Below the pieces are notes generated by a model. The model searched no databases. It saw only the letters and a list, made by a program, of their open reading frames with translations, and was not told the DNA's origin. From Saccharothrix sp. HUAS TT1 (GTDB lineage Bacteria; Actinomycetota; Actinomycetes; Mycobacteriales; Pseudonocardiaceae), in NCBI RefSeq assembly GCF_040744945.1, contig NZ_CP160453.1, forward strand, positions 1,798,001-1,862,000: a stretch of 64,000 nucleotides of DNA. The letters are read 5' to 3'. Numbering within the stretch: the stretch's first letter is position 1; the number at the start of each line of letters is the position of its first letter. Positions 1 to 64,000 of the stretch are shown here, in pieces. Position numbers and translations under genes: made by a program.

Positions 1-1466
1 ACCGGCGGGCCATCAGCCAGGCGACGGGGCTGGACAGGGCCGTCGACCGGCGGGACTGGCGGGCCATCGGCGAGCCGACGCGGTCCGCTGCCCTCGGGAC
101 GCGGGCGCTGAGCGGTCCGGGGTCCACCGGTGACGTCGTGCGGGCCACTTCCGTCGGCGAGGCGACGCGGACCGTCACCGACCGGGCTGTCCGGCCGCCG
201 GCGCGGTCCGCTGCCGTCAGCGAGGCGGCGGGGGCCATCGGCGGGGGTGCTGGGGCGGGGCCGTTGACCGGTGTTCTCACCGGGGCGGGGACTGTCCGCG
301 AGCCGCCGGGCGATGCCGTCGGCCGCCGCGCCCTCTGCCGCCCGACGACCGGGCGGGCCGACCTCGTCCGGCCGCCTGCGCGGGCCGTCGGCCGGGTCCT
401 CAGGACGCTGGCGCGGTCCGCTGTCGGCCATTCGCCGAGGTGCGTCGAGCGCTGGCTCCTCAGGACGTTGACGCGAGCCGCTGTCGGCCATCCGCCGGGG
501 CGCCTCGGGCGTCAGGTCCTCGGGCCGGGGCCGCGGTCCGCTGCCGTCGGGCATCCGCCGAGGCGCGTCACCGACCAACCCCTCGGGGTGCTGGCGCGGC
601 GCGTCGGCCGACCGTCGACCCGGCGGCGTGCCGGGGAGGTCCGGCCGCGGCCGTTGACCGGTGTGGTCGGCGGACCTGCGCGGTCCGGCCGGGTCCTGCG
701 GGACGCGCGGCGCGTCGACCGGGCCGTTCTCCGGGCGCGGGCGGCCGTTGGCGGGGAAGCGCCTGCTCGGCTCGCCCCCCTCGCCGGGCGCCGGCGGGCG
801 GGCGGCGGGACGCCTCGGGTCGACCCCGTCCGGCCTGCCCGGGTAGGGGCGCGCCTGGCCCGGCTCCTCGGGACGGCGGCGGCTGCCGGTGTCCTCGGGC
901 TCGGGGCGGCGACGGGTGCCGGTGTCTTCAGGCTCGGGGCGGCGGCGGCTGCCGGTGTCCTCGGGCTCAGGACGACGGCGGGCTCCGGTGCCCTCGGGCT
1001 CAGGGCGGCGGCGAGTACCGGTGTCCTCCGGCTGGGGTCGCCGGGTCCGGGTGCCGGTGCCCTCGCCCGTCGGGGCGAAGAAGTCGTTCGGCGGCGGCGC
1101 GGTGGGGCGGCCGGGCGCCGGTGGCGCGCCGTTCGCCGGCCTGGGCCGGGCGCCGGTGTCCTCGGCCTGCCTGCGCGGCGGCTCGGGGGCGGCACGCCTG
1201 CCGGTCGCCTCCGGGCCGGGCCTGCCGTTCGGGGGCGGCGCCGGTCTGCGCGGCGGTTCCGGTTCGGGCGCGGCGCGCCTGCCGGTGTCCGAGGGACCGG
1301 GCGGGACCGGGCGGGGGATGTTGGTGCGGCTGTGCTGCTCCAGCAGGTCGGACACGCTCAGCCCGCCACTGTCCAACGACCTGCGACGACGACCGGTCGG
1401 CTGGTCTTCCTGGGGGTCCTGGTCACCGCCGGGTCCGGGGCCGCCACGGCGGGGCTCGTCGGGCAC
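1..1466 (-). CDS. Pro/Arg/Glu-rich repeat protein, N-terminal part (runs off left edge)
   Basis: Seen: reading the minus strand from a GTG at 1466, the frame stays open for 488 codons to the window edge. A good ribosome site (AAGGGAG) lies about 6 nt upstream. The protein starts VPDEPRRGG, has a short ordered-looking motif SVSDLLEQH at residues 37-45, and is then almost entirely low complexity. About six copies of an 11-residue unit like RRRPEPEDTGS occupy roughly residues 140-205, followed by looser repeats built on RRMADSGPRQRPEDP and RRLADGSGPRRRP. No membrane segment or enzymatic domain is reached. Inference: a long disordered cytoplasmic N-terminus such as actinobacteria attach to cell-envelope proteins (LytR-CpsA-Psr and others), with the folded domain beyond the window. 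The family is uncertain. Confidence 0.75.
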   Translation of the reverse strand, partial: MPDEPRRGGPGPGGDQDPQEDQPTGRRRRSLDSGGLSVSDLLEQHSRTNIPRPVPPGPSDTGRRAAPEPEPPRRPAPPPNGRPGPEATGRRAAPEPPRRQAEDTGARPRPANGAPPAPGRPTAPPPNDFFAPTGEGTGTRTRRPQPEDTGTRRRPEPEGTGARRRPEPEDTGSRRRPEPEDTGTRRRPEPEDTGSRRRPEEPGQARPYPGRPDGVDPRRPAARPPAPGEGGEPSRRFPANGRPRPENGPVDAPRVPQDPAGPRRSADHTGQRPRPDLPGTPPGRRSADAPRQHPEGLVGDAPRRMPDGSGPRPRPEDLTPEAPRRMADSGSRQRPEEPALDAPRRMADSGPRQRPEDPADGPRRRPDEVGPPGRRAAEGAAADGIARRLADSPRPGENTGQRPRPSTPADGPRRLADGSGPRRRPDSPVGDGPRRLADGSGPHDVTGGPRTAQRPRPEGSGPRRLADGPPVPPVDGPVQPRRLADGPP

Positions 1467-1676
1467 CCGGTCTCCCTTCAGCTTCGGTCATTAGTCGGTC
1501 GTCATCACGAGTTGACGACAGCAAGGACACATTGGTTGCACCAACGGCGTGTCACTTGCCTTGGCGATACTACGGATGACCGCCAGTCCTGACGACCACT
1601 CCCGGTGATACAGGGGTCGGCAGTACTCGGTTGCGCGCAGCAGACTACGTCCGAAAGGGTGAGTTGCCGTTAGGTA

Positions 1677-2540
1677 TCAGTAACCGGCGACCCGCGATTC
1701 GGCTATGCCTCGTCGCCCGGAAGCGGCACCGGCGAGGCGCACGCGTCCGTTCTCCCGGTACGCCACCGCGTTGCGTCCTGACTGCTTGGCCGTGTAGAGC
1801 AGGCTGTCCGCGCGCAGGAGTTGCTGCTCCGGCGCGACCGGCGGACGCGCCGGCGAGTCCGCGACGGGCGGCTCGCAAGCCAACCCGATGCTGACGGTCA
1901 CTCGCAAACCGGGGGCGAGCGAAGCCCAGGCGTGACGCTCGACACGCAACCGGGCCGACTCGGCGATCTCCACCGCCGGCCCGGGCTCCACGCCGGGCAG
2001 CACGAGGACGAACTCCTCGCCGCCGTAGCGGGCGCAGAACCCGTCCTCCGGCAGCTCCTCCTGCAACAGCTCGACCACGCGCTGCAACACCCGGTCGCCC
2101 AACAGGTGCCCGAACGTGTCATTCACCTGCTTGAACCAGTCCAGGTCGATCAACGCGATGGCGAGCCCGGCCGTGGTCGAGCCGCGCTGGGCGACCATGT
2201 CGAGCAGGCGCTCGTCCAGGTAACGGCGGTTGTAGCTGTCGGTGAGGCTGTCGCGCAGGCTCTGCTCGCGCGCCTCGGCGTGCTCGCGGCGCAGCCGGTC
2301 GACCTCCCGGCGCAGCTGCTCGGGCACCTGCGGCTGCTCGTCCTGGTCGGCGTAGACCAGGTCGAACGCGGACCGCAGGTGCTGGTACGCCTGCCGCCAC
2401 TGGCCGCGGGAGGCGAGCAGCGCGGCGATCGACTCGTGCAGCTGCACCAGTCCGGTGCCCTCGCTCTCGGTCGCGGGCATGCCCCCTCCGGGCTGGCCGT
2501 CGCTGTCGAACTCGGCGACTTCGGGTCGCAGTGCGGTCAT
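1677..2540 (-). CDS. Diguanylate cyclase (GGDEF domain)
   Basis: Predicted to make cyclic di-GMP from two GTP. The 287-residue protein has a short helical N-terminus with one TPR-like hairpin (about residues 33-62), a coiled-coil linker (about 77-95) and a C-terminal GGDEF domain with the active-site signature RYGGEEF at about 172-178. No RxxD inhibitory site is visible just before the signature, and there are no membrane segments, so it is probably cytosolic and not product-inhibited. The ATG at 2540 is chosen because GGGAGG lies 8 nt upstream; the frame could extend further, but that part does not look coding. Known for the family: c-di-GMP controls development in actinomycetes. Its signal input is unknown. 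Confidence 0.9.
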   Translation of the reverse strand: MTALRPEVAEFDSDGQPGGGMPATESEGTGLVQLHESIAALLASRGQWRQAYQHLRSAFDLVYADQDEQPQVPEQLRREVDRLRREHAEAREQSLRDSLTDSYNRRYLDERLLDMVAQRGSTTAGLAIALIDLDWFKQVNDTFGHLLGDRVLQRVVELLQEELPEDGFCARYGGEEFVLVLPGVEPGPAVEIAESARLRVERHAWASLAPGLRVTVSIGLACEPPVADSPARPPVAPEQQLLRADSLLYTAKQSGRNAVAYRENGRVRLAGAASGRRGIAESRVAGY

Positions 2541-2720
2541 CACGCTCACCTCCCTACTTGCCAAGGTGTCGTCTGATACGAGGCGACGCTTGAGCGGGCG
2601 GGACGCGTCATAGAGGGATTTCCCTCGACTGGTTGACCGTGCACTGCTCCGAACTGGTGACATTCGGTGATAGCGGCAGCCAAAAGCTTGCCGAGCGTGT
2701 TCAACGGTCCCGGAAGGGCC

Positions 2721-3179
2721 TCAGTTGACGCACGGGGCGAAGCCGTAAGCCTTGCCGTTGAGCAGCACGACGTGCTGCGAGCCGATCTGGCTGCCGACCT
2801 CGGCGCCCTCCTGCACCACGGTCAACGTGACCGCGACGACCAGCACCACGCCGCGCGGGTGCTCGTCCGCGCCGGGCGGCTCCCACGCCGGGTCCAGGCG
2901 CAGCGTGGACATGGTCGGCTGCACCTCGATGGTGCCCGAGGGCAGCTCGCAGTCCTCGTCGCGGAAGTCCGGGTGCTGGGTGTCCTGGAGCAGTTCGCGC
3001 TGCTCGGCCGTGCCCTGCCCGCCCGCCTCGTTCAGGTCGTTGAAGTACCCGGTCACCAACTCGCGCTCCACGTCGGTGACCTTGAGCGGCTGGGCGGCGC
3101 CTGTGATCGTCGAACCGCACCCGGACAGCGCGAGGGCGCACGTCGCCGCGGTCACGGCGCGCAGGAGCACGTCACCCAC
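2721..3179 (-). CDS. Secreted lipoprotein of unknown function
   Basis: A 152-residue protein with a short signal peptide ending in a lipobox (LALSGC, Cys at about 21), so probably lipid-anchored outside the membrane. The mature part has no motif I recognise; it carries paired cysteines (near DEDCELP and the C-terminal APCVN) that may form a disulfide. The GTG start at 3179 overlaps the end of dusB by 8 nt, so the two are likely co-transcribed and translationally coupled. A second GTG at 3170 would give a shorter signal peptide. No function can be assigned. Confidence 0.75.
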   Translation of the reverse strand: MGDVLLRAVTAATCALALSGCGSTITGAAQPLKVTDVERELVTGYFNDLNEAGGQGTAEQRELLQDTQHPDFRDEDCELPSGTIEVQPTMSTLRLDPAWEPPGADEHPRGVVLVVAVTLTVVQEGAEVGSQIGSQHVVLLNGKAYGFAPCVN

Positions 3180-4320
3180 CCGAGTGCATCTCGTCGGCGC
3201 CGACGGGCACGGTCGCGTCCTCCGGGTCGTCCAACCAGCCCTCGGGCAGCACCACCTTGCCGGGTGAACCCTGCCGGCCGCGCGGCTCGTCGGCGTTGTC
3301 CGGGAAGTCGAGTTCCGGGTCCAGCCTGCCGACCAGGTCGTCCAGCTCGGCGAGGGTCGAGACCATGGCGAGGTTGCGCCGCAGCTCCGCGCCGACCGGG
3401 AAGCCCTTCAGGTACCAGGCCATGTGCTTGCGCAGGTCGCGCAGGCCCTTGTCCTCGCCGAGGAAGTCCGCGAGCAGCACGCCGTGGCGGCGCAGGACGT
3501 CGGCGACCTGGCCGAGCCGCGGGCCGGGCGGGATCGGCTCGCCCCGGAACGCGGCCTGCAGCTCGCCGAACAGCCACGGGCGCCCCAGGCAGCCGCGACC
3601 GACGACGACGCCGTCGCAGCCGGTGCGGGCGACCATGTCCAGGGCGTCCCGGGCGCTGAAGATGTCGCCGTTGCCGAGGACCGGGACGCTGGTCACGGCC
3701 TCCTTCAGCCGGGCGATGGCGGACCAGTCGGCCTGGCCGGAGTAGCGCTGGGCGGCGGTGCGGGCGTGCAGCGCGACCGCCTGCGCGCCCTCGTCCTCGG
3801 CGATGCGCCCGGCGTCGAGGTAGGTGAGGTGGTCGGCGTCGATGCCGATCCGGAACTTCACCGTCACCGGCACCCCGGCCGGCTCCGCCGCGCGCACCGC
3901 GGCCCGCACGATCTGCCGGAACAGCTGCCGCTTGTACGGCAGCGCCGCCCCGCCGCCCTTGCGGGTGACCTTGGGGACGGGGCAGCCGAAGTTCATGTCG
4001 ATGTGGTCGGCCCGGTCCTCGCCGACGATGATCCGGGCGGCTTCCGCCATCGACTTCGGGTCGACGCCGTAGAGCTGCATCGACCGCGGGCTCTCGCCCT
4101 CGCCGAAGGTGATCATCTGCATGGTCTTCGCGTCGCGCTCGACGATCGCCCGTGCGGTGATCATCTCGCAGACGTACAGCGACGAGGGGCTGCCGAACTC
4201 GCGGCAGAGCTGGCGGAAGGCCACGTTCGTGATGCCCGCCATGGGTGCGAGCACGACGGCGGGGTCGACCGGGTACCGGCCGATCTTCAGGGGCTTGGTG
4301 GCGTGCAGCGCGGTGGACAT
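3172..4320 (-). CDS. dusB: tRNA-dihydrouridine synthase (DusB family)
   Basis: FMN enzyme that reduces specific uridines in tRNA D-loops. Family features are clear in the 382-residue product: APMAGITNVAFR at the first beta strand of the TIM barrel, the catalytic cysteine in MNFGCPVPKVTRKGGG, and the FMN-phosphate region VVVGRGCLGRPWLF. Length fits actinobacterial Dus proteins, with an acidic C-terminal extension. The ATG at 4320 (MSTALHATKPLKIG) is preferred over a frame extension of 14 codons because homology-like sequence begins at KPLKIGRYPV. No strong ribosome site is visible before it. The lipoprotein gene follows with overlap. Confidence 0.95.
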   Translation of the reverse strand: MSTALHATKPLKIGRYPVDPAVVLAPMAGITNVAFRQLCREFGSPSSLYVCEMITARAIVERDAKTMQMITFGEGESPRSMQLYGVDPKSMAEAARIIVGEDRADHIDMNFGCPVPKVTRKGGGAALPYKRQLFRQIVRAAVRAAEPAGVPVTVKFRIGIDADHLTYLDAGRIAEDEGAQAVALHARTAAQRYSGQADWSAIARLKEAVTSVPVLGNGDIFSARDALDMVARTGCDGVVVGRGCLGRPWLFGELQAAFRGEPIPPGPRLGQVADVLRRHGVLLADFLGEDKGLRDLRKHMAWYLKGFPVGAELRRNLAMVSTLAELDDLVGRLDPELDFPDNADEPRGRQGSPGKVVLPEGWLDDPEDATVPVGADEMHSGG

Positions 4321-4421
4321 CGCCGTCCATTGTCGCCCAGCCCAGGCAGTGGTGGGCGACACATCAGCGAATCACCCACGGCCACCCGCACCCGCTCCAC
4401 ACCGGTCGCGGGCCTGGACCG

Positions 4422-4892
4422 TTAGAACGGCACGCTGAGACACCCCAACCGCGCCCCAGCCGTCCCCGCGTGCCCCGGCTCGGTGTGCGTGTGCTCCTCG
4501 TGCAACACCACCGACCCCGCCCGCCTCTCACCGAACCTCCAGTCGACCCGCGCCACCGCGTACCCGCGACCGTGCGCGTCGGTGGTGAAGTCGAGCCAGA
4601 GCTCATTGCGCGGGTTCGCGAACGCCGGATCCGTCGCACCACCCTGAACGTGCTGGAAGTGCGCCCCCGCATCCGCCCCAGTGGGTCCGCAGGGGTTCAC
4701 GTGCGCATGTGCGCCGTACTCGCGATCGGGCAGCAGCCCGGTGGTCCGCAGCATCACCACCGTCCCACCACCGATGGGCGCAACCACCACCGAAGCCCGC
4801 GCTCCAGCCGGAACACGCGGGTCATAGCTGGTCAGGCCCCCGGACACCGGCGCGACCGAGGCAGCGAGCACGAGGGCCGCAGCGAGGTACAT
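4422..4892 (-). CDS. Secreted Cu/Zn superoxide dismutase-like protein
   Basis: The 156-residue product has an N-terminal signal sequence (YLAAALVLAASVAPVSGG) and a divergent SodC fold. GAHAHVNPCG supplies two copper-ligand histidines and the disulfide cysteine, AGAHFQHV the bridging histidine, LHEEHTH a late metal histidine, and LGCLSVPF the partner cysteine. Spacing is looser than in classical SodC, so dismutase activity is not certain; metal binding is likely. Translation starts at ATG 4892 behind AGGGGG. It stands about 100 bp upstream of dusB on the same strand. It probably acts outside the membrane against superoxide or as a metal-binding protein. Confidence 0.75.
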   Translation of the reverse strand: MYLAAALVLAASVAPVSGGLTSYDPRVPAGARASVVVAPIGGGTVVMLRTTGLLPDREYGAHAHVNPCGPTGADAGAHFQHVQGGATDPAFANPRNELWLDFTTDAHGRGYAVARVDWRFGERRAGSVVLHEEHTHTEPGHAGTAGARLGCLSVPF

Positions 4893-5009
4893 GCCCCCTG
4901 CTTATCCGCCCAACCACCACCCCCGCCACCACCATCACCCTTTCCGGTGGACTGCTCGGCCGGCGGCTATTCGAGGGCATCACCGATTCGAATGGTGGCT
5001 AGAGCGAAG

Positions 5010-5046
5010 TGGTGGGCCGCCAGGGACTCGAACCCTGAACCCGAAG
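5010..5046 (-). repeat. attR-like copy of the tRNA-Lys 3' end (island boundary)
   Basis: These 37 bp are identical to 16272-16308, the 3' half of the tRNA-Lys gene from the anticodon loop to the encoded CCA, in the same orientation. No tRNA 5' half follows (5047 onward diverges), so this is a remnant, not a gene. It is the expected distal attachment site of an element inserted in tRNA-Lys. The 209 bp to the next gene at 5256 hold nothing else I can name. Confidence 0.9.
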
Positions 5047-5255
5047 GTTGTGGATCTTGCTTACCCGTCGTCTGTCGACATCTTCCGATACCCGCCTTGG
5101 CCTGCGGAGTTTCCAGATGCGAACCACCATTGTGAATCGAACGACGCGGTCCTCTGTCGTCGTTAGTCGGGGGTAACCGGGGGAGTTGATCTCGCTGTCA
5201 AAAGCCGCTTGCCGCCCCAATATTCTCGCTGACCATTAGCAAAGCGATTCCTGTG

Positions 5256-6890
5256 TTAGAGGCTCCGACTTTCTTTAAACCCGGAATTGCAGTACGGGTG
5301 AGTCAACTGGGCGTTCGAGGGGTCGCCGGTCCCGCCGTCTTGACGACGAATAATGTGATCAACGGTTATCGAGCGCAGGTGCAGTCGCGCACCGCAGATC
5401 GGACATGCGGGTGAGCCCTCAAGCGTCGCCTTGAGTGCAAGAGAGTTCTTTGTGTCGCTAGTGAAGTTCCTGCGATGCTTACGATCGTCGTCCGTAATAA
5501 TTTTCACAGGAAGACGCGGAGCGGAGCTCGCACGCAGGGCATTAACCGCCTCTTCGTCACCTAGACCTGCAACGACAGAATCAAGGGAAATCCTGTAGAA
5601 CTCAAGGATTGAAGGTACTGACCGCTGAAGGCTTCCGTACGCTTGCACGATCTGATTCACGAAGTACTTGTACTCGACTATGAAGTCCTCAAACCGCTTG
5701 CGGTGTTCGGTAAATTTTGCGAGCCGCCGCTTCTCGTTGAGTTCTTGAGTGAAAGCCACTGCAGCGAGAAATGCGGCAGGCTGGAACCTTCCGGTCGCAC
5801 TGTAAAAATAAACTGCAGGGTGAAGCCCCAGCGAGCCCGGAGAGTTTCCGGAAACCCTTTCGGCTGCCTTCTTGACTGTCCGCATGAATCGGATAGTAGT
5901 CACACCATCCCGGTCGTCCTCTAGAATTGTAACCGTGTCGCGAACCACCTTCGAACGCCTCTTCGGTTCAACTTCGTCTCGCCAGCTTTCCGGTTGAAGA
6001 TCATTCACGAAGTTGACCAACTCGAATACCATTCTTAGGCTATCCGCCGAATAACCCTTACCGGCCACGGGTAGATCCGAAGATCGGATAGACAGGTCTA
6101 GCGTGGGCTTGAACAACAAGTTGTATACGTCTTCGGCGAGCTCTTGGATTGTGGTCTGGACGCTCTCGTCGAAAGACGACCAGTATTTGTGTCCCGTCCC
6201 TGCCCTAATAAAGGCCCGCGCTGCCAGCGCGTTCGGCTTACGACGAGCTCTGATAATATCAAGCTCGGTCGGATCAATGGGAGTAGCTTGCTGATTGATT
6301 CGATAGAACGACGTCTCAGCCTTCTCGGACTCACCGTTAACCCATTGCAACTGGAGTGCGAAGGCGCTAAGGTTCCGGGCTAGGCGCAAACGATCTTTCG
6401 AAGCTGTGTCCGAATTTTGTAGGGCAAGTTTAAGGTCAGAAAACGAACCCACGCTTCCTTGAATTGCATCACGTGTAGCCTTCGCCGCCTTCTTCTGCTC
6501 ATCTGGAATGACACCGTCGAAGAAACGCAGCGATCGATGCTTATCGCCGTAGTCGTCATGAACCCACGCAATAAGAGCACTCAGCCTGTGCGCGCCATCG
6601 ATGGCAAAGATATTACCACTCTTGGGTGATCGCCATAGAATGATGGCTGGAATGAGATCGCCTTCAAGGAAGCTTTGAACCAAAGCGGCCACTTTGTCTG
6701 GTGTCCAGTTAGCCGTTTCCCTTTGGAAGTCAGGTTTGCGAAGGACGTTATACATTAGGCTATCAGGCGCAAGATCCGTGACGCCAATGTTCGTCATGAG
6801 ACCTGATGGTTGAGTGATTACGTCAGGACTTACTGCCTCGAAGTCCTCGCGAGGAATCAAGGCATCAAGGTTGACCATGTACTTTGGCAT
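5256..6890 (-). CDS. DUF262/ParB-like plus HNH nuclease-type protein
   Basis: A 544-residue protein with GC near 50%, clearly foreign to this genome. The N-terminal part resembles DUF262/GmrS-type domains: FQRETANWTPDKV (about residue 55) and DGAHRLSALIAW (about 98), the latter like the DGQHR motif. The last 50 residues are an HNH domain with zinc cysteines (CPICG), TVDHI, a GG-D-N stretch and HPYCN. The family includes the modification-dependent restriction enzyme GmrSD and other phage-defence nucleases, so a role in restricting foreign DNA is plausible but not shown. ATG 6890 is chosen for GGGGAG just upstream; an upstream GTG at 6968 has no such site. Confidence 0.8.
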   Translation of the reverse strand: MPKYMVNLDALIPREDFEAVSPDVITQPSGLMTNIGVTDLAPDSLMYNVLRKPDFQRETANWTPDKVAALVQSFLEGDLIPAIILWRSPKSGNIFAIDGAHRLSALIAWVHDDYGDKHRSLRFFDGVIPDEQKKAAKATRDAIQGSVGSFSDLKLALQNSDTASKDRLRLARNLSAFALQLQWVNGESEKAETSFYRINQQATPIDPTELDIIRARRKPNALAARAFIRAGTGHKYWSSFDESVQTTIQELAEDVYNLLFKPTLDLSIRSSDLPVAGKGYSADSLRMVFELVNFVNDLQPESWRDEVEPKRRSKVVRDTVTILEDDRDGVTTIRFMRTVKKAAERVSGNSPGSLGLHPAVYFYSATGRFQPAAFLAAVAFTQELNEKRRLAKFTEHRKRFEDFIVEYKYFVNQIVQAYGSLQRSVPSILEFYRISLDSVVAGLGDEEAVNALRASSAPRLPVKIITDDDRKHRRNFTSDTKNSLALKATLEGSPACPICGARLHLRSITVDHIIRRQDGGTGDPSNAQLTHPYCNSGFKESRSL

Positions 6891-7552
6891 CTTGGCTCCC
6901 CATGCTGCGACCTCTGTCGCTAGGTCGCTTAGGCCACTGTCTTGGTCGTCGGTCGCACAATAGATCACGCAGGCGTTCGACGCTATGACGGCACCCGAGC
7001 CGCCAGTCCTTCGCGACTGATGATCTTGAAGCGCTGACTGACAAGCCTAGCCGTCTGCGTGTTACTGCTCGTCATGACGTTCGAGTAGGACCAACAAGCG
7101 TAGTCACTGCGAAGGCAAGCCTGTGGGCTGGTCGATGCCGTCAAGGCGTCGGGCTGTCCACAGGCGCGGCAGCCGAGCGCCATGACAGCCCTGCCAAGCC
7201 GACTCCTCGCGCTCGTCCCATGTCCGAACGCTGGAAACACCCCGCAAGAGCAGCGCCAGTCTGACCACGCGGTTCCCTGCGGGGACGCTGGCCGTGGCCT
7301 CCGGCTGTTGTGGGCGGGCTCCGGTACCTCGCGTGTCGCGCCCGTGGGCCGCCAGGCCCACGTTGGTGCGACCGAGGACATCGCCGAAGGCCGCCCGCGA
7401 CAGCCTCAAAGGGTACGAACGGCCGGCGGTCCCCGCAGGGGGCCGCCTTGATGAAGAAAAGAAACTCTGAACACCGTGGTCAGGCTGCCTCGGTCCACAC
7501 TGGGGCCAGTGTCACTGGCGCGTGGTGGGCAGGGATGGCATAGGAGTAGGGC
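6891..7552. other. 662-bp gap without a convincing gene
   Basis: Short open frames exist on both strands but their products show no family signature, no good ribosome sites and overlap each other, so I do not call them. Composition changes from AT-richer near the DUF262 gene to GC-rich after about 7150. An imperfect hairpin (arms GGCGGTCCCC and GGGGCCGCC) lies at about 7425-7447. It could hold promoters for the flanking genes or the remains of a lost gene. Confidence 0.4.
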
Positions 7553-8200
7553 ATGGTCGTGGCGGTGGTGTTTGACGTGGGTGAGACGTTGCTGGACGAC
7601 TCGCGGGAGTGGGGGGCTTGGGCGGACTGGGTTGGGGTGTCTCGGCACACGTTCTCGACGGTGCTCGGGGCGGTGACTGCGGCAGAGCGGGATAACGCGG
7701 AGACGTTCCAGTACTTCCGGCCTGGGTTTGATGTGGCCCTTGAGCGGCGGTTGCGGGAGGAGGCGGGCGTCGGGGAGCGCATCGAGGAGGACGACCTCTA
7801 CCCGGATGTGCGGGCTGGGTTGGCGCGGTTGCGGGAGCTTGGGGTGTGGGTGGGGGTTGCGGGGAACCAGACGGCTCGGGCGGCTGAGTTGCTGCGTGGA
7901 TTGAAGTTGCCGGTGGATGGGCTGGCGATGTCTGGTGAGTGGGGTGTGGCCAAGCCTGCGGCGGAGTTCTTTGAGCGGGTGGTGAGGATGACGCCTGCGG
8001 CGGTGGCTGGGGATGTGTTGTACGTCGGTGATCATCGGGACAACGATGTTGTGGCGGCGAAGGCTGCTGGGTTGCGTACGGCGTTGATCCGGCGTGGCCC
8101 GTGGGGATACCTGTGGGCCGATGACCCGTTGGTGCGTCGTGATGCCGATTGGGTGATCGACTCTCTGCGCGACTTGCCGGAGCTGCTTAGGGACGCGTGA
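7553..8200 (+). CDS. HAD-superfamily hydrolase
   Basis: A 215-residue cytosolic protein with HAD motifs in order: FDVGETL (motif I, nucleophile Asp at 8), VGVAGNQT (motif II), the lysine of VAKPAAEFF (motif III) and YVGDHRDNDV (motif IV). The second aspartate usual in motif I is replaced by Gly (DVG rather than DxD), so classical phosphatase chemistry is doubtful; other HAD hydrolases carry such changes. ATG 7553 follows AGGAG at 6 nt. Substrate unknown. It lies in the island between the nuclease-like gene and the STAND ATPase gene. Confidence 0.85.
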   Translation: MVVAVVFDVGETLLDDSREWGAWADWVGVSRHTFSTVLGAVTAAERDNAETFQYFRPGFDVALERRLREEAGVGERIEEDDLYPDVRAGLARLRELGVWVGVAGNQTARAAELLRGLKLPVDGLAMSGEWGVAKPAAEFFERVVRMTPAAVAGDVLYVGDHRDNDVVAAKAAGLRTALIRRGPWGYLWADDPLVRRDADWVIDSLRDLPELLRDA

Positions 8201-8600
8201 GCTGGCAAACGTTTGTTGGTGAGCGGGCACAGGGCTCACGCTGCCAGGCTGAGCAGGTCGGTGCTGAGCGAGGGATAAGTGTGCAGAAGCACCGACAAGG
8301 CTTGGCGGACCTGAGGATGTGAGCTGGCATGTTCGGGTGCTGTCGGCGTACAGGTGAATGTGCATAGCCTGGTACGAGTGAACGTGCACACAGGCACCAG
8401 ATGATCCCAGCTTCGAGCACGACTAAGTCCGCCCCACGGCTCGGACACATCCAGCAATTGCCTAGATGTTCAGCCGTGTGGCATTGCCGCCACCAACCCA
8501 CCGAACAAACGTCCTCTTCGGGTTCGGCACCGGGCCGTACCGCGAGTCTGAAGTAACCGACGGGCATTGGGCGGTCCGATGGCCGGATTGGGGTGGCGGG
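8201..8600. other. 400-bp gap between converging genes, nothing recognised
   Basis: Lies between the 3' ends of the HAD gene (plus strand) and the STAND gene (minus strand). Small frames on the minus strand have no recognisable products. No strong terminator stem was found by eye. Confidence 0.4.
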
Positions 8601-10946
8601 TCAGTCGTGGCCGCTTGTCGTAGTCTCGAGAGTCGAGCGGATCGTTCTGGTCAGGCCGTGGTCGGGGCCCAACACCCGTTCGGCATGGGCCAGTGTCGCC
8701 TTGTACAGCGGGATTGCCCGTTCCAGATCACCCGCCCTCCGATAGGCGCTGGCCAGGTTGCTGCGTGAGGCCAGCGTGTCAGGGTGGTCGGGGCCTAGCA
8801 CTCGTTCGGTATCGGCCAGTGTTGCCTCGTGCAGCGGGATTGCCCGTTTCAGATCACCCGCCGCCTGGTAGGTGCTGGCGAGGTTGTTGCGTGTGGCCAG
8901 CGTGTTCGGGTGGTCGGGGCCCAGCACTCGTTCGGCATCGGCCAGTGTTGCCTCGTGCAGCGGAATTGCCCGTTTCAGATCACCCGCCGCCTGGTAGGTG
9001 CTGGCGAGGTTGTTGCGTGTGGCCAGCGTGTTCGGGTGGTCGGGGCCCAGTAACTGCTGCCGATCGGACAGCGTTGCTTCGAACAGCGGAATTGCCCGTT
9101 TCGGATCACCCGCAGCCTTGTAGGCGGTGGCCAGGTTATTGCGAAAGACCAGCGTGTCAGGGTGGTCGGGGCCCAGCACTCGTTCGGTATCGGCCAGCGT
9201 TGCCTCGTGCAGCGGGATTGCCCGTTTCGGATCACCCGCCGCCTGGTAGGCGTAGGCGAGGTTGTTGCGTGAGGCCAGCGTGTCAGGGTGGTCGGGGCCC
9301 AGCACCCGTTTGATATCGGCCAGTGTTGCCTCGTGCAGCGGAATTGCCCGTTTCAGATCACCCGCCGTCTCGTAGGCGCTGGCCAGGTTGTTGCGTGAGG
9401 CCAGCGTGTTCGGGTGGTCGGGACCCAGCAGCCGTTCGGCATCGGCCAGTATTGCCTTGTACAGCGGGATTGCCCGTTCCAGATCACCCAACATCCGATA
9501 GGCGCTGGCCAGGTTGCTGCGTGAGACCAGCGTGTTCGGGTGGTCGGGGCCTAGCACTCGTTCGGTATCGGCCAGTGTTGCCTCGTGCAGCGGGATTGCC
9601 CGTTTCAGATCACCCGCCGTCTGGTAGGCGTAGGCCAGGTCACTGCGTGAGGCCAGCGTGTCCGGGTGATCGGGGCCGTGGAGGCGCTGGCGGCTATGGG
9701 CGGCGCGGGTGTGCAGTGCGATGGCAGTGGTGGTGTTGCCCTGGTCGCCGAGGTAGCCGCCGAGGCGATGGGCGAGGTAGCAGAGCGGTTCGGTATCGGT
9801 GTCGGGGTGGGTGTGTTCGAGCAGTGCCCGCGCGTGGGGCAAGACCGTCTGGAAGACGGGCCAGTCGGCGGGCAGGCGGTGGTCGGCTCCGGTGAGGGCG
9901 GTGGCGAGGACGGTGGCGGTGGTGTCGCGGGCGTGGGCGATGTCGGTGGGTTGGCGGTGGGGGTCGGTGGGGTCGGGGGTTCGGGTGAGGGTCTGGACTA
10001 GGCGGTGTACGCCGATGGTGTCGCCGGTGAGGGTGATCATGCTGTAGGCGGCCAGCCGGCCTAACGCCTCCGACAGGTCCGGCTCGTCGAACACGCCCGC
10101 GAGCAGGGTGCGGGGGATGGCGTCGGGGGCGTACCAGGCCAGGTGCCGCAGCACCCGCCCGGCCAGGGGTGTGTCGTCCAGGCGGTCCAGGGTGACGCGC
10201 CAGACGCGGGCCATGGTGCGTTGGGCGTCTCCGCCCTCCGCGGCCGCGGTGAACATCCGCGCCGGGTACCGCTTCAGCAGGTCCAGGTAGGTGAGCGGGG
10301 TGATACGGGTCTGGGCGAGGTAGGCGCCTGCCTGCTCGATCGCCAGCGGCAGCCACCCCAACTCTTCGCACAGTCGGTCGGCGTCGGGCCGCTCCGCGCG
10401 CACGATGCGGGTCAGCAGCTCCACGGCCTCTTCGGCGGGCAGCACGTCCAGCGGGATCGTGGCAATGCCCTGCCAGCCGGTGCCCTGGCGTGAGGTGATC
10501 ACGATCGTGCCGGTCCGGACTCGTTCCAGCAGCCCTGCCGCGTCGGCAAGCGTGGTCAGGTTGTCCAGCACGAGCAGCCACCGGTCATGGGTGGCCAGCC
10601 ACCGCACGGCCAGTTCGGTGCGCTGCTCCAGCGGCGCACCCGCAACCTGAGGGGCGAGGGTGGTTGCCAGGTCGGCCAGGCCGGTGTCGATCGCGGACGG
10701 GGAGTCCGCGGTGATCCACCAGACCGGCGCGTAGCGGTCGGTGTGCAGGTGGGCGAAGCGGGCGGCCAGGGTGCTCTTGCCGACCCCACCCAACCCGTGG
10801 ACCGTGACCACCACCGCGCGCCCCGAACCCGCCACCGCCGCGTCCAGACGCGCCAACTCACCCGACCGCCCCACGAACAGCTCCGAGTCGGCCGGAATCC
10901 TGCCCAGTCCCGGCGTCGCGGGGGATCGACTCCATGGCTGGCACAC
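8601..10946 (-). CDS. NB-ARC/TPR STAND ATPase
   Basis: The 781-residue product has a P-loop (VHGLGGVGKST, about 49-59), Walker B (WLLVLDNL, 123-130), the NB-ARC-type motif LGWLPLAIEQAG (about 203) and, from about residue 410, some nine 42-residue kinesin-light-chain-type TPRs with the core LGPDHPNTLASRNNLA. STAND proteins of this build are signal-activated oligomeric switches; several bacterial members act in phage defence. No effector domain is fused, so the adjacent 2-TM protein may be the effector. The GTG at 10946 has no good ribosome site. A typical STAND leader (GTTIGALQGTLVQGDLVV) lies upstream in another frame (11025 to 10858), and removing one C from the run at 10920-10924 would join them, so the N-terminus is probably frameshifted. 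Confidence 0.8.
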   Translation of the reverse strand: MCQPWSRSPATPGLGRIPADSELFVGRSGELARLDAAVAGSGRAVVVTVHGLGGVGKSTLAARFAHLHTDRYAPVWWITADSPSAIDTGLADLATTLAPQVAGAPLEQRTELAVRWLATHDRWLLVLDNLTTLADAAGLLERVRTGTIVITSRQGTGWQGIATIPLDVLPAEEAVELLTRIVRAERPDADRLCEELGWLPLAIEQAGAYLAQTRITPLTYLDLLKRYPARMFTAAAEGGDAQRTMARVWRVTLDRLDDTPLAGRVLRHLAWYAPDAIPRTLLAGVFDEPDLSEALGRLAAYSMITLTGDTIGVHRLVQTLTRTPDPTDPHRQPTDIAHARDTTATVLATALTGADHRLPADWPVFQTVLPHARALLEHTHPDTDTEPLCYLAHRLGGYLGDQGNTTTAIALHTRAAHSRQRLHGPDHPDTLASRSDLAYAYQTAGDLKRAIPLHEATLADTERVLGPDHPNTLVSRSNLASAYRMLGDLERAIPLYKAILADAERLLGPDHPNTLASRNNLASAYETAGDLKRAIPLHEATLADIKRVLGPDHPDTLASRNNLAYAYQAAGDPKRAIPLHEATLADTERVLGPDHPDTLVFRNNLATAYKAAGDPKRAIPLFEATLSDRQQLLGPDHPNTLATRNNLASTYQAAGDLKRAIPLHEATLADAERVLGPDHPNTLATRNNLASTYQAAGDLKRAIPLHEATLADTERVLGPDHPDTLASRSNLASAYRRAGDLERAIPLYKATLAHAERVLGPDHGLTRTIRSTLETTTSGHD
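8640..9690 (-). repeat. Tandem 126-bp repeats encoding TPR units
   Basis: Eight to nine head-to-tail copies of a 126-bp unit, each 42 codons, within the STAND gene. Several neighbouring copies are nearly identical at DNA level (for example the two near 8830-9050), which suggests recent duplication or gene conversion and possible copy-number change. Confidence 0.85.
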
Positions 10947-11025
10947 CCGGTCCGCCGACTACCAGATCGCCCTGCACCAGGGTGCCTTGCAGGGCGCCGA
11001 TCGTGGTCCCATCGGCACCAGTCAC
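10858..11025 (-). other. Displaced N-terminal reading frame of the STAND gene
   Basis: A 55-codon frame from GTG 11025 encodes a Gly/Val-rich leader (GNVTG just before, then GTTIGALQGTLVQGDLVV) of the kind found in front of STAND ATPases. It ends at TGA 10858-10860, inside the gene but out of frame. Reading one C fewer in the five-C run at 10920-10924 yields a continuous protein through IPATPGLGRIPADSELFVGR. Whether this is a real mutation, a switch or a sequence error cannot be told from here. Confidence 0.6.
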
Positions 11026-11084
11026 GTTCCCGGTGACCGAGGCTGCCGGTGCGGCCGTGGTTGGTGCCGCCGACGTGGCGTGGC

Positions 11085-11462
11085 CTAAGGCCGCGTCGGC
11101 AGCGGAGGGTCCGGAGGGCCACCAACCTGGCCGATGTGCACCCCAGTGGTCGTCCCGGAGCCCGAGCCGCCAGTCACGTCGCCGGTGAAGACCACTCCGC
11201 CGCCGGTGGCTGTCTGCGATGCAGCAGGCGGAGCCACCTCCCGGGCAGCGGTGCGGTCACGTCCCTGGCGCAACGCAACGAACGCCACCACCGCGCCGCC
11301 GATGCCGGCGATCCAGCTCAACGCTTCCAGGACCGGCCGCGCCCAATGCGTCTGGTCGGTCAGGAAGACCGGCACACCGAATTGCAGTACCGCCCACACC
11401 ACACCACCGCCGACCAGCGCGCCACCAGCCACCCACCAGGTACGGCTTCGAGCGACCACCAC
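11085..11462 (-). CDS. Small two-TM membrane protein next to the STAND ATPase
   Basis: A 125-residue protein with two hydrophobic segments (about WWVAGGALVGGGVVWAVLQF and ALSWIAGIGGAVVAFVAL), then a cytosolic or external tail ending in a Gly/Thr-rich pattern (GGVVFTGDVTGG, GTTTGVHIGQVGG). That tail resembles the leader found upstream of the NB-ARC gene, hinting at a shared interaction surface. GTG 11462 is preferred because GAGGGG lies just upstream; a TTG at 11483 is possible. It stops about 60 bp before the STAND leader and is on the same strand. Inference: membrane effector or anchor for the STAND ATPase; no family is recognised. Confidence 0.65.
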   Translation of the reverse strand: MVVARSRTWWVAGGALVGGGVVWAVLQFGVPVFLTDQTHWARPVLEALSWIAGIGGAVVAFVALRQGRDRTAAREVAPPAASQTATGGGVVFTGDVTGGSGSGTTTGVHIGQVGGPPDPPLPTRP

Positions 11463-11808
11463 GACAACCCCCTCAACCCACAAGGGCTGCAGCGCCCACG
11501 GACCGATACCCGATGATCGCAGCCCTGCCGCCCACCGCTACCGAAACCACGCGTGACCACAATATCTGCTCGTCCAGGGCCGGCGCGTACACAGCTCAAA
11601 CCCATAGCTCAACGAATTTGACGTCGATCCGTACCTGCTTCTGGCCACTGCTGTACACGTCCTCCCGTACTTACATCTGCGCACCAGGGCGTACACCGAC
11701 AGGTGCTGCTTGGCGGGCAGCCCGCATACGGAACAACCCGGCTAACGCCTACCCTCATCCTTATCGGACCATGAACGTTGTCCTGTACGTGGACAGCAGC
11801 GGTACTCG
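11463..11808. other. 346-bp gap, likely promoter region of the 2-TM/STAND pair
   Basis: No coding frame on either strand has a recognisable product. It is less GC-rich than the flanks, and its position upstream of the 2-TM gene and downstream of DUF397 makes it the likely promoter and terminator region. No clear palindrome was found. Confidence 0.35.
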
Positions 11809-12003
11809 TCAGACGTCGAGGCTTCCCGACTTGATGGCGGACAAGAAGCGCCGGTATCCAGCGTCACGGAACGCCAAGGCCCCGGCGACTGGTGCCTTGC
11901 TGTCGCGGAAACTAGTGCTGGTCTCGGCGACGGCCAGTTCTACGCACTCGTTGTTGCCGCTGCTGCGGCTTGACTTGCGCCAGACGATGTCGGACAGATC
12001 CAT
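11809..12003 (-). CDS. DUF397 protein
   Basis: A 64-residue protein with the family pattern WRKSSRSSGNNECVELAV and FRDSKAPVAGALAF. Known: actinomycete DUF397 proteins are small partners of XRE/DUF5753 regulators and are usually encoded next to them, sometimes in a toxin-antitoxin-like or developmental-switch arrangement. ATG 12003 has AGGAG about 10 nt upstream; a GTG at 12009 is too close to that site. It follows the XRE gene by 14 bp, so they form one operon. Confidence 0.9.
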   Translation of the reverse strand: MDLSDIVWRKSSRSSGNNECVELAVAETSTSFRDSKAPVAGALAFRDAGYRRFLSAIKSGSLDV

Positions 12004-12017
12004 CGTGGCCACACTCC

Positions 12018-12881
12018 TCACTTGCTACCAAGCTCTGCGATGACCGCGGAGATCAACTCGGCCGACTCCGACGCACTCAGAGCGACTGACGCAGCCTCGT
12101 CGAACACGTTGATGAAGTCCACCACTGCCTGCGGTGCCTCGACCCACTCACCGCCTGCTGGATGTTCGAGGTAGACGTTCGGCGGATCCTCGGGGTCGGG
12201 GAACTCAAGGATCGTCACCGGGCCGCCCATCGTCCCGATGGCACCGACACCGAACGGCAGGATCTGAATGGTCACGTTGGGCTGCTTCCCCAGCTCCAGC
12301 AGCCGCTTCAACTGGCCGAGCATGACCTCAAGACCGCCGATGGTCCGGCGGACCACGGCTTCGTCAATCACTGCATGCACCTGGAGCGGGTCGGGGCCGG
12401 TGAGGACGCGCTGACGGCTCACTCGCGCGGCGACGGACTTCTCGACGCCCTCGCGTGGGACGAACTTGTCGGCGGTGTGGATGGCGCGGGCGTAGTCCTC
12501 GGTCTGGAGCAGGCCCGGCACGAGCAGGGGTTGGAGGAACAGGCCGCGGGATGCCTCGGCCTCCAGGCGGACGTAGGCGCGGAACTTGCGAGGGAGTGCG
12601 TTCAGGTACTCGGGCTGTCTGCCGGTCTGGGAGGCGTCGGCCCACATCTCGAACGCCTGGCGTCGCGTGTCGTCGTCGGCGGAGAGGAAGTCCAGCAGCA
12701 CCTCAAGGTCGCTGTGCTTGATCAGCGACTTGCCGGTCTCGAACCTGCTGACCGTGGCGTCCGAGCAGTGCAACCGCTCCATCACGGCCTCGACGCTGAC
12801 GGACCGCTCGTCCCGGAGCGTGCGCAGGAGCTGCCCGAGTCGCCTCCTGCGCTTGGTGGGGCCGCTCTGCCTTGCTGTCAC
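12018..12881 (-). CDS. XRE-family regulator with DUF5753
   Basis: A 287-residue protein with an N-terminal helix-turn-helix (about residues 14-70: LGQLLRTLRDERSVS, CSDATVSRFETGKS) and a C-terminal DUF5753 domain (from about 100: LFLQPLLVPGLLQTEDYARA, then RVSRQRVL and ILPFGVG). It is the DNA-binding partner of the DUF397 protein. An inverted repeat GTGTATC/GATACAC at 12929-12953 lies upstream and could be its own operator. Start is GTG 12881. Confidence 0.92.
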   Translation of the reverse strand: MTARQSGPTKRRRRLGQLLRTLRDERSVSVEAVMERLHCSDATVSRFETGKSLIKHSDLEVLLDFLSADDDTRRQAFEMWADASQTGRQPEYLNALPRKFRAYVRLEAEASRGLFLQPLLVPGLLQTEDYARAIHTADKFVPREGVEKSVAARVSRQRVLTGPDPLQVHAVIDEAVVRRTIGGLEVMLGQLKRLLELGKQPNVTIQILPFGVGAIGTMGGPVTILEFPDPEDPPNVYLEHPAGGEWVEAPQAVVDFINVFDEAASVALSASESAELISAVIAELGSK

Positions 12882-13276
12882 GGCTGAACCCTAGTCGGGG
12901 TGATCACCCGACAGCATCCACACTTTCGGTGTATCGACGGTGTGTAGATACACTCTGTACCTTACGTTTGCCGATGGGGTCACGTCTCCTCCCTGGAGAC
13001 GCAGGATGGACAGCCTGCGAGCAACGCACGGCCGTGACCCCGTTGGTCCCGCATGGATCGGCACGTCGTAAGGAGGAACGCCGACCACCGCGCCGCTGTT
13101 GGTGTGGATGTCCTGTGCGGATGTGCTGAGGGCGTACAACATCAGCAATTGAACGTGGCTCGCACTTGCGATGAACGAGTCGAAACACTTTTTCTCGCCG
13201 CATCCCCATGGATCGGCGAGTCGAACCACTGCCCAGACCGCTGGCACCCGGCGGTCACACCACCTAGCCTTGAGAC
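12882..13276. promoter_or_regulatory. Divergent promoter region with inverted repeat 12929-12953
   Basis: This 395-bp gap separates the divergent XRE and kinase genes. It contains an inverted repeat with 7-bp arms (GTGTATC at 12929-12935, GATACAC at 12947-12953), a plausible operator for the XRE regulator. Short frames in the rest have no recognisable products. Confidence 0.45.
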
Positions 13277-14194
13277 GTGACGGACGGCATGAGCATTGAA
13301 GTCAACTCCCCCGCCTTCGGCCTGAAGCGCGCGAAAAACATCCTGGCGCAGGCTTGCGAACTGGCCGAATTGCCGGTGTCGTCGGCACGTCCTCTGCGAC
13401 TCGGAGAGAACGCCCTGTTCCACTTGCCGAACCTTGGCATCGTCGTTCGCATCGCACGTGGACCTGACCACTGGCCGGATGCGTACAAAGAGGTCCAAGT
13501 ATCGGACTGGTTGGGCAGTCAGGCGATTCCGGCAGCAAAGGCGTTGGACATCCCGCAGCCAATCTCAGTGCTCGGGCATCCTGTCACTTTTTGGTTCTAC
13601 ATCGACGGCAGGAACGGCGGCCCTGACGACGTCGCAGCTCTCGGCAAGCTCCTCCGACGCCTGCACGCCCTGTCAGCGCCTACGACGTTCAAGCTGCCAA
13701 CGGCTTCGGTCTTGGATCGCGTCGTTCCGCGCATCGAGGCTGCAGGGATCTCGGGCGATGACCGCAGCTTCCTGACTTCGCGTGTGGACTCGCTCACCGC
13801 GTCCCTCAAGGAGTTGGAGTTCCCGTTGCGGGCGACTGCGGTCCACGGTGATGCTCACGTGCAGAACCTGATGATCACAGGTGGAACTGCGACCCTCATC
13901 GACTTCGAGCGATTCGCATGGGGGCAACCGGAGTGGGATCTCGCGGTTACGGCAACCGAGTACGTGACGGCTGGTTGGTGGACTGACGAGCAGTATGGGC
14001 TGTTCGCCGATGCCTACGGTTACGACATCACGCAGTGGGAGGGGTTCGACGTTCTGCGACAGATCAATGAAGTCAAAATGACCACTTGGCTGATGCAGAA
14101 CGTGAACGAGTCGGAGGAAATCGCGCGTGAGTACGAGCGGCGGATGAACACGCTCCGCTCGGGTGAAGCCACGCGGGATTGGCAGGCTTTCTAA
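13277..14194 (+). CDS. APH-like phosphotransferase (kinase fold)
   Basis: A 305-residue protein of the aminoglycoside phosphotransferase/choline kinase fold. The catalytic loop is AVHGDAHVQNLM (Asp of HGD and Asn present) and the metal-binding motif is LIDFERFAWGQPEWDLA. The N-lobe is divergent, with a possible ATP lysine only weakly placed (RIARGPDHWPDAYKE). The substrate is unknown; resistance should not be assumed. GTG 13277 gives the longest product; ATG 13289 is an alternative. It converges with the regulator at 14198 with 3 bp between stops. Confidence 0.85.
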   Translation: MTDGMSIEVNSPAFGLKRAKNILAQACELAELPVSSARPLRLGENALFHLPNLGIVVRIARGPDHWPDAYKEVQVSDWLGSQAIPAAKALDIPQPISVLGHPVTFWFYIDGRNGGPDDVAALGKLLRRLHALSAPTTFKLPTASVLDRVVPRIEAAGISGDDRSFLTSRVDSLTASLKELEFPLRATAVHGDAHVQNLMITGGTATLIDFERFAWGQPEWDLAVTATEYVTAGWWTDEQYGLFADAYGYDITQWEGFDVLRQINEVKMTTWLMQNVNESEEIAREYERRMNTLRSGEATRDWQAF

Positions 14195-14197
14195 CCC

Positions 14198-15592
14198 TTA
14201 CGCGACGCGTGAGAGCATGACGGCGGAACCGAGGGTAAAGTTGGGGTAATTGCGCAACACACCCTCGGCGAAGTGAGTCACGAGCGGGTTCTTGGGGTGC
14301 GTTTTGTTCAGCGCGTCGTAAAAGTCCGTCAAGTACCTCACGTAGCGGCTGGACTGGAGCGGTCCGGCGAGGTCGACCGCATCGAGCGCCAACGCGACAG
14401 CCTCGTCCGGACTGCCGTTCGTGAGTGCACCCGCTGCGGTGACCATCCCGATGAACGCGCGCGTCCTGGGTGGTGTCGCCTCCGGTGCGATCGCCTGGGC
14501 GGCGAAGAGTCGCGTCTCCTCCGCTCGACCCAGGTCGCGGAACCCGTGCGCTGCCTCGCCGGACAGCTCCTCGGCGTTGAAGTACTTGATCCAGTCGGGT
14601 TCGTTGTCTGGTGAGTAGTGCTCGAAGATCCGTTCGGCCTGCGTGAGCACACGGGCGAACTCCGCGGCCTGGCCGCTGCTGGCGAGTGCACGTGCCTCCA
14701 TCGCCAGGAACATCGAGCGGACGGCGGGAGTCGCCTTGTCGCCGGTCGCGGTCCGGGCTGCGCGCGCCAACTGGACCGCGTCAGCGTGGTGACCGAGGTA
14801 GTTCGCCTGGTGGCTCAGGTTGGCCAGCAGTCGGCCACCGATGATCGAGTCGCTTGCTTCGCGCGCGAGGCGCAACCCCTGCACGAAGTAGCGTTGAGCC
14901 GCCGCGTGCCGTCCGGCGTCGTAGGCGCTCCAGCCGAGCAACTGCGCCACTTCCGCAGCGGCGCTGAACAGGTCTCGCCTGACCGGTCCTGGGTGCGGTT
15001 GGCGCAGTAGCGGTGCGATCTCGGTCTTGAAGTAGAAGAGCAGCATCCGCCTGACGTGACCGCCGCCGAACTTGAAGTCCAGGTCCATCAGGTGCGCTGC
15101 GGTCGCCCGGATCGCTGCGGCTGCGGGACCGGCTGAACGAAGGCTCTCGCCGACTTCGAGGCTGTCGCCGAACAGGTAGCCCGTGATGACGCCCGGCGTC
15201 GCCGCGCTGGTCCACCCGGAACGAGCCAACCCCGGTTGGTCCTCAAGGTCGGCCGCAGTGAGTTGGCCCAGCAGTTCGACGGCTGTGGAGGAGCTTGCCG
15301 GGTAGTCGGCCGCCGACGCTGTCGCGTCCGGTCCGACCGGCTGCAACGTCGAGGAGAAGCCGATTTCTTCGAGGGACACCGGGCGCCCCAGCTTCGAGCC
15401 CAGGGCCAAGGCGATGTACTGCTGCGTCGCCGCTTTCGGGCTGGTGCCGTCAAACCACCGCTTCACGGATACGTGATCGGCAGCGATCGTCTGCCCGTCC
15501 CGCGCGGCCAACTCGCGTACACGTGCGGCCAGGCCCTTTGCTCCCGCCGCCCGCATCACGTCACCTAGAAGGCGGTTCGGCTCGCGCGTCAC
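14198..15592 (-). CDS. TPR-containing regulator (XRE/NsdA-like type)
   Basis: A 464-residue protein with a short N-terminal DNA-binding-like region (MTREPNRLLGDVMRAAG, then DHVSVKRWFDGTSPKA, about residues 1-60), similar to streptomycete regulators of the NsdA/TPR type. It is followed by a long helical array of degenerate TPRs (for example WSAYDAGRHAAAQRYFVQGLRLARE and LSHQANYLGHHADAVQLARAAR). Likely a signal-responsive regulator using the TPRs to bind a peptide or protein. Two direct copies of GCGTGCACCC (15621-15630 and 15664-15673) lie upstream and may be binding sites. Confidence 0.75.
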   Translation of the reverse strand: MTREPNRLLGDVMRAAGAKGLAARVRELAARDGQTIAADHVSVKRWFDGTSPKAATQQYIALALGSKLGRPVSLEEIGFSSTLQPVGPDATASAADYPASSSTAVELLGQLTAADLEDQPGLARSGWTSAATPGVITGYLFGDSLEVGESLRSAGPAAAAIRATAAHLMDLDFKFGGGHVRRMLLFYFKTEIAPLLRQPHPGPVRRDLFSAAAEVAQLLGWSAYDAGRHAAAQRYFVQGLRLAREASDSIIGGRLLANLSHQANYLGHHADAVQLARAARTATGDKATPAVRSMFLAMEARALASSGQAAEFARVLTQAERIFEHYSPDNEPDWIKYFNAEELSGEAAHGFRDLGRAEETRLFAAQAIAPEATPPRTRAFIGMVTAAGALTNGSPDEAVALALDAVDLAGPLQSSRYVRYLTDFYDALNKTHPKNPLVTHFAEGVLRNYPNFTLGSAVMLSRVA

Positions 15593-15620
15593 CCCCTATG
15601 GGTCCACCTCGGCCACGGGT

Positions 15621-15673
15621 GCGTGCACCCTCACAAGCACCCCCCAAGCACCCCCTCGTGTCCGCGTGCACCC
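15621..15673. promoter_or_regulatory. Paired GCGTGCACCC direct repeats upstream of the TPR regulator
   Basis: Identical 10-bp copies at 15621-15630 and 15664-15673, 43 bp apart (about four helical turns), in the gap before the regulator start. Possible operators; inferred from position only. Confidence 0.35.
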
Positions 15674-15723
15674 CTGCGAACACACTGCCATACACCTGCT
15701 GACCTGGCGTTTGCTATTCCCAT

Positions 15724-16218
15724 GACACGCCGGGTGAGCTGGAATTCATCCTCCTGCGCCTCCGCCTCCTCCCGGAGGAGGTCCGGGAGATCAGCGATCA
15801 GGTCGACCGTCTTCGGGACCACCGATCCCTTCGAGAGACGCCACCCGACGCCGAACGACCGATCCCGCTGGCGGACTGGTGTGTCGCCATGTTGGTGGAA
15901 AGGCGTTCGAAGGCGTCGAACCTCGACGGTCCGATCTTTCCCAGTTCGACCGGCACGATTCGTGAAGCGACCAACGTCCGCAATCGCGCCTGGAAGCCGT
16001 TCATCACCCGAGCGGGCTACGAATGGGTGACTTTCCGAACCTTCCGCAGGACCGTCGCCACGCTGTTGGACGAAGCGGGTCTGACGGCGAGGCAGATCGC
16101 CGACCTGCTCGGCCACTCCCGGCCGTCGATGACGCAGGACGTGTACATGGGGCGCAGGTCACCGGGTCGGGCGGCGGCGGATGCGCTTGGCGCTGTCATC
16201 CGCGTAAGTGAGGGGTAG
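15724..16218 (+). pseudogene. Tyrosine integrase, truncated C-terminal fragment
   Basis: The frame is open from 15703 to the stop at 16218, but integrase-like sequence starts only near 15860 (RPIPLADWCVAMLVERR). The catalytic C-terminus is recognisable: TFRTFRRTVATLLDEAGL (box II Arg; the usual His three residues before is Arg), LLGHSRPSMTQ and the nucleophile region QDVYMGRR. The N-terminal core-binding half and the first catalytic Arg are missing. The first in-frame ATG is at 15889, giving a 109-residue product. It lies 53 bp from the tRNA-Lys attachment site, as expected for the element's integrase, now probably inactive. Confidence 0.8.
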
Positions 16219-16271
16219 ATGAGGGCTTCGAGGTTGCTCGGTCCCCGACCCATCGTCGTGACCAGCGGGTT

Positions 16272-16347
16272 TGGTGGGCCGCCAGGGACTCGAACCCTGA
16301 ACCCGAAGATTAAAAGTCTCCTGCTCTGCCAATTGAGCTAGCAGCCC
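16272..16347 (-). tRNA. tRNA-Lys (TTT)
   Basis: Minus-strand tRNA with acceptor stem GGGCTGC/GCGGCCC, anticodon TTT in GACTTTTAATC, T arm with GGTTCGAGTCC, discriminator A and encoded CCA (16272-16274). Its 3' half (16272-16308) is the attachment site of the adjoining island. Confidence 0.97.
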
Positions 16348-16502
16348 TTGGTCGACAGCTTACCGAGGCGGCGCCCGTCGGTGAGCGAGGTGGTCGGGTC
16401 CGGGGTGTGGGTGGCGTCACGTCCGGGCGGTGGTGGGGGCTGCGGTGCTGGTCAGGGGGTTCCAACGATCGCGATCACGGCGCGCGGGCTAACGTGGGGC
16501 CG

Positions 16503-17357
16503 GTGCGGGTGGTCACTTGGAACGTCAACTCGATCAAGCAGCGGGCGCCGCGGTTCTTGCCGTGGCTCGACCAGCGGCGGCCCGATGTGGTGTGCCTGCA
16601 GGAGACGAAGCTCGCCGACGACGCCTTCACAGCGCTGCTCGGGGACGAGCTGGCCTCGCGCGGGTACGAGGTGGCGGTGCACGGGGAGGGGCGCTGGAAC
16701 GGGGTGGCGGTCCTGTCCCGGGTCGGGTTGGACGACGTGGTCACCGGGCTCGCCGGTGGGCCGGGGTTCCCGCACCAGGAGGCGCGGGCGGTGGCGGCGA
16801 CGTGCGGTGGGGTGCGGGTGCACTCCGTGTACGTGCCGAACGGGCGGGAGCCCGACTCCGACCACTACCGCTACAAGCTGGCCTGGCTCGCGGCGTTGCG
16901 GGACGTGGTGGCGGACGGGCCGGAGGACGCGGTGGTCTGCGGTGACGTCAACATCGCGCCGGCCGACGCGGACGTGTTCGACCCGGCGGCCTTCGCCGGC
17001 CACACGCACGTGACCGCGCCGGAGCGGGAGGCGCTGGCGGCGCTGCAGGCGCTCGGGCTGCACGACGTGGTCCGCGACCGGTGGCCGGACGAGCGGGTCT
17101 TCAGCTACTGGGACTACCGCGCCGGGATGTTCCACCAGGACCTCGGCATGAGGATCGACCTGGTGCTCGCCTCGACCCCGGTGTCGGCCAGGGTGAAGGC
17201 CGCGTGGGTCGACCGGCAGGCCCGCAAGGGCACCGGCCCGAGCGACCACGCGCCCGTCGTGGTCGACCTGGACGAAGCCCCGGACGGCGACATCGGACCG
17301 GTGGTGCCGCCGCCGTCCGCGCCCCGCGCCCGCAAGTCGGTCAAGGTCCCCCGGTAG
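16503..17357 (+). CDS. xth: Exodeoxyribonuclease III
   Basis: AP endonuclease and 3' exonuclease of base-excision repair. The 284-residue product shows the EEP-fold motifs: TWNVNSIKQR (Asn), VCLQETK (metal Glu), CGDVNIAP (Asp/Asn), FSYWDYR and GPSDHAPVVVDL (catalytic Asp-His). A Pro/Arg tail of about 20 residues extends beyond the catalytic domain. Start GTG 16503 is set by the beta-strand RVVTWN beginning immediately after it; the frame upstream is not family-like. It converges with the monooxygenase gene with a 6-bp gap. Confidence 0.95.
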   Translation: MRVVTWNVNSIKQRAPRFLPWLDQRRPDVVCLQETKLADDAFTALLGDELASRGYEVAVHGEGRWNGVAVLSRVGLDDVVTGLAGGPGFPHQEARAVAATCGGVRVHSVYVPNGREPDSDHYRYKLAWLAALRDVVADGPEDAVVCGDVNIAPADADVFDPAAFAGHTHVTAPEREALAALQALGLHDVVRDRWPDERVFSYWDYRAGMFHQDLGMRIDLVLASTPVSARVKAAWVDRQARKGTGPSDHAPVVVDLDEAPDGDIGPVVPPPSAPRARKSVKVPR

Positions 17358-17363
17358 GGGTCC

Positions 17364-18410
17364 CTAGCCCGCCAGCTCGTCGCGTTCCAGGTCGGCGCTC
17401 CACGGCACCTCCGGCGACTTCGGCCGCGACGCCGACGCCAGCGCCAGCACCACGCGCAGCGCCACGTCGCGGACACCGGTCAGCCGACGCGCCCGGGCCA
17501 GCCGGTTGAGCCGGAGCGACCGCGCGGCCAGCCGCTGCGTCACCCGCCTGCGCTTCGCGTCGTAGGCCCGCAGGCCCGCGTTGACGTCACCGGTCAGGCA
17601 CTCGGCCAGCACCACCCCGTCGATGATCGCCTGGCATGCGCCCTGCCCGAGGTCCGGTGTCATGGCGTGCGCGGCGTCGCCGAGGAGCGCCACCCGGCCG
17701 GAGACGAAGCTCGGCAACGGCGCCAGGTGCAGCAGTTCGTGCCGCAGCACGTCGGTGGCCGCGGCGAGCACCCGAGGGATCGGGTCGTGCCAGTCGGCGA
17801 ACAGCGAAAGGTCCTCGGCCATCGCGTACCAGTTGGTGCGGCCGTCGGCCTGCGGGGTGAGGCCGAACTTGCCGCCGCGGCCCCAGGTCTCGCCGCCGAC
17901 CTCGACCGGGACGTCCACGGCGCCGCGCCACCCGATCGCCCCGGATCGCCGGACCTGGGTGTCCGACACCCCGTCGAACACCTCGTCGCGCACCGCGCTG
18001 TGGATGCCGTCGGCGCCCACGACCAGGTCGTACCCAGCGGCGTCGGCCAGGCCCGCGGACATGTCGAAGCGGACCACCCCGTCCGGCAGCGCGCCGGCGA
18101 GCGCGCGGAGCAGCGCCGGCCGGGTGACCAGGTGCACCCCGCCCGCCCCGAGGGTCCCGATCACCGCGCCGTCCGGTTTGCGCAGCACCCCGTCGTCCTG
18201 CCGCCGGCCGGCCTGCCAGACCGCGTCGCCGACCCCGAGCCGGTCCAACGCCGCCAGCGCGTCGGGCCAGATCGCGAGCCCGGTCCCGACCCGCGGCAAC
18301 GCCGGCTCGCGCTCGAAGACGACCACCTCCCACCCGTGCCGTCGCAACCCGGTGGCCGCAGCCAGGCCGCCGACCCCTCCACCGATCACCGCTGCCCGCC
18401 GCGCTCCCAT
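17364..18410 (-). CDS. FAD-dependent monooxygenase
   Basis: A 348-residue PHBH-type flavoprotein. Rossmann motif VIGGGVGGLAAATGL with VVVFERE lies at the N-terminus (about 8-38), VVGADGIHSAVR is the DG motif (about 130) and VALLGDAAHAMTPDLGQGACQAIID the GD motif (about 270). It likely hydroxylates or epoxidises a small substrate with NAD(P)H and O2. It is divergent from a TetR gene whose two operators overlap its promoter (18422-18457), so it is probably the TetR target and may be induced by its substrate. Confidence 0.92.
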   Translation of the reverse strand: MGARRAAVIGGGVGGLAAATGLRRHGWEVVVFEREPALPRVGTGLAIWPDALAALDRLGVGDAVWQAGRRQDDGVLRKPDGAVIGTLGAGGVHLVTRPALLRALAGALPDGVVRFDMSAGLADAAGYDLVVGADGIHSAVRDEVFDGVSDTQVRRSGAIGWRGAVDVPVEVGGETWGRGGKFGLTPQADGRTNWYAMAEDLSLFADWHDPIPRVLAAATDVLRHELLHLAPLPSFVSGRVALLGDAAHAMTPDLGQGACQAIIDGVVLAECLTGDVNAGLRAYDAKRRRVTQRLAARSLRLNRLARARRLTGVRDVALRVVLALASASRPKSPEVPWSADLERDELAG

Positions 18411-18421
18411 GCCGGCCAACC

Positions 18422-18457
18422 TACTACAGGTGTAGTACCGAGAACTACGGGTGTAGT
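18422..18457. promoter_or_regulatory. Two TetR-type operator palindromes
   Basis: TACTACA-GG-TGTAGTA (18422-18437) is a perfect 7-bp-arm palindrome. A second, shorter copy ACTAC-GGGT-GTAGT lies at 18444-18457, 22 bp centre to centre. They fill the 57-bp gap between the divergent monooxygenase and TetR starts, fitting joint repression of both genes by the TetR protein. Confidence 0.8.
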
Positions 18458-18467
18458 GTGCCGGTCG

Positions 18468-19013
18468 ATGAGCAGGCAGCAGCAGGTGCTCGACGCCGCG
18501 ATCCGGGTGCTCGGCACGGGCGGTCCGCGGCAGCTCACCCACCGCGCCGTCGACGCCGAGGCCGGCCTGCCGCCGGGGTCGACGTCCAACCACTTCCGCA
18601 CCCGCGACGCGCTGGTCGGCGCGGTCCTCGGTCGCCTCCTCGAACGCGAGACCGCGCTGTGGGGCGACCTGGCCGGTGACGTCGGCACCCCCGAAGCGCT
18701 CGCCCGCGCGGTCGGAGCCCTGGTCGAGCGGCTGGCTGAGGACCGGGTCCTCACGCTCGCCCGGCACGCGCTGTTCGTCGAGGTCGCCCACCGCCCCGAG
18801 CTCCGCGCCCACGTGGACCGGGCGCACCGCGGGATCGCGGGCTGGGCGCTGCCGCTGATCACCCGCCTCGGCTCTACCGACCCGACCGCGGACCTGGCGC
18901 TGCTCCTCGCCGTGATCGACGGCCTGCTGGCCAACCAGCTGGCCAACCCGTCGCCGCGGTTCGACCCGACGGTAGCCGTTCGCGCGGTGCTTCGGGGGGT
19001 GCTCGGCAGTTGA
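18468..19013 (+). CDS. TetR-family repressor
   Basis: A 181-residue protein with an N-terminal helix-turn-helix (VLDAAIRVLGTGGPRQLTHRAVDAEAG, GSTSNHFRTRDAL, about residues 7-50) and a helical ligand-binding C-terminus. ATG 18468 lies only 10 bp after the second operator, so binding would block its own promoter. Likely represses itself and the divergent FAD monooxygenase until a small ligand binds. Confidence 0.93.
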   Translation: MSRQQQVLDAAIRVLGTGGPRQLTHRAVDAEAGLPPGSTSNHFRTRDALVGAVLGRLLERETALWGDLAGDVGTPEALARAVGALVERLAEDRVLTLARHALFVEVAHRPELRAHVDRAHRGIAGWALPLITRLGSTDPTADLALLLAVIDGLLANQLANPSPRFDPTVAVRAVLRGVLGS

Positions 19014-19062
19014 TCGCTCCGCCATCATGTGGCCCCACCCACCACCGGAGGAGCGAACACCC

Positions 19063-20283
19063 GTGACCGATCACGTGACGCAGGCGTACCTGGACGACGA
19101 GAGCCTGCACGGGGTGATGGGGCGGCTGGACCTGCCGCCGCACTTCGCCACCGCCTACGGCCACCGCCTGGTCGGCCGGCCGTTCTTCCTGGAGGAGCAC
19201 ACCGCCCACCGGGTCGCGGCCGACGTGATGGACTTCTTCGAACTCCTCTTCTCCTTACCCACCAAGCTGTTCGGCGGCAGCTTCACCCGGTACGCCGAGG
19301 CCCTGGGCATCCCGCCCGAGGAAGTCGCGATCATGGGCACCGACCGCCCGCCGGTGCACGGCCGCGCGGACATCTACCGGGCCGGCGACGACCTGCGGCT
19401 GCTGGAGATCAACGCCGGTTCCCAGCTCGGCGGCACGGACCTGGGCACCCTCGCCCGCGCCATCCACCGGGAACCGGGGTTCCAGCCGTTCGTCGAGGCG
19501 CACGACCTGGCCTACTTCGACCCGATCGAGAAGCTGCTCGACGCCGTCGGCCGCGACCGCACCATCGCGTTCCTCGAAGAGGGCGGGATGATGGCCCGCT
19601 TCGGGAAGGCGTTCGCCAGCATCGAGGAGACCTGCAAGCGCCTGGGCGTGGACGTCCTGCTCGGCGAGCTGCACGAGCTGACCGAGCGCGACGGCTACCT
19701 CTACCTCAACGGCACGAAGCTGGACGTGGTCGTCCGCTACTTCTCCGCCAAGCAGGCCGTCGGCAAGGTCGACACCCTCGTCAAGGGCCACAAGACCGAG
19801 GTCTACACGCCGTTCTCCAGCTACTACTACGGCAGCAAGGCCACGCTCGCCCTGCTGAACGACCACCGCGAGAAGCTGAGCGACGACGAGCGGGCGCTGG
19901 TGGACCGCCTCCTGCCGTGGACGCGCGACGTGCGCGACGTGCCGCGCGACTGGTTGCGCGAGAACCGGGAGGAGCTGATCGTCAAGGCGTCCGGCGGCTT
20001 CGCGGGTGACGGCGTGCGGCCCGGCTGGCTGCTGACCGACCGCGAGTGGGCCGAGGTGCTGGACGAGGTGGCGGGGCAGGCGTTCGTGGTGCAGGAGCGC
20101 GTGCGGCCGACGCCGGACTTCGTGCCGGGCGACGACCGGCCGTGGACCACGACGTGGGGCTGGTTCGTGACCGACCAGGGGTTCGCGGGCATGAGCATCC
20201 GGTCGATGCCGGTCGAGGACGGCGCGGTGATCAGCTACGCGGGCAACCCGCTGACCCGGGTGTCGGGTCTGCTCGTGCACTGA
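19063..20283 (+). CDS. ATP-grasp-like protein of unknown function
   Basis: A 406-residue protein. LRLLEINAGSQLGGTDLG (about 110-127) and LIVKASGGFAGDGVRPGW (about 308) with FVVQERVRP further on recall circularly permuted ATP-grasp or glutathionylspermidine-synthetase-like ligases, which join a carboxylate to an amine through an acyl phosphate. No precursor peptide or other biosynthetic gene is adjacent, so it stands alone downstream of the TetR gene. GTG 19063 has GGAGGAG about 10 nt upstream. The family call is tentative. Confidence 0.6.
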   Translation: MTDHVTQAYLDDESLHGVMGRLDLPPHFATAYGHRLVGRPFFLEEHTAHRVAADVMDFFELLFSLPTKLFGGSFTRYAEALGIPPEEVAIMGTDRPPVHGRADIYRAGDDLRLLEINAGSQLGGTDLGTLARAIHREPGFQPFVEAHDLAYFDPIEKLLDAVGRDRTIAFLEEGGMMARFGKAFASIEETCKRLGVDVLLGELHELTERDGYLYLNGTKLDVVVRYFSAKQAVGKVDTLVKGHKTEVYTPFSSYYYGSKATLALLNDHREKLSDDERALVDRLLPWTRDVRDVPRDWLRENREELIVKASGGFAGDGVRPGWLLTDREWAEVLDEVAGQAFVVQERVRPTPDFVPGDDRPWTTTWGWFVTDQGFAGMSIRSMPVEDGAVISYAGNPLTRVSGLLVH

Positions 20284-20363
20284 TCGGGGCGGTCCGACCG
20301 CGTTGCGCGAAACGCCCCTGATCGGCGGCGGATCCGGGTTAGGGTCCCGGAAAAGGGGGGTGC

Positions 20364-20948
20364 ATGGGGCGGTTCTTCGCGGCGGCGCTGGGTTTCCCGG
20401 TCGTGGTGCTGAGCGTTCTGCTGGTGCTCGTCGTCGCCTACTGGCTGCTCGTCGCCTTCGGCGTCGCGGACGCGGACTGGGTCGAGCTGGACGTCGGCGG
20501 CGTGCCCGCGACGATCGGCATCTCCCTGGCAGTGGCGTTCTCCTGGTTCGCCTGCCTCACCGGCGTGGTCCTGGTCGAGCCGCGGTCGACGCCGGCCGGC
20601 GCGGCGGTGCTCGGCGGCGCGCTCGTCGTCGGCCTGGCGCTGACCAGGCCGGCGATGCGCCCGCTGAGGCGGCTGTTCCCGGCGGACCCGCCCGCGTCCC
20701 GGTTGGACTTCGTCGGCCGGCCCTGCGTCATCCGCACCGGCCGGGTGACGCGGGCGTTCGGCCAGGCCGAGGTCACCGCCGCCGACGGCTCGTCGGCCGT
20801 GGTGCAGGTGCGCCAACCCGGCGAGGACCCGCTGCTGGTCGCGGGCGCCACCGCGCTGATCTTCGACTACGACGTCGCCGGCGAGTTCTTCTGGGTCGCG
20901 CCGCTCGACCTCGGACACCGCCCGACCTACCCACTGGGGGACAGCTGA
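20364..20948 (+). CDS. NfeD/YqiJ-like membrane protein
   Basis: A 194-residue protein with three hydrophobic segments (about residues 5-32, 48-72 and 78-95) and a C-terminal soluble beta domain (about 115-188, LDFVGRPCVIRTG, TALIFDYD) that fits the OB-fold of NfeD/YqiJ proteins. Known: such proteins are encoded beside flotillins and act as membrane partners. Its TGA overlaps the flotillin ATG by one base, so they are translationally coupled. It is the first gene of a three-gene operon. Confidence 0.85.
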   Translation: MGRFFAAALGFPVVVLSVLLVLVVAYWLLVAFGVADADWVELDVGGVPATIGISLAVAFSWFACLTGVVLVEPRSTPAGAAVLGGALVVGLALTRPAMRPLRRLFPADPPASRLDFVGRPCVIRTGRVTRAFGQAEVTAADGSSAVVQVRQPGEDPLLVAGATALIFDYDVAGEFFWVAPLDLGHRPTYPLGDS

Positions 20949-22945
20949 TGGACGTCATCACCACCGGGTTCGGCATCCTCGTCGCCGTGGTCCTGGTCGT
21001 CGTGATCGGGCTGCTGATCCTGATCAGCCGCCTGTTCCGCAAGATCGACCAGGGCAAGGCGCTGATCATCTCCAAGGTGCGCAAGGTGGACGTCACGTTC
21101 ACCGGCGCGGTGGTGCTGCCCGTGCTGCACCGCGCGGAGATCATGGACATCTCGGTGAAGACCATCGAGATCCGCCGCGCCGGCCAAGAGGGCCTGATCT
21201 GCCAGGACAACATCCGGGCCGACATCCGCATCACGTTCTTCGTGCGGGTGAACAAGACCGTCGAGGACGTCATCAAGGTGGCCCAGGCCATCGGCACCGC
21301 CCGCGCGAGCGACGAGCAGACGCTGCAGGAGCTGTTCAACGCCAAGTTCTCCGAGGCGTTGAAGACGGTCGGCAAGCAGCTCGACTTCATCGACCTCTAC
21401 ACCAAGCGCGACGAGTTCCGCGACCGGATCATCCAGGTCATCGGCACCGACCTCAACGGCTACAGCCTGGAGGACGCGGCGATCGACTACCTGGAGCAGA
21501 CGCCGATGGCGCAGCTCAACCCGTCGAACATCCTCGACGCCCAGGGCATCCGCAAGATCACCGAGCTGACCGCGATCGAGCACGTGCGCACGAACGAGTT
21601 CACGCGGCACGAGGAGAAGGAGATCACCCGCCAGAACGTCGAGGCGCGCGAGGCGATCCTGGAGCTGGAGCGCCGCCAGGCCGACGCGGAGATCAAGCAG
21701 AAGCGCGAGGTCGAGACGATGCGGGCGCGGGAGGAGGCGGAGATCGCGAAGGTGCAGGCCGAGGAACGGCTCAAGGCCGACACCGCGCACATCCGCACCG
21801 ACGAGCAGCTGGGCATCCAGACCGAGAACAAGGCGCGCGAGATCGCGGTGGCGGAGAAGAACCGCGAGCGCGTGATCGCGATCGAGACCGAGCGCATCGA
21901 GAAGGACCGGATGCTGGAGGTCATCGGCCGCGAGCGGGAGACCGAGCTGACCCGGATCTCGGCGGACAAGGAGCTGGAGGCCGAGAAGCGGTCCATCGCC
22001 GAGGTGGTCCGGGAGCGGATCGCGGTGGAGAAGACCGTGGCCGAGCAGGAGGAGATCATCAAGCGGCTGCGGGCGGTCGAGGAGGCCGAGCGGCAGCGCC
22101 AGACCGTGGTGATCAGGGCCGAGGCCGAGGCGCAGGAGGGCCTGGTCAAGGACATCAAGGCGGCCGAGGCGGCGGAGCAGGCGGCGAAGTTCAGGGCGCG
22201 CGAGGAGCTGCTGCTGGCCGAGGCGCGGCAGCAGGCCGCCGAGCTGGACACCCGCGCGATGATCCGGCTGGCCGAGGGCAAGCAGGCCGAGGCGGCGGCG
22301 ACCGGGCTGGCCGGCGTTCAGGTGCGCGAGCGGGACGCCGAGGCGATCGAGAAGGTCGGCCGCGCCGAGGCCGTGGTGGAGAAGGAGAAGGCGCTCGTCG
22401 TCGCGCTCGCGATCCGCGAGAAGCTGAAGGGCGAGGCGGAGGGCCTGGCGGACAAGGCGGGCGCGATGGCCGCGCTGGACGAGGCGACCCGCGAGCACGA
22501 GGAGTACCGGCTGCGGTTGGAGACCGAGAAGGAGGTCCGGCTCGCCGGGATCGACGTGCAGCGGCAGGTGGCCGAGTCGCAGGCGATGGTGCTGGCCGCG
22601 GGCCTGGAGAAGGCCGACATCGACATCGTCGGTGGCGACAGCATGTTCTTCGACCGGATCGTCGGCGCGATCACGGTCGGCAAGCAGGTGGACGGGTTCG
22701 TCGGGCACTCCGAGGTGGCGCAGACCCTGGCCGGGCCGTGGCTGGACGGGTCGGCGAGCTTCACCGACGACATCGGCAGGCTGCTCGGCTCGCTGAGCAC
22801 CGGTGACGTGAAGAACCTAACGGTGTCCGCGGTGCTGCTCAAGCTGATCAACTCGGGCGGGCCGGACGAGGGCAAGCTGCGCGAGCTGCTGGCCGCCGCG
22901 CAGCGCCTGGGCGTGGCCGAGCGGCCGGTGGCCTCGCTGTCGTGA
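20948..22945 (+). CDS. Flotillin (YqiK-like, SPFH/band 7)
   Basis: A 665-residue protein: N-terminal membrane segment (about 8-28), SPFH domain (about 40-200, with TFFVRVNKTVEDVIKVAQAIG and NGYSLEDAAIDYLEQTPMAQ), then a long Glu/Ala/Arg coiled coil (about 220-560) and a C-terminal flotillin tail (IVGGDSMFFDRIVGAITVGKQ). Flotillins oligomerise on the membrane and organise microdomains. ATG 20948 overlaps the upstream stop and its own TGA overlaps the next GTG (GTGA), so all three products are probably made in fixed ratio. Confidence 0.95.
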   Translation: MDVITTGFGILVAVVLVVVIGLLILISRLFRKIDQGKALIISKVRKVDVTFTGAVVLPVLHRAEIMDISVKTIEIRRAGQEGLICQDNIRADIRITFFVRVNKTVEDVIKVAQAIGTARASDEQTLQELFNAKFSEALKTVGKQLDFIDLYTKRDEFRDRIIQVIGTDLNGYSLEDAAIDYLEQTPMAQLNPSNILDAQGIRKITELTAIEHVRTNEFTRHEEKEITRQNVEAREAILELERRQADAEIKQKREVETMRAREEAEIAKVQAEERLKADTAHIRTDEQLGIQTENKAREIAVAEKNRERVIAIETERIEKDRMLEVIGRERETELTRISADKELEAEKRSIAEVVRERIAVEKTVAEQEEIIKRLRAVEEAERQRQTVVIRAEAEAQEGLVKDIKAAEAAEQAAKFRAREELLLAEARQQAAELDTRAMIRLAEGKQAEAAATGLAGVQVRERDAEAIEKVGRAEAVVEKEKALVVALAIREKLKGEAEGLADKAGAMAALDEATREHEEYRLRLETEKEVRLAGIDVQRQVAESQAMVLAAGLEKADIDIVGGDSMFFDRIVGAITVGKQVDGFVGHSEVAQTLAGPWLDGSASFTDDIGRLLGSLSTGDVKNLTVSAVLLKLINSGGPDEGKLRELLAAAQRLGVAERPVASLS

Positions 22946-25900
22946 CCGCCACCCCGACCGCCGCCACCCCGACCGCCGCTCCCACGACCCCGACCGCCGC
23001 GTCACCGGGCGCGGACCTGGAGGCGGGCACCTACGAGGTGCTGCGGGCCCGGCTGGCCGAGCAGGCGGCCGGGCTCACCAGCCGGGCGGAAGCGCTCAAC
23101 GCGCGCCGGCTGGAGGTGTTCGGCGGCGCCGAGCTGGCGCTGCTGGGCACCGAGCGGATCCGCACCGAGCACAACTGCGTGCCGCGGGACTGCGTCTCGG
23201 TCTCCGTCGCCGACGAGCGGGGGTCGCAGGTCGCCGGGCTGATGCTGTTCGGCTACAACGTCTTCATCGGCCTCAAGCCGGAGACGACGGTGGACGACGT
23301 CTTCTCGCTGCTCCGCTTCACCCGCGACGGCGACGCGTTCCGGTTCGAGGACGCGGCCGACGACGAGCTGCCGGGGTTGCTGCGGGACCCGGGGTTCGAG
23401 CGCGACTTCGCCGAGCTGTACCGGTACTACCGGGACACCCGGCTGGTGCAGCTGCGCCGGGTCGAGGGCAAGCTGCTGGCGGTGTTCCAGACCGGCGCGC
23501 GGATCGAGGACACCCGGGTGCTGCGCTGGCGGGTCGGCGTGGACGGCTCGGTCGAGTACCTGGACAACCGGGGCGAGCGCGACCACGTGTTCCCGCCGTC
23601 GCACGACTTCGAGTGGACCACCACCGGCCGCGAGCACCACGTGCTGGGCAGGCACCCGCACATCTCGATCGAGGACGAGGTGTTCGTCGAGACCATCGGC
23701 GGCGACCTCACCATCAAGGTGGAGAACAACACCGAGACCGGCGAGGGCGTCTACACCGAGCCGGTGGACGAGCCGCTGCAGTCGCTCGCGGACGCCGAGG
23801 TGCAGTACGCGCGGGTCGGGTCGCTGGTCCTGCTGCGCGTCCGCCCGTACAACGAGACCGCGTGGCGGCACCTGGTGTTCAACACCCGCACCCGGTCCGT
23901 GGTGCGGCTGGACGGCATCGGCCAGGCTTGTCAGCGGCTGCCCGAGGACCAGGGCCTGATCTTCCCCGGCGGCTACTACCTGGCCACGGGGGTCGGCAAG
24001 ACGTTCGACACCCCGGTGGACGAGCTGGAGTTCGAGCGGGTCATCCGGTCCACCAACGGCGAGGACGTGCTGTTCGTCTTCCACGCCCGCCGCGACGGCC
24101 GGTCGCTGCTGCTGCCGTACAACGTGATCCGCAAGGAGGTGGCGAACCCGCTGTCGTGCCACGGGTTCTCCCTGTTCGACGACGGCACGCTGGTCGTGTT
24201 CCGGGCCACCGGCGACGAGCCGACCCGCGTGCACCCGATGCAGGTGTGGCAGACGCCGTACCTGTCCGACTCCTACGCCGCCGCGCAGCCGGTCGGCACT
24301 GGTCCGCTGGAGCGGGTCGGGAACGCCGACCTGGTGCGCGGCATCTCGGACTGCCTGTCGGTGAGCCGGATGGTCGGCGAGATGGCGCCGTCCGTGCCGG
24401 TGTTCGAGGACCTGATCGCCTCCTGCACCAGGGTGTTCGACTCCTACCACTGGCTCGGCGAGCCGGACCTGGGCGACCTGCGCGCGCCGCTGGCGCAGGT
24501 GCGGGCGACCGCCGAGCAGGTGCTGGACGAGTTCGAGGCGGTGCAGGCGCTGACCGCGCAGGCGGCGTCCGCGGTGGCCGAGGCGGGCGAGCGGATCGCC
24601 TCGATGGTGCGCCGGGCCCGCGGCGAGGCGCCGACCACGGCCGACGCGTGGGTGCGGCAGCTGGCCGACCTGCGGCGGGCGCAGGGCCACCTGGTGACGT
24701 TGAAGGAGCTGCGGTACGCCGACGTGGCCCGCATCGACGAGCTGGTCGCGTCGCTGGACGAGGAGCTGGGCGGCACGGCCCGGCGGGCGGTCGAGCACCT
24801 GCGCCGCGACGACGCGTTCACGGGCTACCACGAGCAGGTCGAGGCGCTGGTGGGCCGGGCGGAGGCGATCCGCACGGTCGCCGAGGCCGAGCCGGTGGTC
24901 GGCGAGCTGGGCGAGCAGCAGCGCGGCCTGGAGGTGCTGACCGAGGTCGTCGGCTCGCTGGACATCGCCGACGCCACCGTGCGCACGTCGATCCTGGAGC
25001 GCATCGGCGAGGTGCTGGGCGGGCTGAACCGGGCGCGGGCCACCGTGGACGGTCGCAGGCGGGCACTGCTGGCCACCGAGGGCCGGGCCGAGTTCGCCGC
25101 CGAGTTCGCGCTGCTGGGCCAGGCGATCACCGGCGCGCTGGCGGTCGCGGACACGCCGCAGCGGTGCGACGAGCAGCTGGGCAGGCTGCTGCTGCAGCTG
25201 GAGAACCTGGAGTCGCGGTTCGGCGGGTTCGACGACTTCCTGACCCGGCTCGGCGACAAGCGCACGGACGTCTACGAGGCGTTCTCCTCGCGCAAGCAGG
25301 CGTTGCTGGACGACCGGGCCCGGCGCGCCGACCGGCTGGCGACGTCGGCCGACCGCATCCTGACCAGCGTCGCCCGGCGAGTGGCGTCGCTGGCGTCGCT
25401 GGACGAGGTGAACACCTACTTCGCGTCCGACCCGATGGTGGCCCGGGTCCGGTCGGTGGCCGACGAGCTGCGGTCGATCGGCGACCAGGTGCGGGCCGAG
25501 GAGCTGGACGGCCGGGTGCTGGCCGCGCGGCAGGAGGCGGGTCGGGCGCTGCGCGACCGGCTCGACCTGTTCGACGGCGAGACGATCCGGCTCGGCAGGC
25601 ACCGGTTCGCGGTGAACACCCAGCCGGTGGACCTGACCCTGGTGCCGAAGGACGGCGAGCTGTCATTCGCCCTCACCGGCACCGACTTCCGCTCGCCGGT
25701 GCGCGACCCGGGGTTCGCCGACACCAGGCCGTTCTGGGACCAGCTGCTGGTGTCGGAGACGGCCGAGGTCTACCGGGCCGAGCACCTGGCCGCGTCGATC
25801 CTGGCCACGCGCCCGCTGGACGAGCTGCACGCCGCCGTCACCGAGGAGCGGCTGCCGGAGCTGGTGCGCGAGGTCGCCGAGTCGCGGCTGGACGAGGGCT

Positions 25901-27843
25901 ACGAGCGCGGTGTGCACGACCACGACGCGGCACGGGTCCTGGAGGTGCTGCTGCGGTTGCACGCGGGCGCGGGCGTGCTGCGGTACCCGCCTGCCGCGCG
26001 GGCGGCGGCGCAGCTGTTCTGGGCGTCGGCGGACGAGGGCGTGCGGGCGTCGTTCGAGCGCCGGGCGACGTCGTTGGGCCGGGCGCGGGAGGTGTTCGGG
26101 CACACGGCGGCGATCGACGAGCTGTGCGCGGAGCTGGCGGCGGCGGCCGGTGACCCGTTGGCGGGCGAGTACCTGTTCGAGGAGCTGTGCGGCGCGCCGT
26201 CCGGGTTCGCCACGAGCGCCGGCGCGCGGGCGCTGGTGGACGCGTTCCACCGGGCGCTGGGCGGTCGCAAGGAGTTCGACGACGACCTGCGCGCGATCGA
26301 GGACCCCGACGTGCGGCGGCGGCTGGTCGAGGGCTGGTACGAGGCGTTCCTGGCGGGCGCGACCGACCCCGACCTGCCGGAGGCGGTGGCGCTGGAGCTG
26401 TGCCGGGACCTGCCGCGGCACGAGTCGTCGGCGCAGCTCTCGGCCACCGTGGACGGCCTGCTCGGCACGCACCCGCGGGTGGTCGACCGGTCGCTGGCGT
26501 TCCGGCTGGACGAGCTGCTGGCGCGGACCAGGGCGTTCCGGGCCGAGCGCGTGCCCGCCTACCGCGCCTACCAGCGCCGGCGCAACGAGGTCGTGGCCCG
26601 CGAGCGGGCCCGGCTGCGGCTGGACGAGTACCGGCCGGAGGTGATGGGCGCGTTCGTCCGCAACCGGCTGCTGGACGAGGTCTACCTGCCGCTGATCGGC
26701 GACAACCTGGCCAAGCAGCTCGGCGCGGCCGGTGACGCCAAGCGCACCGACCAGATGGGCCTGCTGCTGCTCATCTCGCCGCCCGGCTACGGCAAGACCA
26801 CGCTGATGGAGTACGTGGCCAACCGGCTCGGCCTGGTGTTCGTCAAGGTCAACGGCCCGTCGCTGGGCCACGACGTGACGTCGGTCGACCCGGCGGAGGC
26901 GCCGAACGCCACCGCGCGGCAGGAGGTCGAGAAGATCTCGTTCGCGCTGGAGGCGGGCAACAACGTGCTGCTGTACCTGGACGACATCCAGCACACGTCG
27001 CCCGAGCTGCTGCAGAAGTTCATCTCGCTGTGCGACGCGCAGCGGCGGATGGAGGGCGTCTGGGACGGCCGCACGCGGACCTACGACCTGCGCGGGAAGC
27101 GGTTCGCGGTGTGCATGGCGGGCAACCCGTACACCGAGTCGGGGCAGCGGTTCCGCATCCCCGACATGCTCGCCAACCGCGCCGACGTGTGGAACCTCGG
27201 CGACGTGCTGTCCGGGCGCGAGGACCTGTTCGCGCTGAGCTACGTCGAGAACGCGCTGACGTCCAACCCGGTGCTCGCGCCGCTGTCCACCCGCGACCGG
27301 GGCGACGTCGAGCTGCTGGTGCGGATGGCCCGCGGCGAGGAGGTGCGGGCGGACCGGCTCGCGCACCCCTACACGTCGGTGGAGCTGGAGCAGGTGCTGT
27401 CGGTGCTGCGCAAGCTGCTGCGCGTGCAGCGGGTCGTTCTGGCGAACAACCAGGCGTACATCGCCTCGGCCGCCCAGTCCGACGCCTCGCGCGTCGAGCC
27501 GCCGTTCCAGCTCCAGGGCTCGTACCGGAACATGAACAAGCTGGCGGAGAAGGTCGTGCCGGTGATGAACGACGCCGAGCTGGCCGCGGTGATCGACGAC
27601 CACTACGCGGGCGAGGCGCAGACGCTGACCTCGGGCGCCGAGGCGAACCTGCTGAAGCTGGCCGAGCTGCGCGGCGCCCTGACCCCGGCCCAGGCCGCCC
27701 GCTGGCAGGAGGTCAAGGCGGCCTACGTGCGCGCGCAGGCGTTGGGCGGTGCGGACGACGACCCGACGTCCCGGACGGTCGGCGCGCTGTCCCTGCTGTC
27801 CGACCGCGTGGGCGCCGCCCTGGACCGCATCGCCGACCGCTGA
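22942..27843 (+). CDS. Giant coiled-coil AAA ATPase of the flotillin operon
   Basis: A 1,633-residue protein. After a Thr/Pro/Ala leader comes a large beta-rich N-terminal region (about 30-480), a helical coiled-coil middle (about 500-900), a further unknown region, and an AAA/MoxR-like ATPase at the C-terminus with Walker A SPPGYGKTT (about 1279), Walker B VLLYLDDI (about 1342) and the sensor-like CMAGNPYTESGQRF (about 1391). Databases tend to call such proteins DNA repair ATPases, but I see no DNA-binding motif that proves it. GTG 22942 overlaps the flotillin stop by 4 nt. Inference: an energy-using partner working with flotillin and the NfeD-like protein at the membrane. Confidence 0.85.
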   Translation: MTATPTAATPTAAPTTPTAASPGADLEAGTYEVLRARLAEQAAGLTSRAEALNARRLEVFGGAELALLGTERIRTEHNCVPRDCVSVSVADERGSQVAGLMLFGYNVFIGLKPETTVDDVFSLLRFTRDGDAFRFEDAADDELPGLLRDPGFERDFAELYRYYRDTRLVQLRRVEGKLLAVFQTGARIEDTRVLRWRVGVDGSVEYLDNRGERDHVFPPSHDFEWTTTGREHHVLGRHPHISIEDEVFVETIGGDLTIKVENNTETGEGVYTEPVDEPLQSLADAEVQYARVGSLVLLRVRPYNETAWRHLVFNTRTRSVVRLDGIGQACQRLPEDQGLIFPGGYYLATGVGKTFDTPVDELEFERVIRSTNGEDVLFVFHARRDGRSLLLPYNVIRKEVANPLSCHGFSLFDDGTLVVFRATGDEPTRVHPMQVWQTPYLSDSYAAAQPVGTGPLERVGNADLVRGISDCLSVSRMVGEMAPSVPVFEDLIASCTRVFDSYHWLGEPDLGDLRAPLAQVRATAEQVLDEFEAVQALTAQAASAVAEAGERIASMVRRARGEAPTTADAWVRQLADLRRAQGHLVTLKELRYADVARIDELVASLDEELGGTARRAVEHLRRDDAFTGYHEQVEALVGRAEAIRTVAEAEPVVGELGEQQRGLEVLTEVVGSLDIADATVRTSILERIGEVLGGLNRARATVDGRRRALLATEGRAEFAAEFALLGQAITGALAVADTPQRCDEQLGRLLLQLENLESRFGGFDDFLTRLGDKRTDVYEAFSSRKQALLDDRARRADRLATSADRILTSVARRVASLASLDEVNTYFASDPMVARVRSVADELRSIGDQVRAEELDGRVLAARQEAGRALRDRLDLFDGETIRLGRHRFAVNTQPVDLTLVPKDGELSFALTGTDFRSPVRDPGFADTRPFWDQLLVSETAEVYRAEHLAASILATRPLDELHAAVTEERLPELVREVAESRLDEGYERGVHDHDAARVLEVLLRLHAGAGVLRYPPAARAAAQLFWASADEGVRASFERRATSLGRAREVFGHTAAIDELCAELAAAAGDPLAGEYLFEELCGAPSGFATSAGARALVDAFHRALGGRKEFDDDLRAIEDPDVRRRLVEGWYEAFLAGATDPDLPEAVALELCRDLPRHESSAQLSATVDGLLGTHPRVVDRSLAFRLDELLARTRAFRAERVPAYRAYQRRRNEVVARERARLRLDEYRPEVMGAFVRNRLLDEVYLPLIGDNLAKQLGAAGDAKRTDQMGLLLLISPPGYGKTTLMEYVANRLGLVFVKVNGPSLGHDVTSVDPAEAPNATARQEVEKISFALEAGNNVLLYLDDIQHTSPELLQKFISLCDAQRRMEGVWDGRTRTYDLRGKRFAVCMAGNPYTESGQRFRIPDMLANRADVWNLGDVLSGREDLFALSYVENALTSNPVLAPLSTRDRGDVELLVRMARGEEVRADRLAHPYTSVELEQVLSVLRKLLRVQRVVLANNQAYIASAAQSDASRVEPPFQLQGSYRNMNKLAEKVVPVMNDAELAAVIDDHYAGEAQTLTSGAEANLLKLAELRGALTPAQAARWQEVKAAYVRAQALGGADDDPTSRTVGALSLLSDRVGAALDRIADR

Positions 27844-27865
27844 CCGCCGGCCGACCGGGACGGCC

Positions 27866-28390
27866 TCAGTCGACGGGTTCGCAGGCGATGCCGTCCCGGT
27901 CCCGGTCGAGGTGGTGCCGGTCCCGGCCGACCACCTCGATCCGGGTGGTGCCCTGGTCGTGGAGCCAGTCGCACAGCCGCCACACGCCACGCGGGAAGCG
28001 CCGCGGCACGCACGGGCCGCTGGTCGCGTAAGAGGGGTCGCAGTTCTCGTCCCGGGGCGGCGGCGAGGACGTCGTGCTCTCCGCGGTGCTGGACGGCGGT
28101 GGCGGCGGTTCCACCGTCGTCGTGGTGGTCTCGGCCACCGTCGCGACGACGACCGGCGGGTTCGGCCGCTGACCCGGTGCGGGCACGACCACCGCGATCG
28201 TCGTCGGCCGGGCGGCTTCGAGCGTGGTCGTGTAGGTGGCGCTGAGCACACCGGGCTCCGCCGGGCCCTGCTCCACCCGCCGCACGTCCACCGGACGCGG
28301 CTCGTTCAGCGAGATCGCCATCGTTACGAGGGCGCCGGTCGCGAGTAACAGCGCCACTCCGGCGAAGGCGACACTCCTGCCACTGCTCAT
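27866..28390 (-). CDS. Membrane-anchored Excalibur-domain protein
   Basis: A 174-residue protein with an N-terminal membrane anchor or signal (VAFAGVALLLATGALVTMAI), a Thr/Pro-rich linker (about 75-110) and a C-terminal calcium-binding-like Excalibur motif (LDRDRDGIACEPVD) with four cysteines in the extracellular part. Such domains occur in secreted actinobacterial proteins, sometimes fused to nucleases; here no nuclease is present. It converges with the giant ATPase gene, 22 bp apart. Confidence 0.8.
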   Translation of the reverse strand: MSSGRSVAFAGVALLLATGALVTMAISLNEPRPVDVRRVEQGPAEPGVLSATYTTTLEAARPTTIAVVVPAPGQRPNPPVVVATVAETTTTTVEPPPPPSSTAESTTSSPPPRDENCDPSYATSGPCVPRRFPRGVWRLCDWLHDQGTTRIEVVGRDRHHLDRDRDGIACEPVD

Positions 28391-28516
28391 CCCTGCACCC
28401 GCTCCGGACGCTCCACGGTGTCACGTGGAATCGTTCACGCCGCTAAAGGTGTTACCGACCGGTCTGTTCCGGCAGGTCCCAGGGGTGACGCAGAGCGAAT
28501 GGCGTGACACGATCGG

Positions 28517-29358
28517 GTGGTGGACGTCGGGTTGCCCGGACCGGGAAGCGTCACGTGGCAACTGCACGCCGACCCCGCCATGCGGGTCGCCGGCATCGCC
28601 GGTCTCCACCTCCAGTCGCTGCACCCGCGCGCGGTGGCGGCCGTCGTGCAGAACTCCAGCTTCCAGCGGGACCCGCTGGGCAGAGGTTGATGCGGACCGC
28701 GGACTTCGTCGGCATGGTCAGCTACGGCTCCACCGAAGAGGTGAACCGTGCCGCCGCACGGGTGCGAAGCGCGCACCGGACCCTGCGCGCGAAGGACGCC
28801 GCCGGCCGGAGCTTCCGCGTCGACGACCCCGAACTGCTGCTCTGGGTGCACTGCGCCGAGGTGCACAGCTTCCTGACCGTGCTGCGCCGCGCCGGCTACC
28901 GGCTCACCGACGCCCAGGTCGACCGCTACTACGACGAGCAGCGCCGCACCGCCGCCCTCGTCGGCCTGCACGAGGACGAGGTGCCCGGCAGCGCCGCCGC
29001 GATGGCCGACTACTTCGCCGCCGTGCGGCCCGAGCTGGCGCGCACGGCGGACTCCGAGGTCGTGTACCGGTTCCTGCACCGCCCGCCCGTCGACGGCCTG
29101 CTCCGGCTCGGCCTGGACGCCTACGGGCCGCTGCTCGGCCACCTCGCGTACTCAGTGCTGCCACCGTGGGCCATCGCCCTGCACGGCCACCGCCCGTACC
29201 CCGAACCGGTCGCCACGGCCCTGCTGCGCGCCGCGCGGACCGCCGCGCTCCTGGTCCCGGCGTCGATCCGCTGGGGCGTCCCCGAGGGCCACGTGACCAA
29301 GGCGATCCGCCGCCTCGGCCTGCGCGTCGCGCCGAGGCGCGCGCTGCTGCCGTCCTAG
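28517..29358 (+). pseudogene. DUF2236 (MpaB-type oxygenase) gene split by a 2-bp insertion
   Basis: The N-terminal half is in one frame from GTG 28517 or 28520: LPGPGSVTWQLHADPAMR, then HPRAVAAVVQNSSFQRDPLGR, typical of DUF2236. It hits TGA at 28688-28690. The rest is in the next frame from 28690: LMRTADFVGMVSYGSTEE through VHCAEVHSFLTVLRRAG to the stop at 29358. The junction reads GGCAGAGGTTGATG; removing one AG (28682-28685) restores DPLGRLMRTADFVG, the expected family sequence. The family are haem-type oxygenase relatives (mpaB, latex-clearing protein). As written the gene is broken; the C-terminal part could start at ATG 28690 but would lack the first quarter. Confidence 0.85.
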
Positions 29359-29380
29359 GGAGCAGGCTCACAGCCGCCGT

Positions 29381-29396
29381 TGCGCCGAACGGCGCA
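29381..29396. terminator. Palindrome TGCGCCG-AA-CGGCGCA after the DUF2236 gene
   Basis: Perfect 7-bp arms with a 2-nt centre, 23 bp after the stop at 29358. Could end transcription or be an operator for the binding-protein gene; no T run follows. Confidence 0.35.
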
Positions 29397-29515
29397 GTGG
29401 CGTGGACCATTGCGACCTTTATCGCACCGGTGGGACCGCTCGGTTTGCTTAGCATGAACAACGTCCGGCGCGTCGATCCGCGCCGCCCCAAGCACCCGAG
29501 AGGTTGACGCAGCTC

Positions 29516-30343
29516 ATGCTGTTCCGACGACTGCTGCCCGCGACCGCGCTGGTGGCGGCCCTTTCCCTGGTCGCCGCGTGCGGCGGCGCGAGCGACGACA
29601 CCCTGGCGGGCAAGGCCGACGACGGCGGGCTGACCATCGGCATCCGGTTCGACCAACCGGGCCTCGGGCAGCGCAGGCTGGACGGCAAGTACGTCGGCTT
29701 CGACGTCGACGTGGCCAAGTACGTGGCCGCGCAGCTCGGCGTCGACGAGTCCGGCATCACCTGGCGCGAGGCCCGCTCGGCCGACCGCGAGGAGCTGATC
29801 GCCTCCGGCGAGGTGGACTTCGTCGTCGCCACCTACTCGATCACCGACAAGCGCAAGGAGCGGGTGGCCTTCGCGGGCCCCTACTTCGAGACCGGCCAGG
29901 GCGTGCTGGTGCGCTACACCGACGACGAGATCACCGGCCCCGAGACGCTGAACGGCAAGAGGCTCTGCTCGGTCACCGGCTCGACGTCCGCGCAGAAGGT
30001 CAAGGACCAGTTCGCCCAGGACGTCCAGCTGGTGGAGTACGGCCAGTACTCCGACTGCGTCATCGCCCTGCTGGCGGGCAACGTCGACGCGGTGACCACC
30101 GATGAGGTGATCCTCGCGGGCTACGTGGCCGAGAACCCCGAGCTGCTGAAGCTGGTCGGCGCCCCGTTCACCACCGAGCGGTACGGCATCGGCCTGGCCA
30201 AGGACGACGCCGAGGGCAGGTCGGACGTCAACGCGGCGATCGAGAGGATGGTCGGTTCCGGCGAGTGGCGGTCCGCGCTGGAGCGCAACATCGGGCAGGC
30301 CGGCGTCGAACTCCCGGAACCACCCAAGGTGACCGAGAAGTAG
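29516..30343 (+). CDS. Amino-acid (glutamate-type) ABC substrate-binding lipoprotein
   Basis: A 275-residue family-3 solute-binding protein. The signal peptide MLFRRLLPATALVAAL ends in lipobox LVAAC (Cys at about 22); the domain shows LTIGIRFDQPGLG, YVGFDVDVAKYVA, VDFVVATYSITDKRKERVAFAGPY and CVIALLAGNVDAVTTDEVIL. It resembles GluB-type glutamate/aspartate binders. No permease or ATPase gene is adjacent, so it is either an orphan or serves a transporter encoded elsewhere. ATG 29516 is chosen as the start of a proper signal peptide; GAGAGG lies 12 nt upstream. Confidence 0.92.
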   Translation: MLFRRLLPATALVAALSLVAACGGASDDTLAGKADDGGLTIGIRFDQPGLGQRRLDGKYVGFDVDVAKYVAAQLGVDESGITWREARSADREELIASGEVDFVVATYSITDKRKERVAFAGPYFETGQGVLVRYTDDEITGPETLNGKRLCSVTGSTSAQKVKDQFAQDVQLVEYGQYSDCVIALLAGNVDAVTTDEVILAGYVAENPELLKLVGAPFTTERYGIGLAKDDAEGRSDVNAAIERMVGSGEWRSALERNIGQAGVELPEPPKVTEK

Positions 30344-30508
30344 CTGTCCGGTGGACGAATGACTTCGGGGGTGTAGTGCTGGGCGTCACCAACCGATACG
30401 CTCTGCCACGCAGGCCGTGGTTTCTGTGTTCGTGTCTCACGCTCGCGGAACGACACGCGGGCGTGCCGTCCCCACTCGAAGCAGTGGGGGAAACGCCCCG
30501 GGACGGCC

Positions 30509-30529
30509 GGGGCTGCACGGTGCAGCCCC
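30509..30529 (+). promoter_or_regulatory. Strong palindrome in the cold-shock gene 5' region
   Basis: GGGGCTGCAC-G-GTGCAGCCCC at 30509-30529, about 27 bp before the cold-shock ATG. In RNA it would form a very stable stem just before the ribosome site, so it may act in temperature or attenuation control; csp genes are known for structured leaders. It could also be an operator. Confidence 0.5.
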
Positions 30530-30556
30530 AAGCTTTCCTGCGATGGAGGCAGGTAC

Positions 30557-30760
30557 ATGGCACTGGGCACTGTCAAGTGGTTCAACTCCGAAAAGGGCTT
30601 CGGCTTCATCGCGCAGGAGAACGGCGGGCCGGACGTCTTCGTGCACTACTCGGAGATCCAGGGCCAGGGTTTCCGCACCCTGGACGAGAACCAGCGGGTC
30701 GAGTTCGAGATCGGCCAGGGCACCAAGGGGCCGCAGGCCCAGAACGTGCGCAAGGTCTGA
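30557..30760 (+). CDS. Cold-shock protein (CspA family)
   Basis: A 67-residue OB-fold RNA chaperone with RNP1 (KGFGFI) and RNP2 (VFVHYS) and the usual start [11 protein letters not shown]. Known: binds single-stranded RNA and melts secondary structure. ATG 30557 follows GGAGG. A stable palindrome lies in the leader and a strong terminator (30801-30835) follows, so it is a single-gene unit with probable post-transcriptional control. Confidence 0.97.
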
Positions 30761-30800
30761 TCGCGGCGGATCGTTCCGACTCACTTCTTCCCAGCAAGCG

Positions 30801-30835
30801 GCGAGGCCCCCGACCGGGATGGTCGGGGGCCTCGC
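30801..30835. terminator. Terminator after the cold-shock gene
   Basis: Perfect 15-bp stem GCGAGGCCCCCGACC / GGTCGGGGGCCTCGC with a 5-nt loop, between the converging cold-shock and small-protein genes; it can serve both strands. Confidence 0.9.
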
Positions 30836-30852
30836 CGTTCGTCGTCGGGGTG

Positions 30853-31170
30853 TCAGTAGCCGCGCTGGCGGGCTTCCCACTCCAGCCGCTGCATGACCCA
30901 CTCGGTGGCCAGCGCCTGGGGGGACGTCTGCCGCTCGGCGGCCAGTTCCTTCAGCTGCTCGTTCGCCATCAGCTGCAGGCGGAGCTGGTAGACCTGCGCG
31001 TTGCCGAAGCTGGTCCCGGCGGTCGTCTCCGGGTCCGCGGTCTCCGGGGCGAGGGCCGCCAGGTACGACGTCAGGTCGTCGTCCGGCTGGGCTTCGTCCA
31101 GTTCGGCAGCGGGCGGGCGGTGCCGGCCTGACTTCGACCGTCCAAGGGATCCAAGAGGCACGGCGGACAC
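30853..31170 (-). CDS. Small conserved-type hypothetical protein
   Basis: A 105-residue cytosolic protein. The N-terminal 45 residues are basic then acidic and look disordered; the C-terminal half is helical (AQVYQLRLQLMANEQLKELAAERQ, then SPQALATEWVMQRLEWEARQ). The last part recalls ribbon-helix-helix or antitoxin-like helices but I cannot assign a family. Start GTG 31170 with no ribosome site, possibly leaderless. It shares the bidirectional terminator with the cold-shock gene. Confidence 0.6.
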   Translation of the reverse strand: MSAVPLGSLGRSKSGRHRPPAAELDEAQPDDDLTSYLAALAPETADPETTAGTSFGNAQVYQLRLQLMANEQLKELAAERQTSPQALATEWVMQRLEWEARQRGY

Positions 31171-31433
31171 GATAACGGTTGGATTGCGGTGCCGGCCAAA
31201 GTGTGGCCTGGGTCACAGATGTGTGCATGGAGAGGCCCCCGCGCCAGGGGGAGGAACGCGGGGGCCGGAGGGGATCTCCACAGGTGCTGACCGGGGGTGT
31301 GTCAGCAATTCGGATTGTTGCACGCGCACGCGGACCTGGGGAGTGGGTTGGCCCGAAATCTTCAGGTGGGTGGTGACTGGAACCCCGGCCGCGGTCCGCG
31401 GAGCACGTCGGCGCGCGCCTGTGGCGGCGCTCC

Positions 31434-31829
31434 CTAGGGGGTGTTCGCGTCGTCGGGCGGCGGTTCCAGGTTGGTGATCTCGCCCTCCAGCCGCTGCACC
31501 AGTTCCTCCAGGCCGGCGAGCATCCCGTCCAGCTCGCTCATCTTGTCGTTCATCAGCCGGTCGATGTCCGCCTCGATGTCGGCCAGCGAGAGGCTGCCGA
31601 ACAACTCGTGCGGGTTCGCCGCCGTCGGGTGGGCCGCGGTCTCGGGCCCTGGCTCGGCCGCGGGCCCGGTTTCGGCTGCGGGCTCGGGCTCGGCTGCGGT
31701 TTCGGCTGCGGGCTCGGGCTGGGTTGCGGGCTCCGCTGCGACTGCGGGTTCGGCGGGGTCGGTTCCGGCCTTCGGCGGGTCGGCGGCCTCGGGCGGTTCC
31801 GGCGTCTGCCCCGGTACCGGTTCGGTCAT
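31434..31829 (-). CDS. Acidic Pro/Ala/Glu-rich small protein
   Basis: A 131-residue protein: residues 1-80 are low complexity (AEPATQPEPAAETAAEPE-type repeats); residues 82-125 form a predicted amphipathic helix pair or coiled coil (LSLADIEADIDRLMNDKMSELDGMLAGLEELVQRLEGEI). No known family. ATG 31829 has GGAGGG 8 nt upstream. The coiled coil suggests self-association or a protein partner. Confidence 0.65.
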   Translation of the reverse strand: MTEPVPGQTPEPPEAADPPKAGTDPAEPAVAAEPATQPEPAAETAAEPEPAAETGPAAEPGPETAAHPTAANPHELFGSLSLADIEADIDRLMNDKMSELDGMLAGLEELVQRLEGEITNLEPPPDDANTP

Positions 31830-31993
31830 GGGTTGCACCCTCCTCGTTCGCGACAAGCACATCACGCGGCGCTTGACACCAAGTGGCCTACACGGAAAGT
31901 GACGCTCCGTTGTCTGTGAATCACTCTCCGGGGGGCTGCGGTGGTTCGACAGGCTCGCTTAGCCTCGCGCCAACCTCAAGTCGGGGAGGCGTC

Positions 31994-32239
31994 ATGAGCG
32001 GGTCCCTTGAAGTGCGTCAGTTCCTGTGGAACCAGGACGAATCGATCTCCAGGCCGGGCGGCGGTGGGGTGCCCGCCCAGCGAACCGGTGAGCCGTCGCG
32101 GATCTCGGACGAGCAGGTGCACCGGGCTCGGTTGTCGGTGGCGCGCGGCGCCACCAGCGCCGAGGACTGCCGGTTGCTGCTCGACATGCTCGGGTTGACC
32201 CCGGGTGAGGACGGGGGCGTGCCGCCGGTGCAGCGGTAG
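31994..32239 (+). CDS. Small hypothetical protein (81 aa)
   Basis: Start ATG 31994 with GGAGGC at 3-4 nt. The C-terminal half ISDEQVHRARLSVARGATSAEDCRLLLDMLGL is a helix-rich pattern I recall from small actinobacterial proteins of unknown function; the N-terminal half is Gly-rich. A strong terminator follows at 32252-32288, supporting a real transcription unit just before the tRNA cluster. Confidence 0.65.
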   Translation: MSGSLEVRQFLWNQDESISRPGGGGVPAQRTGEPSRISDEQVHRARLSVARGATSAEDCRLLLDMLGLTPGEDGGVPPVQR

Positions 32240-32251
32240 GACCCGCACGAC

Positions 32252-32288
32252 CCGCGGCCCCCTCGGACGTGTTCCGAGGGGGCCGCGG
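32252..32288 (+). terminator. Terminator before the tRNA cluster
   Basis: A 16-bp stem (CGCGGCCCCCTCGGA-type arm at 32252-32267 and its complement at 32273-32288) with a 5-nt loop, 13 bp after the 81-aa gene. Confidence 0.88.
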
Positions 32289-32505
32289 CTTTGCCCGCCC
32301 GGCGCCGGCGGCCCGCCACCGCCCGCCCCGCGGTCGCCGACGGGCGGGCGAACCGCCGCGAACAGGGGTGGAATCGCAGGTCAACAAGTTGTGCCACCCC
32401 CGTTTTGGAGGTGTGGGTACTCGTGTTCTATGCTTACGATGCTTCCACCGGACAGCGTGGAGGGCCTGGGAAAGAAGGTGGCCCAAGGGCTGCCGGCGGA
32501 ACTGG

Positions 32506-32578
32506 GTCCCCATCGTCTAGCGGCCTAGGACCCCGCCCTTTCAAGGCGGTAGCGCGGGTTCGAATCCCGTTGGGGGCA
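32506..32578 (+). tRNA. tRNA-Glu (TTC)
   Basis: Acceptor GTCCCCA/TGGGGGC (with a T-G pair), anticodon loop CCCTTTCAAGG giving TTC, T arm GGGTTCGAATCCC, discriminator A. CCA is not encoded. Confidence 0.96.
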
Positions 32579-32612
32579 CGTAGTACCGATGTGCAATACT
32601 GCAGTGCAGCAA

Positions 32613-32686
32613 GGCCCAGTGGCGCAGTTGGTTAGCGCGTCGCCCTGTCACGGCGAAGGTCGCGGGTTCGAGTCCCGTCTGGGTCG
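32613..32686 (+). tRNA. tRNA-Asp (GTC)
   Basis: Acceptor GGCCCAG/CTGGGTC, anticodon loop CCCTGTCACGG giving GTC, T arm GGGTTCGAGTCCC, discriminator G. CCA is not encoded. 34 bp after tRNA-Glu. Confidence 0.96.
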
Positions 32687-32722
32687 CAAGGCAGTTCGGC
32701 CAGGTTGGTCGAGCCGCTACCT

Positions 32723-32799
32723 GGCCAGGTAGCTCAGTTGGTACGAGCGACCGCCTGAAAAGCGGTAGGTCGGCGGTTCGACCCCGCCCCTGGCCACCA
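32723..32799 (+). tRNA. tRNA-Phe (GAA)
   Basis: Acceptor GGCCAGG/CCTGGCC, anticodon loop GCCTGAAAAGC giving GAA, T arm with GGTTCGACCCC, discriminator A followed by encoded CCA (32797-32799). Third gene of the Glu-Asp-Phe cluster, probably one transcript ended by the stem at 32811-32839. Confidence 0.96.
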
Positions 32800-32810
32800 G
32801 AACGTTCGAG

Positions 32811-32839
32811 AAAGCCCCTCCGCTCCGGCGAGGGGCTTT
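32811..32839. terminator. Bidirectional terminator of tRNA cluster and PP2C-like gene
   Basis: AAAGCCCCT (32811-32819) and AGGGGCTTT (32831-32839), followed by TCTCATTTT; lies between the tRNA-Phe gene and the converging gene at 32842. Confidence 0.88.
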
Positions 32840-32841
32840 TC

Positions 32842-33585
32842 TCATTTTCCCGCCCGAAATCGGATGACTGCCAGCGCTTGGTCGTCGTGCACTTTCGCGC
32901 GTCGCCACTTCACCCGATCAGGATCACCGGCTTCGGCCGCGCGGATCTCGTCCAGCACCGCTTCCGGGCCTTTTTCCGACGTGATGTCCAACACGGTTCG
33001 CCAGTCGGGGAACAAGCCGTAGTCGTCCACGCCGCAGGACACGCCGTCGGTCGCCATCACCACCGCGTGGACCTGGTCACGCGGCCACGTCGCGCGGACG
33101 GCGCGGTGCGCGGCGGCCGGGTCCGCCTCGGCCACCCACCAGCCGTGCTCGCGGTTGCGCCAGTCGGTGATCCGGTCCACCCGGCCGCGCAGGTCGCGCA
33201 GCCGGTTGTCGGCGACGACCTCGGCGCCGTCGTCGGTGAACACCACGACCGGGCTGTCGGCCAGCACCAGCACGTCGACGGAGGTGTCGGTCCAGCGGGT
33301 GATGGCGACCGTGCTCGACGGCGAGTCGCCGGGGGTGAGGCCGTGCTGGTCGGCCAGGCGCCCGATGGCGCGGGCCAGGTCGTCCGCGAGGTCGCCGGTG
33401 AGGTCGACCAGCTCCGCGGCGAGGTGCCGGGAGTGCCAGCCGCCGTCGCGTTCGCGCGGGGTCGGCGAGGTGGCGCCGTCCAGCAGCACCACGGCGTTCG
33501 GCAGGCGGACGACGCGGTCCTCGGTGGGGCGCGGCAGGCCGTCGCGGCCCACCCCGGCCCGTTCGGCGGTGGTGATCTCGGGCAT
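32842..33585 (-). CDS. PP2C-like phosphatase-fold protein
   Basis: A 247-residue protein with the PP2C layout: VVLLDGATSPTPRERDGGWHSR (about 27-48, metal-site-like Asp-Gly), DSPSSTVAITRW (about 100), VLVLADSPVVVFTDDG and VVMATDGVSCGVDDYG (about 193). It probably dephosphorylates a protein Ser/Thr or is a degenerate family member. Start ATG 33585; upstream sequence in frame is not family-like. It is divergent from the HTH/Clp-N pair with paired palindromes between. Confidence 0.8.
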   Translation of the reverse strand: MPEITTAERAGVGRDGLPRPTEDRVVRLPNAVVLLDGATSPTPRERDGGWHSRHLAAELVDLTGDLADDLARAIGRLADQHGLTPGDSPSSTVAITRWTDTSVDVLVLADSPVVVFTDDGAEVVADNRLRDLRGRVDRITDWRNREHGWWVAEADPAAAHRAVRATWPRDQVHAVVMATDGVSCGVDDYGLFPDWRTVLDITSEKGPEAVLDEIRAAEAGDPDRVKWRRAKVHDDQALAVIRFRAGK

Positions 33586-33603
33586 CGCGGTCGAGCCTAG
33601 TGC

Positions 33604-33647
33604 GTCAACCTGGGTTGACAAGTCGGCATTTGTCAACCAAGGTTGAC
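33604..33647. promoter_or_regulatory. Twin operator palindromes GTCAACC-NN-GGTTGAC
   Basis: Perfect 7-bp-arm palindromes at 33604-33619 (centre TG) and 33632-33647 (centre AA), 28 bp centre to centre, filling the divergent promoter between the PP2C-like gene and the HTH gene. The second ends 3 bp before the HTH start, so binding would strongly block it; autoregulation by the HTH protein is likely. Confidence 0.85.
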
Positions 33648-33650
33648 GGC

Positions 33651-33863
33651 ATGACGGAAGCGACCGAACTCGCCTCGGCGGCGGGCGACCAGGACCCCAG
33701 GGTCGGTCTGCGGGCGGTGAGCGCCCTGCGCCGACTGCTCGAAACGCTCGAAACCGTGCAGGTGCGCAACGCCCGCGCCCGCGGTTGGTCATGGCAGGAG
33801 ATCGCGGCCGAGCTCGGGGTCACCCGGCAGGCCGTCCACAAGAAGCACGGGGGAGACCGATGA
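33651..33863 (+). CDS. Small helix-turn-helix regulator
   Basis: A 70-residue protein with a helix-turn-helix at 44-66 (WSWQEIAAELGVTRQAVHKKH) preceded by a helix (SALRRLLETLETVQVRNARAR). ATG 33651 starts directly after an operator palindrome and has no separate ribosome site, so the mRNA may be leaderless. Its stop overlaps the Clp-N start (ATGA). Known: this HTH-plus-Clp-N pair recurs in actinobacteria, possibly sensing proteolytic stress. Confidence 0.9.
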   Translation: MTEATELASAAGDQDPRVGLRAVSALRRLLETLETVQVRNARARGWSWQEIAAELGVTRQAVHKKHGGDR

Positions 33864-34396
33864 TCGCGGAACGGTTCACCAGGGCCGCGCGCCAGGCCGT
33901 CCACGACGCCGTGACGCAGGCCGAACGCCTCGACGCGCCCGAGATCGGGCCGGAGCACCTGGCACTGGCGCTGCTCGACGCGCCCGTGCTGGCCGACTTC
34001 GACCTGTCCCGCGACGAGGTGGTCGACGCGTTCGCCGCCGCCCGGCGCAAGGGCGGGCTCAGCGACGCCGACACCGAGGCGCTGCGCCGGCTCGGCATCG
34101 ACGTCGACCGGATCGTCGCCTCGGTCGAGCGCTCGCACGGCGAAGGCGCGCTGGCCGAGGGCCCGGTCCGGCGCAAGCGGCGGTTCTTCGGCAACCACCT
34201 GCCGTTCACGGCGTCGGCGAAGAAGACGTTGGAGCGCAGCCTGGTCGAGGCGCGCGACCTCGGCCACGGCCGGCTCGACCAGGAGCACCTGGTGCTGGCG
34301 CTGCTGGCCGAGCGCGGCCTCGTGGCCGAGGTGCTGGGCGCGCACGGCGTGAGCTACGTCGAGGTCAGGAAGCGGGTCGCTCGCTCACCCAGGTGA
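33860..34396 (+). CDS. Clp N-domain protein (no ATPase)
   Basis: A 178-residue protein made of two Clp-N-type helical repeats: FTRAARQAVHDAVTQAERLDAPEIGPEHLALALL (about 6-39) and FTASAKKTLERSLVEARDLGHGRLDQEHLVLALL (about 115-148). These are the substrate/adaptor-binding domains of ClpC; the AAA modules are absent. It may act as adaptor or decoy for ClpC, or as ligand sensor for the coupled HTH protein. It overlaps the yczE-like gene by 32 bp tail to tail. Confidence 0.9.
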   Translation: MIAERFTRAARQAVHDAVTQAERLDAPEIGPEHLALALLDAPVLADFDLSRDEVVDAFAAARRKGGLSDADTEALRRLGIDVDRIVASVERSHGEGALAEGPVRRKRRFFGNHLPFTASAKKTLERSLVEARDLGHGRLDQEHLVLALLAERGLVAEVLGAHGVSYVEVRKRVARSPR

Positions 34397-34994
34397 CCAG
34401 CGGCAGGAACGCCTGGGTCAGCGGGCCGATGGTGACGGCGTACAGGAGGGTGCCGACGCCGATCGTGCCGCCGAGCAGCCAGCCCACGCCCAGCACGACC
34501 AGCTCGACCACCGTCCGGACCAGGCGCAGCGAGGTCCCGGTCCGCGCGCAGAAACCGGTCGTCAGGCCGTCGCGCGGACCGGGGCCGAGGCGCGCGCCGA
34601 TGTAGACGGCGGCGGCCAGGCCGTTCAGCACGATGCCGGCGGTGAGGAAGAGGACGCGCGGCAGGAGTTCGGTCGGGTTCGGCAGCAGCCACAGGGTGAC
34701 GTCCACGGCAAGGCCGATCACGACCACGTTGCTGACCGTGCCGACGCCGGGCTTCTGCCGGAGCGGAATCCAGCAGAGCAGGACCAGTGCGCCGACGAGG
34801 GCCGTGACCAGGCCGAACGACAGGCCGGTGATCTTGGTCAGGCCCTCGTGCAGCACGTCCCACGGGTCGAGGCCGAGGGTGGCGCGGATCTGCAGGGCCA
34901 TGCTCGCGCCGTACAGCCACAGCCCCGCGAGGAGTTGGGGGATGCGGCGCAACGGTGACACGGAGACCGGGACCTGGGTGAGTGCGGCGAGCAT
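34365..34994 (-). CDS. yczE: YczE/YitT-type membrane protein
   Basis: A 209-residue membrane protein with five or six hydrophobic helices and the family start PLRRIPQLLAGLWLYGASMALQIRATLGLDPWDVL (about 12-46), typical of YczE. Known: yczE genes are often divergent from a MocR-type regulator (YczR) that controls them; transport function is still unknown. ATG 34994 lies before the conserved start. Repeats in the intergenic region (35010-35055) are likely the regulator sites. Confidence 0.88.
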   Translation of the reverse strand: MLAALTQVPVSVSPLRRIPQLLAGLWLYGASMALQIRATLGLDPWDVLHEGLTKITGLSFGLVTALVGALVLLCWIPLRQKPGVGTVSNVVVIGLAVDVTLWLLPNPTELLPRVLFLTAGIVLNGLAAAVYIGARLGPGPRDGLTTGFCARTGTSLRLVRTVVELVVLGVGWLLGGTIGVGTLLYAVTIGPLTQAFLPLVTWVSERPAS

Positions 34995-35009
34995 GTGGCC
35001 ATCCTTGGC

Positions 35010-35055
35010 GCTGATTGGCCTTGTATTCCAGAGCCAATCAGCAATAATTGGCCTT
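35010..35055. promoter_or_regulatory. MocR/YczR operator region
   Basis: Inverted repeat GCTGATTGGC (35010-35019) / GCCAATCAGC (35033-35042) with a 13-bp spacer, plus direct copies of ATTGGCCTT at 35014-35022 and 35047-35055 (33 bp apart, about three turns). The last copy abuts the regulator ATG at 35056. Known: MocR proteins bind such direct repeats. Confidence 0.8.
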
Positions 35056-36516
35056 ATGAACGCTGACGTCCCACCAGGTGGACGCATATCCGGTTTCCGC
35101 CTGGCCCGGCTGCTCGGCGAGTGGCGCCGCCGCGGCGCACGTCAGGGGTCGGCCGACCTGGCCGCCGCGATCCGGCTGCTGGTGCTCGACGGCCGGCTGC
35201 CCGCGGGCACCAGGCTGCCCGCCGAGCGCGAGCTTGCCGAGGTGCTGCCGGTGAGCCGCACGATGATCACCGCGGCGCTCGACCAGCTGCGCTCGGAGGG
35301 GCTGGTCGCCAGCCGGCGGGGTGCGGGGTCGTGGATCAGCCTGCCCACCGGGACGTTGGGGATCACCCCGGACACGCCGCTGGTCGGGCACAGCATGGTC
35401 GACTTCGCCCGCGCCGCGCCGCCGGCGCTGCCCGGCGTGCTGGCCGCGTTCGACCAGGTGCGGCGGTACCTGCCGGAGCACCTGGCCGACCACGGCTACT
35501 ACGAGCACGGGCTGCCCGAGCTGCGCAAGCGCATCGCGGAGCGGTACGCGGCGCGGGGGCTGCCGACGTCACCGGACCAGATCGTGATCACCAGCGGCGC
35601 GCAGCACGCCCTCGCGCTCACCCTGCGCCTGTTCACCGGTCCGGGTGATCGAGTGCTGGTGGAGCAGCCCAGTTACCCGAACGCGCTGGACGCGATCAAG
35701 GCCGTCTCCGCCATCCCGGTGCCGGTGGCGATGACCGACACCGGCTGGGACCTGCCCGGCATGGCCGCCGCCCTCCGCCAGGCCGCACCGCGGATGGCCT
35801 ACGTCGTCGTGGACTTCCACAACCCCACCGCCCACCGCCTCGACGCCGAGGGCCGCGCCGAACTGGCCGACACCGCCCGCCGCGCCCGCACGCCGCTGGT
35901 CGTGGACGAGACAGTCGTGGAACTGGACCTCGACGGCGACCCGCTGGACGGCCCGCCCCCGATGGCGGCCTTCGCGGACGACCTGGTGGTCACCCTGGGC
36001 TCGGCCAGCAAGAGCCACTGGGGTGGGCTGAGGGTCGGCTGGATCCGTGCATCCCCCGAAGTGGTGCACCGCCTGATCTCCACCCGGACCGCGCTCGACC
36101 TCGGGTCGGCCGTGGTCGAGCAACTGGTGCTGGCCGAGCTGCTGGCCGACCCCGAGCCCGCGCTGCGCGAACGGCGCGCCCAACTGGCGGCCCAGCGCGA
36201 CGTGCTGATGGACGGCCTGCGCGAGCACTGCCCGACCTGGCGCTTCCGCCGCCCGGCCGGTGGCCTGAGCGTGTGGTGCGAACTGGACGCCCCGGTCAGC
36301 ACCCGGATCGCGGTCGTCGCCCAGAACCACGGCATCCGCCTCGCCCCGGGCTCGCGCTTCGGAGCCCACGGCGGCTTCGAGCGCTGGCTCCGCCTGCCCT
36401 TCGTGCAACCACCGGACGTCCTCCACGACGCCGCCCGCCGCCTGGGCCTGGTCGCCGCCTCCGTGTCGGGCACCGGGATGGCCGACGACACAGACCTGGC
36501 CGTGCCGGTCGCGTGA
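35056..36516 (+). CDS. MocR-family regulator (GntR HTH + aminotransferase fold)
   Basis: A 486-residue protein. Winged helix-turn-helix at about 30-95 (DLAAAIRLLVLDGRLPAGTRLP, ELAEVLPVSRTMITAALDQL), then a class I aminotransferase-like domain with VVITSGAQHALALTLRLF-type region and PLP lysine in LGSASKSHWGGLRVGW. PLP or an adduct is expected to switch DNA binding; catalysis is usually lost. Divergent from yczE with shared repeats, so it probably controls yczE and itself (YczR-type). Start ATG 35056 sits on the operator, implying a very short leader. Confidence 0.93.
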   Translation: MNADVPPGGRISGFRLARLLGEWRRRGARQGSADLAAAIRLLVLDGRLPAGTRLPAERELAEVLPVSRTMITAALDQLRSEGLVASRRGAGSWISLPTGTLGITPDTPLVGHSMVDFARAAPPALPGVLAAFDQVRRYLPEHLADHGYYEHGLPELRKRIAERYAARGLPTSPDQIVITSGAQHALALTLRLFTGPGDRVLVEQPSYPNALDAIKAVSAIPVPVAMTDTGWDLPGMAAALRQAAPRMAYVVVDFHNPTAHRLDAEGRAELADTARRARTPLVVDETVVELDLDGDPLDGPPPMAAFADDLVVTLGSASKSHWGGLRVGWIRASPEVVHRLISTRTALDLGSAVVEQLVLAELLADPEPALRERRAQLAAQRDVLMDGLREHCPTWRFRRPAGGLSVWCELDAPVSTRIAVVAQNHGIRLAPGSRFGAHGGFERWLRLPFVQPPDVLHDAARRLGLVAASVSGTGMADDTDLAVPVA

Positions 36517-37615
36517 GCTGAGGGGAGCGGTCGGTTCCGCGCGCGAGATCCACGGCGACTGGCGGCCGGCGCCTGCGATGGCCGAGTGGGCGGCGGCCGG
36601 GTGGGCGGCGGCCAGGCTGGTGCTGATCGGACTTGCGGCGACTGGGCTGGTGGCGGCTTGTCGCCGGTCCGGTGTTCGGCTGGCAATGGCAGCTGGCGGT
36701 GGCAGCTGCCAGCTGCCGGTTGGCGGTGGCGGCGTGCCGGCGGCTGGTGGCCGGCTGGCGGCTGGCGGCCGGCGGCTGGTGGCTGGCGACAGCCTTTCGG
36801 CTGGCGGTGGCAGCTGGTGGCGACTGGCAGCGGGCGGCCGGGTTGGTGGCGGCGTGGTGGCCTGCTGGCTGGTTGGGCTGGCGGTGACCGGGTTGGCGGT
36901 GACTGAGCCAGCGGTGGCCGGGTTGGCTGGGCCGGCGGTGGTCCGCTGGCTGGGCCGGCGGTAGCCGAGTTGGTGGTGATCAGGTTGGCGGTGGCCGGGC
37001 TGGTGGTGAGTGTCGGCGGGCCGTTGATCGGCTGGCGGGCTGGTGTTGGGGAGCGGTGCGGGGGTCGGCGGTGTGGTGGGTTCGGGGCGAGTGGTCCAGC
37101 AGTTGGGTGGGTGGGCCCCGGCGAGCGGGGCGGGTGGGGGTGGGCCTCGGGGTGAGGGGTGGGGTTGGTGGTTGTGGCTTGCTCGGCAGGGTGTCGGGGT
37201 GGTGGGTCGGGGGGTTGAGGTGGTTCGTGGTTGGAAGGGGCTCCTCATGGTTTTAACCGAGGTTCGGTAACAGTGTTTCCGTACATATTCGGGCGATGAT
37301 CACTCGATCGTGTAACCGATCCCGTCGGGCTCCGGCGCAGCCCCTCGATGAGCCGGAACCCGACGGCGGTTCGTGGACCTGCGGCGGGGACGCTCCAGGG
37401 ATTGGCGTCCCCTGCCGCAGGTTCCCGTTCGGTCCCCTCGCTGCGGGGGCAGCGCGGCGACGGGACCTTGCCCGTCCTGCCAGGGCGCGGTTGGCAGGAC
37501 GGGGGCCTGTGGTGGTCGTGCGCGAAGACGTCACCGATGCGGTGACAGTGCGTGAAGTGACTGGTCGAGATGTCGTGACGGCGCGCGTGCTCAGGGCACA
37601 CGGGTCCTGTCGAAC
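36517..37615. repeat. 1.1-kb non-coding stretch with G/T-rich irregular repeats
   Basis: From about 36580 to 37220 the plus strand is built from imperfect repeats of GGCTGGCGGTGGC-like units, drifting to GGGTTGGTGG-like units. Frames through it give monotonous Pro/Ala/Thr (minus) or Gly/Trp/Ala (plus) products with no start signals or domains, so I see no gene. From 37250 to 37615 base composition is more normal, and a terminator-like hairpin lies at 37471-37503. Confidence 0.6.
37471..37503 (-). terminator. Terminator-like hairpin after the secreted protein gene
   Basis: CCCGTCCTGCCA (37471-37482) and TGGCAGGACGGG (37492-37503), 12-bp perfect arms, 9-nt loop, about 110 bp past the stop of the minus-strand gene at 37616. 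Confidence 0.65.
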
Positions 37616-38569
37616 TCAGTCGGGTGATGTGCTGGGCAGCCCTTGGACGCTGCCCGGTGACCGGTCGTCATCACGCCGCTCGGTCGACCACGCGGTCGGC
37701 GGCTTGGGGTTCGACTGGCCGGTGAACGACGCGATGATGCCACCCCGGTGGCCGCCGCCGCTGTCCGCCCCGCTGGACGAGGACGACGCCGTCGGCGCGC
37801 TCGGCGCCTGCTTCGGGGCCGGGGCCGGCGCGCTCGGCACCGGAGCCTCCCACGTCACGGAGGCGTCCACTTCGACTTCGGCGGTCGGCGCGGACGGGAC
37901 GTCCACGGCGAACGGCGACGCGGCGGTGCGCGGAGGGGTGCTCACCTCGACGGCGGCCGGCTCGGGCGCGGCCACCTCGACCCGGGTCGCGGCACGGGCG
38001 GCGGCCTTGGCGGCCACCTTCGCCTCGTACAGCGGCGCGGGCATGGTGTTGGCGGCCACGGCCGAGTGGCTGTAGCCGCCTGAGTAACTGTGGGTGGTGG
38101 ACTCCGCGTAGTCCGGGTCGGCGTACGACGCCTCCTCGTGCACGGCGGCTGCCATGCCCTGGACGGGCGCGTAGCCGGCCCCGAAAGGTTGGTCCGCCAC
38201 CGCGGAGTGCTCGAAGGCGTAACCGGCGACGTCGAACGCGGCCACGTCGAAGGTCGCGGCCTCGAACGCCGCGACGTCGAACGTGGACGGCTCGACCAGC
38301 GGGAGCCCGAACGGCTGCCCCGCGGCGTGGTGCTCCAGGCACGGCGCCACGTCCTCCGGCACGGCGCCGGCGAGCAGGTCGGCCCCTGCCGACGGCTCGC
38401 CGAGCGCCAGGTTCACCAGGTCGGGCGTCTTCGCCACCTCGTCCGAGTGGTCTCCGCCCGCGGCCGCCACCCCGGCGCACACGAACCACGCCGCCGTCGC
38501 GAAACCACCGACGGCGAGTGCCCGGAGCAGCAACGACCCGCTGCGGCGCACCGCGAAGGGGACTGCCAC
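37616..38569 (-). CDS. Secreted Ala/Ser/Pro-rich protein of unknown function
   Basis: A 317-residue protein with an N-terminal signal (LLLRALAVGGFATAAWFVCAGVAAAGG; predicted cleavage near 38). The mature part has a short repeat FDVAAFEAATFDVAAFDVAGY (about 97-117), a His/Tyr/Ser-rich patch and a Pro/Ala/Ser tail with GGGHRGGIIASF. No domain recognised; the style is of exported cell-wall or spore-surface proteins. Start GTG 38569. Confidence 0.7.
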   Translation of the reverse strand: MAVPFAVRRSGSLLLRALAVGGFATAAWFVCAGVAAAGGDHSDEVAKTPDLVNLALGEPSAGADLLAGAVPEDVAPCLEHHAAGQPFGLPLVEPSTFDVAAFEAATFDVAAFDVAGYAFEHSAVADQPFGAGYAPVQGMAAAVHEEASYADPDYAESTTHSYSGGYSHSAVAANTMPAPLYEAKVAAKAAARAATRVEVAAPEPAAVEVSTPPRTAASPFAVDVPSAPTAEVEVDASVTWEAPVPSAPAPAPKQAPSAPTASSSSSGADSGGGHRGGIIASFTGQSNPKPPTAWSTERRDDDRSPGSVQGLPSTSPD

Positions 38570-38884
38570 CGTGGATCACCACCGTTCCGGGTACGGCGAA
38601 CGGGACGGACCGTTCGAGGTCGACGTTCTGCTATGTCTAGCACTGGCCACCGCGATTTCGAACGTTCTCCGCCGGAACCCACTCGGAAGGGCGGTCCGGT
38701 GCGGCTGTCCGGGTTGTCACATCGCGCGGTGAATACAGTCCGTCGTGTACCCCTGATGGTGTGATGGTCGGCAATGTCCGTTGTGAACGTGGTGATTCCG
38801 CCCCCGGTGGGCACCTGACCGGCGGCTTCGACCCCGCCAGCCCCATTCCGCCAATCGGGTGTCCCTCGGGCGAGCGAAGGGTGG
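38570..38884. other. 315-bp gap, nothing recognised
   Basis: Lies between the start of the secreted-protein gene and the end of the CHAT gene. It contains AT-richer patches near 38625-38680 and 38725-38790 that could be promoters. No coding frame on either strand looks real. Confidence 0.4.
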
Positions 38885-40423
38885 TCACCCTGCGCCCATG
38901 CAGACGAAGCCGAGGTCGCCGTGCCGGGCCTGCGCGTCCGCAAGCGCTTGCGCCGGGTGCGCCAGGCCGGCGTGCAGGTCGACCATCACGTCGACCACCC
39001 GGTCGTCCGGCACGGCCCTGACGCTTTCCACGACCACCCGCGCGCCACGCCGGAGCAGCACGCGCGCCAATCCCGATTCGCACGCCGAGAGCACCACGAC
39101 CGATGGCACGCGATCAAGGAATTCGAAGCGGTGCCCGTGCAGGGGCCCGTCTTCCAATTGCAGATACGAAAACAATTCGTCTTGCCGCACGCCGTGAGCC
39201 GCGATGTGCACGACGTCCGCCTCACCCATTCCGCGCACCACACCCCCCACCGTGGACCGGACCGACCCGCCGTGCGCCCCGCGCAGCACCTCGACCTCAC
39301 GACGCGCGTGCACGAGGGACGGCCCGGCGGCCCACAGGCGCTCGCCCAACGCCGGCGTCCGGCTGTTCGCCCGGTGCCAACACCCAGTCGACGGCGCCAC
39401 CGACACCGCCCGCCCCCGGGCGGACGGCAGTGCCGCCCACGGCAGCCCGGCCAGCTCCGGGCTCGGCACCACGACCACCGCCCGGTCACCGGCGGGCCGC
39501 AGCAGCCGGTCCAGCTCGGCGGCGCGGTGCGGCGCGTCCGCCAACGACAGCGAGCGGACGTGCCGCGCCGCGGTCCCGGCCGCGCCGAAGTCGTGCAGCC
39601 GGACCCGCCGCCGCGCCACCGACACCCCGACCAGCCCGCCCCGGTGGCTGATGAACACCAGCAGGGCCCGGTCGCCCAACGCGTCCACGACGTCGTCCAG
39701 CGGCACACCGGGACGACCGGCGGACGACCGCGACACCCGGACCAGCTCGCGCTCCAGCCGCACGACCCGGTCCCGGTCACCCCGCACGCGGGCGAGGCGC
39801 AGTTCGGCCCGCGCCCGCGCCACCTCCGCCGGGGGACCACCCGGCCGCCGTTCGCTCCAGCGCCACGCCGAACGGGCGTCACCGCTGGTCAACGCGTGGT
39901 CGAGGGCGATGTCCACCAGGTCCGCCGAGAGCTCGGGGTCGCGCAGCGCCAACCCGGCCCGGCACGCGGCCACGGCGGCACGCCGGGTGTCCGCCAGCCG
40001 GGCCCGCGCCAGCCAGCCGATGGCCCGGGACCGGGATGTGCCCCGACCCCTGCGCGTGGCCGCCTCCTCCGGCGCGTGCCGGAGTCGCAGCTCGGCCGCG
40101 TCCTCGTGGTGCCCGTGGGAATCGCACGCCTCGGCCACCGCGCCGGGTGAACCGCGCCCGCCCGCGCGCAACGCCACGGCCCGCGCCGCCGGCACGGACG
40201 ACAGCCGGTCCTGCCGGCGGAACAGGGCTTCGGCCTCGACCGCCAGGTCGTGCGCGGCGGGGAGGTCGTCGTCCCGCAACGCGCACCGCGCGGCGAGCAG
40301 CAGCGCTTCGGGCAGCCCCGCACCGACCGCCGGTCGCAGCAGCACACCCGCCTCCTCCACCAGGCCGGTGGCGAGCAACGCCTCCGCCCGGCTGACCAGC
40401 GCCGGGAAGCGGTCCGGCGTCAT
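38885..40423 (-). CDS. CHAT-domain (caspase-like) protease
   Basis: A 512-residue protein. The N-terminal half is a helical, TPR-like region (for example VEEAGVLLRPAVGAGLPEALLLAARCAL, HDLAVEAEALFRRQ). The C-terminal half is a CHAT peptidase domain with the catalytic pair visible: His in VVHIAAHGVRQDE (about 404) and Cys in VVVLSACESGLA (about 445). Known: CHAT proteases are caspase relatives, several of which act in bacterial cell-death or defence pathways. ATG 40423 overlaps the upstream stop (ATGA), so it is coupled to the 140-aa protein and, through it, to the ECF sigma factor. Confidence 0.92.
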   Translation of the reverse strand: MTPDRFPALVSRAEALLATGLVEEAGVLLRPAVGAGLPEALLLAARCALRDDDLPAAHDLAVEAEALFRRQDRLSSVPAARAVALRAGGRGSPGAVAEACDSHGHHEDAAELRLRHAPEEAATRRGRGTSRSRAIGWLARARLADTRRAAVAACRAGLALRDPELSADLVDIALDHALTSGDARSAWRWSERRPGGPPAEVARARAELRLARVRGDRDRVVRLERELVRVSRSSAGRPGVPLDDVVDALGDRALLVFISHRGGLVGVSVARRRVRLHDFGAAGTAARHVRSLSLADAPHRAAELDRLLRPAGDRAVVVVPSPELAGLPWAALPSARGRAVSVAPSTGCWHRANSRTPALGERLWAAGPSLVHARREVEVLRGAHGGSVRSTVGGVVRGMGEADVVHIAAHGVRQDELFSYLQLEDGPLHGHRFEFLDRVPSVVVLSACESGLARVLLRRGARVVVESVRAVPDDRVVDVMVDLHAGLAHPAQALADAQARHGDLGFVCMGAG

Positions 40424-40842
40424 GCGACGAACCACCGCGTCGCGTGCTCACAGCCCGCGCCGCGCAGCACGAACCGCACCGGCCCGGACGGCACCCGGTC
40501 GAGGTGGAACCAGCCCGCCTCGTCGACCTCCACGGCGACTTCGCCACCGGGCCGGCGAGCCACGACGAGGGACGCGCCGACTGCCAGCCCGGTGACCTGG
40601 AGACCGCCCGCGACGTGGTCCAGCCGCAGGTGCAGGCCGGTGAACCGCAACCGCCGCCCACCGCCGCACCCGCGCATCCCCGGCTCCTCGCCCTCGGCCG
40701 AGTCCGACAGCAGCCGCAGCGGGGCCGCGCCGGTGCGCTCGGCCAGCGCGGCGCGCGCCCGGTCGGCCAGCGTCGCGGGCGCCGGGTCCAGCTCGTCCAC
40801 CAGGCGCGCGATGGCGTCGAGCACTTCGCGGTCCGTCGTCAC
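40420..40842 (-). CDS. Small middle protein of the sigma/CHAT operon
   Basis: A 140-residue protein: helical N-terminus (DREVLDAIARLVDELDPAPATLADRARAALAER, about 4-36) and a beta-rich C-terminus (LRFTGLHLRLDHVAGGLQVTGLAVGASLVV, VAVEVDEAGWFHLDRVPSGPVRFVLRG) like carboxypeptidase-regulatory or PEGA-type beta domains. No membrane segment, so it is not a classical anti-sigma factor. It overlaps the sigma gene (GTGA) and the CHAT gene (ATGA). Inference: adaptor, inhibitor or substrate in the same pathway. Confidence 0.8.
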   Translation of the reverse strand: MTTDREVLDAIARLVDELDPAPATLADRARAALAERTGAAPLRLLSDSAEGEEPGMRGCGGGRRLRFTGLHLRLDHVAGGLQVTGLAVGASLVVARRPGGEVAVEVDEAGWFHLDRVPSGPVRFVLRGAGCEHATRWFVA

Positions 40843-41378
40843 CGGTCCACCTCCGCGCCGAGCCTGCGGCGCAGCACGGCCAGGCACCGGCCGCGGGTGG
40901 CGCCCAGGCTGTTGACCGGCACCCCGACCGCCTCGGCGACCTGCCGGAACGACAGCTCCGGCGCGAACGCGGTCAGCCGCAGGATCTCCCGGCACCGGTC
41001 GGTCAACGTCGCGTAGGCGTCCCACAGCCGGGTGTCGCCGGCCAGCGCCACCTCCTCCGGCGTCGGTCCGTCGGCGGGCGCGTCCCACTCCGCCAGCGAC
41101 TCCTCCCGGCCGCGCAGGCGCAGCACGGTGAGCGTTTCCCGCCGGGTGGTGGTGACCAGCCACGCGCCCAGCCGGTCGGGCCGTCGGATGCGGGCCAGGT
41201 TCTCGGCGAGCGCGAGCCAGGTGGCCTGGCAGACGTCGGCCGCGTCGTCCGAGCCGAGCCGGTGCGACCGCGGCACGGCCCAGACCAGGCGCGCGTACCG
41301 GCGCACGACCTCGTGCCACGCGGTCCGGTCGCCCAGGCCGGCGAGGGTGAGCAGTTCAGCGTTGTCCAGGTGTTGCAT
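40839..41378 (-). CDS. ECF-type RNA polymerase sigma factor
   Basis: A 179-residue sigma factor with region 2 (YARLVWAVPRSHRLGSDDAADVCQATWLALAENLARI, about 28-64; RPDRLGAWLVTTTRRE) and region 4 (LTDRCREILRLTAFAPELSFRQVAEAVGVPVNSLGATRGRCLAVLRRRL, about 122-172). First gene of the operon with the 140-aa protein and the CHAT protease. No zinc-binding anti-sigma is adjacent, so its control may be unusual, perhaps through the CHAT protease. Confidence 0.95.
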   Translation of the reverse strand: MQHLDNAELLTLAGLGDRTAWHEVVRRYARLVWAVPRSHRLGSDDAADVCQATWLALAENLARIRRPDRLGAWLVTTTRRETLTVLRLRGREESLAEWDAPADGPTPEEVALAGDTRLWDAYATLTDRCREILRLTAFAPELSFRQVAEAVGVPVNSLGATRGRCLAVLRRRLGAEVDR

Positions 41379-41466
41379 GCTCCATCAGAGCCACCGCTCT
41401 GACCTGGGGATACCGTCGCCGCTCGATGGTGTGGCCGGTGGAACCGGCGGTCACCGCCGTGCGTCC

Positions 41467-43659
41467 CTACTCGGTTCGCAGACCGGTCGGGTGGATCGCC
41501 GAGCGCAACGCGGGCAGCGTGCACAGCGACACCGCGAGCACGACGACCGCCGCGGCGGCGACCGTGGTGCCGACCTCGGCCCAGTCGACCCGGAACCGGC
41601 CGGACGGCGCGACCAACCACGCCGTGCCCAGCCCGATCGGGATGGCCAGGCCGACGCCGAGCGCCGCGGGGATCGCCGACTGCCACACCGCCGACGCCGC
41701 GAGGACCTTGGGCGGCACGCCGTTGGCGGCGAGCACGGCGGTCGGCCGGCGGCGTTCGAAGACCTGGTCGACGGCCGCCGCCGCCAGCCCGATCACGGCC
41801 AGCAGGGTGAGCAGCACCGATCCGCCGATGACGCCGCTGCGCAACGACGTGAACAGCTCCACCTGCCCGGCCTCGACCCCCCGGCGCAGCGTGACGCCGC
41901 GGTCGGCCCGCCCGGTGGCGGCCAGCAGGCGGTCGCCGAACGACTCGTCCGGGTCGCCGCGCACGACCAGCTCGTGCGGCTGCGCGGCGGCCAGCACCGG
42001 GTCGGCCCCGCCGGCCACGACCAGCCCGGTCAGCCCGGTCGACTCGGGCACCGAGCCCGCCGCCAGCTCCCGGTACGGCGGCACGACCCACCGCTGCCCG
42101 TCCAGGGTCAGCGCCGTCCCCGGCTCCGGCCCGGGGCCGAGCAGGTAGGCGGAGCCGTTCACGCAGTCGTCGACGTCGAGGCGTTCGGCGATCTCCGCGC
42201 AGTCGGTGCTGGTGATGGCCGTGCCGCCGGCGAACTGCGAGCGCACCTCGCTGACCTGCCGCACCCCGCCGACCAGCGCGATCGCCTCCTCCAGCGCCCG
42301 CACCCCGGTGCGGGCGGGCAGGTCGAGCACCCAGCGGTCCGGCGTGTCCGACGGCGGCGCGGCGGTGAACTGGGCCGCGACGCCGAGCAGCACCTGGAGC
42401 GTCAGCGAACCGGTCAGCACCACGACCACGCCGGACAGCACGCGTGGCGTGCCCGCGTCGAAGCGCAGGGTGCGCAGGGCGAGCAGCGGCGCGACGCCGT
42501 CCGGTTCGAGGCGGTGCGCGACCTCGCCGACCAGCCACGGCAGCACCGCGCCGGTGCCCGCGAGGACCAGCGCGATGCCCAGCCCGAGGCCGACCGCGAG
42601 ACCGGTGTCGGCGGTGAGCTGCCAGTAGCCGCCGATCGCCGAGACGGCCACGACCAGCGCGCCGCCGACGCCGATCAGCCCGAACCGCCACCACACCCGG
42701 CGGCGCGGCAGCACGACGGCGCGGTCGAGGCCGAGCGGGCCGACGTCCTCGGTCCGCAGGGCGAGCAGGGCCGACACCACGGCGACCACCGGCACGCCGA
42801 CGGCGATCAGGGCGCCGAGGAGCGGGTCGGGCAGCAGGTCGGTGGGGAAGAAGCCGACGCCCTCGACCTCGATGAACCGGGCCAGCGGCCGGGCCGCGAA
42901 GAACAGCGCCACGCCGACGAGCAGCCCGAGCACGGCGCCGGTCAGCGTCTCGCCGCTGGCGATCCAGCGCAGCTGCGCGCGGGACGCGCCGACCAGCCGG
43001 ATCGCGGCCAGCCGCTGACCGCGACCGGTCGCGCCGAGGCGGGTGGCGACCAGGATGAAGATGCCGAGCGGCACGAGCAGCGCGGTGATCGCGGTGACCA
43101 CCAGCAGCCGGTAGATCGGCGACAGGGTGACGGGCGACCGGTCGCTGCCGAACCCGGCGGCCGGGTAGGCGCTGTCCAGGTGGGCGTCGGCCAGCCCGGC
43201 GTAGAAGATCAGCGACTTCGGCCGGGGCAGGCCGGCGTCGGCGATCACGCCGACGACCCGCTCCGGGAAGCGGGCGCGGACGGAGTCGTCGGTGCGCATC
43301 AGGTCGAGCAGTTCGGGCGAGACGACCAGCTCGCCGGGGCGGGGCAGGCGGCCGACGCCGGGCGGCGCGGGCGCGTCGTCGCCGGTGGCGGCCAGCTCCA
43401 CGCCGGTGATGAGCCGCCCCTGCCAGGACACGCTGACGTTGCGGGCCTTGAGGGTCGCGCCCTCCTCGGTCGAGTGCGGGGCAGCGGCCTGGACGCGCTG
43501 GGTCTTGGCCTCCCGGGCCGGGCCGACGGACGCGGCCAGCAGCAGCACGGTGACGCCGAGGCCCACGCCGGCGGCGGTGAGCGCCAACCTGGTCCACGAC
43601 GTCCGGCTGCCCCCGACGGCCAGCCGGATGCCGAGGACCAGGTCGGCGGCCCACCTCAT
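41467..43659 (-). CDS. FtsX-like ABC transporter permease (second copy)
   Basis: A 730-residue permease with an N-terminal membrane helix (LALTAAGVGLGVTVLLLAASV), an extracytoplasmic domain, two FtsX blocks of three to four helices (about 195-310 and 600-720) and a central helix group. Last line SLCTLPALRSAIHPTGLRTE is typical of these actinobacterial exporters. ATG 43659 has GGGGAG upstream. It follows the other permease after 181 bp containing a strong palindrome, so it may be transcribed separately or by read-through. Confidence 0.9.
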   Translation of the reverse strand: MRWAADLVLGIRLAVGGSRTSWTRLALTAAGVGLGVTVLLLAASVGPAREAKTQRVQAAAPHSTEEGATLKARNVSVSWQGRLITGVELAATGDDAPAPPGVGRLPRPGELVVSPELLDLMRTDDSVRARFPERVVGVIADAGLPRPKSLIFYAGLADAHLDSAYPAAGFGSDRSPVTLSPIYRLLVVTAITALLVPLGIFILVATRLGATGRGQRLAAIRLVGASRAQLRWIASGETLTGAVLGLLVGVALFFAARPLARFIEVEGVGFFPTDLLPDPLLGALIAVGVPVVAVVSALLALRTEDVGPLGLDRAVVLPRRRVWWRFGLIGVGGALVVAVSAIGGYWQLTADTGLAVGLGLGIALVLAGTGAVLPWLVGEVAHRLEPDGVAPLLALRTLRFDAGTPRVLSGVVVVLTGSLTLQVLLGVAAQFTAAPPSDTPDRWVLDLPARTGVRALEEAIALVGGVRQVSEVRSQFAGGTAITSTDCAEIAERLDVDDCVNGSAYLLGPGPEPGTALTLDGQRWVVPPYRELAAGSVPESTGLTGLVVAGGADPVLAAAQPHELVVRGDPDESFGDRLLAATGRADRGVTLRRGVEAGQVELFTSLRSGVIGGSVLLTLLAVIGLAAAAVDQVFERRRPTAVLAANGVPPKVLAASAVWQSAIPAALGVGLAIPIGLGTAWLVAPSGRFRVDWAEVGTTVAAAAVVVLAVSLCTLPALRSAIHPTGLRTE

Positions 43660-43822
43660 CGGAGCGCTCCCCGAGCGCCCCGGCCGTGCGGGTGGTGGCA
43701 CTGGTGCGGAAATGGGGTCACACCTCTTCAGACGCCCTGAGGGCCGGTGACGTGGCTTCGGTGGTCCGGTCCGGCGTCGCCGACCCGTGATCGGACGGCG
43801 ACGCCGGCGCCGCGGTGGGACG

Positions 43823-43838
43823 GCGACGCCGGCGTCGC
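43823..43838. terminator. Palindrome between the two permease genes
   Basis: GCGACGCC-GGCGTCGC, perfect 16 bp, 2 bp past the stop of the upstream permease at 43841. A related GACGCCGG copy lies at about 43800-43808. Likely a partial terminator within the locus. Confidence 0.5.
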
Positions 43839-43840
43839 GG

Positions 43841-46138
43841 CTACTCGGAACGCAGGCCGAGCGCGCCCGTCGCCCGTCGCAGGGACGGCAGCGACAGGGC
43901 GGTCACCACGACGACCATCAGGGCCGCCGCGCCGCTGAGCACCGCGATGCCCTGCCAGTCCAGCACGATCGACTCGGAGATGATCCGCAGCAGCAGGGCC
44001 GCCAGCGCGGTGCCGACGGCCAGCGCCACCACGAGCGCCAGGAGCAGCGGAACCGCGTTCTGCCACAGCAGCGACCGGCTCAGCGCGCCGCGCGGCACAC
44101 CGCTCGCCGCGAGCACCGCGAACGGCCGCCTGCGCTCGCGGACCTGTTCCAGCGCCAGCACCAGCAGGCTCGCGCCGGCCAGCAGCAGCGTGATGAGCGA
44201 GCCCGCCATGAGCGCCTGGCGGATGCTCTGGAACTCCTTGGCCCGCTCGGAGAGGTCGATCGCGCCGTAGTAGTACGTGTAGGTGCGCCAGGTCATCGGC
44301 GCCACCGCGTTGCGGACGTGCTCGGTGATGTCCGGCACGCCCCGGTCGACCTCCACCAGCACCGAGGCGTGGTCCGGCTGGACCGGCAGGTCCCGCACCA
44401 CCGACGGCGTCACCAGCAGGCCGGGTCGCGAGCCCGGTGACGAGTCGGCGGCGCCGAGCGCGGTGAACCCGGGAACCGTCCACTTGAGACTCGGCTCCTC
44501 GTCGGACTGGTTCGCGAACACCACGACCTGCTGACCCGGTCGCAGATCCTTCGCCTCGCCGCCCTGCGCGGGGTCGGGCGCGACGTAGAACGAGTCGCCG
44601 TCCTGGCAGCTCGGCAGCGCCACCCGCGTCCGCAGCGCGTCGCAGTCGCCGATCGTCGCCGAGTGGTACTCCTGCGGGCCGACCATGAACGACAGGCTCC
44701 GCGTCGAGTGCACCCCCTCCACGCCGGGAGTCCGCGCCAGCAGGCCCATGGTGCGCTCGGTCGCCTCGGGCGACGCGTCCTGCACGCTGATCATGACCCG
44801 GTCCCGGTCGACCTCCGACGTCGGCCGGTCCATGACCTGGCTCGCCGCGCTGGCCATCACCGACTGCAGCGCGATCCCGCCCGCCAGCACCACGGCCACG
44901 CCACCGACCACGCGGGCGGCGGTGCCGCTCTCCAGCTGGAGCCTGCGGATCGCCAGCTGCCACGACGGCGGGCCGCCGCGCAGCCGGCCGACCGACCGCT
45001 CCACCACCCACGGCAGCAGCACCGGGATGCCGAGCAGCAGCAGGATGATCCCGCCGATGACGACCTCGTCCGACCCGCGGACCTCGTCACCGCCGAACGC
45101 GCCCGCCTGGGTCAGCAGGGCCGCCCCGCCGAGCACGATCGGCACCATCCGCCACCACAGCACCCGCCGCACCGGCTTGGTCCGGCGCACCACGCCCAGC
45201 GGCTCGACCACCGTGCGCCGCATCGCGACCAGCGACGTCAGCACCGCCAGGACCGGCACCAGCACGACGATCACCACGGCCAGCGGCGGCGACGGCGTCA
45301 GGTCGGCGGCGAACACGCTGAGCCGCAGGAGCTGGACCTCCTCCACGAACAGCCGGGCGACGAAGAACACCGCCCCGCCGACGGCCAGCCCGACGAACGC
45401 GCCGAGCAGCGCCTCGCCCGCGGCGATCCGCCGCACCCGCTGCGCGCCCGCGCCGACCAGCCGCAGCGCCGCCAGCCTGCGGTCCCGCTCGGCGCCCGCC
45501 AGCCTCGTGCTGATGCCGACGAACACCAGCACCGGGAACAGCAGCGCGACCACGCCGACGATGATCAGCAGCGACAGCAGCGGGTCGATCGAGCGGTCCT
45601 GCACCGCGCCACCGAACCCGATGACCACGTCGCCGCTCTCGCCGCGCACGGAGGCGTCGCCGGCGTAGAACTGCAGGTCGTTCGGCGCGTTCTGACCGGC
45701 CCGGGTGATGGCGCCGACCACCTCCTGCGGGAACCGGGCCCGCAGCAGCTCGCCCTCCGGCGACGCCAGCAGCTCCGCCAGCGCGGGCGAGAGGAAGATC
45801 TCGCCGTCGCCGGGCACCCTCGACAGGCCCGGCGGCACCGGCGGGTTCACCCCGGTGGGGTTGACGAAGTAGCCGGAGACCGTGTGGCCGCGGTAGTCCG
45901 AGGTCCAGTCGATCCGGTGCAGCGCGTTGTCGGAGTCCCGGTCGCCCAGCACCGGCTGGCCGGCGGCCTGCCGCTCAGCGCGCTCGGACAGCACCGTCGG
46001 CATCGAGGACGCGGCCAGCAGCACGGCCACCCCGATGCCGATGCCCGCGCCGGTCAGCGCGAGCCGGACCCACGAGGTGCGACCGCCGCCGATCGCCAGC
46101 CGGACGCCGAGGGCGAGGTCGGAGAACCACCGCGTCAC
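43841..46138 (-). CDS. FtsX-like ABC transporter permease
   Basis: A 765-residue paralogue of the next permease, same layout: N-terminal helix (LALTGAGIGIGVAVLLAAS), extracytoplasmic domain, FtsX blocks near 215-330 and 640-750, ending SLPSLRRATGALGLRSE. GTG 46138 overlaps the ATPase stop (GTGA), so it is the direct partner of that ATPase. Substrate unknown; relatives export lipids, peptides or drugs, or work in stress sensing. Confidence 0.92.
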   Translation of the reverse strand: MTRWFSDLALGVRLAIGGGRTSWVRLALTGAGIGIGVAVLLAASSMPTVLSERAERQAAGQPVLGDRDSDNALHRIDWTSDYRGHTVSGYFVNPTGVNPPVPPGLSRVPGDGEIFLSPALAELLASPEGELLRARFPQEVVGAITRAGQNAPNDLQFYAGDASVRGESGDVVIGFGGAVQDRSIDPLLSLLIIVGVVALLFPVLVFVGISTRLAGAERDRRLAALRLVGAGAQRVRRIAAGEALLGAFVGLAVGGAVFFVARLFVEEVQLLRLSVFAADLTPSPPLAVVIVVLVPVLAVLTSLVAMRRTVVEPLGVVRRTKPVRRVLWWRMVPIVLGGAALLTQAGAFGGDEVRGSDEVVIGGIILLLLGIPVLLPWVVERSVGRLRGGPPSWQLAIRRLQLESGTAARVVGGVAVVLAGGIALQSVMASAASQVMDRPTSEVDRDRVMISVQDASPEATERTMGLLARTPGVEGVHSTRSLSFMVGPQEYHSATIGDCDALRTRVALPSCQDGDSFYVAPDPAQGGEAKDLRPGQQVVVFANQSDEEPSLKWTVPGFTALGAADSSPGSRPGLLVTPSVVRDLPVQPDHASVLVEVDRGVPDITEHVRNAVAPMTWRTYTYYYGAIDLSERAKEFQSIRQALMAGSLITLLLAGASLLVLALEQVRERRRPFAVLAASGVPRGALSRSLLWQNAVPLLLALVVALAVGTALAALLLRIISESIVLDWQGIAVLSGAAALMVVVVTALSLPSLRRATGALGLRSE

Positions 46139-46830
46139 GTGACCGGCTCCATCTCGCGGGACCGGCCGTCGCGGACCACGACCTCGCGGTCGGAGTAGGC
46201 GGCCACCCGCGCCTCGTGCGTCACCAGCACCACGGCCGCGTTGGTCTCCTTCGCCGCGGTGACCAGCAGCTGCATCACCCGCTCGCCGTTGAGCGAGTCC
46301 AGCGCGCCCGTCGGCTCGTCGGCGAACACCACCCGCGGCCCGGTGACCAGGGCGCGGGCCACGGCGACCCGCTGGCCCTGGCCGCCGGAGGTCTCGCCGG
46401 GCCGCTTGTCCGCGACGTCGGCCACCTCCAGCCGCTCCAGCCACTCGCGGGCGCGGGACTCGGCGGCCTTGCGCTTGACCGAGCCCAGGCGCAGCGGCAG
46501 GGCGACGTTCTCCAGGCAGCTCAGCTCGGGCACCAGCTGGCCGAACTGGAACACGAACCCGAAGTCGGTGCGCCGCAGCTCGCTGCGCGGGCCGTCGCCC
46601 ATCGCGCTCAGCTCGACGTCCCGGTAGCGCACGGCGCCCCGGTCCGGCGTGAGGATGCCCGCCAGGCAGTGCAGCAGGGTGGACTTGCCGGAGCCGGACG
46701 GCCCCATCACGGCCACCACCTCGCCCGCGCGCACGGCCAGGCCCGCGCCGTCCAGGGCGGGCGTCGGGCCGAACGACTTGTGCAGGTCGACGGCCTCCAG
46801 CAGGGGCCGGGCCGGTTGCTGGTCGTTCAT
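46135..46830 (-). CDS. ABC transporter ATPase (MacB/LolD type)
   Basis: A 231-residue ATPase with Walker A (GPSGSGKST, about 40), a Q-loop (FVFQFGQL), signature TSGGQGQRVAVARAL (Thr in place of the usual Leu), Walker B (VVFADEPTGALDS) and the switch His (LVTHEARVA). ATG 46830 overlaps the PadR stop (ATGA). Powers the FtsX-like permeases. Confidence 0.95.
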   Translation of the reverse strand: MNDQQPARPLLEAVDLHKSFGPTPALDGAGLAVRAGEVVAVMGPSGSGKSTLLHCLAGILTPDRGAVRYRDVELSAMGDGPRSELRRTDFGFVFQFGQLVPELSCLENVALPLRLGSVKRKAAESRAREWLERLEVADVADKRPGETSGGQGQRVAVARALVTGPRVVFADEPTGALDSLNGERVMQLLVTAAKETNAAVVLVTHEARVAAYSDREVVVRDGRSREMEPVT

Positions 46831-47351
46831 CGGGTCACCGCCGTCTTCAGCTGGCCGAGGCGCGCGGCGGTGAGCTCCAGCCAGCGCAGGTCGGCTTCGA
46901 GGTGGAACAGGGCGTGGTCGCAGATGAGCTGGTCGGCGAGGTCGCCACCGGCCTTGCGCTTGGTCAGCTCGCGCATCGTGGCCAGGTGGGCGGCGCGCTG
47001 GACGTCCAGCACGTCGTCGGCGCTGCGACCGGACAGCAGGGCCAGCACGACCTTCGCGTAGAGGGTGTTCTGCAGGTAGGGCTCCGGCTTCTCCGCCGTG
47101 CCCAGCCACCCCTCCACGTCCGTCACGCCCGCGTCGGTGATCGCGTAGCGCTTGCGCTCCGGGCCGTCGCCCGCCTCCACGCCCGCCTCCTCCACGAGGC
47201 CGTTGCGGAGCAGGCGCGAGAGCGTGGTGTAGACCTGCCCGTAGTGCAGCGGCCGGTCGTGGCCGAAGCGCTCGTCGTAGGCCCTCTTGAGGTCGTAACC
47301 GTGCCGTGGACCTCTTTCGAGCAGGCCCAGCAGGGTGTGTCCGATCGACAT
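46827..47351 (-). CDS. PadR-family regulator
   Basis: A 174-residue protein with a PadR winged helix (MSIGHTLLGLLERGPRHGYDLKRAYDERFG, HYGQVYTTLSRLLRNGLVE, KRYAITDAG) and C-terminal dimerisation helices. First gene of the exporter operon and its likely repressor. ATG 47351; TATAC/GTATA repeats at 47361-47382 are just upstream, so it probably regulates itself and the ABC genes in response to the exported compound. Confidence 0.94.
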   Translation of the reverse strand: MSIGHTLLGLLERGPRHGYDLKRAYDERFGHDRPLHYGQVYTTLSRLLRNGLVEEAGVEAGDGPERKRYAITDAGVTDVEGWLGTAEKPEPYLQNTLYAKVVLALLSGRSADDVLDVQRAAHLATMRELTKRKAGGDLADQLICDHALFHLEADLRWLELTAARLGQLKTAVTR

Positions 47352-47360
47352 GCGAGCGAC

Positions 47361-47382
47361 TATACACACGAGGTATACACAC
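47361..47382. promoter_or_regulatory. Putative PadR operator
   Basis: Direct copies of TATACACAC at 47361-47369 and 47374-47382, and an inverted TATAC(N7)GTATA at 47361-47377, 10 bp before the PadR start. TATAC-containing dyads are typical of PadR sites. Confidence 0.65.
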
Positions 47383-47503
47383 AGTTCATAGACCGATCGG
47401 GCTAGCGCGGGCACTCGTCCGAACGGGCAGGTGGGCTAACCGGTCACGACGGATTGACGGTTACTTCGCCACATCGCGACCCTCCGACGCCTACAGTGGA
47501 GGG

Positions 47504-48043
47504 GTGACTGGTCTGGCGGCCGGCTGGGACCACGCGGCTTTCACGCAGGGTCGAGCCGGCGATGCGGAACACGATGTGGAGCTGCTGCTCGCTTTCCTGA
47601 ACACCCGAGACCTCGAACTCGGCACGGACGTCCTGGACAGCGCCGCCGCCTGGCGCGCGTGGGTGACCGAGCGCGGCCTAGGCCGGGCGGGTGACCCGGA
47701 AGAGGTCCGCGCCGCCCGCGCGTCGCTGCGGGCCTCGCTGGGTGAACGGCACGACGGACCCGATCCCACCCCCGCCGCGGCGGGCCTGGTCCGCGTCGAC
47801 CTCAGCCACGGCGTGCCGACGATGTCCAGCACCGACGCGCTCGGCGCGGTGCTCGGCGCGGCGGCCCGGCTGGCGGTGCTCGGGTCGTGGGAGCGGTTCA
47901 AGATCTGCCAGGCGGACGACTGCCGCTGGGCCTTCTTCGACCGCTCGCGCAACCGCTCGCGCACCTGGTGCTCGATGCAGACGTGCGGCAACCGGGAGAA
48001 GGCGCGCAACTGGCGGGAGCGCCGCGCCCTCAGCGTGTCCTGA
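47504..48043 (+). CDS. CGNR zinc-finger (ABATE-type) regulator
   Basis: A 179-residue protein with the stress-sensing-like N-terminal ABATE domain and a C-terminal CGNR zinc finger: CQADDCRWAFFDRSRNRSRTWC, then CGNREKARNWRERR, with four zinc Cys/His-type positions as Cys. Known: probable DNA-binding regulators of actinobacteria. GTG 47504 may be leaderless, with TACAGT at 47494-47499 as a possible -10. Confidence 0.9.
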   Translation: MTGLAAGWDHAAFTQGRAGDAEHDVELLLAFLNTRDLELGTDVLDSAAAWRAWVTERGLGRAGDPEEVRAARASLRASLGERHDGPDPTPAAAGLVRVDLSHGVPTMSSTDALGAVLGAAARLAVLGSWERFKICQADDCRWAFFDRSRNRSRTWCSMQTCGNREKARNWRERRALSVS

Positions 48044-48055
48044 GCGCCGCCCGGC

Positions 48056-49312
48056 TCAGGTCAGCACCTGGCCGACGGTGTAGATCACCAGGCCCGCGAG
48101 CGCGCCCACCACCGTGCCGTTGATGCGGATGAACTGCAGGTCGCGGCCGACCTGCAGCTCGATCTTGCGCGAGGTCTCCTCGGCGTCCCAGCGCTCGACG
48201 GTGTCGGTGATCAGCGTGGTGATCTCGTCGCGGTAGTTGGTCACCACGTACCCCGCCGCGCCCTCCAGCCACCCGTCGACCTTCGCGCGCATCGACTCGT
48301 CCTCGACCAGCCGCCTGCCGAACGACACCAGCCCCTCGCGGACCCGCCTGCGCAGCTCCGACGACGGGTCCTCGGCCGCGTCGAGCAGCATCTTCTTCGC
48401 CGTGCCCCACGCCGACCCGATGAGCCGCTGCACGTCCGGGTGCGTCACGATCTGCTGCTTGACCTGGTCGGCCCGCTGCATGGTCGCCGGGTCGGTGCGC
48501 AGGTCCTCGGAGAACTCGATCAGGAACTGGTCCACCGCCAGCCGCATCGGGTGGTTGCCGTCGGTCTTGACCGCCCACGCGAAGTTCAGCAGCTCGTTGT
48601 AGACCTTGTCGCCGAGCATCGAGTCCACGAACTTCGGCGACCACGACGGCGCGCGGTCCGACACCACGCCCATCACCCGCTCGTAGTTGTCCCGCACCCA
48701 GTCGTAGGCCCGGTCGCACATCAGGTCGACGAGCTTGTGGTGCGCGCCGTCGGTGAGCACCTGCCCGAGCAGCTTGCCCAGCGGCGGGCCCCACGGCTGG
48801 TCCACCAGCCGCCGCACGATCGCCTGCTCGACCACGGCCTGCACGTCGTCGTCCCGCAGCACGGTGACCGCGCCCTTGACCACGTTGGCCACCTCGGACG
48901 TCACCCGCTCGGCGTGCTCCGGCTCGGAGACCCACTCGCCGAGCCGCCGCCCGATGCCGGCCCGGCGCAGCTTGTCCCGCACCACCGCCTCGGACAGGAA
49001 GTTCGTCCCGACGAACGACCCGAGCGCGTCGCCGAAGGTGTCCTTGCGGGTCGGGATGATCGCCGTGTGCGGGATCGGCAGGCCCAGCGGCCTGCGGAAC
49101 AGCGCGGTCACGGCGAACCAGTCGGCGATCGCGCCGACCATGCCCGCCTCGGCCGCCGCGCGGACGTACCCGACCCACGCCGGGCCGCCGTCCTCGAACA
49201 GCAGCGCGATGACGAAGATCAGGGTCGCGGCCAGGAAGAAGCCGGTCGCCACGAGCTTCATCCGGCGCAGGCCCTGGCGCTTGAGCTGGTCAGCGGGGGT
49301 CAGTTGCTCCAC
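48056..49312 (-). CDS. DUF445 membrane protein
   Basis: A 418-residue protein with an N-terminal membrane helix (MKLVATGFFLAATLIFVIALLF, about 18-40), the family block VGYVRAAAEAGMVGAIADWFAVTALFRRPLGLPIPHTAIIPTRKD (about 50-95), a long helical middle and a C-terminal helix (INGTVVGALAGLVIYTVGQVL). Function unknown for the family. GTG 49312 is chosen because the following sequence matches related starts; GTG 49351 is possible. It is divergent from the aminotransferase gene. Confidence 0.85.
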   Translation of the reverse strand: MEQLTPADQLKRQGLRRMKLVATGFFLAATLIFVIALLFEDGGPAWVGYVRAAAEAGMVGAIADWFAVTALFRRPLGLPIPHTAIIPTRKDTFGDALGSFVGTNFLSEAVVRDKLRRAGIGRRLGEWVSEPEHAERVTSEVANVVKGAVTVLRDDDVQAVVEQAIVRRLVDQPWGPPLGKLLGQVLTDGAHHKLVDLMCDRAYDWVRDNYERVMGVVSDRAPSWSPKFVDSMLGDKVYNELLNFAWAVKTDGNHPMRLAVDQFLIEFSEDLRTDPATMQRADQVKQQIVTHPDVQRLIGSAWGTAKKMLLDAAEDPSSELRRRVREGLVSFGRRLVEDESMRAKVDGWLEGAAGYVVTNYRDEITTLITDTVERWDAEETSRKIELQVGRDLQFIRINGTVVGALAGLVIYTVGQVLT

Positions 49313-49368
49313 GTGGCCATTGTCCGTGAAGAATCGGAGTCGTGCGGGCACCAGCGCTAGTACCCAGG

Positions 49369-50514
49369 ATGAGGCCGTTCACCTCGACGATCTTCGCGGA
49401 GATGACCGCGTTGGCCACCCGGACGGGGGCGGTCAACCTCGGCCAGGGCTTCCCGGACACCGACGGCCCGCCCGGGATGCTGGAGGTCGCCAAGGCGGCC
49501 ATCGACGGCGGCCTCAACCAGTACCCGCCCGGCCCGGGCACGCCGGAGCTGCGCCAGGCGATCAGCGAGCACCGCGCGCGCTACGGCACGCACTACAACC
49601 CCGACACCGAGGTCCTGGTCACGGTCGGCGCCACCGAGGCCATCGCGGCGGCCCTGCTGGCCCTGGTCGAGCCCGGTGACGAGGTCGTGCTCATCGAGCC
49701 CTACTACGACTCGTACGCCGCGTCGGTGGCGCTGGCCGGCGCGACCCGGCGGACCGTGGGGCTGGTCGAGGAGCCGGGCACCGGGCGGCTCGGGCTGGAC
49801 GTCGACGCGCTGCGCGCCGCCTTCGGGTCGCGGACCAGGGCGCTGCTGCTCAACTCGCCGCACAACCCGACCGGCACGGTGCTCACCCGCGACGAGCTGG
49901 CCGCCGTCGCCGCCCTGTGCGTCGAGCACGACGTCCTGGCGATCACCGACGAGGTGTACGAGCACCTGGTGTTCGACGGCCTGGAGCACGTGCCGCTGGC
50001 GACGTTCCCCGGCATGGCCGAGCGGACCGTCACGATCTCCGGCGCGGGCAAGTCGTTCAACTGCACGGGCTGGAAGATCGGCTGGGCGTGCGGCCCGGCC
50101 GAGCTGGTCGGCGCGGTGCGCGCGGCCAAGCAGTTCCTGACCTTCGTCGGCGGCGCGCCGTTCCAGCCCGCCGTGGCGCACGCGCTGCGCGACGAGCAGG
50201 AGTGGGTGGCCGGCCTGCGCGCGTCGCTGCAGGACAAGCGCTCGCGGCTGGCCGACGGGCTGGCCGACGCGGGCTTCGCGGTGCGGCCGAGCGAGGGCAC
50301 CTACTTCATCACCGCGGACGTCCGCCCGCTCGGCTTCACCGACGGCCTCCAGCTGTGCCGGGAGCTGCCCGAGCGGATCGGCGTGGCCGGGGTGCCGGTG
50401 CAGGTGTTCACCGACCACCCCGACCGGTGGCGGCACCTGGTGCGGTTCGCGTTCTGCAAGCGCGACGAGGTGCTGGACGAGGCGATCCACCGGCTGCGCC
50501 GGCTAAGCGTCTGA
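49369..50514 (+). CDS. PLP-dependent class I aminotransferase
   Basis: A 381-residue enzyme with NLGQGFPDTDGPP, LNQYPPGPGTPELRQAI, NSPHNPTG and the PLP lysine in ISGAGKSFNCTGWKIGW. It resembles methionine/kynurenine-oxoglutarate aminotransferases and DapC-type succinyl-diaminopimelate aminotransferases; the substrate cannot be settled from sequence alone. ATG 49369 follows TAGTAC by about 6 nt, suggesting a leaderless transcript. It overlaps the NACHT gene by 12 bp at the 3' ends. Confidence 0.92.
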   Translation: MRPFTSTIFAEMTALATRTGAVNLGQGFPDTDGPPGMLEVAKAAIDGGLNQYPPGPGTPELRQAISEHRARYGTHYNPDTEVLVTVGATEAIAAALLALVEPGDEVVLIEPYYDSYAASVALAGATRRTVGLVEEPGTGRLGLDVDALRAAFGSRTRALLLNSPHNPTGTVLTRDELAAVAALCVEHDVLAITDEVYEHLVFDGLEHVPLATFPGMAERTVTISGAGKSFNCTGWKIGWACGPAELVGAVRAAKQFLTFVGGAPFQPAVAHALRDEQEWVAGLRASLQDKRSRLADGLADAGFAVRPSEGTYFITADVRPLGFTDGLQLCRELPERIGVAGVPVQVFTDHPDRWRHLVRFAFCKRDEVLDEAIHRLRRLSV

Positions 50515-52434
50515 CGTCACCCGGGTCGGGCGCTCACCCGCCAGCCGGTCCTGCACCAGCGCGTGCCGGAACTGGTAGGCGGAGCCCGCCTGGCGCAGCA
50601 CGCCGAGCTTGCGCGCGTCCTCCAGGAACACCATCAGCTCCCACGGCAGCTTGCCGCGCGCGGCCAGCCAGATCCGCGCCACGGTGAACCACCACCAGCG
50701 CAGGTGCAGCACGGACAGCGTGAAGCCGAGCAGCAGCCCGCAGGCCAGGCCGAGCCCGACCATGCCCGACTGGGTCGGCCCGAACACCAGGCCCGCGGCC
50801 GCGCCGAACACCACGGCCAGCACCAGCGACCCGGTCCACACCGCGATCCGGTCCCGCGCCATGGTCCACTTCGGACTGGACGGGTGGGTCAGCTCGGCGC
50901 TGCCCGCCAGCCCGAACCGCAGCGCCACCGCCACCGCGATGCCCAGGCCGACGACCAGGCCCGCGTCCAGCCCGTACAGCGCGCCGAACACCAGGCCCGC
51001 CGCCGTGCCGAGGACGCCGCTGACCACGACGAGGCTGCGCCACACGCCCAGTCGCGGCTTCGGCACGCGGTGGCCGGACGCGTGCAGCGCGGCCACGGCG
51101 ACCGCGAGCCCGGCGGCCAGGCCGGTGATCGGGGCCCACCTCGGCGTGCTCGCGTACGCCATCAGCCAGGCGACGCCGAACCCGCCGATCGCGCCCAGCA
51201 CCACCGCGCCGAGCAGCGCCAACCACGTGCTGCCGACCGCGCGGCGCAGCTCCCACCAGCCCATCTCGCGCACGCCCCGGGCACGCATCTCGGTCGCCAG
51301 GAACGCCAGCCAGCGCGCCGCCCGCTCCCGCGGCCAGACCTGGCTCGCACCGGCCTGGTGCGCCACGCCCCGGTCGCCGAACGCGCCGTTGACCAGCATG
51401 TCCACCAGGTGGTCCTCGACGGCGACGCGGTCCGGGAACCGGACCCGGTCCAGCAGCTCGCTCGGCTCGCCGTAGCCGTAGACGACCCCCGCCAGCCACA
51501 CCGCGAGCGGCGTGGACAGCGCCTCGGCCAGCCGCCCCTCCGGCTCGGCGCGCAGGTGCAGGAAGATCGGCTCCCAGCGGGCCGCCGTCACCGGGTCCGA
51601 GACCGAGCGCAGGTAGCCCGCGATCTCCTCGTGGTCCAGCGGCTGCAGCTGCACCACCTGGGCGCCCGCCACCGGGGTGCCCGCCTCGGCGAACTCGTCC
51701 GTGCGGCTGGTCAGCACCAGCGGGTGGCCGCCGGGGAACGCGCGGTTGATCCGGTCCAGCGCGTCGGCGCGCCGCTCGGCCGGGATCTGGTCCAGCCCGT
51801 CCAGCACCGGGAACACCCGGCGCTGCTCGACCAGCAGGTCGCCCGCGTAGCTGCCGTACAGCTCGGTGTTGCGCAGCGCCGGGTGGTCCTCGTAGAGCCT
51901 GCGGGTCATCCAGGTGCGGACGTCCTCGGCCTCCGGGTCCCAGGTGGACAGCGGGAGCAGGAACGGCACCGGGCCGTCGCCGGGCCGGCTGAGCAGGCCG
52001 ATGGTGAGCAGCATCGCCGTCGTGCTCTTGCCCGCGCCGGGTTCGCCGAGGAACACCACGCGCGGGTTGCGCTGGAACGCGCGCAGGACGCCGTCGCTGT
52101 GCCCCGGTTCGCCGTGGACGGCGCTCCAGTGCAGGTCGAGGATGGTGTCGTCGTGCAGGCCGCGGGCCCGGCACTCCTCGTTCCACTGGGCGTGCAGGGC
52201 GCGGGCGAGGGCGGTCGCGGCGGCGGTGAGGTTGTCGTCGGTGGCCAGCCCGGCGGCCTTGCGGCGGTGCAGCCACGGGTCCAGCGCGGCGAGCAGCGCC
52301 AGGAAGCCGAGGGCGAGGCCGGACAGCCACAGGGTGGGGTCGATGCCGTAGTCGGTGACGAAGAGGCCGGCCGCGGTGAGCACGGCGGCCAGCACGCACC
52401 CCGTGAGCACGGCCCGCTGGCGGAATCTGGACAC
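50503..52434 (-). CDS. Membrane NACHT-type STAND ATPase
   Basis: A 643-residue protein: two N-terminal membrane helices (about 9-26 and 35-54), a NACHT-like NTPase with Walker A FLGEPGAGKSTTAMLL (about 128-143), Walker B VFPVLDGLDQIP (about 210) and LVLTSRTDEF (about 240), then a C-terminal region with about eight membrane helices. No TPR or LRR sensor follows. NACHT ATPases include phage-defence proteins in which membrane segments act as effectors. The start GTG 52434 is preferred over TTG 52437. It shares no operon with neighbours. Confidence 0.82.
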   Translation of the reverse strand: MSRFRQRAVLTGCVLAAVLTAAGLFVTDYGIDPTLWLSGLALGFLALLAALDPWLHRRKAAGLATDDNLTAAATALARALHAQWNEECRARGLHDDTILDLHWSAVHGEPGHSDGVLRAFQRNPRVVFLGEPGAGKSTTAMLLTIGLLSRPGDGPVPFLLPLSTWDPEAEDVRTWMTRRLYEDHPALRNTELYGSYAGDLLVEQRRVFPVLDGLDQIPAERRADALDRINRAFPGGHPLVLTSRTDEFAEAGTPVAGAQVVQLQPLDHEEIAGYLRSVSDPVTAARWEPIFLHLRAEPEGRLAEALSTPLAVWLAGVVYGYGEPSELLDRVRFPDRVAVEDHLVDMLVNGAFGDRGVAHQAGASQVWPRERAARWLAFLATEMRARGVREMGWWELRRAVGSTWLALLGAVVLGAIGGFGVAWLMAYASTPRWAPITGLAAGLAVAVAALHASGHRVPKPRLGVWRSLVVVSGVLGTAAGLVFGALYGLDAGLVVGLGIAVAVALRFGLAGSAELTHPSSPKWTMARDRIAVWTGSLVLAVVFGAAAGLVFGPTQSGMVGLGLACGLLLGFTLSVLHLRWWWFTVARIWLAARGKLPWELMVFLEDARKLGVLRQAGSAYQFRHALVQDRLAGERPTRVTSDA

Positions 52435-52508
52435 CAACGCATCATGACTGACCGGTCACGTTTGGTGGTGACGCGGCCACCCCTGTGTCGTTGCGTACGC
52501 TCGGTGAC

Positions 52509-53222
52509 GTGATCTGTCCGAAATGCCAGGACCTGATGCGGACCATCAGCCGGGGTTCCGTGCACATCGAGCAGTGCGAGAACTGCCACGGCGTCTTCCT
52601 CGACGGCGGCGAGCTGGAACAGATCATCGCCGCCGAGCGGGCGCACTACGCGCAGCCGTACCGCCCGGAGGGCGTGCCCCTGGCCACGCCGATGATGATC
52701 CCGCCGGCTCCACCGCCGATGGCGGCCCCGCCGATGACTCCGCCGCCAATGGCCGCACCGCCGACGGCCGCCCCGACGATGGCAGCTCCGACGATGGCAG
52801 TTCCGGTCGAAGGCTCGCGGCCGGTGGAAGGAGCGACGCCGGTCGAGGGTGCTGCGCCGGGCGGGGACGCTCTGCCGGGTGAGGGTGTTGTGCCGGGCGA
52901 GAGTGCTTCGTCGGGCGAGGCTGCCGCGTCGGGCGAGGCTGCCGCGCCGGGCGAGAGTGCTTCGTCGGGTGAAGGCGCTCCGCGGGCAGGGGAGCCGGTG
53001 CCGACCGGCGGCGACCAGCCGGGTCCGCCGCCGCCGTACCAGCCACCGCCGCCCTACCAGCCGCCGCCCGGCGCCCAGGCGCCCCCGACCCACGGCGCGC
53101 CGCCGCCGTACCAGCCGCCGCCCGGCACCGCGCCCCCACCGCCGGCCGCCTACCCGCCCGGCTACCACAACCCGCACTACCCGCCCCGCAGGCGCAGCTT
53201 CCTGGAGGAACTGCTCGACTGA
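52509..53222 (+). CDS. zf-TFIIB zinc-ribbon protein with Pro-rich tail
   Basis: A 237-residue protein. The N-terminal zinc ribbon (CPKCQDLM ... CENCHGVFLDGGELEQI, about 3-40) is the zf-TFIIB/YnfU type. The rest is low complexity: Met/Pro/Ala repeats, a VPGESASSGEAAASGE block and YQPPP repeats, ending in a basic RRRSFLEELLD. Function unknown; the tail may bind proteins or membranes. GTG 52509. Confidence 0.8.
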   Translation: MICPKCQDLMRTISRGSVHIEQCENCHGVFLDGGELEQIIAAERAHYAQPYRPEGVPLATPMMIPPAPPPMAAPPMTPPPMAAPPTAAPTMAAPTMAVPVEGSRPVEGATPVEGAAPGGDALPGEGVVPGESASSGEAAASGEAAAPGESASSGEGAPRAGEPVPTGGDQPGPPPPYQPPPPYQPPPGAQAPPTHGAPPPYQPPPGTAPPPPAAYPPGYHNPHYPPRRRSFLEELLD

Positions 53223-53226
53223 GCGC

Positions 53227-54351
53227 TCACGGCAGCGGCCACGTCAGGTCCGTGCCGTCCAGCGCGAAGTGCTGCCCGGTGGGCGTGGCGGTGAAGGAGA
53301 ACTGGTGCCGCCGAGGCCGGCCCAGCGCGCGCCACCGGCGGTGGGCGGCTTCGGCGAGGTCCCAGAGCGGGCGAGGTCCGCCCTGGTCCACGACCGCGCC
53401 GCGGTGCCGCACCCACGAGCCGTCCGGGTGCGCCAGGCGGATCGGGTCGGCCGCCACCGCCACCTCGGCCAGCGCCAGCCCGGCGAAGAACTCGAACGGG
53501 CCGGCCGGGTCCAGCACCGCCCGTGACGACAGCAGCGTCGTGCGCGACGTCCCCGCCTCGGCGGTCAGCGCCGCCGCCAGCGCCCGGTCGGCCCACGCCT
53601 GCCGGTGCGCGCGCAGCGGCATGAACCGGCCGTCCTCCGGCAGCACCCGCCCGGTCGCCACGCCGTCCCGCACGGTCAACCGCACCAGGCCGGCGCCGAT
53701 GGCCCGGTTGAACGTCGTCACGACCACCCCGCCGGGCGCGGTCTGCTCCAGCCACGCGACGGGCACGCGCGACACGGCGCACGTGCCGAGGACGCGGTCG
53801 TAAGGCGCGCGCGGCGGGTGACCCCGCTCACCGTCGCCGGCCACGCACGTCGGGTGGTACCCGGCGGCGGCCAGCCGGTCCCGCGCCCGCGCCAGCACGC
53901 CGGGGTCGACGTCGATCGAGGTCACCAGCCGGTCGCCGAGCACGTGGCAGAGCAGGGCGGCGTTGTAGCCGGTGCCGGTGCCGACCTCCAGCACCCGGTG
54001 GCCCGGCGCGACGGCCAGGGCCTCCAGCATGATCGCCATGATCGTCGGCATGCTCGACGAGCTGGTGGGTACCCCGGACGCGGCACCGGTGGCGAGCGCT
54101 TGCTGCCACGCCCGGTCGTCACCGCCGAGCTGGGTCACGCAGACGTCGTCGCGGTACGCCAGCGCGAGGTGGTCCGGGTGCGCGGCGGTGATCGGCCGCC
54201 AGTCGCCGTCGGGCCGCTGGACGAAGAACCCCGGCAGGAACGCGTGCCGCGGGACCTGGCGAAACGCCTCGGCCCACCGCGGGTCGCGCAGCACGCCCGC
54301 GGTCAGCAGCGACTCGGTCAGCCGGCTGCGCAGGTCCGCGGGGTCGTCCAC
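53227..54351 (-). CDS. PCMT-like SAM methyltransferase
   Basis: A 374-residue protein related to protein-L-isoaspartate O-methyltransferase: FRQVPRHAFLPGFF (about 35), YRDDVCVTQLGG and the SAM motif VLEVGTGTGYNAALLCHVLG (about 120-139) with VTSIDVDPG, plus a C-terminal extension. Members either repair isoaspartyl residues or modify peptides. GTG 54351 is preferred, with TACGGT 7 nt upstream as a possible -10 of a leaderless mRNA; GTG 54381 is an alternative. Divergent from the XRE gene. Confidence 0.85.
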   Translation of the reverse strand: MDDPADLRSRLTESLLTAGVLRDPRWAEAFRQVPRHAFLPGFFVQRPDGDWRPITAAHPDHLALAYRDDVCVTQLGGDDRAWQQALATGAASGVPTSSSSMPTIMAIMLEALAVAPGHRVLEVGTGTGYNAALLCHVLGDRLVTSIDVDPGVLARARDRLAAAGYHPTCVAGDGERGHPPRAPYDRVLGTCAVSRVPVAWLEQTAPGGVVVTTFNRAIGAGLVRLTVRDGVATGRVLPEDGRFMPLRAHRQAWADRALAAALTAEAGTSRTTLLSSRAVLDPAGPFEFFAGLALAEVAVAADPIRLAHPDGSWVRHRGAVVDQGGPRPLWDLAEAAHRRWRALGRPRRHQFSFTATPTGQHFALDGTDLTWPLP

Positions 54352-54463
54352 GCGACCCACCGTAGCGCTGTGGTCGAGCACACGTGCCGATCGCTAGCAG
54401 AGCGCTTGCAACTGCTAGCACCTCCGCGTACCGTCGAATACGGATCGAGGAGGTGCCGCAAAG

Positions 54464-54877
54464 TTGGACAAGTCCATCGACGAGGCGGTGGCCGACCTCG
54501 GCCGCGACATCGGCGACTACATCCGCAGGCAGCGCAACACGGCGAAGATCTCGCTGCGCCAGCTCTCCAAGCTGGCCGGGGTCTCCAACCCGTACCTGAG
54601 CCAGATCGAGCGCGGGCTGCGCAAGCCGAGCGCCGAGGTGCTGCAGCAGATCGCCAAGGGCCTGCGCATCTCGGCCGAGGCGCTGTACGTCGAGGCCGGG
54701 ATCCTGGAGCAGCGCGAGGGCGGCGCCCTCGCCGACGCCATCGTCACCGCACCCGACCTGACCGAGCGGCAGAAGCAGGTGCTGCTCGACGTCTACGAGT
54801 CCTTCCGGCGGGAGAACACGACCGCCGCCGGCCGAGCCGGCAACCAGACCACCCACCACACCGAGCCGGAGGAGTGA
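54464..54877 (+). CDS. XRE-family regulator of the hbhA locus
   Basis: A 137-residue protein with an N-terminal helix-turn-helix (YIRRQRNTAKISLRQLSKLAGVSNPYLSQIERGLRKPS, about 19-56), related to mycobacterial Rv0474, which precedes hbhA in the same order. Start TTG 54464 with GGAGG about 10 nt upstream; no better start exists in this frame. It lies 5 bp before hbhA, so it likely controls or accompanies it. Confidence 0.88.
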   Translation: MDKSIDEAVADLGRDIGDYIRRQRNTAKISLRQLSKLAGVSNPYLSQIERGLRKPSAEVLQQIAKGLRISAEALYVEAGILEQREGGALADAIVTAPDLTERQKQVLLDVYESFRRENTTAAGRAGNQTTHHTEPEE

Positions 54878-54882
54878 GCTCC

Positions 54883-55575
54883 ATGCCGAACCTGCCCACC
54901 ACCGAGGAACTGCGCAAGGCGGGCGAACAGGCCGTCGCCGCCGCTCGCACGCCGCTGCTCGCCGCCCTCGGCGCCGGCGACCTGGCCGCCAAGGCCGTCG
55001 TCGAGGCGCTGGGCAAGGCCCGCGAGCGCGCCGAGTCGGCGCGGACCGCGGCCGAGTCGGCCGACCTCAAGAAGGACCTGCGGGACAAGCTGGACCCCGC
55101 CGAGCTGCGCAAGGTGGTCGACGCCTACACGCAGTCCGCGCTGAACCTCTACCAGTTCCTCGCCCAGCACGGCGAGGAGGCGCTGGAGAAGTTGAAGACC
55201 CAGCCGCAGCTGCAGAAGGCGCTGCACCAGGTCGAGGAGGCCGTCGAGACCGCGCAGAAGCGCACCGAGACCGCCGCCGCCGACGCCCGCGTGCTGGCCG
55301 ACGACGTGCTCGGCAAGGTGTCCCGCCGCACCCGCGCGGTCGGCGAGAAGGTCGCCGACGACGTGGACGACGCGACCGAGCGGCTGGCCGAGACCCTGGT
55401 CGAGGTCGGTGGCGACGTCGCCGCCGAGGTGCGCAGCACCACCCGCAAGGCCGCCGCGCCGCGCAAGACCGCCGCGACCAAGCCGGTGGCGGAGACCAAG
55501 CCGGCGGGCGCCCCGAAGAGCGCCACCGGCGCTCGCGCCGTCACGCCGAAGAAGCCCGCCGACAGCGGCAAGTGA
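54883..55575 (+). CDS. hbhA: Heparin-binding hemagglutinin homologue
   Basis: A 230-residue protein. N-terminal helical part (PTTEELRKAGEQAVAAARTPLLAALGAGDLAAKAV), a long coiled coil and a Lys/Ala/Pro tail (KAAAPRKTAATKPVAETKPAGAPK), as in mycobacterial HbhA. In mycobacteria it binds heparan sulfate and affects cell surface and lipid bodies; in this presumably environmental organism the role is unknown. Start ATG 54883 with GGAGGAG about 8 nt upstream. Followed by a terminator at 55586-55615. Confidence 0.88.
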   Translation: MPNLPTTEELRKAGEQAVAAARTPLLAALGAGDLAAKAVVEALGKARERAESARTAAESADLKKDLRDKLDPAELRKVVDAYTQSALNLYQFLAQHGEEALEKLKTQPQLQKALHQVEEAVETAQKRTETAAADARVLADDVLGKVSRRTRAVGEKVADDVDDATERLAETLVEVGGDVAAEVRSTTRKAAAPRKTAATKPVAETKPAGAPKSATGARAVTPKKPADSGK

Positions 55576-55585
55576 CCTGACCGGC

Positions 55586-55615
55586 ACGGGGCGTCCCACG
55601 AGGGGCGCCCCGTTT
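55586..55615 (+). terminator. Terminator after hbhA
   Basis: ACGGGGCG (55586-55593) and CGCCCCGT (55606-55613) followed by TT. Confidence 0.85.
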
Positions 55616-55655
55616 CGGCTGTACCGGGACCGCGCGACGCACGTACGCTGGTGGT

Positions 55656-55976
55656 GTGCTGTCCCCATTCCCGCCCTTCAGTCCGCTCTACCTGGACGCC
55701 TGGGTCATGTTCGTGGCGTACTACGCCGCGCTGGTCATGGGCGTGTTCGCGTTCGCGCACGCGCTCTCCCAGCGCGCGGACGCCTACACGGCGGCCGAGC
55801 GCATGACCAAGCCCGCGTGGCTCGGCATCACCGGCGGTGGCGCGTTCGCGCTGCTGCTGTTCCACCCGTTCTCCGCGGGCGGGATCTTCTGGCTCGCCGC
55901 ACTGGTCGCGGTCACGGTGTACGTGGTCGACGTCCGGCCGCGGCTGATCGAGGTCCAGCGCGGCCCCAGGTGGTGA
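55656..55976 (+). CDS. DUF2516 membrane protein
   Basis: A 106-residue protein with three hydrophobic segments (WVMFVAYYAALVMGVFAFAHAL, TGGGAFALLLFHPF, FWLAALVAVTVYVVDV). It matches the Rv0476 type that follows hbhA in mycobacteria. GTG 55656 with TACGCT at 55644-55649 suggests a leaderless mRNA. Overlaps the hydrolase start (GTGA). Confidence 0.88.
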   Translation: MLSPFPPFSPLYLDAWVMFVAYYAALVMGVFAFAHALSQRADAYTAAERMTKPAWLGITGGGAFALLLFHPFSAGGIFWLAALVAVTVYVVDVRPRLIEVQRGPRW

Positions 55977-56632
55977 CGCACCGGGGCTTCGGCTCCGGCG
56001 CACCCGTCACGCTCGTCGGCCACGGCCTGGGCGCGACACCCGGTGAGGCACGGCTGCCCACGTCCGGCCTGCCGGGCACGCGGGTCGTGGTCACCCTCCC
56101 CTCGCACGGCGACGCCCCGGACGCGCCCGAGGGCTACTGGAACTACCGGCGGATCGCCGCCGACCTGCGCGCCGTCGCCCGCGAGACCGGCGCGACCCGG
56201 GCGATCGGCGTGTCGCTGACCGCGGGCGCGCTGCTCGCCCTGCTGGCCGACGAACCCGACGCGTTCGACCGCGTCGCCCTGCTGCTGCCCGCCGTGCTGG
56301 ACGAGCCGCGGCGGGTGCTCGACCGCGAAGAGGCGATCACCGCCGTCGGCGGCCCGCCCGACTACCGGGCCGAACGGCGGCGCGCGTTCGCCCGCCTCGA
56401 CGGCGCGCTGGCCGAGCTGCCCGGCCAGGTCGCGGTGCCCGACCGCGCGGCACTGGCCCGCGTCACCGCGCCGGTGCTGGTGATCGGCGCGACCCGGGAC
56501 CCGCTGCACCCCGAGGACGTGGCCAAGCAGGTGGCGGCGGCCTTCCCGAACGGCAGGCTGGAGCTGGTCCCGTCGTGGGCGACCCACCGCGGTGACGTGC
56601 GCGGGTGGTTGTCCGACTTCCTGCGCGGGTAG
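55973..56632 (+). CDS. Alpha/beta hydrolase
   Basis: A 219-residue enzyme with the oxyanion motif VGHGLGATPGEA, nucleophile Ser in AIGVSLTAGALLAL, acid region VIGATRDPLHPEDV and His in SWATHRGDV. Substrate unknown (esterase or lipase-like). GTG 55973 overlaps DUF2516 by 4 nt, so they are co-translated. Confidence 0.9.
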   Translation: MTHRGFGSGAPVTLVGHGLGATPGEARLPTSGLPGTRVVVTLPSHGDAPDAPEGYWNYRRIAADLRAVARETGATRAIGVSLTAGALLALLADEPDAFDRVALLLPAVLDEPRRVLDREEAITAVGGPPDYRAERRRAFARLDGALAELPGQVAVPDRAALARVTAPVLVIGATRDPLHPEDVAKQVAAAFPNGRLELVPSWATHRGDVRGWLSDFLRG

Positions 56633-56641
56633 CCGGAGGGC

Positions 56642-57196
56642 ATGGCCGAACAGAAGAAGATCGCATTCCTGGTCGACACGGAGGGCATCGAGCAGGTCGA
56701 GCTGACCGAGCCCTGGCAGCACGTGGAGAAGGCCGGTGCGCTGCCCAGGCTGCTCGCGCCCAAGCTCGGGCAGGTGCAGGCGTTCGAGCACCTGACCCCG
56801 GCCGACAAGTTCGACGTCGACGTGCCGTTCGCGCACGCGGACCCGATGGACTACGACGGCATCGTCATCCCCGGCGGGGTGGCGAACTCCGACTTCCTGC
56901 GGATGGACCGCGACGCCGTGCGGTTCGTCCAGCAGCACGTGGCCGCGGGCAAGCCGGTCGCGGCGATCTGCCACGGGCCGTGGCTGCTGGTCGAGGCCGA
57001 CGTGGTGCGCGGGAAGATGCTGACCTCGTTCCCGAGCCTGGCCACCGACATCCGCAACGCGGGCGGCGACTGGGCGGACCAGGAGGTCCGGGTCTGCGAC
57101 ATGGCCGGGTGGACCCTGGTCACCAGCCGCAACCCCGACGACCTGCCCGCGTTCAACCGCGAGGCGCTGAAGGCGTTCGGGCTGCAGGAACTCTGA
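56642..57196 (+). CDS. DJ-1/PfpI-family protein
   Basis: A 184-residue protein with the class I glutamine-amidotransferase-like fold: VDTEGIEQVELTEPW (with a Glu near 18), VIPGGVANSDF, and the nucleophile elbow AAICHGPWLL with Cys110. Related proteins are glyoxalase/deglycase or general-stress proteins. ATG 56642 behind GGAGG. It ends before a perfect 30-bp palindrome. Confidence 0.92.
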   Translation: MAEQKKIAFLVDTEGIEQVELTEPWQHVEKAGALPRLLAPKLGQVQAFEHLTPADKFDVDVPFAHADPMDYDGIVIPGGVANSDFLRMDRDAVRFVQQHVAAGKPVAAICHGPWLLVEADVVRGKMLTSFPSLATDIRNAGGDWADQEVRVCDMAGWTLVTSRNPDDLPAFNREALKAFGLQEL

Positions 57197-57204
57197 GCCA
57201 CCGG

Positions 57205-57234
57205 GTCCACGGGGAGGTGCACCTCCCCGTGGAC
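57205..57234. terminator. Perfect 30-bp palindrome between converging genes
   Basis: GTCCACGGGGAGGTG followed by its exact complement CACCTCCCCGTGGAC, 57205-57234, extending by one more pair. Lies 9 bp after the DJ-1 gene and 4 bp before the MerR gene end; serves as bidirectional terminator. Confidence 0.88.
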
Positions 57235-57238
57235 CTGG

Positions 57239-57997
57239 CTACAGGCGGGCCAGGGCGTAGGCCGCGATGGCGTCGCGGACGTACTCGGCCAGGCCCTCGG
57301 CGTGCTCCTCCAACTGGACGCGGAACTCGGGCGAGTCGGCGTACAGCTCACCCAGGCCGGTGTAGGACTCCCGGTCGGGGGTCCAGCTCCGGGTCAGCCA
57401 GGTGTGGTGCCGGTCGGTCACCTCCAGCGCCTGCGGCGAGTCGGCCGCGACACCGGCGCGGAACACGTCGGCGTAAGCCCGGACGACCGCCTGCCACTCG
57501 GCGAGGAACCCGTCGGCGTCGGCCTTGGTCCAGCCCCGCATCCGGCGCTTGCCCTCGTCGATGCGCTCCCGCGCCCCCTCGCCGTAGCGCTCCACCAGTT
57601 CCGCCTCGTAGCGGGCCTGGCGGTCGGCGTCGAAGCCCTCGAACAGCTCTTCCATCTTCACGTGATCACCTCCTTCCAGCTCCTCGATCGTGCGGGAGAC
57701 GGTCCGGGCCAGCGTCGCCAGCCGCTCCTGCTCGGCGGCCAGCCACCGCGCGTGGTTGCGCAGCACGTCGACCTCCCGGTGCCGGCCGTCCAGGACCTCG
57801 GCGACGGTGTCCAGGCCGAGCCCCAGCTCGCGCAGCAGCAGGATGCGCTGGAGCCGCAGCAGCTGCTCGCGCTCGTAGTGCCGGTAGCCGTTGCCGCCGA
57901 TCCACGCCGGTGCGAGCAGGCCGATGGCGTCGTAGTGCCGCAGCGTCCGCGACGTCACCCCCGACATCCGCGCGACCTGCGCGATCGACCAGGCCAT
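57239..57997 (-). CDS. MerR-family regulator with TipAS drug-binding domain
   Basis: A 252-residue protein: MerR helix-turn-helix at 1-70 (WSIAQVARMSGVTSRTLRHYDAIGLLAPA, RHYEREQLLRLQRILLLRELG), a dimer coiled coil, and a TipAS domain (about 115-250: FEGFDADRQARYEAEL, RMRGWTKADADGFLAEW, YADSPEFRVQLEEHAEGLAEYVRDAI). Known: TipAL binds thiopeptide antibiotics and activates a 19-bp-spacer promoter; such a promoter lies just upstream (58023-58053), so autoactivation is likely. ATG 57997 follows GGGAGGA. Confidence 0.93.
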   Translation of the reverse strand: MAWSIAQVARMSGVTSRTLRHYDAIGLLAPAWIGGNGYRHYEREQLLRLQRILLLRELGLGLDTVAEVLDGRHREVDVLRNHARWLAAEQERLATLARTVSRTIEELEGGDHVKMEELFEGFDADRQARYEAELVERYGEGARERIDEGKRRMRGWTKADADGFLAEWQAVVRAYADVFRAGVAADSPQALEVTDRHHTWLTRSWTPDRESYTGLGELYADSPEFRVQLEEHAEGLAEYVRDAIAAYALARL

Positions 57998-58022
57998 GAC
58001 CGTCCTCCCTCCCGTGCTCACG

Positions 58023-58053
58023 ACGGTAGAGGTTGACGCAGCGTCAACGTCAA
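58023..58053 (-). promoter_or_regulatory. MerR-type promoter, 19-bp spacer with dyad
   Basis: On the minus strand TTGACG (58053-58048) and TACCGT (58028-58023) are separated by 19 bp holding the palindrome GTTGACGC-A-GCGTCAAC (58032-58048). An overlong spacer with a central dyad is the hallmark of MerR-activated promoters; it drives the TipA-like gene. Confidence 0.85.
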
Positions 58054-58066
58054 GCGTGCCGGCAGG

Positions 58067-58621
58067 ATGGTCGGCGTGTGGACCATCGCAGGAACGCTGA
58101 ACCCCGTGCCCGCGCTCGACCGGCTGGACCTGGTGGCGGAACCGGTCGCCGCCGCGCTCCGGTCGTCCCCGGACGGCGCGCGGTTCGCGGTGGCGGAGAT
58201 CGACCCCGCGCTGGCGGACACGGCCGAGTTCTGCGCGCACTACGGCTCGCCGCTGGAGGCGTCGGCGAACTGCGTCGTGGTCGCGGGCAAGCGCGGTGAC
58301 GTGGTCCGCTACGCCGCGTGCCTGGTGCTGGCGACCACGCGGGCGGACGTGAACGGCGTGGTGCGGCGGCGGCTGGACTCGCGCAAGGCGTCGTTCGCGC
58401 CGATGGACGACGCGGTGGCGCTCAGCGGCATGGAGTACGGCGGCATCACGCCCGTCGGCCTGCCCGAGGACTGGCCCGTGCTGCTGTCGCCCGAGGTCGC
58501 GACCGCGCCGGAACTGGTGATCGGCAGCGGCGTCCGGGGCAGCAAGCTGCTGGTGCCCGGCGAGGTGCTGGCGAAGCTGCCCGGCGCCGAGGTCGTGGAG
58601 GGCCTGGCCCTGGCCCGCTAG
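58067..58621 (+). CDS. YbaK/EbsC aminoacyl-tRNA deacylase-like protein
   Basis: A 184-residue protein with the YbaK domain from about 65: ANCVVVAGKRGDVVRYAACLVLATTRADVNGVVRRRLDSRKASFAP and GMEYGGITPVGLPEDWPVL. The family removes wrong amino acids from tRNA (Cys-tRNA-Pro and others); specificity unknown. ATG 58067, 13 bp from the MerR promoter on the other strand, so the two are divergently expressed. Confidence 0.92.
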   Translation: MVGVWTIAGTLNPVPALDRLDLVAEPVAAALRSSPDGARFAVAEIDPALADTAEFCAHYGSPLEASANCVVVAGKRGDVVRYAACLVLATTRADVNGVVRRRLDSRKASFAPMDDAVALSGMEYGGITPVGLPEDWPVLLSPEVATAPELVIGSGVRGSKLLVPGEVLAKLPGAEVVEGLALAR

Positions 58622-58631
58622 CGGCGGGCGC

Positions 58632-59699
58632 TCACCCCGCGTAGCCCCGCAGGAAGCCGACCGCCTCGTCGGTGTCGTCGGTGACCAGGATCCAGCGCTC
58701 GGCCTCCCGACCGCGGGCGAGCGTGCGCACCAGGGGAGCGGCCGGCACCTCGTTCACCCAGAAGTCCTCGCCCAGGAACACCATCGGCGCGGCCGGGCCG
58801 ACCGAGCCGTAGTGGTTCTGGCAGTAGTCCTGGAAGACCTCCTGGACGGTGCCCGCGCTGCCGGGCGTGTAGATGACGCCGCCGGTGGCGACGGTCAGCA
58901 GACCCTCCTCGCGGACCGAGTTGGCGAAGTACTTGGCGTGCAGCTCGCACGCCGGGTTCGGCGGCTCGTGGCCGTAGAACCAGGTCGGGATGCCGATCGT
59001 GCGCACCCGGTCGTGCGTCGGCAGGTCGGTGGGGCAGGCGGCGATCCAGCGCCCGATGGACTCCGCGTCGTGGCCGAACCCCGGGGCCCTGGCCAGGTCC
59101 TTCAGCGTCGGCTCGTCCACGCCGATCCGCACGCCCAGCGGCACGGCCTCCATCACGCCCGGCCCGCCGCCGGTCAGCACGGTGAACCCGGCCTCGCCGA
59201 GCGCCGCGCCCAGCCCCACCGCCCGCCGGTAGCCGTCGGTGTCCCGGCCCAGCGCGTGCCCGCCCATCACCGCGACCGGCCGCTCGGCCAGCGCGTCCGC
59301 CAGCGCCTCGGTGATCGCGTGGTCGTGCAGCCGCTCGGCCAGGGCGTGCAGCGGGTCCGGGTTGTGGCCCCGCGCCCGGCTGTGCCGGTAGATCAGGGCG
59401 TCCGGGGTGTCGGCGTAGGTGACCGGGTCGGCCGGGTCGAACCCGGCGAACAGCTCGCCCGGCGTGTACAGCCGCGACCGGTACACGTCGTAGGGCAGGT
59501 CGGGGATCGCCGGGAACACCAGCGCCCCGGCCGCCGCCGCCCGCCGCTGGCCGACGGGGGAGAGCGCGCAGCCGAGGAACAGCGCGCCGTCCACCGGCAC
59601 GCGCAGCTCCTCGTCGCTCAGGTCGAGCCCGACGAGCACGGCGTCCCGCAGGTCCGTCGCCGCTCGCACCTGGTGGATGTCGGTGTACTCCGTGCGCAC
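58632..59699 (-). CDS. LOG-family nucleotide nucleosidase-like protein
   Basis: A 355-residue protein with AVMGGHALGRDTDGYRRAV, FTVLTGGGPGVMEAV (about 182) and the LOG-type active-site stretch IYTPGSAGTVQEVFQ (about 287; SAG in place of the common GxG). LOG proteins split nucleoside monophosphates; cytokinin enzymes and PpnN are relatives. The long N-terminus (about 120 residues) is unlike short LOG proteins. GTG 59699. Confidence 0.88.
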   Translation of the reverse strand: MRTEYTDIHQVRAATDLRDAVLVGLDLSDEELRVPVDGALFLGCALSPVGQRRAAAAGALVFPAIPDLPYDVYRSRLYTPGELFAGFDPADPVTYADTPDALIYRHSRARGHNPDPLHALAERLHDHAITEALADALAERPVAVMGGHALGRDTDGYRRAVGLGAALGEAGFTVLTGGGPGVMEAVPLGVRIGVDEPTLKDLARAPGFGHDAESIGRWIAACPTDLPTHDRVRTIGIPTWFYGHEPPNPACELHAKYFANSVREEGLLTVATGGVIYTPGSAGTVQEVFQDYCQNHYGSVGPAAPMVFLGEDFWVNEVPAAPLVRTLARGREAERWILVTDDTDEAVGFLRGYAG

Positions 59700-59724
59700 C
59701 GGCGCAGCCTACGACCCCGGCCGG

Positions 59725-60603
59725 TCAGAAGATGACGGTCTGGTTCCCGTGCACGAGGACCCGGTCCTCCAGGTGCCACCGCAGACCGCGCGCCAGCACC
59801 ACCTTCTCGATGTCACGACCCTTGCGCACCATGTCGTTGATCGAGTCGGTGTGGTCCACCCGGATCACGTCCTGCTCCACGATGGGGCCCTGGTCGAGTT
59901 CCGCGGTGACGTAGTGGCAGGTCGCGCCGACCAGCTTCACGCCGCGGCTGTGCGCCTGGTGGTACGGCCGCGCCCCGATGAACGACGGCAGGAAGCTGTG
60001 GTGGATGTTCAGCGCCCGCCCGGCCCAGTCCGCGCACAGCTCGGCGGGCAGGATCTGCATGAACCGCGCCAGCACCACCGCGTGCGGCCGCTGCGCGTCG
60101 ACCAGCTGGCGCAGCTGCGCGAACGCCGCCGACTTGCCCTCCGGGTCGTTCACCGGGAACGGCAGGTGGTGGAACGGGATGCCGTGCGCCCTGGTGATCC
60201 CGGCCAGGTCGGCGTGGTTGCCGATCACCGCCGACACGTCCACGTCCAGCTCGCGCGAGGCCACCCGGCCCAGCAGGTCGTACAGGCAGTGCCCCTCCCT
60301 GGACACCAGGATCACCACGCGCCGCCGCTCGCCGGAGTCGGTCACCCGCCACGCGCCGGGGTGCGCGCCCAGCTCGCGGGCCACCTCGGCGAACCGCGAC
60401 CGCAGCTCCTCGACGTCGAACGGCAGCGAGTCGGCCCGCACCTCCTGGCGGGTGAAGAACCAGTTGGTGGCCGGGTCGGTGTGGTAGGCCGCCTCCACGA
60501 TCCAGCCACCGTGCTCGGCCAGGAACGAGGAGATCCTGGCCACGATGCCGGTCCGGTCCGGGCAGCCGAAGGTGATCACGTAGCGTCGTTCAGGCAGGGG
60601 CAC
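59725..60603 (-). CDS. purU: Formyltetrahydrofolate deformylase
   Basis: Hydrolyses 10-formyl-THF to THF and formate, balancing one-carbon pools and feeding formate to PurT-type purine synthesis. The 292-residue protein has an N-terminal ACT domain (VITFGCPDRTGIVARISSFL, about 8-90) and a formyltransferase domain with HGIPFHHLP, the catalytic Asn/His in ALNIHHSFLPSFIG and Asp in ELDQGPIVEQD. GTG 60603. No obvious operon partner. Confidence 0.96.
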   Translation of the reverse strand: MPLPERRYVITFGCPDRTGIVARISSFLAEHGGWIVEAAYHTDPATNWFFTRQEVRADSLPFDVEELRSRFAEVARELGAHPGAWRVTDSGERRRVVILVSREGHCLYDLLGRVASRELDVDVSAVIGNHADLAGITRAHGIPFHHLPFPVNDPEGKSAAFAQLRQLVDAQRPHAVVLARFMQILPAELCADWAGRALNIHHSFLPSFIGARPYHQAHSRGVKLVGATCHYVTAELDQGPIVEQDVIRVDHTDSINDMVRKGRDIEKVVLARGLRWHLEDRVLVHGNQTVIF

Positions 60604-60615
60604 GACGCGAAGTAT

Positions 60616-61350
60616 CTACGGTCGCGGCAGCCCGTCCAGCAGTGACCTGTCCCCCGATGTGATGGCGCCGCTCGGCCGGCCCCACACCGCCCGGTACAGC
60701 GCGTCCGCGGTGCCCGCGACGATCGCGTCCGCATCGGTGGCCGAGCCGGTGGGGCGGCCGACCTCCGGCGGCTCGCCCGGCGTGAGCCGCAGCTCCCACG
60801 CCCGGCCCGCGTCGGCGGCGTGGAACAGCACGCGGCCCGCCCGCCCGACCGGCTCGCGCCGGGCGACGTGGGGCAGCATCCGGTCCAGGTACTCGTCGAC
60901 GCCGTCGGCCGCGAACCCGGCGTCGAACAGCAGCGACGGCACCTCCGGGCCGTGCAGCGCGTGCTCGGCGTCCAGCCGGTGGATCGCCGTCTCGTGCGCC
61001 TGCCGCCGGGCCCAGAAGGCGTGGGTCTTCGGGCCGGTGAACGACCACGCGGGCGTGTTCGACGTGGTGCCGGCGAGCGCATCGGCCAGCTCGGTGAACC
61101 TCTTGTCCCACCAATCGAGCAGTTCGTCCCAGTCGGCGGGCCGGTCCTGCGGTCGCGGCCGCTCGCCGTCCGGCGGGGTGCGCAAGGCGGTCGACGCCCA
61201 GGAGTGCGTGAGCGCCAGGTGGTCGACCAGGTCCCGCACCGCCCAGCCCGGACAGGTCGGCGCCTGCGCGTCCGGCCCGGCGGCCAGGGCGGCGGCGCGC
61301 GCCGCGGCGTAGTGGGTCCTCAGCTGCTGCACGAGATCCGCGTGGTCCAC
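60616..61350 (-). CDS. DinB-fold, mycothiol-dependent maleylpyruvate isomerase family protein
   Basis: A 244-residue protein with CPGWAVRDLVDHLALTHSW (about 33-51) and FWARRQAHETAIHRLDAEHAL (about 111-131), supplying the three metal-binding histidines of this fold. Real substrates of most members are unknown; mycothiol chemistry is typical of actinobacteria. GTG 61350, 12 bp upstream of purU on the same strand, so probably co-transcribed with it. Confidence 0.88.
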   Translation of the reverse strand: MDHADLVQQLRTHYAAARAAALAAGPDAQAPTCPGWAVRDLVDHLALTHSWASTALRTPPDGERPRPQDRPADWDELLDWWDKRFTELADALAGTTSNTPAWSFTGPKTHAFWARRQAHETAIHRLDAEHALHGPEVPSLLFDAGFAADGVDEYLDRMLPHVARREPVGRAGRVLFHAADAGRAWELRLTPGEPPEVGRPTGSATDADAIVAGTADALYRAVWGRPSGAITSGDRSLLDGLPRP

Positions 61351-61360
61351 CCCGCACAGC

Positions 61361-62164
61361 CTAGGGACCGACGACGTCCCAGGGCAGGGTCACCTCGCCG
61401 AGCCGCCACCGCTTCCGGTCGTCCAGCACCGGCCAGCCGCGCTCGGCCAGCAGCTCCACGGCCCGCACCCAGCGGGCCCGCGGGCCGTAGGGCGCGAACG
61501 GCGCGGACGTCGCCCAGCACGCGTCCAGCTCGCTCAGCAGCGCGTGCACCTTCTCGCCGGGCACGTTGTGGTGGATCAACGCCTTCGGCAGCCGTTCGGC
61601 CAGGTCGCCCGGGGTCTCCAGGTCGGCGGGCAGGCAGGACAGGGTGAACGTCCGCGGCCCGTCGGCGGTCAGCGCGACCCAGCAGCAGCGGCGGCCGATC
61701 TCGTCGCACGTGCCCTCCACCAGCACACCGCCCGGCGCGAGCCGGCCGACCATGGCGCCCCACGCCTCGGCGGCCTGCTCCTCGGTGTACTGGCGCAGCA
61801 CGTTGAACGCGCGCAGCAGCACCGGGCGGGCCCCGGCCAGCTCGAACCCGCCGCGCCGGAAGTCCAGCCGCGGCGGGTCGGCGACCTCCTTGCCCGCGGC
61901 GACCCGGTCCGCGTCCAGCTCCAGGCCGAGCACGCGGACGTCCGGGTTGACCGCGCGCAGCCGTGCGGCCAGCTCCACGGTGGTGACCGGGGACGAGCCG
62001 TAGCCGAGGTCGACCACCAGCGGCTCGGGCCGGTCGAGCAGGTCGCGGTGGGTGTGCGCGACCCACCGGTCCACCCGGCGCAGGCGGTTCGGGTTCGTGG
62101 TGCCCCTGGTGGGCAGGCCGAGCGCGCGGGCCCGACCCGCGGCTAGGCGTGGCGTGCGAGCCAT
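61361..62164 (-). CDS. Class I SAM-dependent methyltransferase-like protein
   Basis: A 267-residue protein with a SAM motif VVDLGYGSSPVTTVELAARL (about 50-69) and VLGLELDADRV; the second half (LIHHNVPGEKVHALLSELD, WVRAVELLAERGWPVLDD) is not a standard class I core. Substrate unknown. ATG 62164 overlaps the end of the DUF2505 gene by 22 bp, so the two are coupled. Confidence 0.82.
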   Translation of the reverse strand: MARTPRLAAGRARALGLPTRGTTNPNRLRRVDRWVAHTHRDLLDRPEPLVVDLGYGSSPVTTVELAARLRAVNPDVRVLGLELDADRVAAGKEVADPPRLDFRRGGFELAGARPVLLRAFNVLRQYTEEQAAEAWGAMVGRLAPGGVLVEGTCDEIGRRCCWVALTADGPRTFTLSCLPADLETPGDLAERLPKALIHHNVPGEKVHALLSELDACWATSAPFAPYGPRARWVRAVELLAERGWPVLDDRKRWRLGEVTLPWDVVGP

Positions 62165-62637
62165 TCGGAGGTGAACTCGGTTTCCTTGTCCAGCAGCAGG
62201 GCCACCTGCTCGGCGATCAACGACTCGACCTTGCCGCCGACCAGCGGGATGCCCACCTTGGTCTGGCCGACGAGCAGCAACTCGCTGCCGGTCGGGGTGT
62301 CGCTGAGCGTGATCGTGCCCTCCAAGCGGCCCGGCACGCCCTTGAGCAGGCCCTCGATGGTGCCGGTCAGACCCGCCTCGGTCCACGTCTCGGTGCGCGT
62401 GATGACCAGGTCACCGCCCAGCACACCGCGCGCGAACGGCGGCAGGTGCTCGGCGGACACACCCTGCTTGAGCTGGTAGGACGTGGTGCCGCCGGTCGAG
62501 GTGAAGGTGATCAGCTCGGGGTCCGCGCCGCCCAGCACGGCCAACCGGTCCCGCAGGTAGGTCTCGTCCACCAGCGCTGCGTACACGTCCCGCGCGGGCC
62601 GGCGGGACGTGGTTCGGTGCTCGATGCGGCGTGCCAT
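62143..62637 (-). CDS. DUF2505 protein (SRPBCC/START-like fold)
   Basis: A 164-residue protein of the actinobacterial DUF2505 family: ARDVYAALVDETYLRDRLAVLGG, ARGVLGGDLVITRTETW, TGSELLLVGQTKVGIPLVGGKVESLI. The fold binds hydrophobic ligands; no function is known. ATG 62637 with murB divergent 25 bp away, so a shared promoter region is very short. Confidence 0.88.
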   Translation of the reverse strand: MARRIEHRTTSRRPARDVYAALVDETYLRDRLAVLGGADPELITFTSTGGTTSYQLKQGVSAEHLPPFARGVLGGDLVITRTETWTEAGLTGTIEGLLKGVPGRLEGTITLSDTPTGSELLLVGQTKVGIPLVGGKVESLIAEQVALLLDKETEFTSEWLARHA

Positions 62638-62662
62638 GTCGCGGAGGCTACCGTTCTCTGTC

Positions 62663-63742
62663 GTGACCACCCCGCCCTCCAGTGCCCGTGTGCCGCTGGC
62701 CGAGTGCACCACGCTGCGGCTCGGTGGCCCTGCGACGAGGTTCGCGCGCGCCGCCACAGCCGCCGAGCTGGTCGAGACCGTGCGCGCGTTGGACGCGGCC
62801 GGCGAACCGCTGCTGCTGCTCGGCGGCGGGTCGAACCTCGTGGTCTCCGACACCGGGTTCGCCGGCACCGTGGTGCAGGTCGGCACGGCGGGCCGGCGGC
62901 TGGACCCGCTGGGCGACGGCCTGGTGCAGCTCACCGTCGAGGCGGGCGAGGACTGGGACTCGGTGGTGGCCGAGGCCGTGGCGCAGGGGCTGGGCGGGCT
63001 GGAGTGCCTGTCCGGCATCCCCGGGCTGGTCGGGGCGACGCCGGTGCAGAACGTCGGCGCGTACGGCGTCGAGGTCGCGCAGGTGCTGACGTCGGTGGAC
63101 CTGCTCGACCGGCGGACCGGCCGGGTGCACCAGGTGCCCGCGGAGGGGCTGGGGCTGGCGTACCGCACGAGCGTGCTGAAGGGCACGGACCAGGCGGTGG
63201 TGCTGCGGGCGCGGTTCGCGCTGACGGCGGGCGGCCAGTCGGCGCCCATCCGGTACGGCGAGCTGGCCAGGGTGCTCGGCGTCGCGCCGGGCGACCGGGT
63301 GCCCGCCGACGCGGCCCGCAAGGCGGTGCTGGAGCTGCGGCGCGGCAAGGGCATGGTGCTGGACGCGGCCGACCACGACACGTGGAGCGCGGGCTCGTTC
63401 TTCACCAACCCGCTGCTGGACGACTCCACGCTGGCCGGTGTGCTGATCCGGATCGCCGAGCGGCTGGGGTCGCACGTGGACGTGCCGACCTACCCGGCGG
63501 GGGCCGGGTTCGCGAAGCTGTCGGCGGCCTGGCTGATCGAGCGGGCCGGGTTCCAGCGCGGGTACCGGGGCGCCGGCGGTCGAGTGGCGTTGTCGGGCAA
63601 GCACACGCTGGCGCTGACCAACCGCGGCGGGGCCTCCACGGAGGACCTGTTGGACCTGGCGCGCGAGGTGCGCGACGGGGTGCGGACGGCGTTCGGGGTG
63701 GAGCTGCGGCCGGAACCCGTGCTGGTGGGCTGCGAGCTCTGA
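62663..63742 (+). CDS. murB: UDP-N-acetylenolpyruvoylglucosamine reductase
   Basis: Second committed step of peptidoglycan precursor synthesis; FAD and NADPH dependent. The 359-residue product shows TTLRLGGPATRF, LLLGGGSNLVVSD, ECLSGIPGLVGATPVQNVGAYG and the catalytic serine region SAGSFFTNPLL, with SGKHTLALTNRGGAS near the end. GTG 62663; TACCGT lies about 7 nt upstream of the start, so the mRNA may be leaderless. Confidence 0.96.
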   Translation: MTTPPSSARVPLAECTTLRLGGPATRFARAATAAELVETVRALDAAGEPLLLLGGGSNLVVSDTGFAGTVVQVGTAGRRLDPLGDGLVQLTVEAGEDWDSVVAEAVAQGLGGLECLSGIPGLVGATPVQNVGAYGVEVAQVLTSVDLLDRRTGRVHQVPAEGLGLAYRTSVLKGTDQAVVLRARFALTAGGQSAPIRYGELARVLGVAPGDRVPADAARKAVLELRRGKGMVLDAADHDTWSAGSFFTNPLLDDSTLAGVLIRIAERLGSHVDVPTYPAGAGFAKLSAAWLIERAGFQRGYRGAGGRVALSGKHTLALTNRGGASTEDLLDLAREVRDGVRTAFGVELRPEPVLVGCEL

Positions 63743-63906
63743 CGCCCTGGGGTTGTCGGGTGCGTGGTCGTGGGGTGCGGCGGTCGTGGGTGCGGTGGTT
63801 GTGGTGTTCCAGGGGCCGGCGGTGGCGAGGCCGAACGGGTGACCACGTGTGACGAATCCTCACTCCGCGCGTTTCATGGAGGCAGGGGCACCTGTTGGAG
63901 GTCGTC

Positions 63907-64000
63907 ATGGCCTACCCCGACGACGATCGCGCGGCCGTCAGGCCGATCAAGAAGCTGGTTGAGGACGACTTCCTGAGCCGGCCCGGTGTGGTGGGTGTCG
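63907..64000 (+). CDS. Partial gene at the right edge
   Basis: ATG 63907 behind TTGGAGG opens a frame of 31 codons to the edge: MAYPDDDRAAVRPIKKL, then SRPGVVGV. The ending resembles the start of the mature region of some trypsin-like proteins, but this is too short to call. Confidence 0.55.
   Translation, partial: MAYPDDDRAAVRPIKKLVEDDFLSRPGVVGV

Follow-up and report, generated by a model that had tools for sequence, protein, structure and literature searches.

The 64,000-nt stretch of Saccharothrix sp. HUAS TT1 DNA analyzed here (the window) contains an 11.3-kb island flanked by 37-bp exact repeats at the 3′ end of a tRNA-Lys gene, which raises two questions: what kind of element left this island, and does its cargo serve anti-phage defence? 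The boundaries of the island are defined by the following features:

16272..16347, minus strand: tRNA-Lys(TTT), the integration target (ARAGORN; Rfam tRNA)
16272..16311, minus strand: tRNA 3′-end copy of the repeat, 39/40 identical to 5010-5049
5010..5049, minus strand: distal repeat copy (second att), mapping onto the single tRNA copy of the empty site L027
5050..5197, plus strand: att-side conserved block adjoining the distal repeat (blastn matches in L029, L031, L032, L034, L036, L038, L044, L050 and L058)

The repeat that a sequence-only reading of this DNA had placed at both island ends was recovered, its first 37 bp from the tRNA 3′ end being exact, and the island thus displays the tRNA 3′-end integration with direct repeat known from actinomycete integrative and conjugative elements (AICEs). 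Probing the whole genome with the tRNA retrieved five matches: the tRNA itself, the distal repeat and, at lower strength (77-88% identity), three further places. That reading had also pointed to relatives as the place to look for an empty site and for exchanged cargo, and both were found: 4 of the 24 same-genus genomes have a clean empty site, 13 have a second tRNA 3′-end copy, and the cargo at this same place differs between relatives. At L027, for example, the left flank (to 5049) maps to 614-1252 and the right flank (from 16274) to 1215-1403, and both flanks converge on a single tRNA copy.

RepSA, FtsK-type and integrase genes are kept in the same-site relatives L034 and L051 (by tblastn for the latter), with an integrase of ~457 aa in both. 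An ORF and Pfam scan of 5010-16311 retrieved no RepSA, FtsK-type transfer gene or complete integrase from the window island, and the disabled integrase previously noted beside the tRNA was confirmed as a C-terminal fragment:

15889..16218, plus strand: integrase C-terminal remnant (Pfam Phage_integrase 7.2e-8, profile 95-166 of 172)
15848..15868, no strand: deletion junction, with transfer, replication and most integrase sequence removed (L051 has ~7.3 kb between the matching parts)

The ~7.3 kb missing relative to L051 hold its RepSA, FtsK-type and integrase genes, and since these are absent from the island (the integrase as a complete gene), we term it a relic rather than an AICE. Taken together, the repeats, the empty sites, the AICE genes kept by same-site relatives (RepSA, FtsK-type, integrase) and the loss of 7.3 kb identify the island as an immobilized, mosaic relic of a pSAM2-type AICE at the tRNA-Lys 3′ end, whose movement has probably been lost. 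As portrayed in PMC3218068, pSAM2-type AICEs share with it tyrosine-integrase tRNA 3′-end integration and small control genes, and with its same-site relatives RepSA, FtsK-type and integrase genes, whereas in the window copy RepSA and the FtsK-type protein are absent and the integrase is largely missing.

Several of the remaining genes encode enzymes or regulators:

7553..8200, plus strand: HAD hydrolase, part of the backbone in one element type (Pfam; 87-95% identical in six same-genus islands)
8260..8367, minus strand: remnant of the HTH/TPR regulator found behind HAD in other elements (36 residues matching positions 439-474 of the L034 protein at 64% identity)
11809..12021, minus strand: DUF397 protein (Pfam)
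12018..12881, minus strand: HTH/DUF5753 regulator (Pfam; 92% identical in L102, 92-94% in L051)
13277..14194, plus strand: APH-family phosphotransferase, part of the backbone in a second element type (Pfam; alignment of 9)
14198..15592, minus strand: TPR regulator convergent with APH (alignment, including one wrongly framed row, L106, 20% identity; helical-repeat model, pLDDT 65)

The mixed cargo described from the letters alone is present as far as the low-GC DUF262/HNH, NB-ARC/TPR, two-TM and HTH/DUF397 genes are concerned, but some of the “regulator cargo” is backbone in other elements. The HAD gene, like the pair formed by APH and its TPR regulator, would appear to belong to the element backbone rather than to the cargo. 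They occupy the position of the pSAM2 Nudix (Pif) and XRE genes (PMC3218068), and by analogy with this pair would probably be left-over transfer-control or conjugal-immunity genes. A sequence search of the TPR regulator against solved structures gave no match.

The candidate defence gene nearest the distal repeat sits in what we call the cargo slot, bordered by the att-side block on one side and by two conserved non-coding blocks, HP1 and HP2/END, on the other:

5256..6968, minus strand: slot gene, GmrSD_N (DUF262) + HNH nuclease, 570 aa
7108..7191, plus strand: HP1, conserved non-coding hairpin (11-copy alignment; palindrome kept)
7263..7475, plus strand: HP2/END, probable rolling-circle double-strand origin (alignment, covariation, position relative to RepSA, motif)

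The slot protein has a GmrSD_N (DUF262) domain (Pfam, 1.4e-13, 51.8 bits for a cut-off of 33.2), and its conserved residues are kept in 21 of 22 family sequences, the exception being a broken copy in L020. Unlike GmrSD, BrxU and SspE, it carries a C-terminal HNH (PF01844) in the stead of the GmrSD_C (DUF1524) nuclease domain, for which Pfam gave no match in this protein, and we therefore do not file it as GmrSD; nor did the Pfam scan of the island genes show any SspBCD partners. BrxU and SspE were the best rows of a structural comparison, and a sequence search against solved structures returned no match. Most likely, its mode of action resembles that of GmrSD, BrxU or SspE, with a sensor domain of ParB/sulfiredoxin fold controlling the HNH nuclease, which would cut or nick invading DNA. 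We regard the slot gene as encoding a likely anti-phage nuclease.

Its composition is distinct (GC 0.53 and GC3 0.57, where the two flanking core genes have 0.73-0.74 and 0.96-0.97), and so is that of its counterparts: GC3 is 0.48-0.59 in 14 of 15 slot genes, 0.74-0.86 in 10 further genes of the islands or elements, and 0.96-0.97 in the 2 core genes. Most related elements examined have a different gene in the slot, often defence-type. At 29 places with one gene per slot, 17 genes belong clearly to nuclease, methyltransferase, NTPase or defence families, 4 do so weakly, and 8 are pentapeptide-repeat, TPR-only, unmatched or weakly matched proteins. Related elements thus carry other, mostly unrelated, low-GC slot genes, many of them defence-type, an arrangement of exchangeable cargo between conserved borders that characterizes defence hotspots. 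PADLOC (1e-10) matched 8 of the 29 slot genes and at most 2 of 31 chromosomal window genes, but also 4 of 10 nearby non-slot genes; as a stand-alone test for the slot it is weak, its matches having failed to separate slot from nearby non-slot genes. The label “defence-type” given earlier to the island suits the slot gene, and many of the genes that replace it elsewhere, at the level of family resemblance only, from which a defence role of slot genes may be suggested.

An ordinary decayed AICE with chance low-GC hitch-hikers, its slot open to any inserting gene, in a setting where defence-type genes are merely frequent in actinomycete mobile DNA, would account for the PADLOC matches among nearby non-slot genes and for the eight slot genes of other kinds. 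We consider this unlikely given the scarcity of such matches among chromosomal window genes, the filling of the same place by different genes of distinct composition in most elements, and the recurrence of the DUF262/HNH family next to an END-like motif at three loci of Streptomyces (L008, L010 and L020). This last association, and the RepSA and integrase relatives located close to the DUF262/HNH homologs of L008, L009 and L020, also fit slot genes serving competition among conjugative elements or plasmids rather than phage defence, with DUF262/HNH restricting incoming elements. Such a role appears rather doubtful, since homologs also occur in Planctomycetes, Acidobacteria, Verrucomicrobia, Desulfobacteraceae and Alpha-/Gammaproteobacteria, at loci where RepSA and integrase probes found no AICE-type element, and since families from other slots carry PADLOC names of anti-phage proteins (Lamassu LmuB, AbiLi, SoFic and RmrA).

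What, then, is the non-coding border of the slot? HP1 covariation was not above shuffles (11-copy alignment), while HP2/END combines covarying stems with a nick-like motif (CCTTGA at 7446) whose CTTGA core is near-invariant. In all 47 RepSA/END pairs at most 20 kb apart, both share a strand and HP2/END is the upstream member; such a constant orientation toward the initiator gene, along with a nick-like motif next to a hairpin, is what an origin would display. The same CTTGAT is found in the annotated phiX174 origin, CTTGATA is given as the nick site for Rep_1-type origins in PMC10378824, and PMC3218068 assigns pSAM2 to the pC194 family from its nick site. From these features, HP2/END probably serves the element as its rolling-circle origin. 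It is possible, though we would not favor it, that HP2/END is another fixed part of the element (terminator, regulatory RNA or transfer locus): a strong hairpin with covariation would fit an RNA as well, and the distance to RepSA is 5.7-13.3 kb across the 47 pairs, but the near-invariant core and its likeness to known nick sites speak for an origin, and Rfam, at E ≤ 1 over 4400-16500, matches nothing but the tRNA. The conserved mark has matches in 117 of 297 genomes of the host family (Pseudonocardiaceae) and on nine Streptomyces plasmid records.

Other readings of HP1 and HP2 were rejected: coding sequence, on single-base indels in the alignment, and a phage-borne origin, as there was no phage-collection match and no exact pattern match in viral_contigs. 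Transposon ends, an idea raised by a large gene between HP1 and HP2 in L058, were dropped on the one-strand order from HP1 to HP2/END, with cargo before or between them.

A second candidate defence module lies further into the island:

8601..10946, minus strand: NB-ARC/TPR STAND protein, start uncertain (Pfam; frames)
11085..11483, minus strand: small protein with two predicted TM segments (hydropathy; TM fusion in related NTPases)

NB-ARC, AAA_16 and TPR all exceed their Pfam cut-offs in the larger protein, which we take to be akin to Avs-like STAND immune ATPases. It shares with STAND immune ATPases a STAND NTPase joined to a repeat sensor, and differs in that its effector candidate is the separately encoded two-TM protein. 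It had no PADLOC match at 0.01, and the 19 matches listed against solved structures (sequence search) were TPR proteins, mostly kinesin light chains, over the repeats. The two-TM gene neighbors the NB-ARC gene in both the window and G001, and TM segments are fused to related NTPases in L031, L102 and L111. Most likely, the two proteins would form a membrane-damaging abortive-infection module, the start or intactness of the window gene being uncertain.

Overall, we are reasonably confident in reading the island as an AICE relic with a GmrSD/BrxU-like nuclease in a cargo slot, a membrane-linked STAND protein, probable left-over control genes and, in HP2/END, a probable origin. More tentatively, and short of calling it probable, RepSA-type AICEs may share a dedicated defence-exchange slot anchored at the rolling-circle origin, where the att-side block, HP1 and HP2/END would let single low-GC immune cassettes swap.

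Defence hotspots are known from phages, satellites and Pseudomonas islands. Those of phages and satellites (PMC9122126) likewise hold one exchangeable immune cassette between conserved borders; here, in contrast, the carrier is a RepSA-type conjugative element and the border its probable replication origin. NB-ARC and methyltransferase genes already figure among Frankia AICE cargo, not as defence (PMC3218068, figure legend), and AICEs were linked to nearby defence genes via diDNase genes, in passages that mention neither a fixed slot nor an origin next to one (PMC11706625). Among the matches listed from the open PMC literature, no title or abstract opening mentions a slot for defence genes next to the origin of an AICE. 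Because conserved borders including HP2/END would let elements swap immune cassettes, the origin motif could serve as bait for unknown defence systems: if this holds true, new immune genes of actinomycetes could be fished out cheaply with one short conserved stretch of DNA, and immune-gene traffic would be tied to conjugative elements.

The island (window 5010-16311) lies in a two-contig genome of 8.7 Mb, of which the window covers bases 1798001-1862000 of contig C1. The 37-bp exact repeat of the tRNA-Lys 3' half described in the sequence-only reading was seen at both island ends, and an ORF and Pfam scan found all of the genes which that reading had named between the repeats. Features of the island and its flanks are listed below.

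3172-4362, left flank: presumably a DusB-like gene
4422-4892, left flank: gene with a weak Sod_Cu match (Pfam)
5010-5049: second copy of the last 40 bases of the tRNA-Lys (1 mismatch, 37 bp exact)
5050-5197, +: att-side block
5256-6968, -: DUF262/HNH protein (GmrSD_N + HNH)
7108-7191, +: HP1
7263-7475, +: HP2/END, with motif CCTTGA at 7446
7553-8200, +: HAD protein
8601-10946, -: NB-ARC/TPR protein
11085-11483, -: protein with two transmembrane (TM) segments
12018-12881, -: HTH/DUF5753 protein
13277-14194, +: APH protein
14198-15592, -: TPR regulator
15889-16218, +: integrase remnant
16272-16347, -: tRNA-Lys(TTT)
16407-17357, other flank: gene we take to be exonuclease III-like

Both flanking proteins were followed in 60 relatives, and stretches from all 24 same-genus genomes were compared with the tRNA as probe. 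A second copy of the tRNA 3' end occurs in 13 of the 24 (L029, L030, L031, L032, L034, L036, L038, L041, L044, L046, L049, L048, for which only the second copy lies within reach, and genome G001, contigs L050 and L051). Four loci (L027, L028, L037, L039) have a single tRNA copy and flanking genes just 0.9-1.5 kb apart, and seven (L033, L035, L040, L042, L043, L045, L047) have a single copy in the stretch but different DNA or gene order. The claimed insertion at the tRNA is borne out by an empty site with a single tRNA copy, shown directly by L027, where the left flank of the island, with its repeat, aligns to positions 614-1252 and the right flank, starting at the end of the tRNA, to 1215-1403, so that both flanks meet. 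The tRNA-Lys is inverted relative to the flanking genes in L036, L038, L039, L041, L042, L044 and L045; where such loci hold a second copy (n = 4), it lies on the tRNA 3' side.

The island is an immobilised relic of a pSAM2-type actinomycete integrative and conjugative element (AICE), with one, perhaps two, putative immune cassettes. At the same site, L034 encodes RepSA (PF20199, 1.7e-149) together with a complete integrase and an FtsK/SpoIIIE protein, and close relatives of all three (92-96%) are found in L051; RepSA, an FtsK-type protein and an integrase are hallmarks of pSAM2-type AICEs (PMC3218068). Starting at att, the L034 element carries, in turn, cargo, HP2/END, HAD, a regulator, small genes, FtsK, RepSA and the integrase, followed by the tRNA. 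Window positions 11772-15868 and 15848-16461 match L051 at 88% and 86%, and in L051 the matching parts are separated by ~7.3 kb that contains FtsK, RepSA and the larger part of the integrase. Only a few bases are common to both sides of the deletion junction, and ~121 of ~457 integrase residues remain. Elsewhere in the genome of the window, C1:8464841-8471978 (L059 and beyond) holds an END copy and an FtsK-type gene, with RepSA 5.8 kb downstream, and is probably a more complete AICE.

The backbone combines parts of HAD-type and APH-type elements. An HTH/TPR regulator follows HAD in 7/7 other HAD-bearing loci compared (in L030 just a piece), and the window retains a 36-residue stub of it. The second element type, APH plus TPR regulator, was found in nine other loci, of which eight were aligned; identity to the window is 55-82% for APH and 70-95% for the regulator, except in L106 (20% from the ORF choice made in the alignment, 68% by tblastn). 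The HTH/DUF5753 gene also occurs in L051 and L102 (>=92%) and in L115 (74%). By analogy, HAD or APH with their TPR regulators may fill the role of Pif, the pSAM2 Nudix protein which confers conjugal immunity; Nudix/XRE gene clusters recur in AICEs (both from excerpted text of PMC3218068).

As their single-base indels show, HP1 and HP2/END are non-coding. The arms of the HP1 hairpin are 21 nt long and, in the window copy, 76% complementary; the 381-base stretch has a folding z of -5.2. Across 11 HP2 copies, 12 pairs changed on both sides vs. 7.3 in shuffles (3/500 reach 12), and 0/500 shuffles reached the observed covariation score; the same test on HP1 gave no support above shuffles. HP2 matches, often of the END part alone, occur in at least 117 of 297 family genomes, and RepSA in at least 235. 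HP2 also matches nine Streptomyces plasmid records; five of seven inspected records have FtsK, replication-initiator or integrase genes <=6 kb from the match, one has none listed within 6 kb and one is unannotated. Among the matches listed, 73 for RepSA and 144 for END were taken for pairing: 61 of the 73 share a contig with an END, 47 within 20 kb, and in 47/47 of these the END lies 5.7-13.3 kb upstream of RepSA, with both on one strand. This polarity, the CTTGA core near-invariant across 42 distinct END copies, the nick site CTTGATA given for Rep_1-type origins in PMC10378824, and the CTTGAT found in the annotated phiX174 origin together suggest that HP2/END is probably a double-strand rolling-circle origin.

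Between the att-side block and HP1 lies a slot, occupied in the window by the DUF262/HNH gene. Cargo does appear exchangeable among relatives, as had been anticipated, the corresponding slot holding different genes.

L029: HATPase_c_3 protein and C5-methyltransferase
L031: NB-ARC/TPR relative
L032: Mrr-nSTAND3
L034: NACHT protein
L036: 490-aa protein, borderline Mrr_N match
L038: Mrr-nSTAND1
L044: different GmrSD_N protein
L050: ORC-CDC6-like ATPase
L058: 1260-aa protein, NACHT match below cut-off, between HP1 and HP2

Of 15 slot genes, 14 have a GC3 of 0.48-0.59, compared with 0.74-0.86 for ten further genes from islands or elements and 0.96-0.97 for two core genes. L058 (C1:1868000-1882000, outside the window) is another island in the window's genome, ~67 kb further on, and carries the att-side block, HP1 and HP2/END. 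At the same tRNA-Lys as the window island, L049 has an island that encodes Lamassu LmuA and LmuB (L049:4520-8161); its integrase remnant is diverged, and it gave no HP match.

Outside the slot, the two-TM and NB-ARC genes adjoin in both the window and G001 (58% and 71% identity), and a link between them is supported by slot proteins of L031, L102 and L111, where a single polypeptide carries two TM segments ahead of the NTPase. The linker preceding the NB-ARC domain in L050 is, in the window, in a different frame from the domain, so the start or intactness of the window gene is uncertain. Its TPR region (8532-9713) is built of 126-nt repeats, six of seven other aligned copies being 84-89% identical to the reference copy, which reads as recent expansion or homogenisation. 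The G001 cassette runs opposite to window 8600-11560, and contigs L050 and L051 both end inside the repeats.

Twenty additional HP2/END places, drawn from the matches in family genomes, were examined, with one ORF per place chosen by hand (possibly wrongly in places), scanned with PADLOC and, for all but L116 and L117, Pfam. Together with the window, L029, L032, L034, L036, L038, L044, L050 and L058 these make 29 places. In 17 of them the slot product is clearly a nuclease, a methyltransferase, a HATPase, a STAND/AAA or Fic protein or a member of a defence family (window, L029, L032, L034, L038, L044, L050, L098, L101, L102, L103, L105, L108, L109, L110, L114, L115); four are weak (L036, L058, L104, L111) and eight other (L099, L100, L106, L107, L112, L113, L116, L117). 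All-against-all comparison of 47 slot proteins gave 12 related pairs (E <= 1e-6), and one gene pair (L029, L098) is common to two different elements (85-89%).

At E <= 1e-10, PADLOC matched 8/29 slot genes (L032, L044, L105, L108, L109, L110, L114, L115), at most 2/31 chromosomal genes of the window and 4/10 non-slot genes of the same loci; single matches of this kind prove little. The non-slot controls include a strong DpdB match (L117:4383-5504, 6.3e-151), so that some nearby non-slot DNA is itself variable; this gene marks another defence-related region near that END. Since the nearby control is mixed, it is only tentatively, and at somewhat less than even confidence, that we propose a defence-exchange slot shared by RepSA-type AICEs and anchored at the rolling-circle origin, whose conserved borders would allow swaps of low-GC immune cassettes. 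The new point is a conserved cargo slot adjoining a probable rolling-circle origin.
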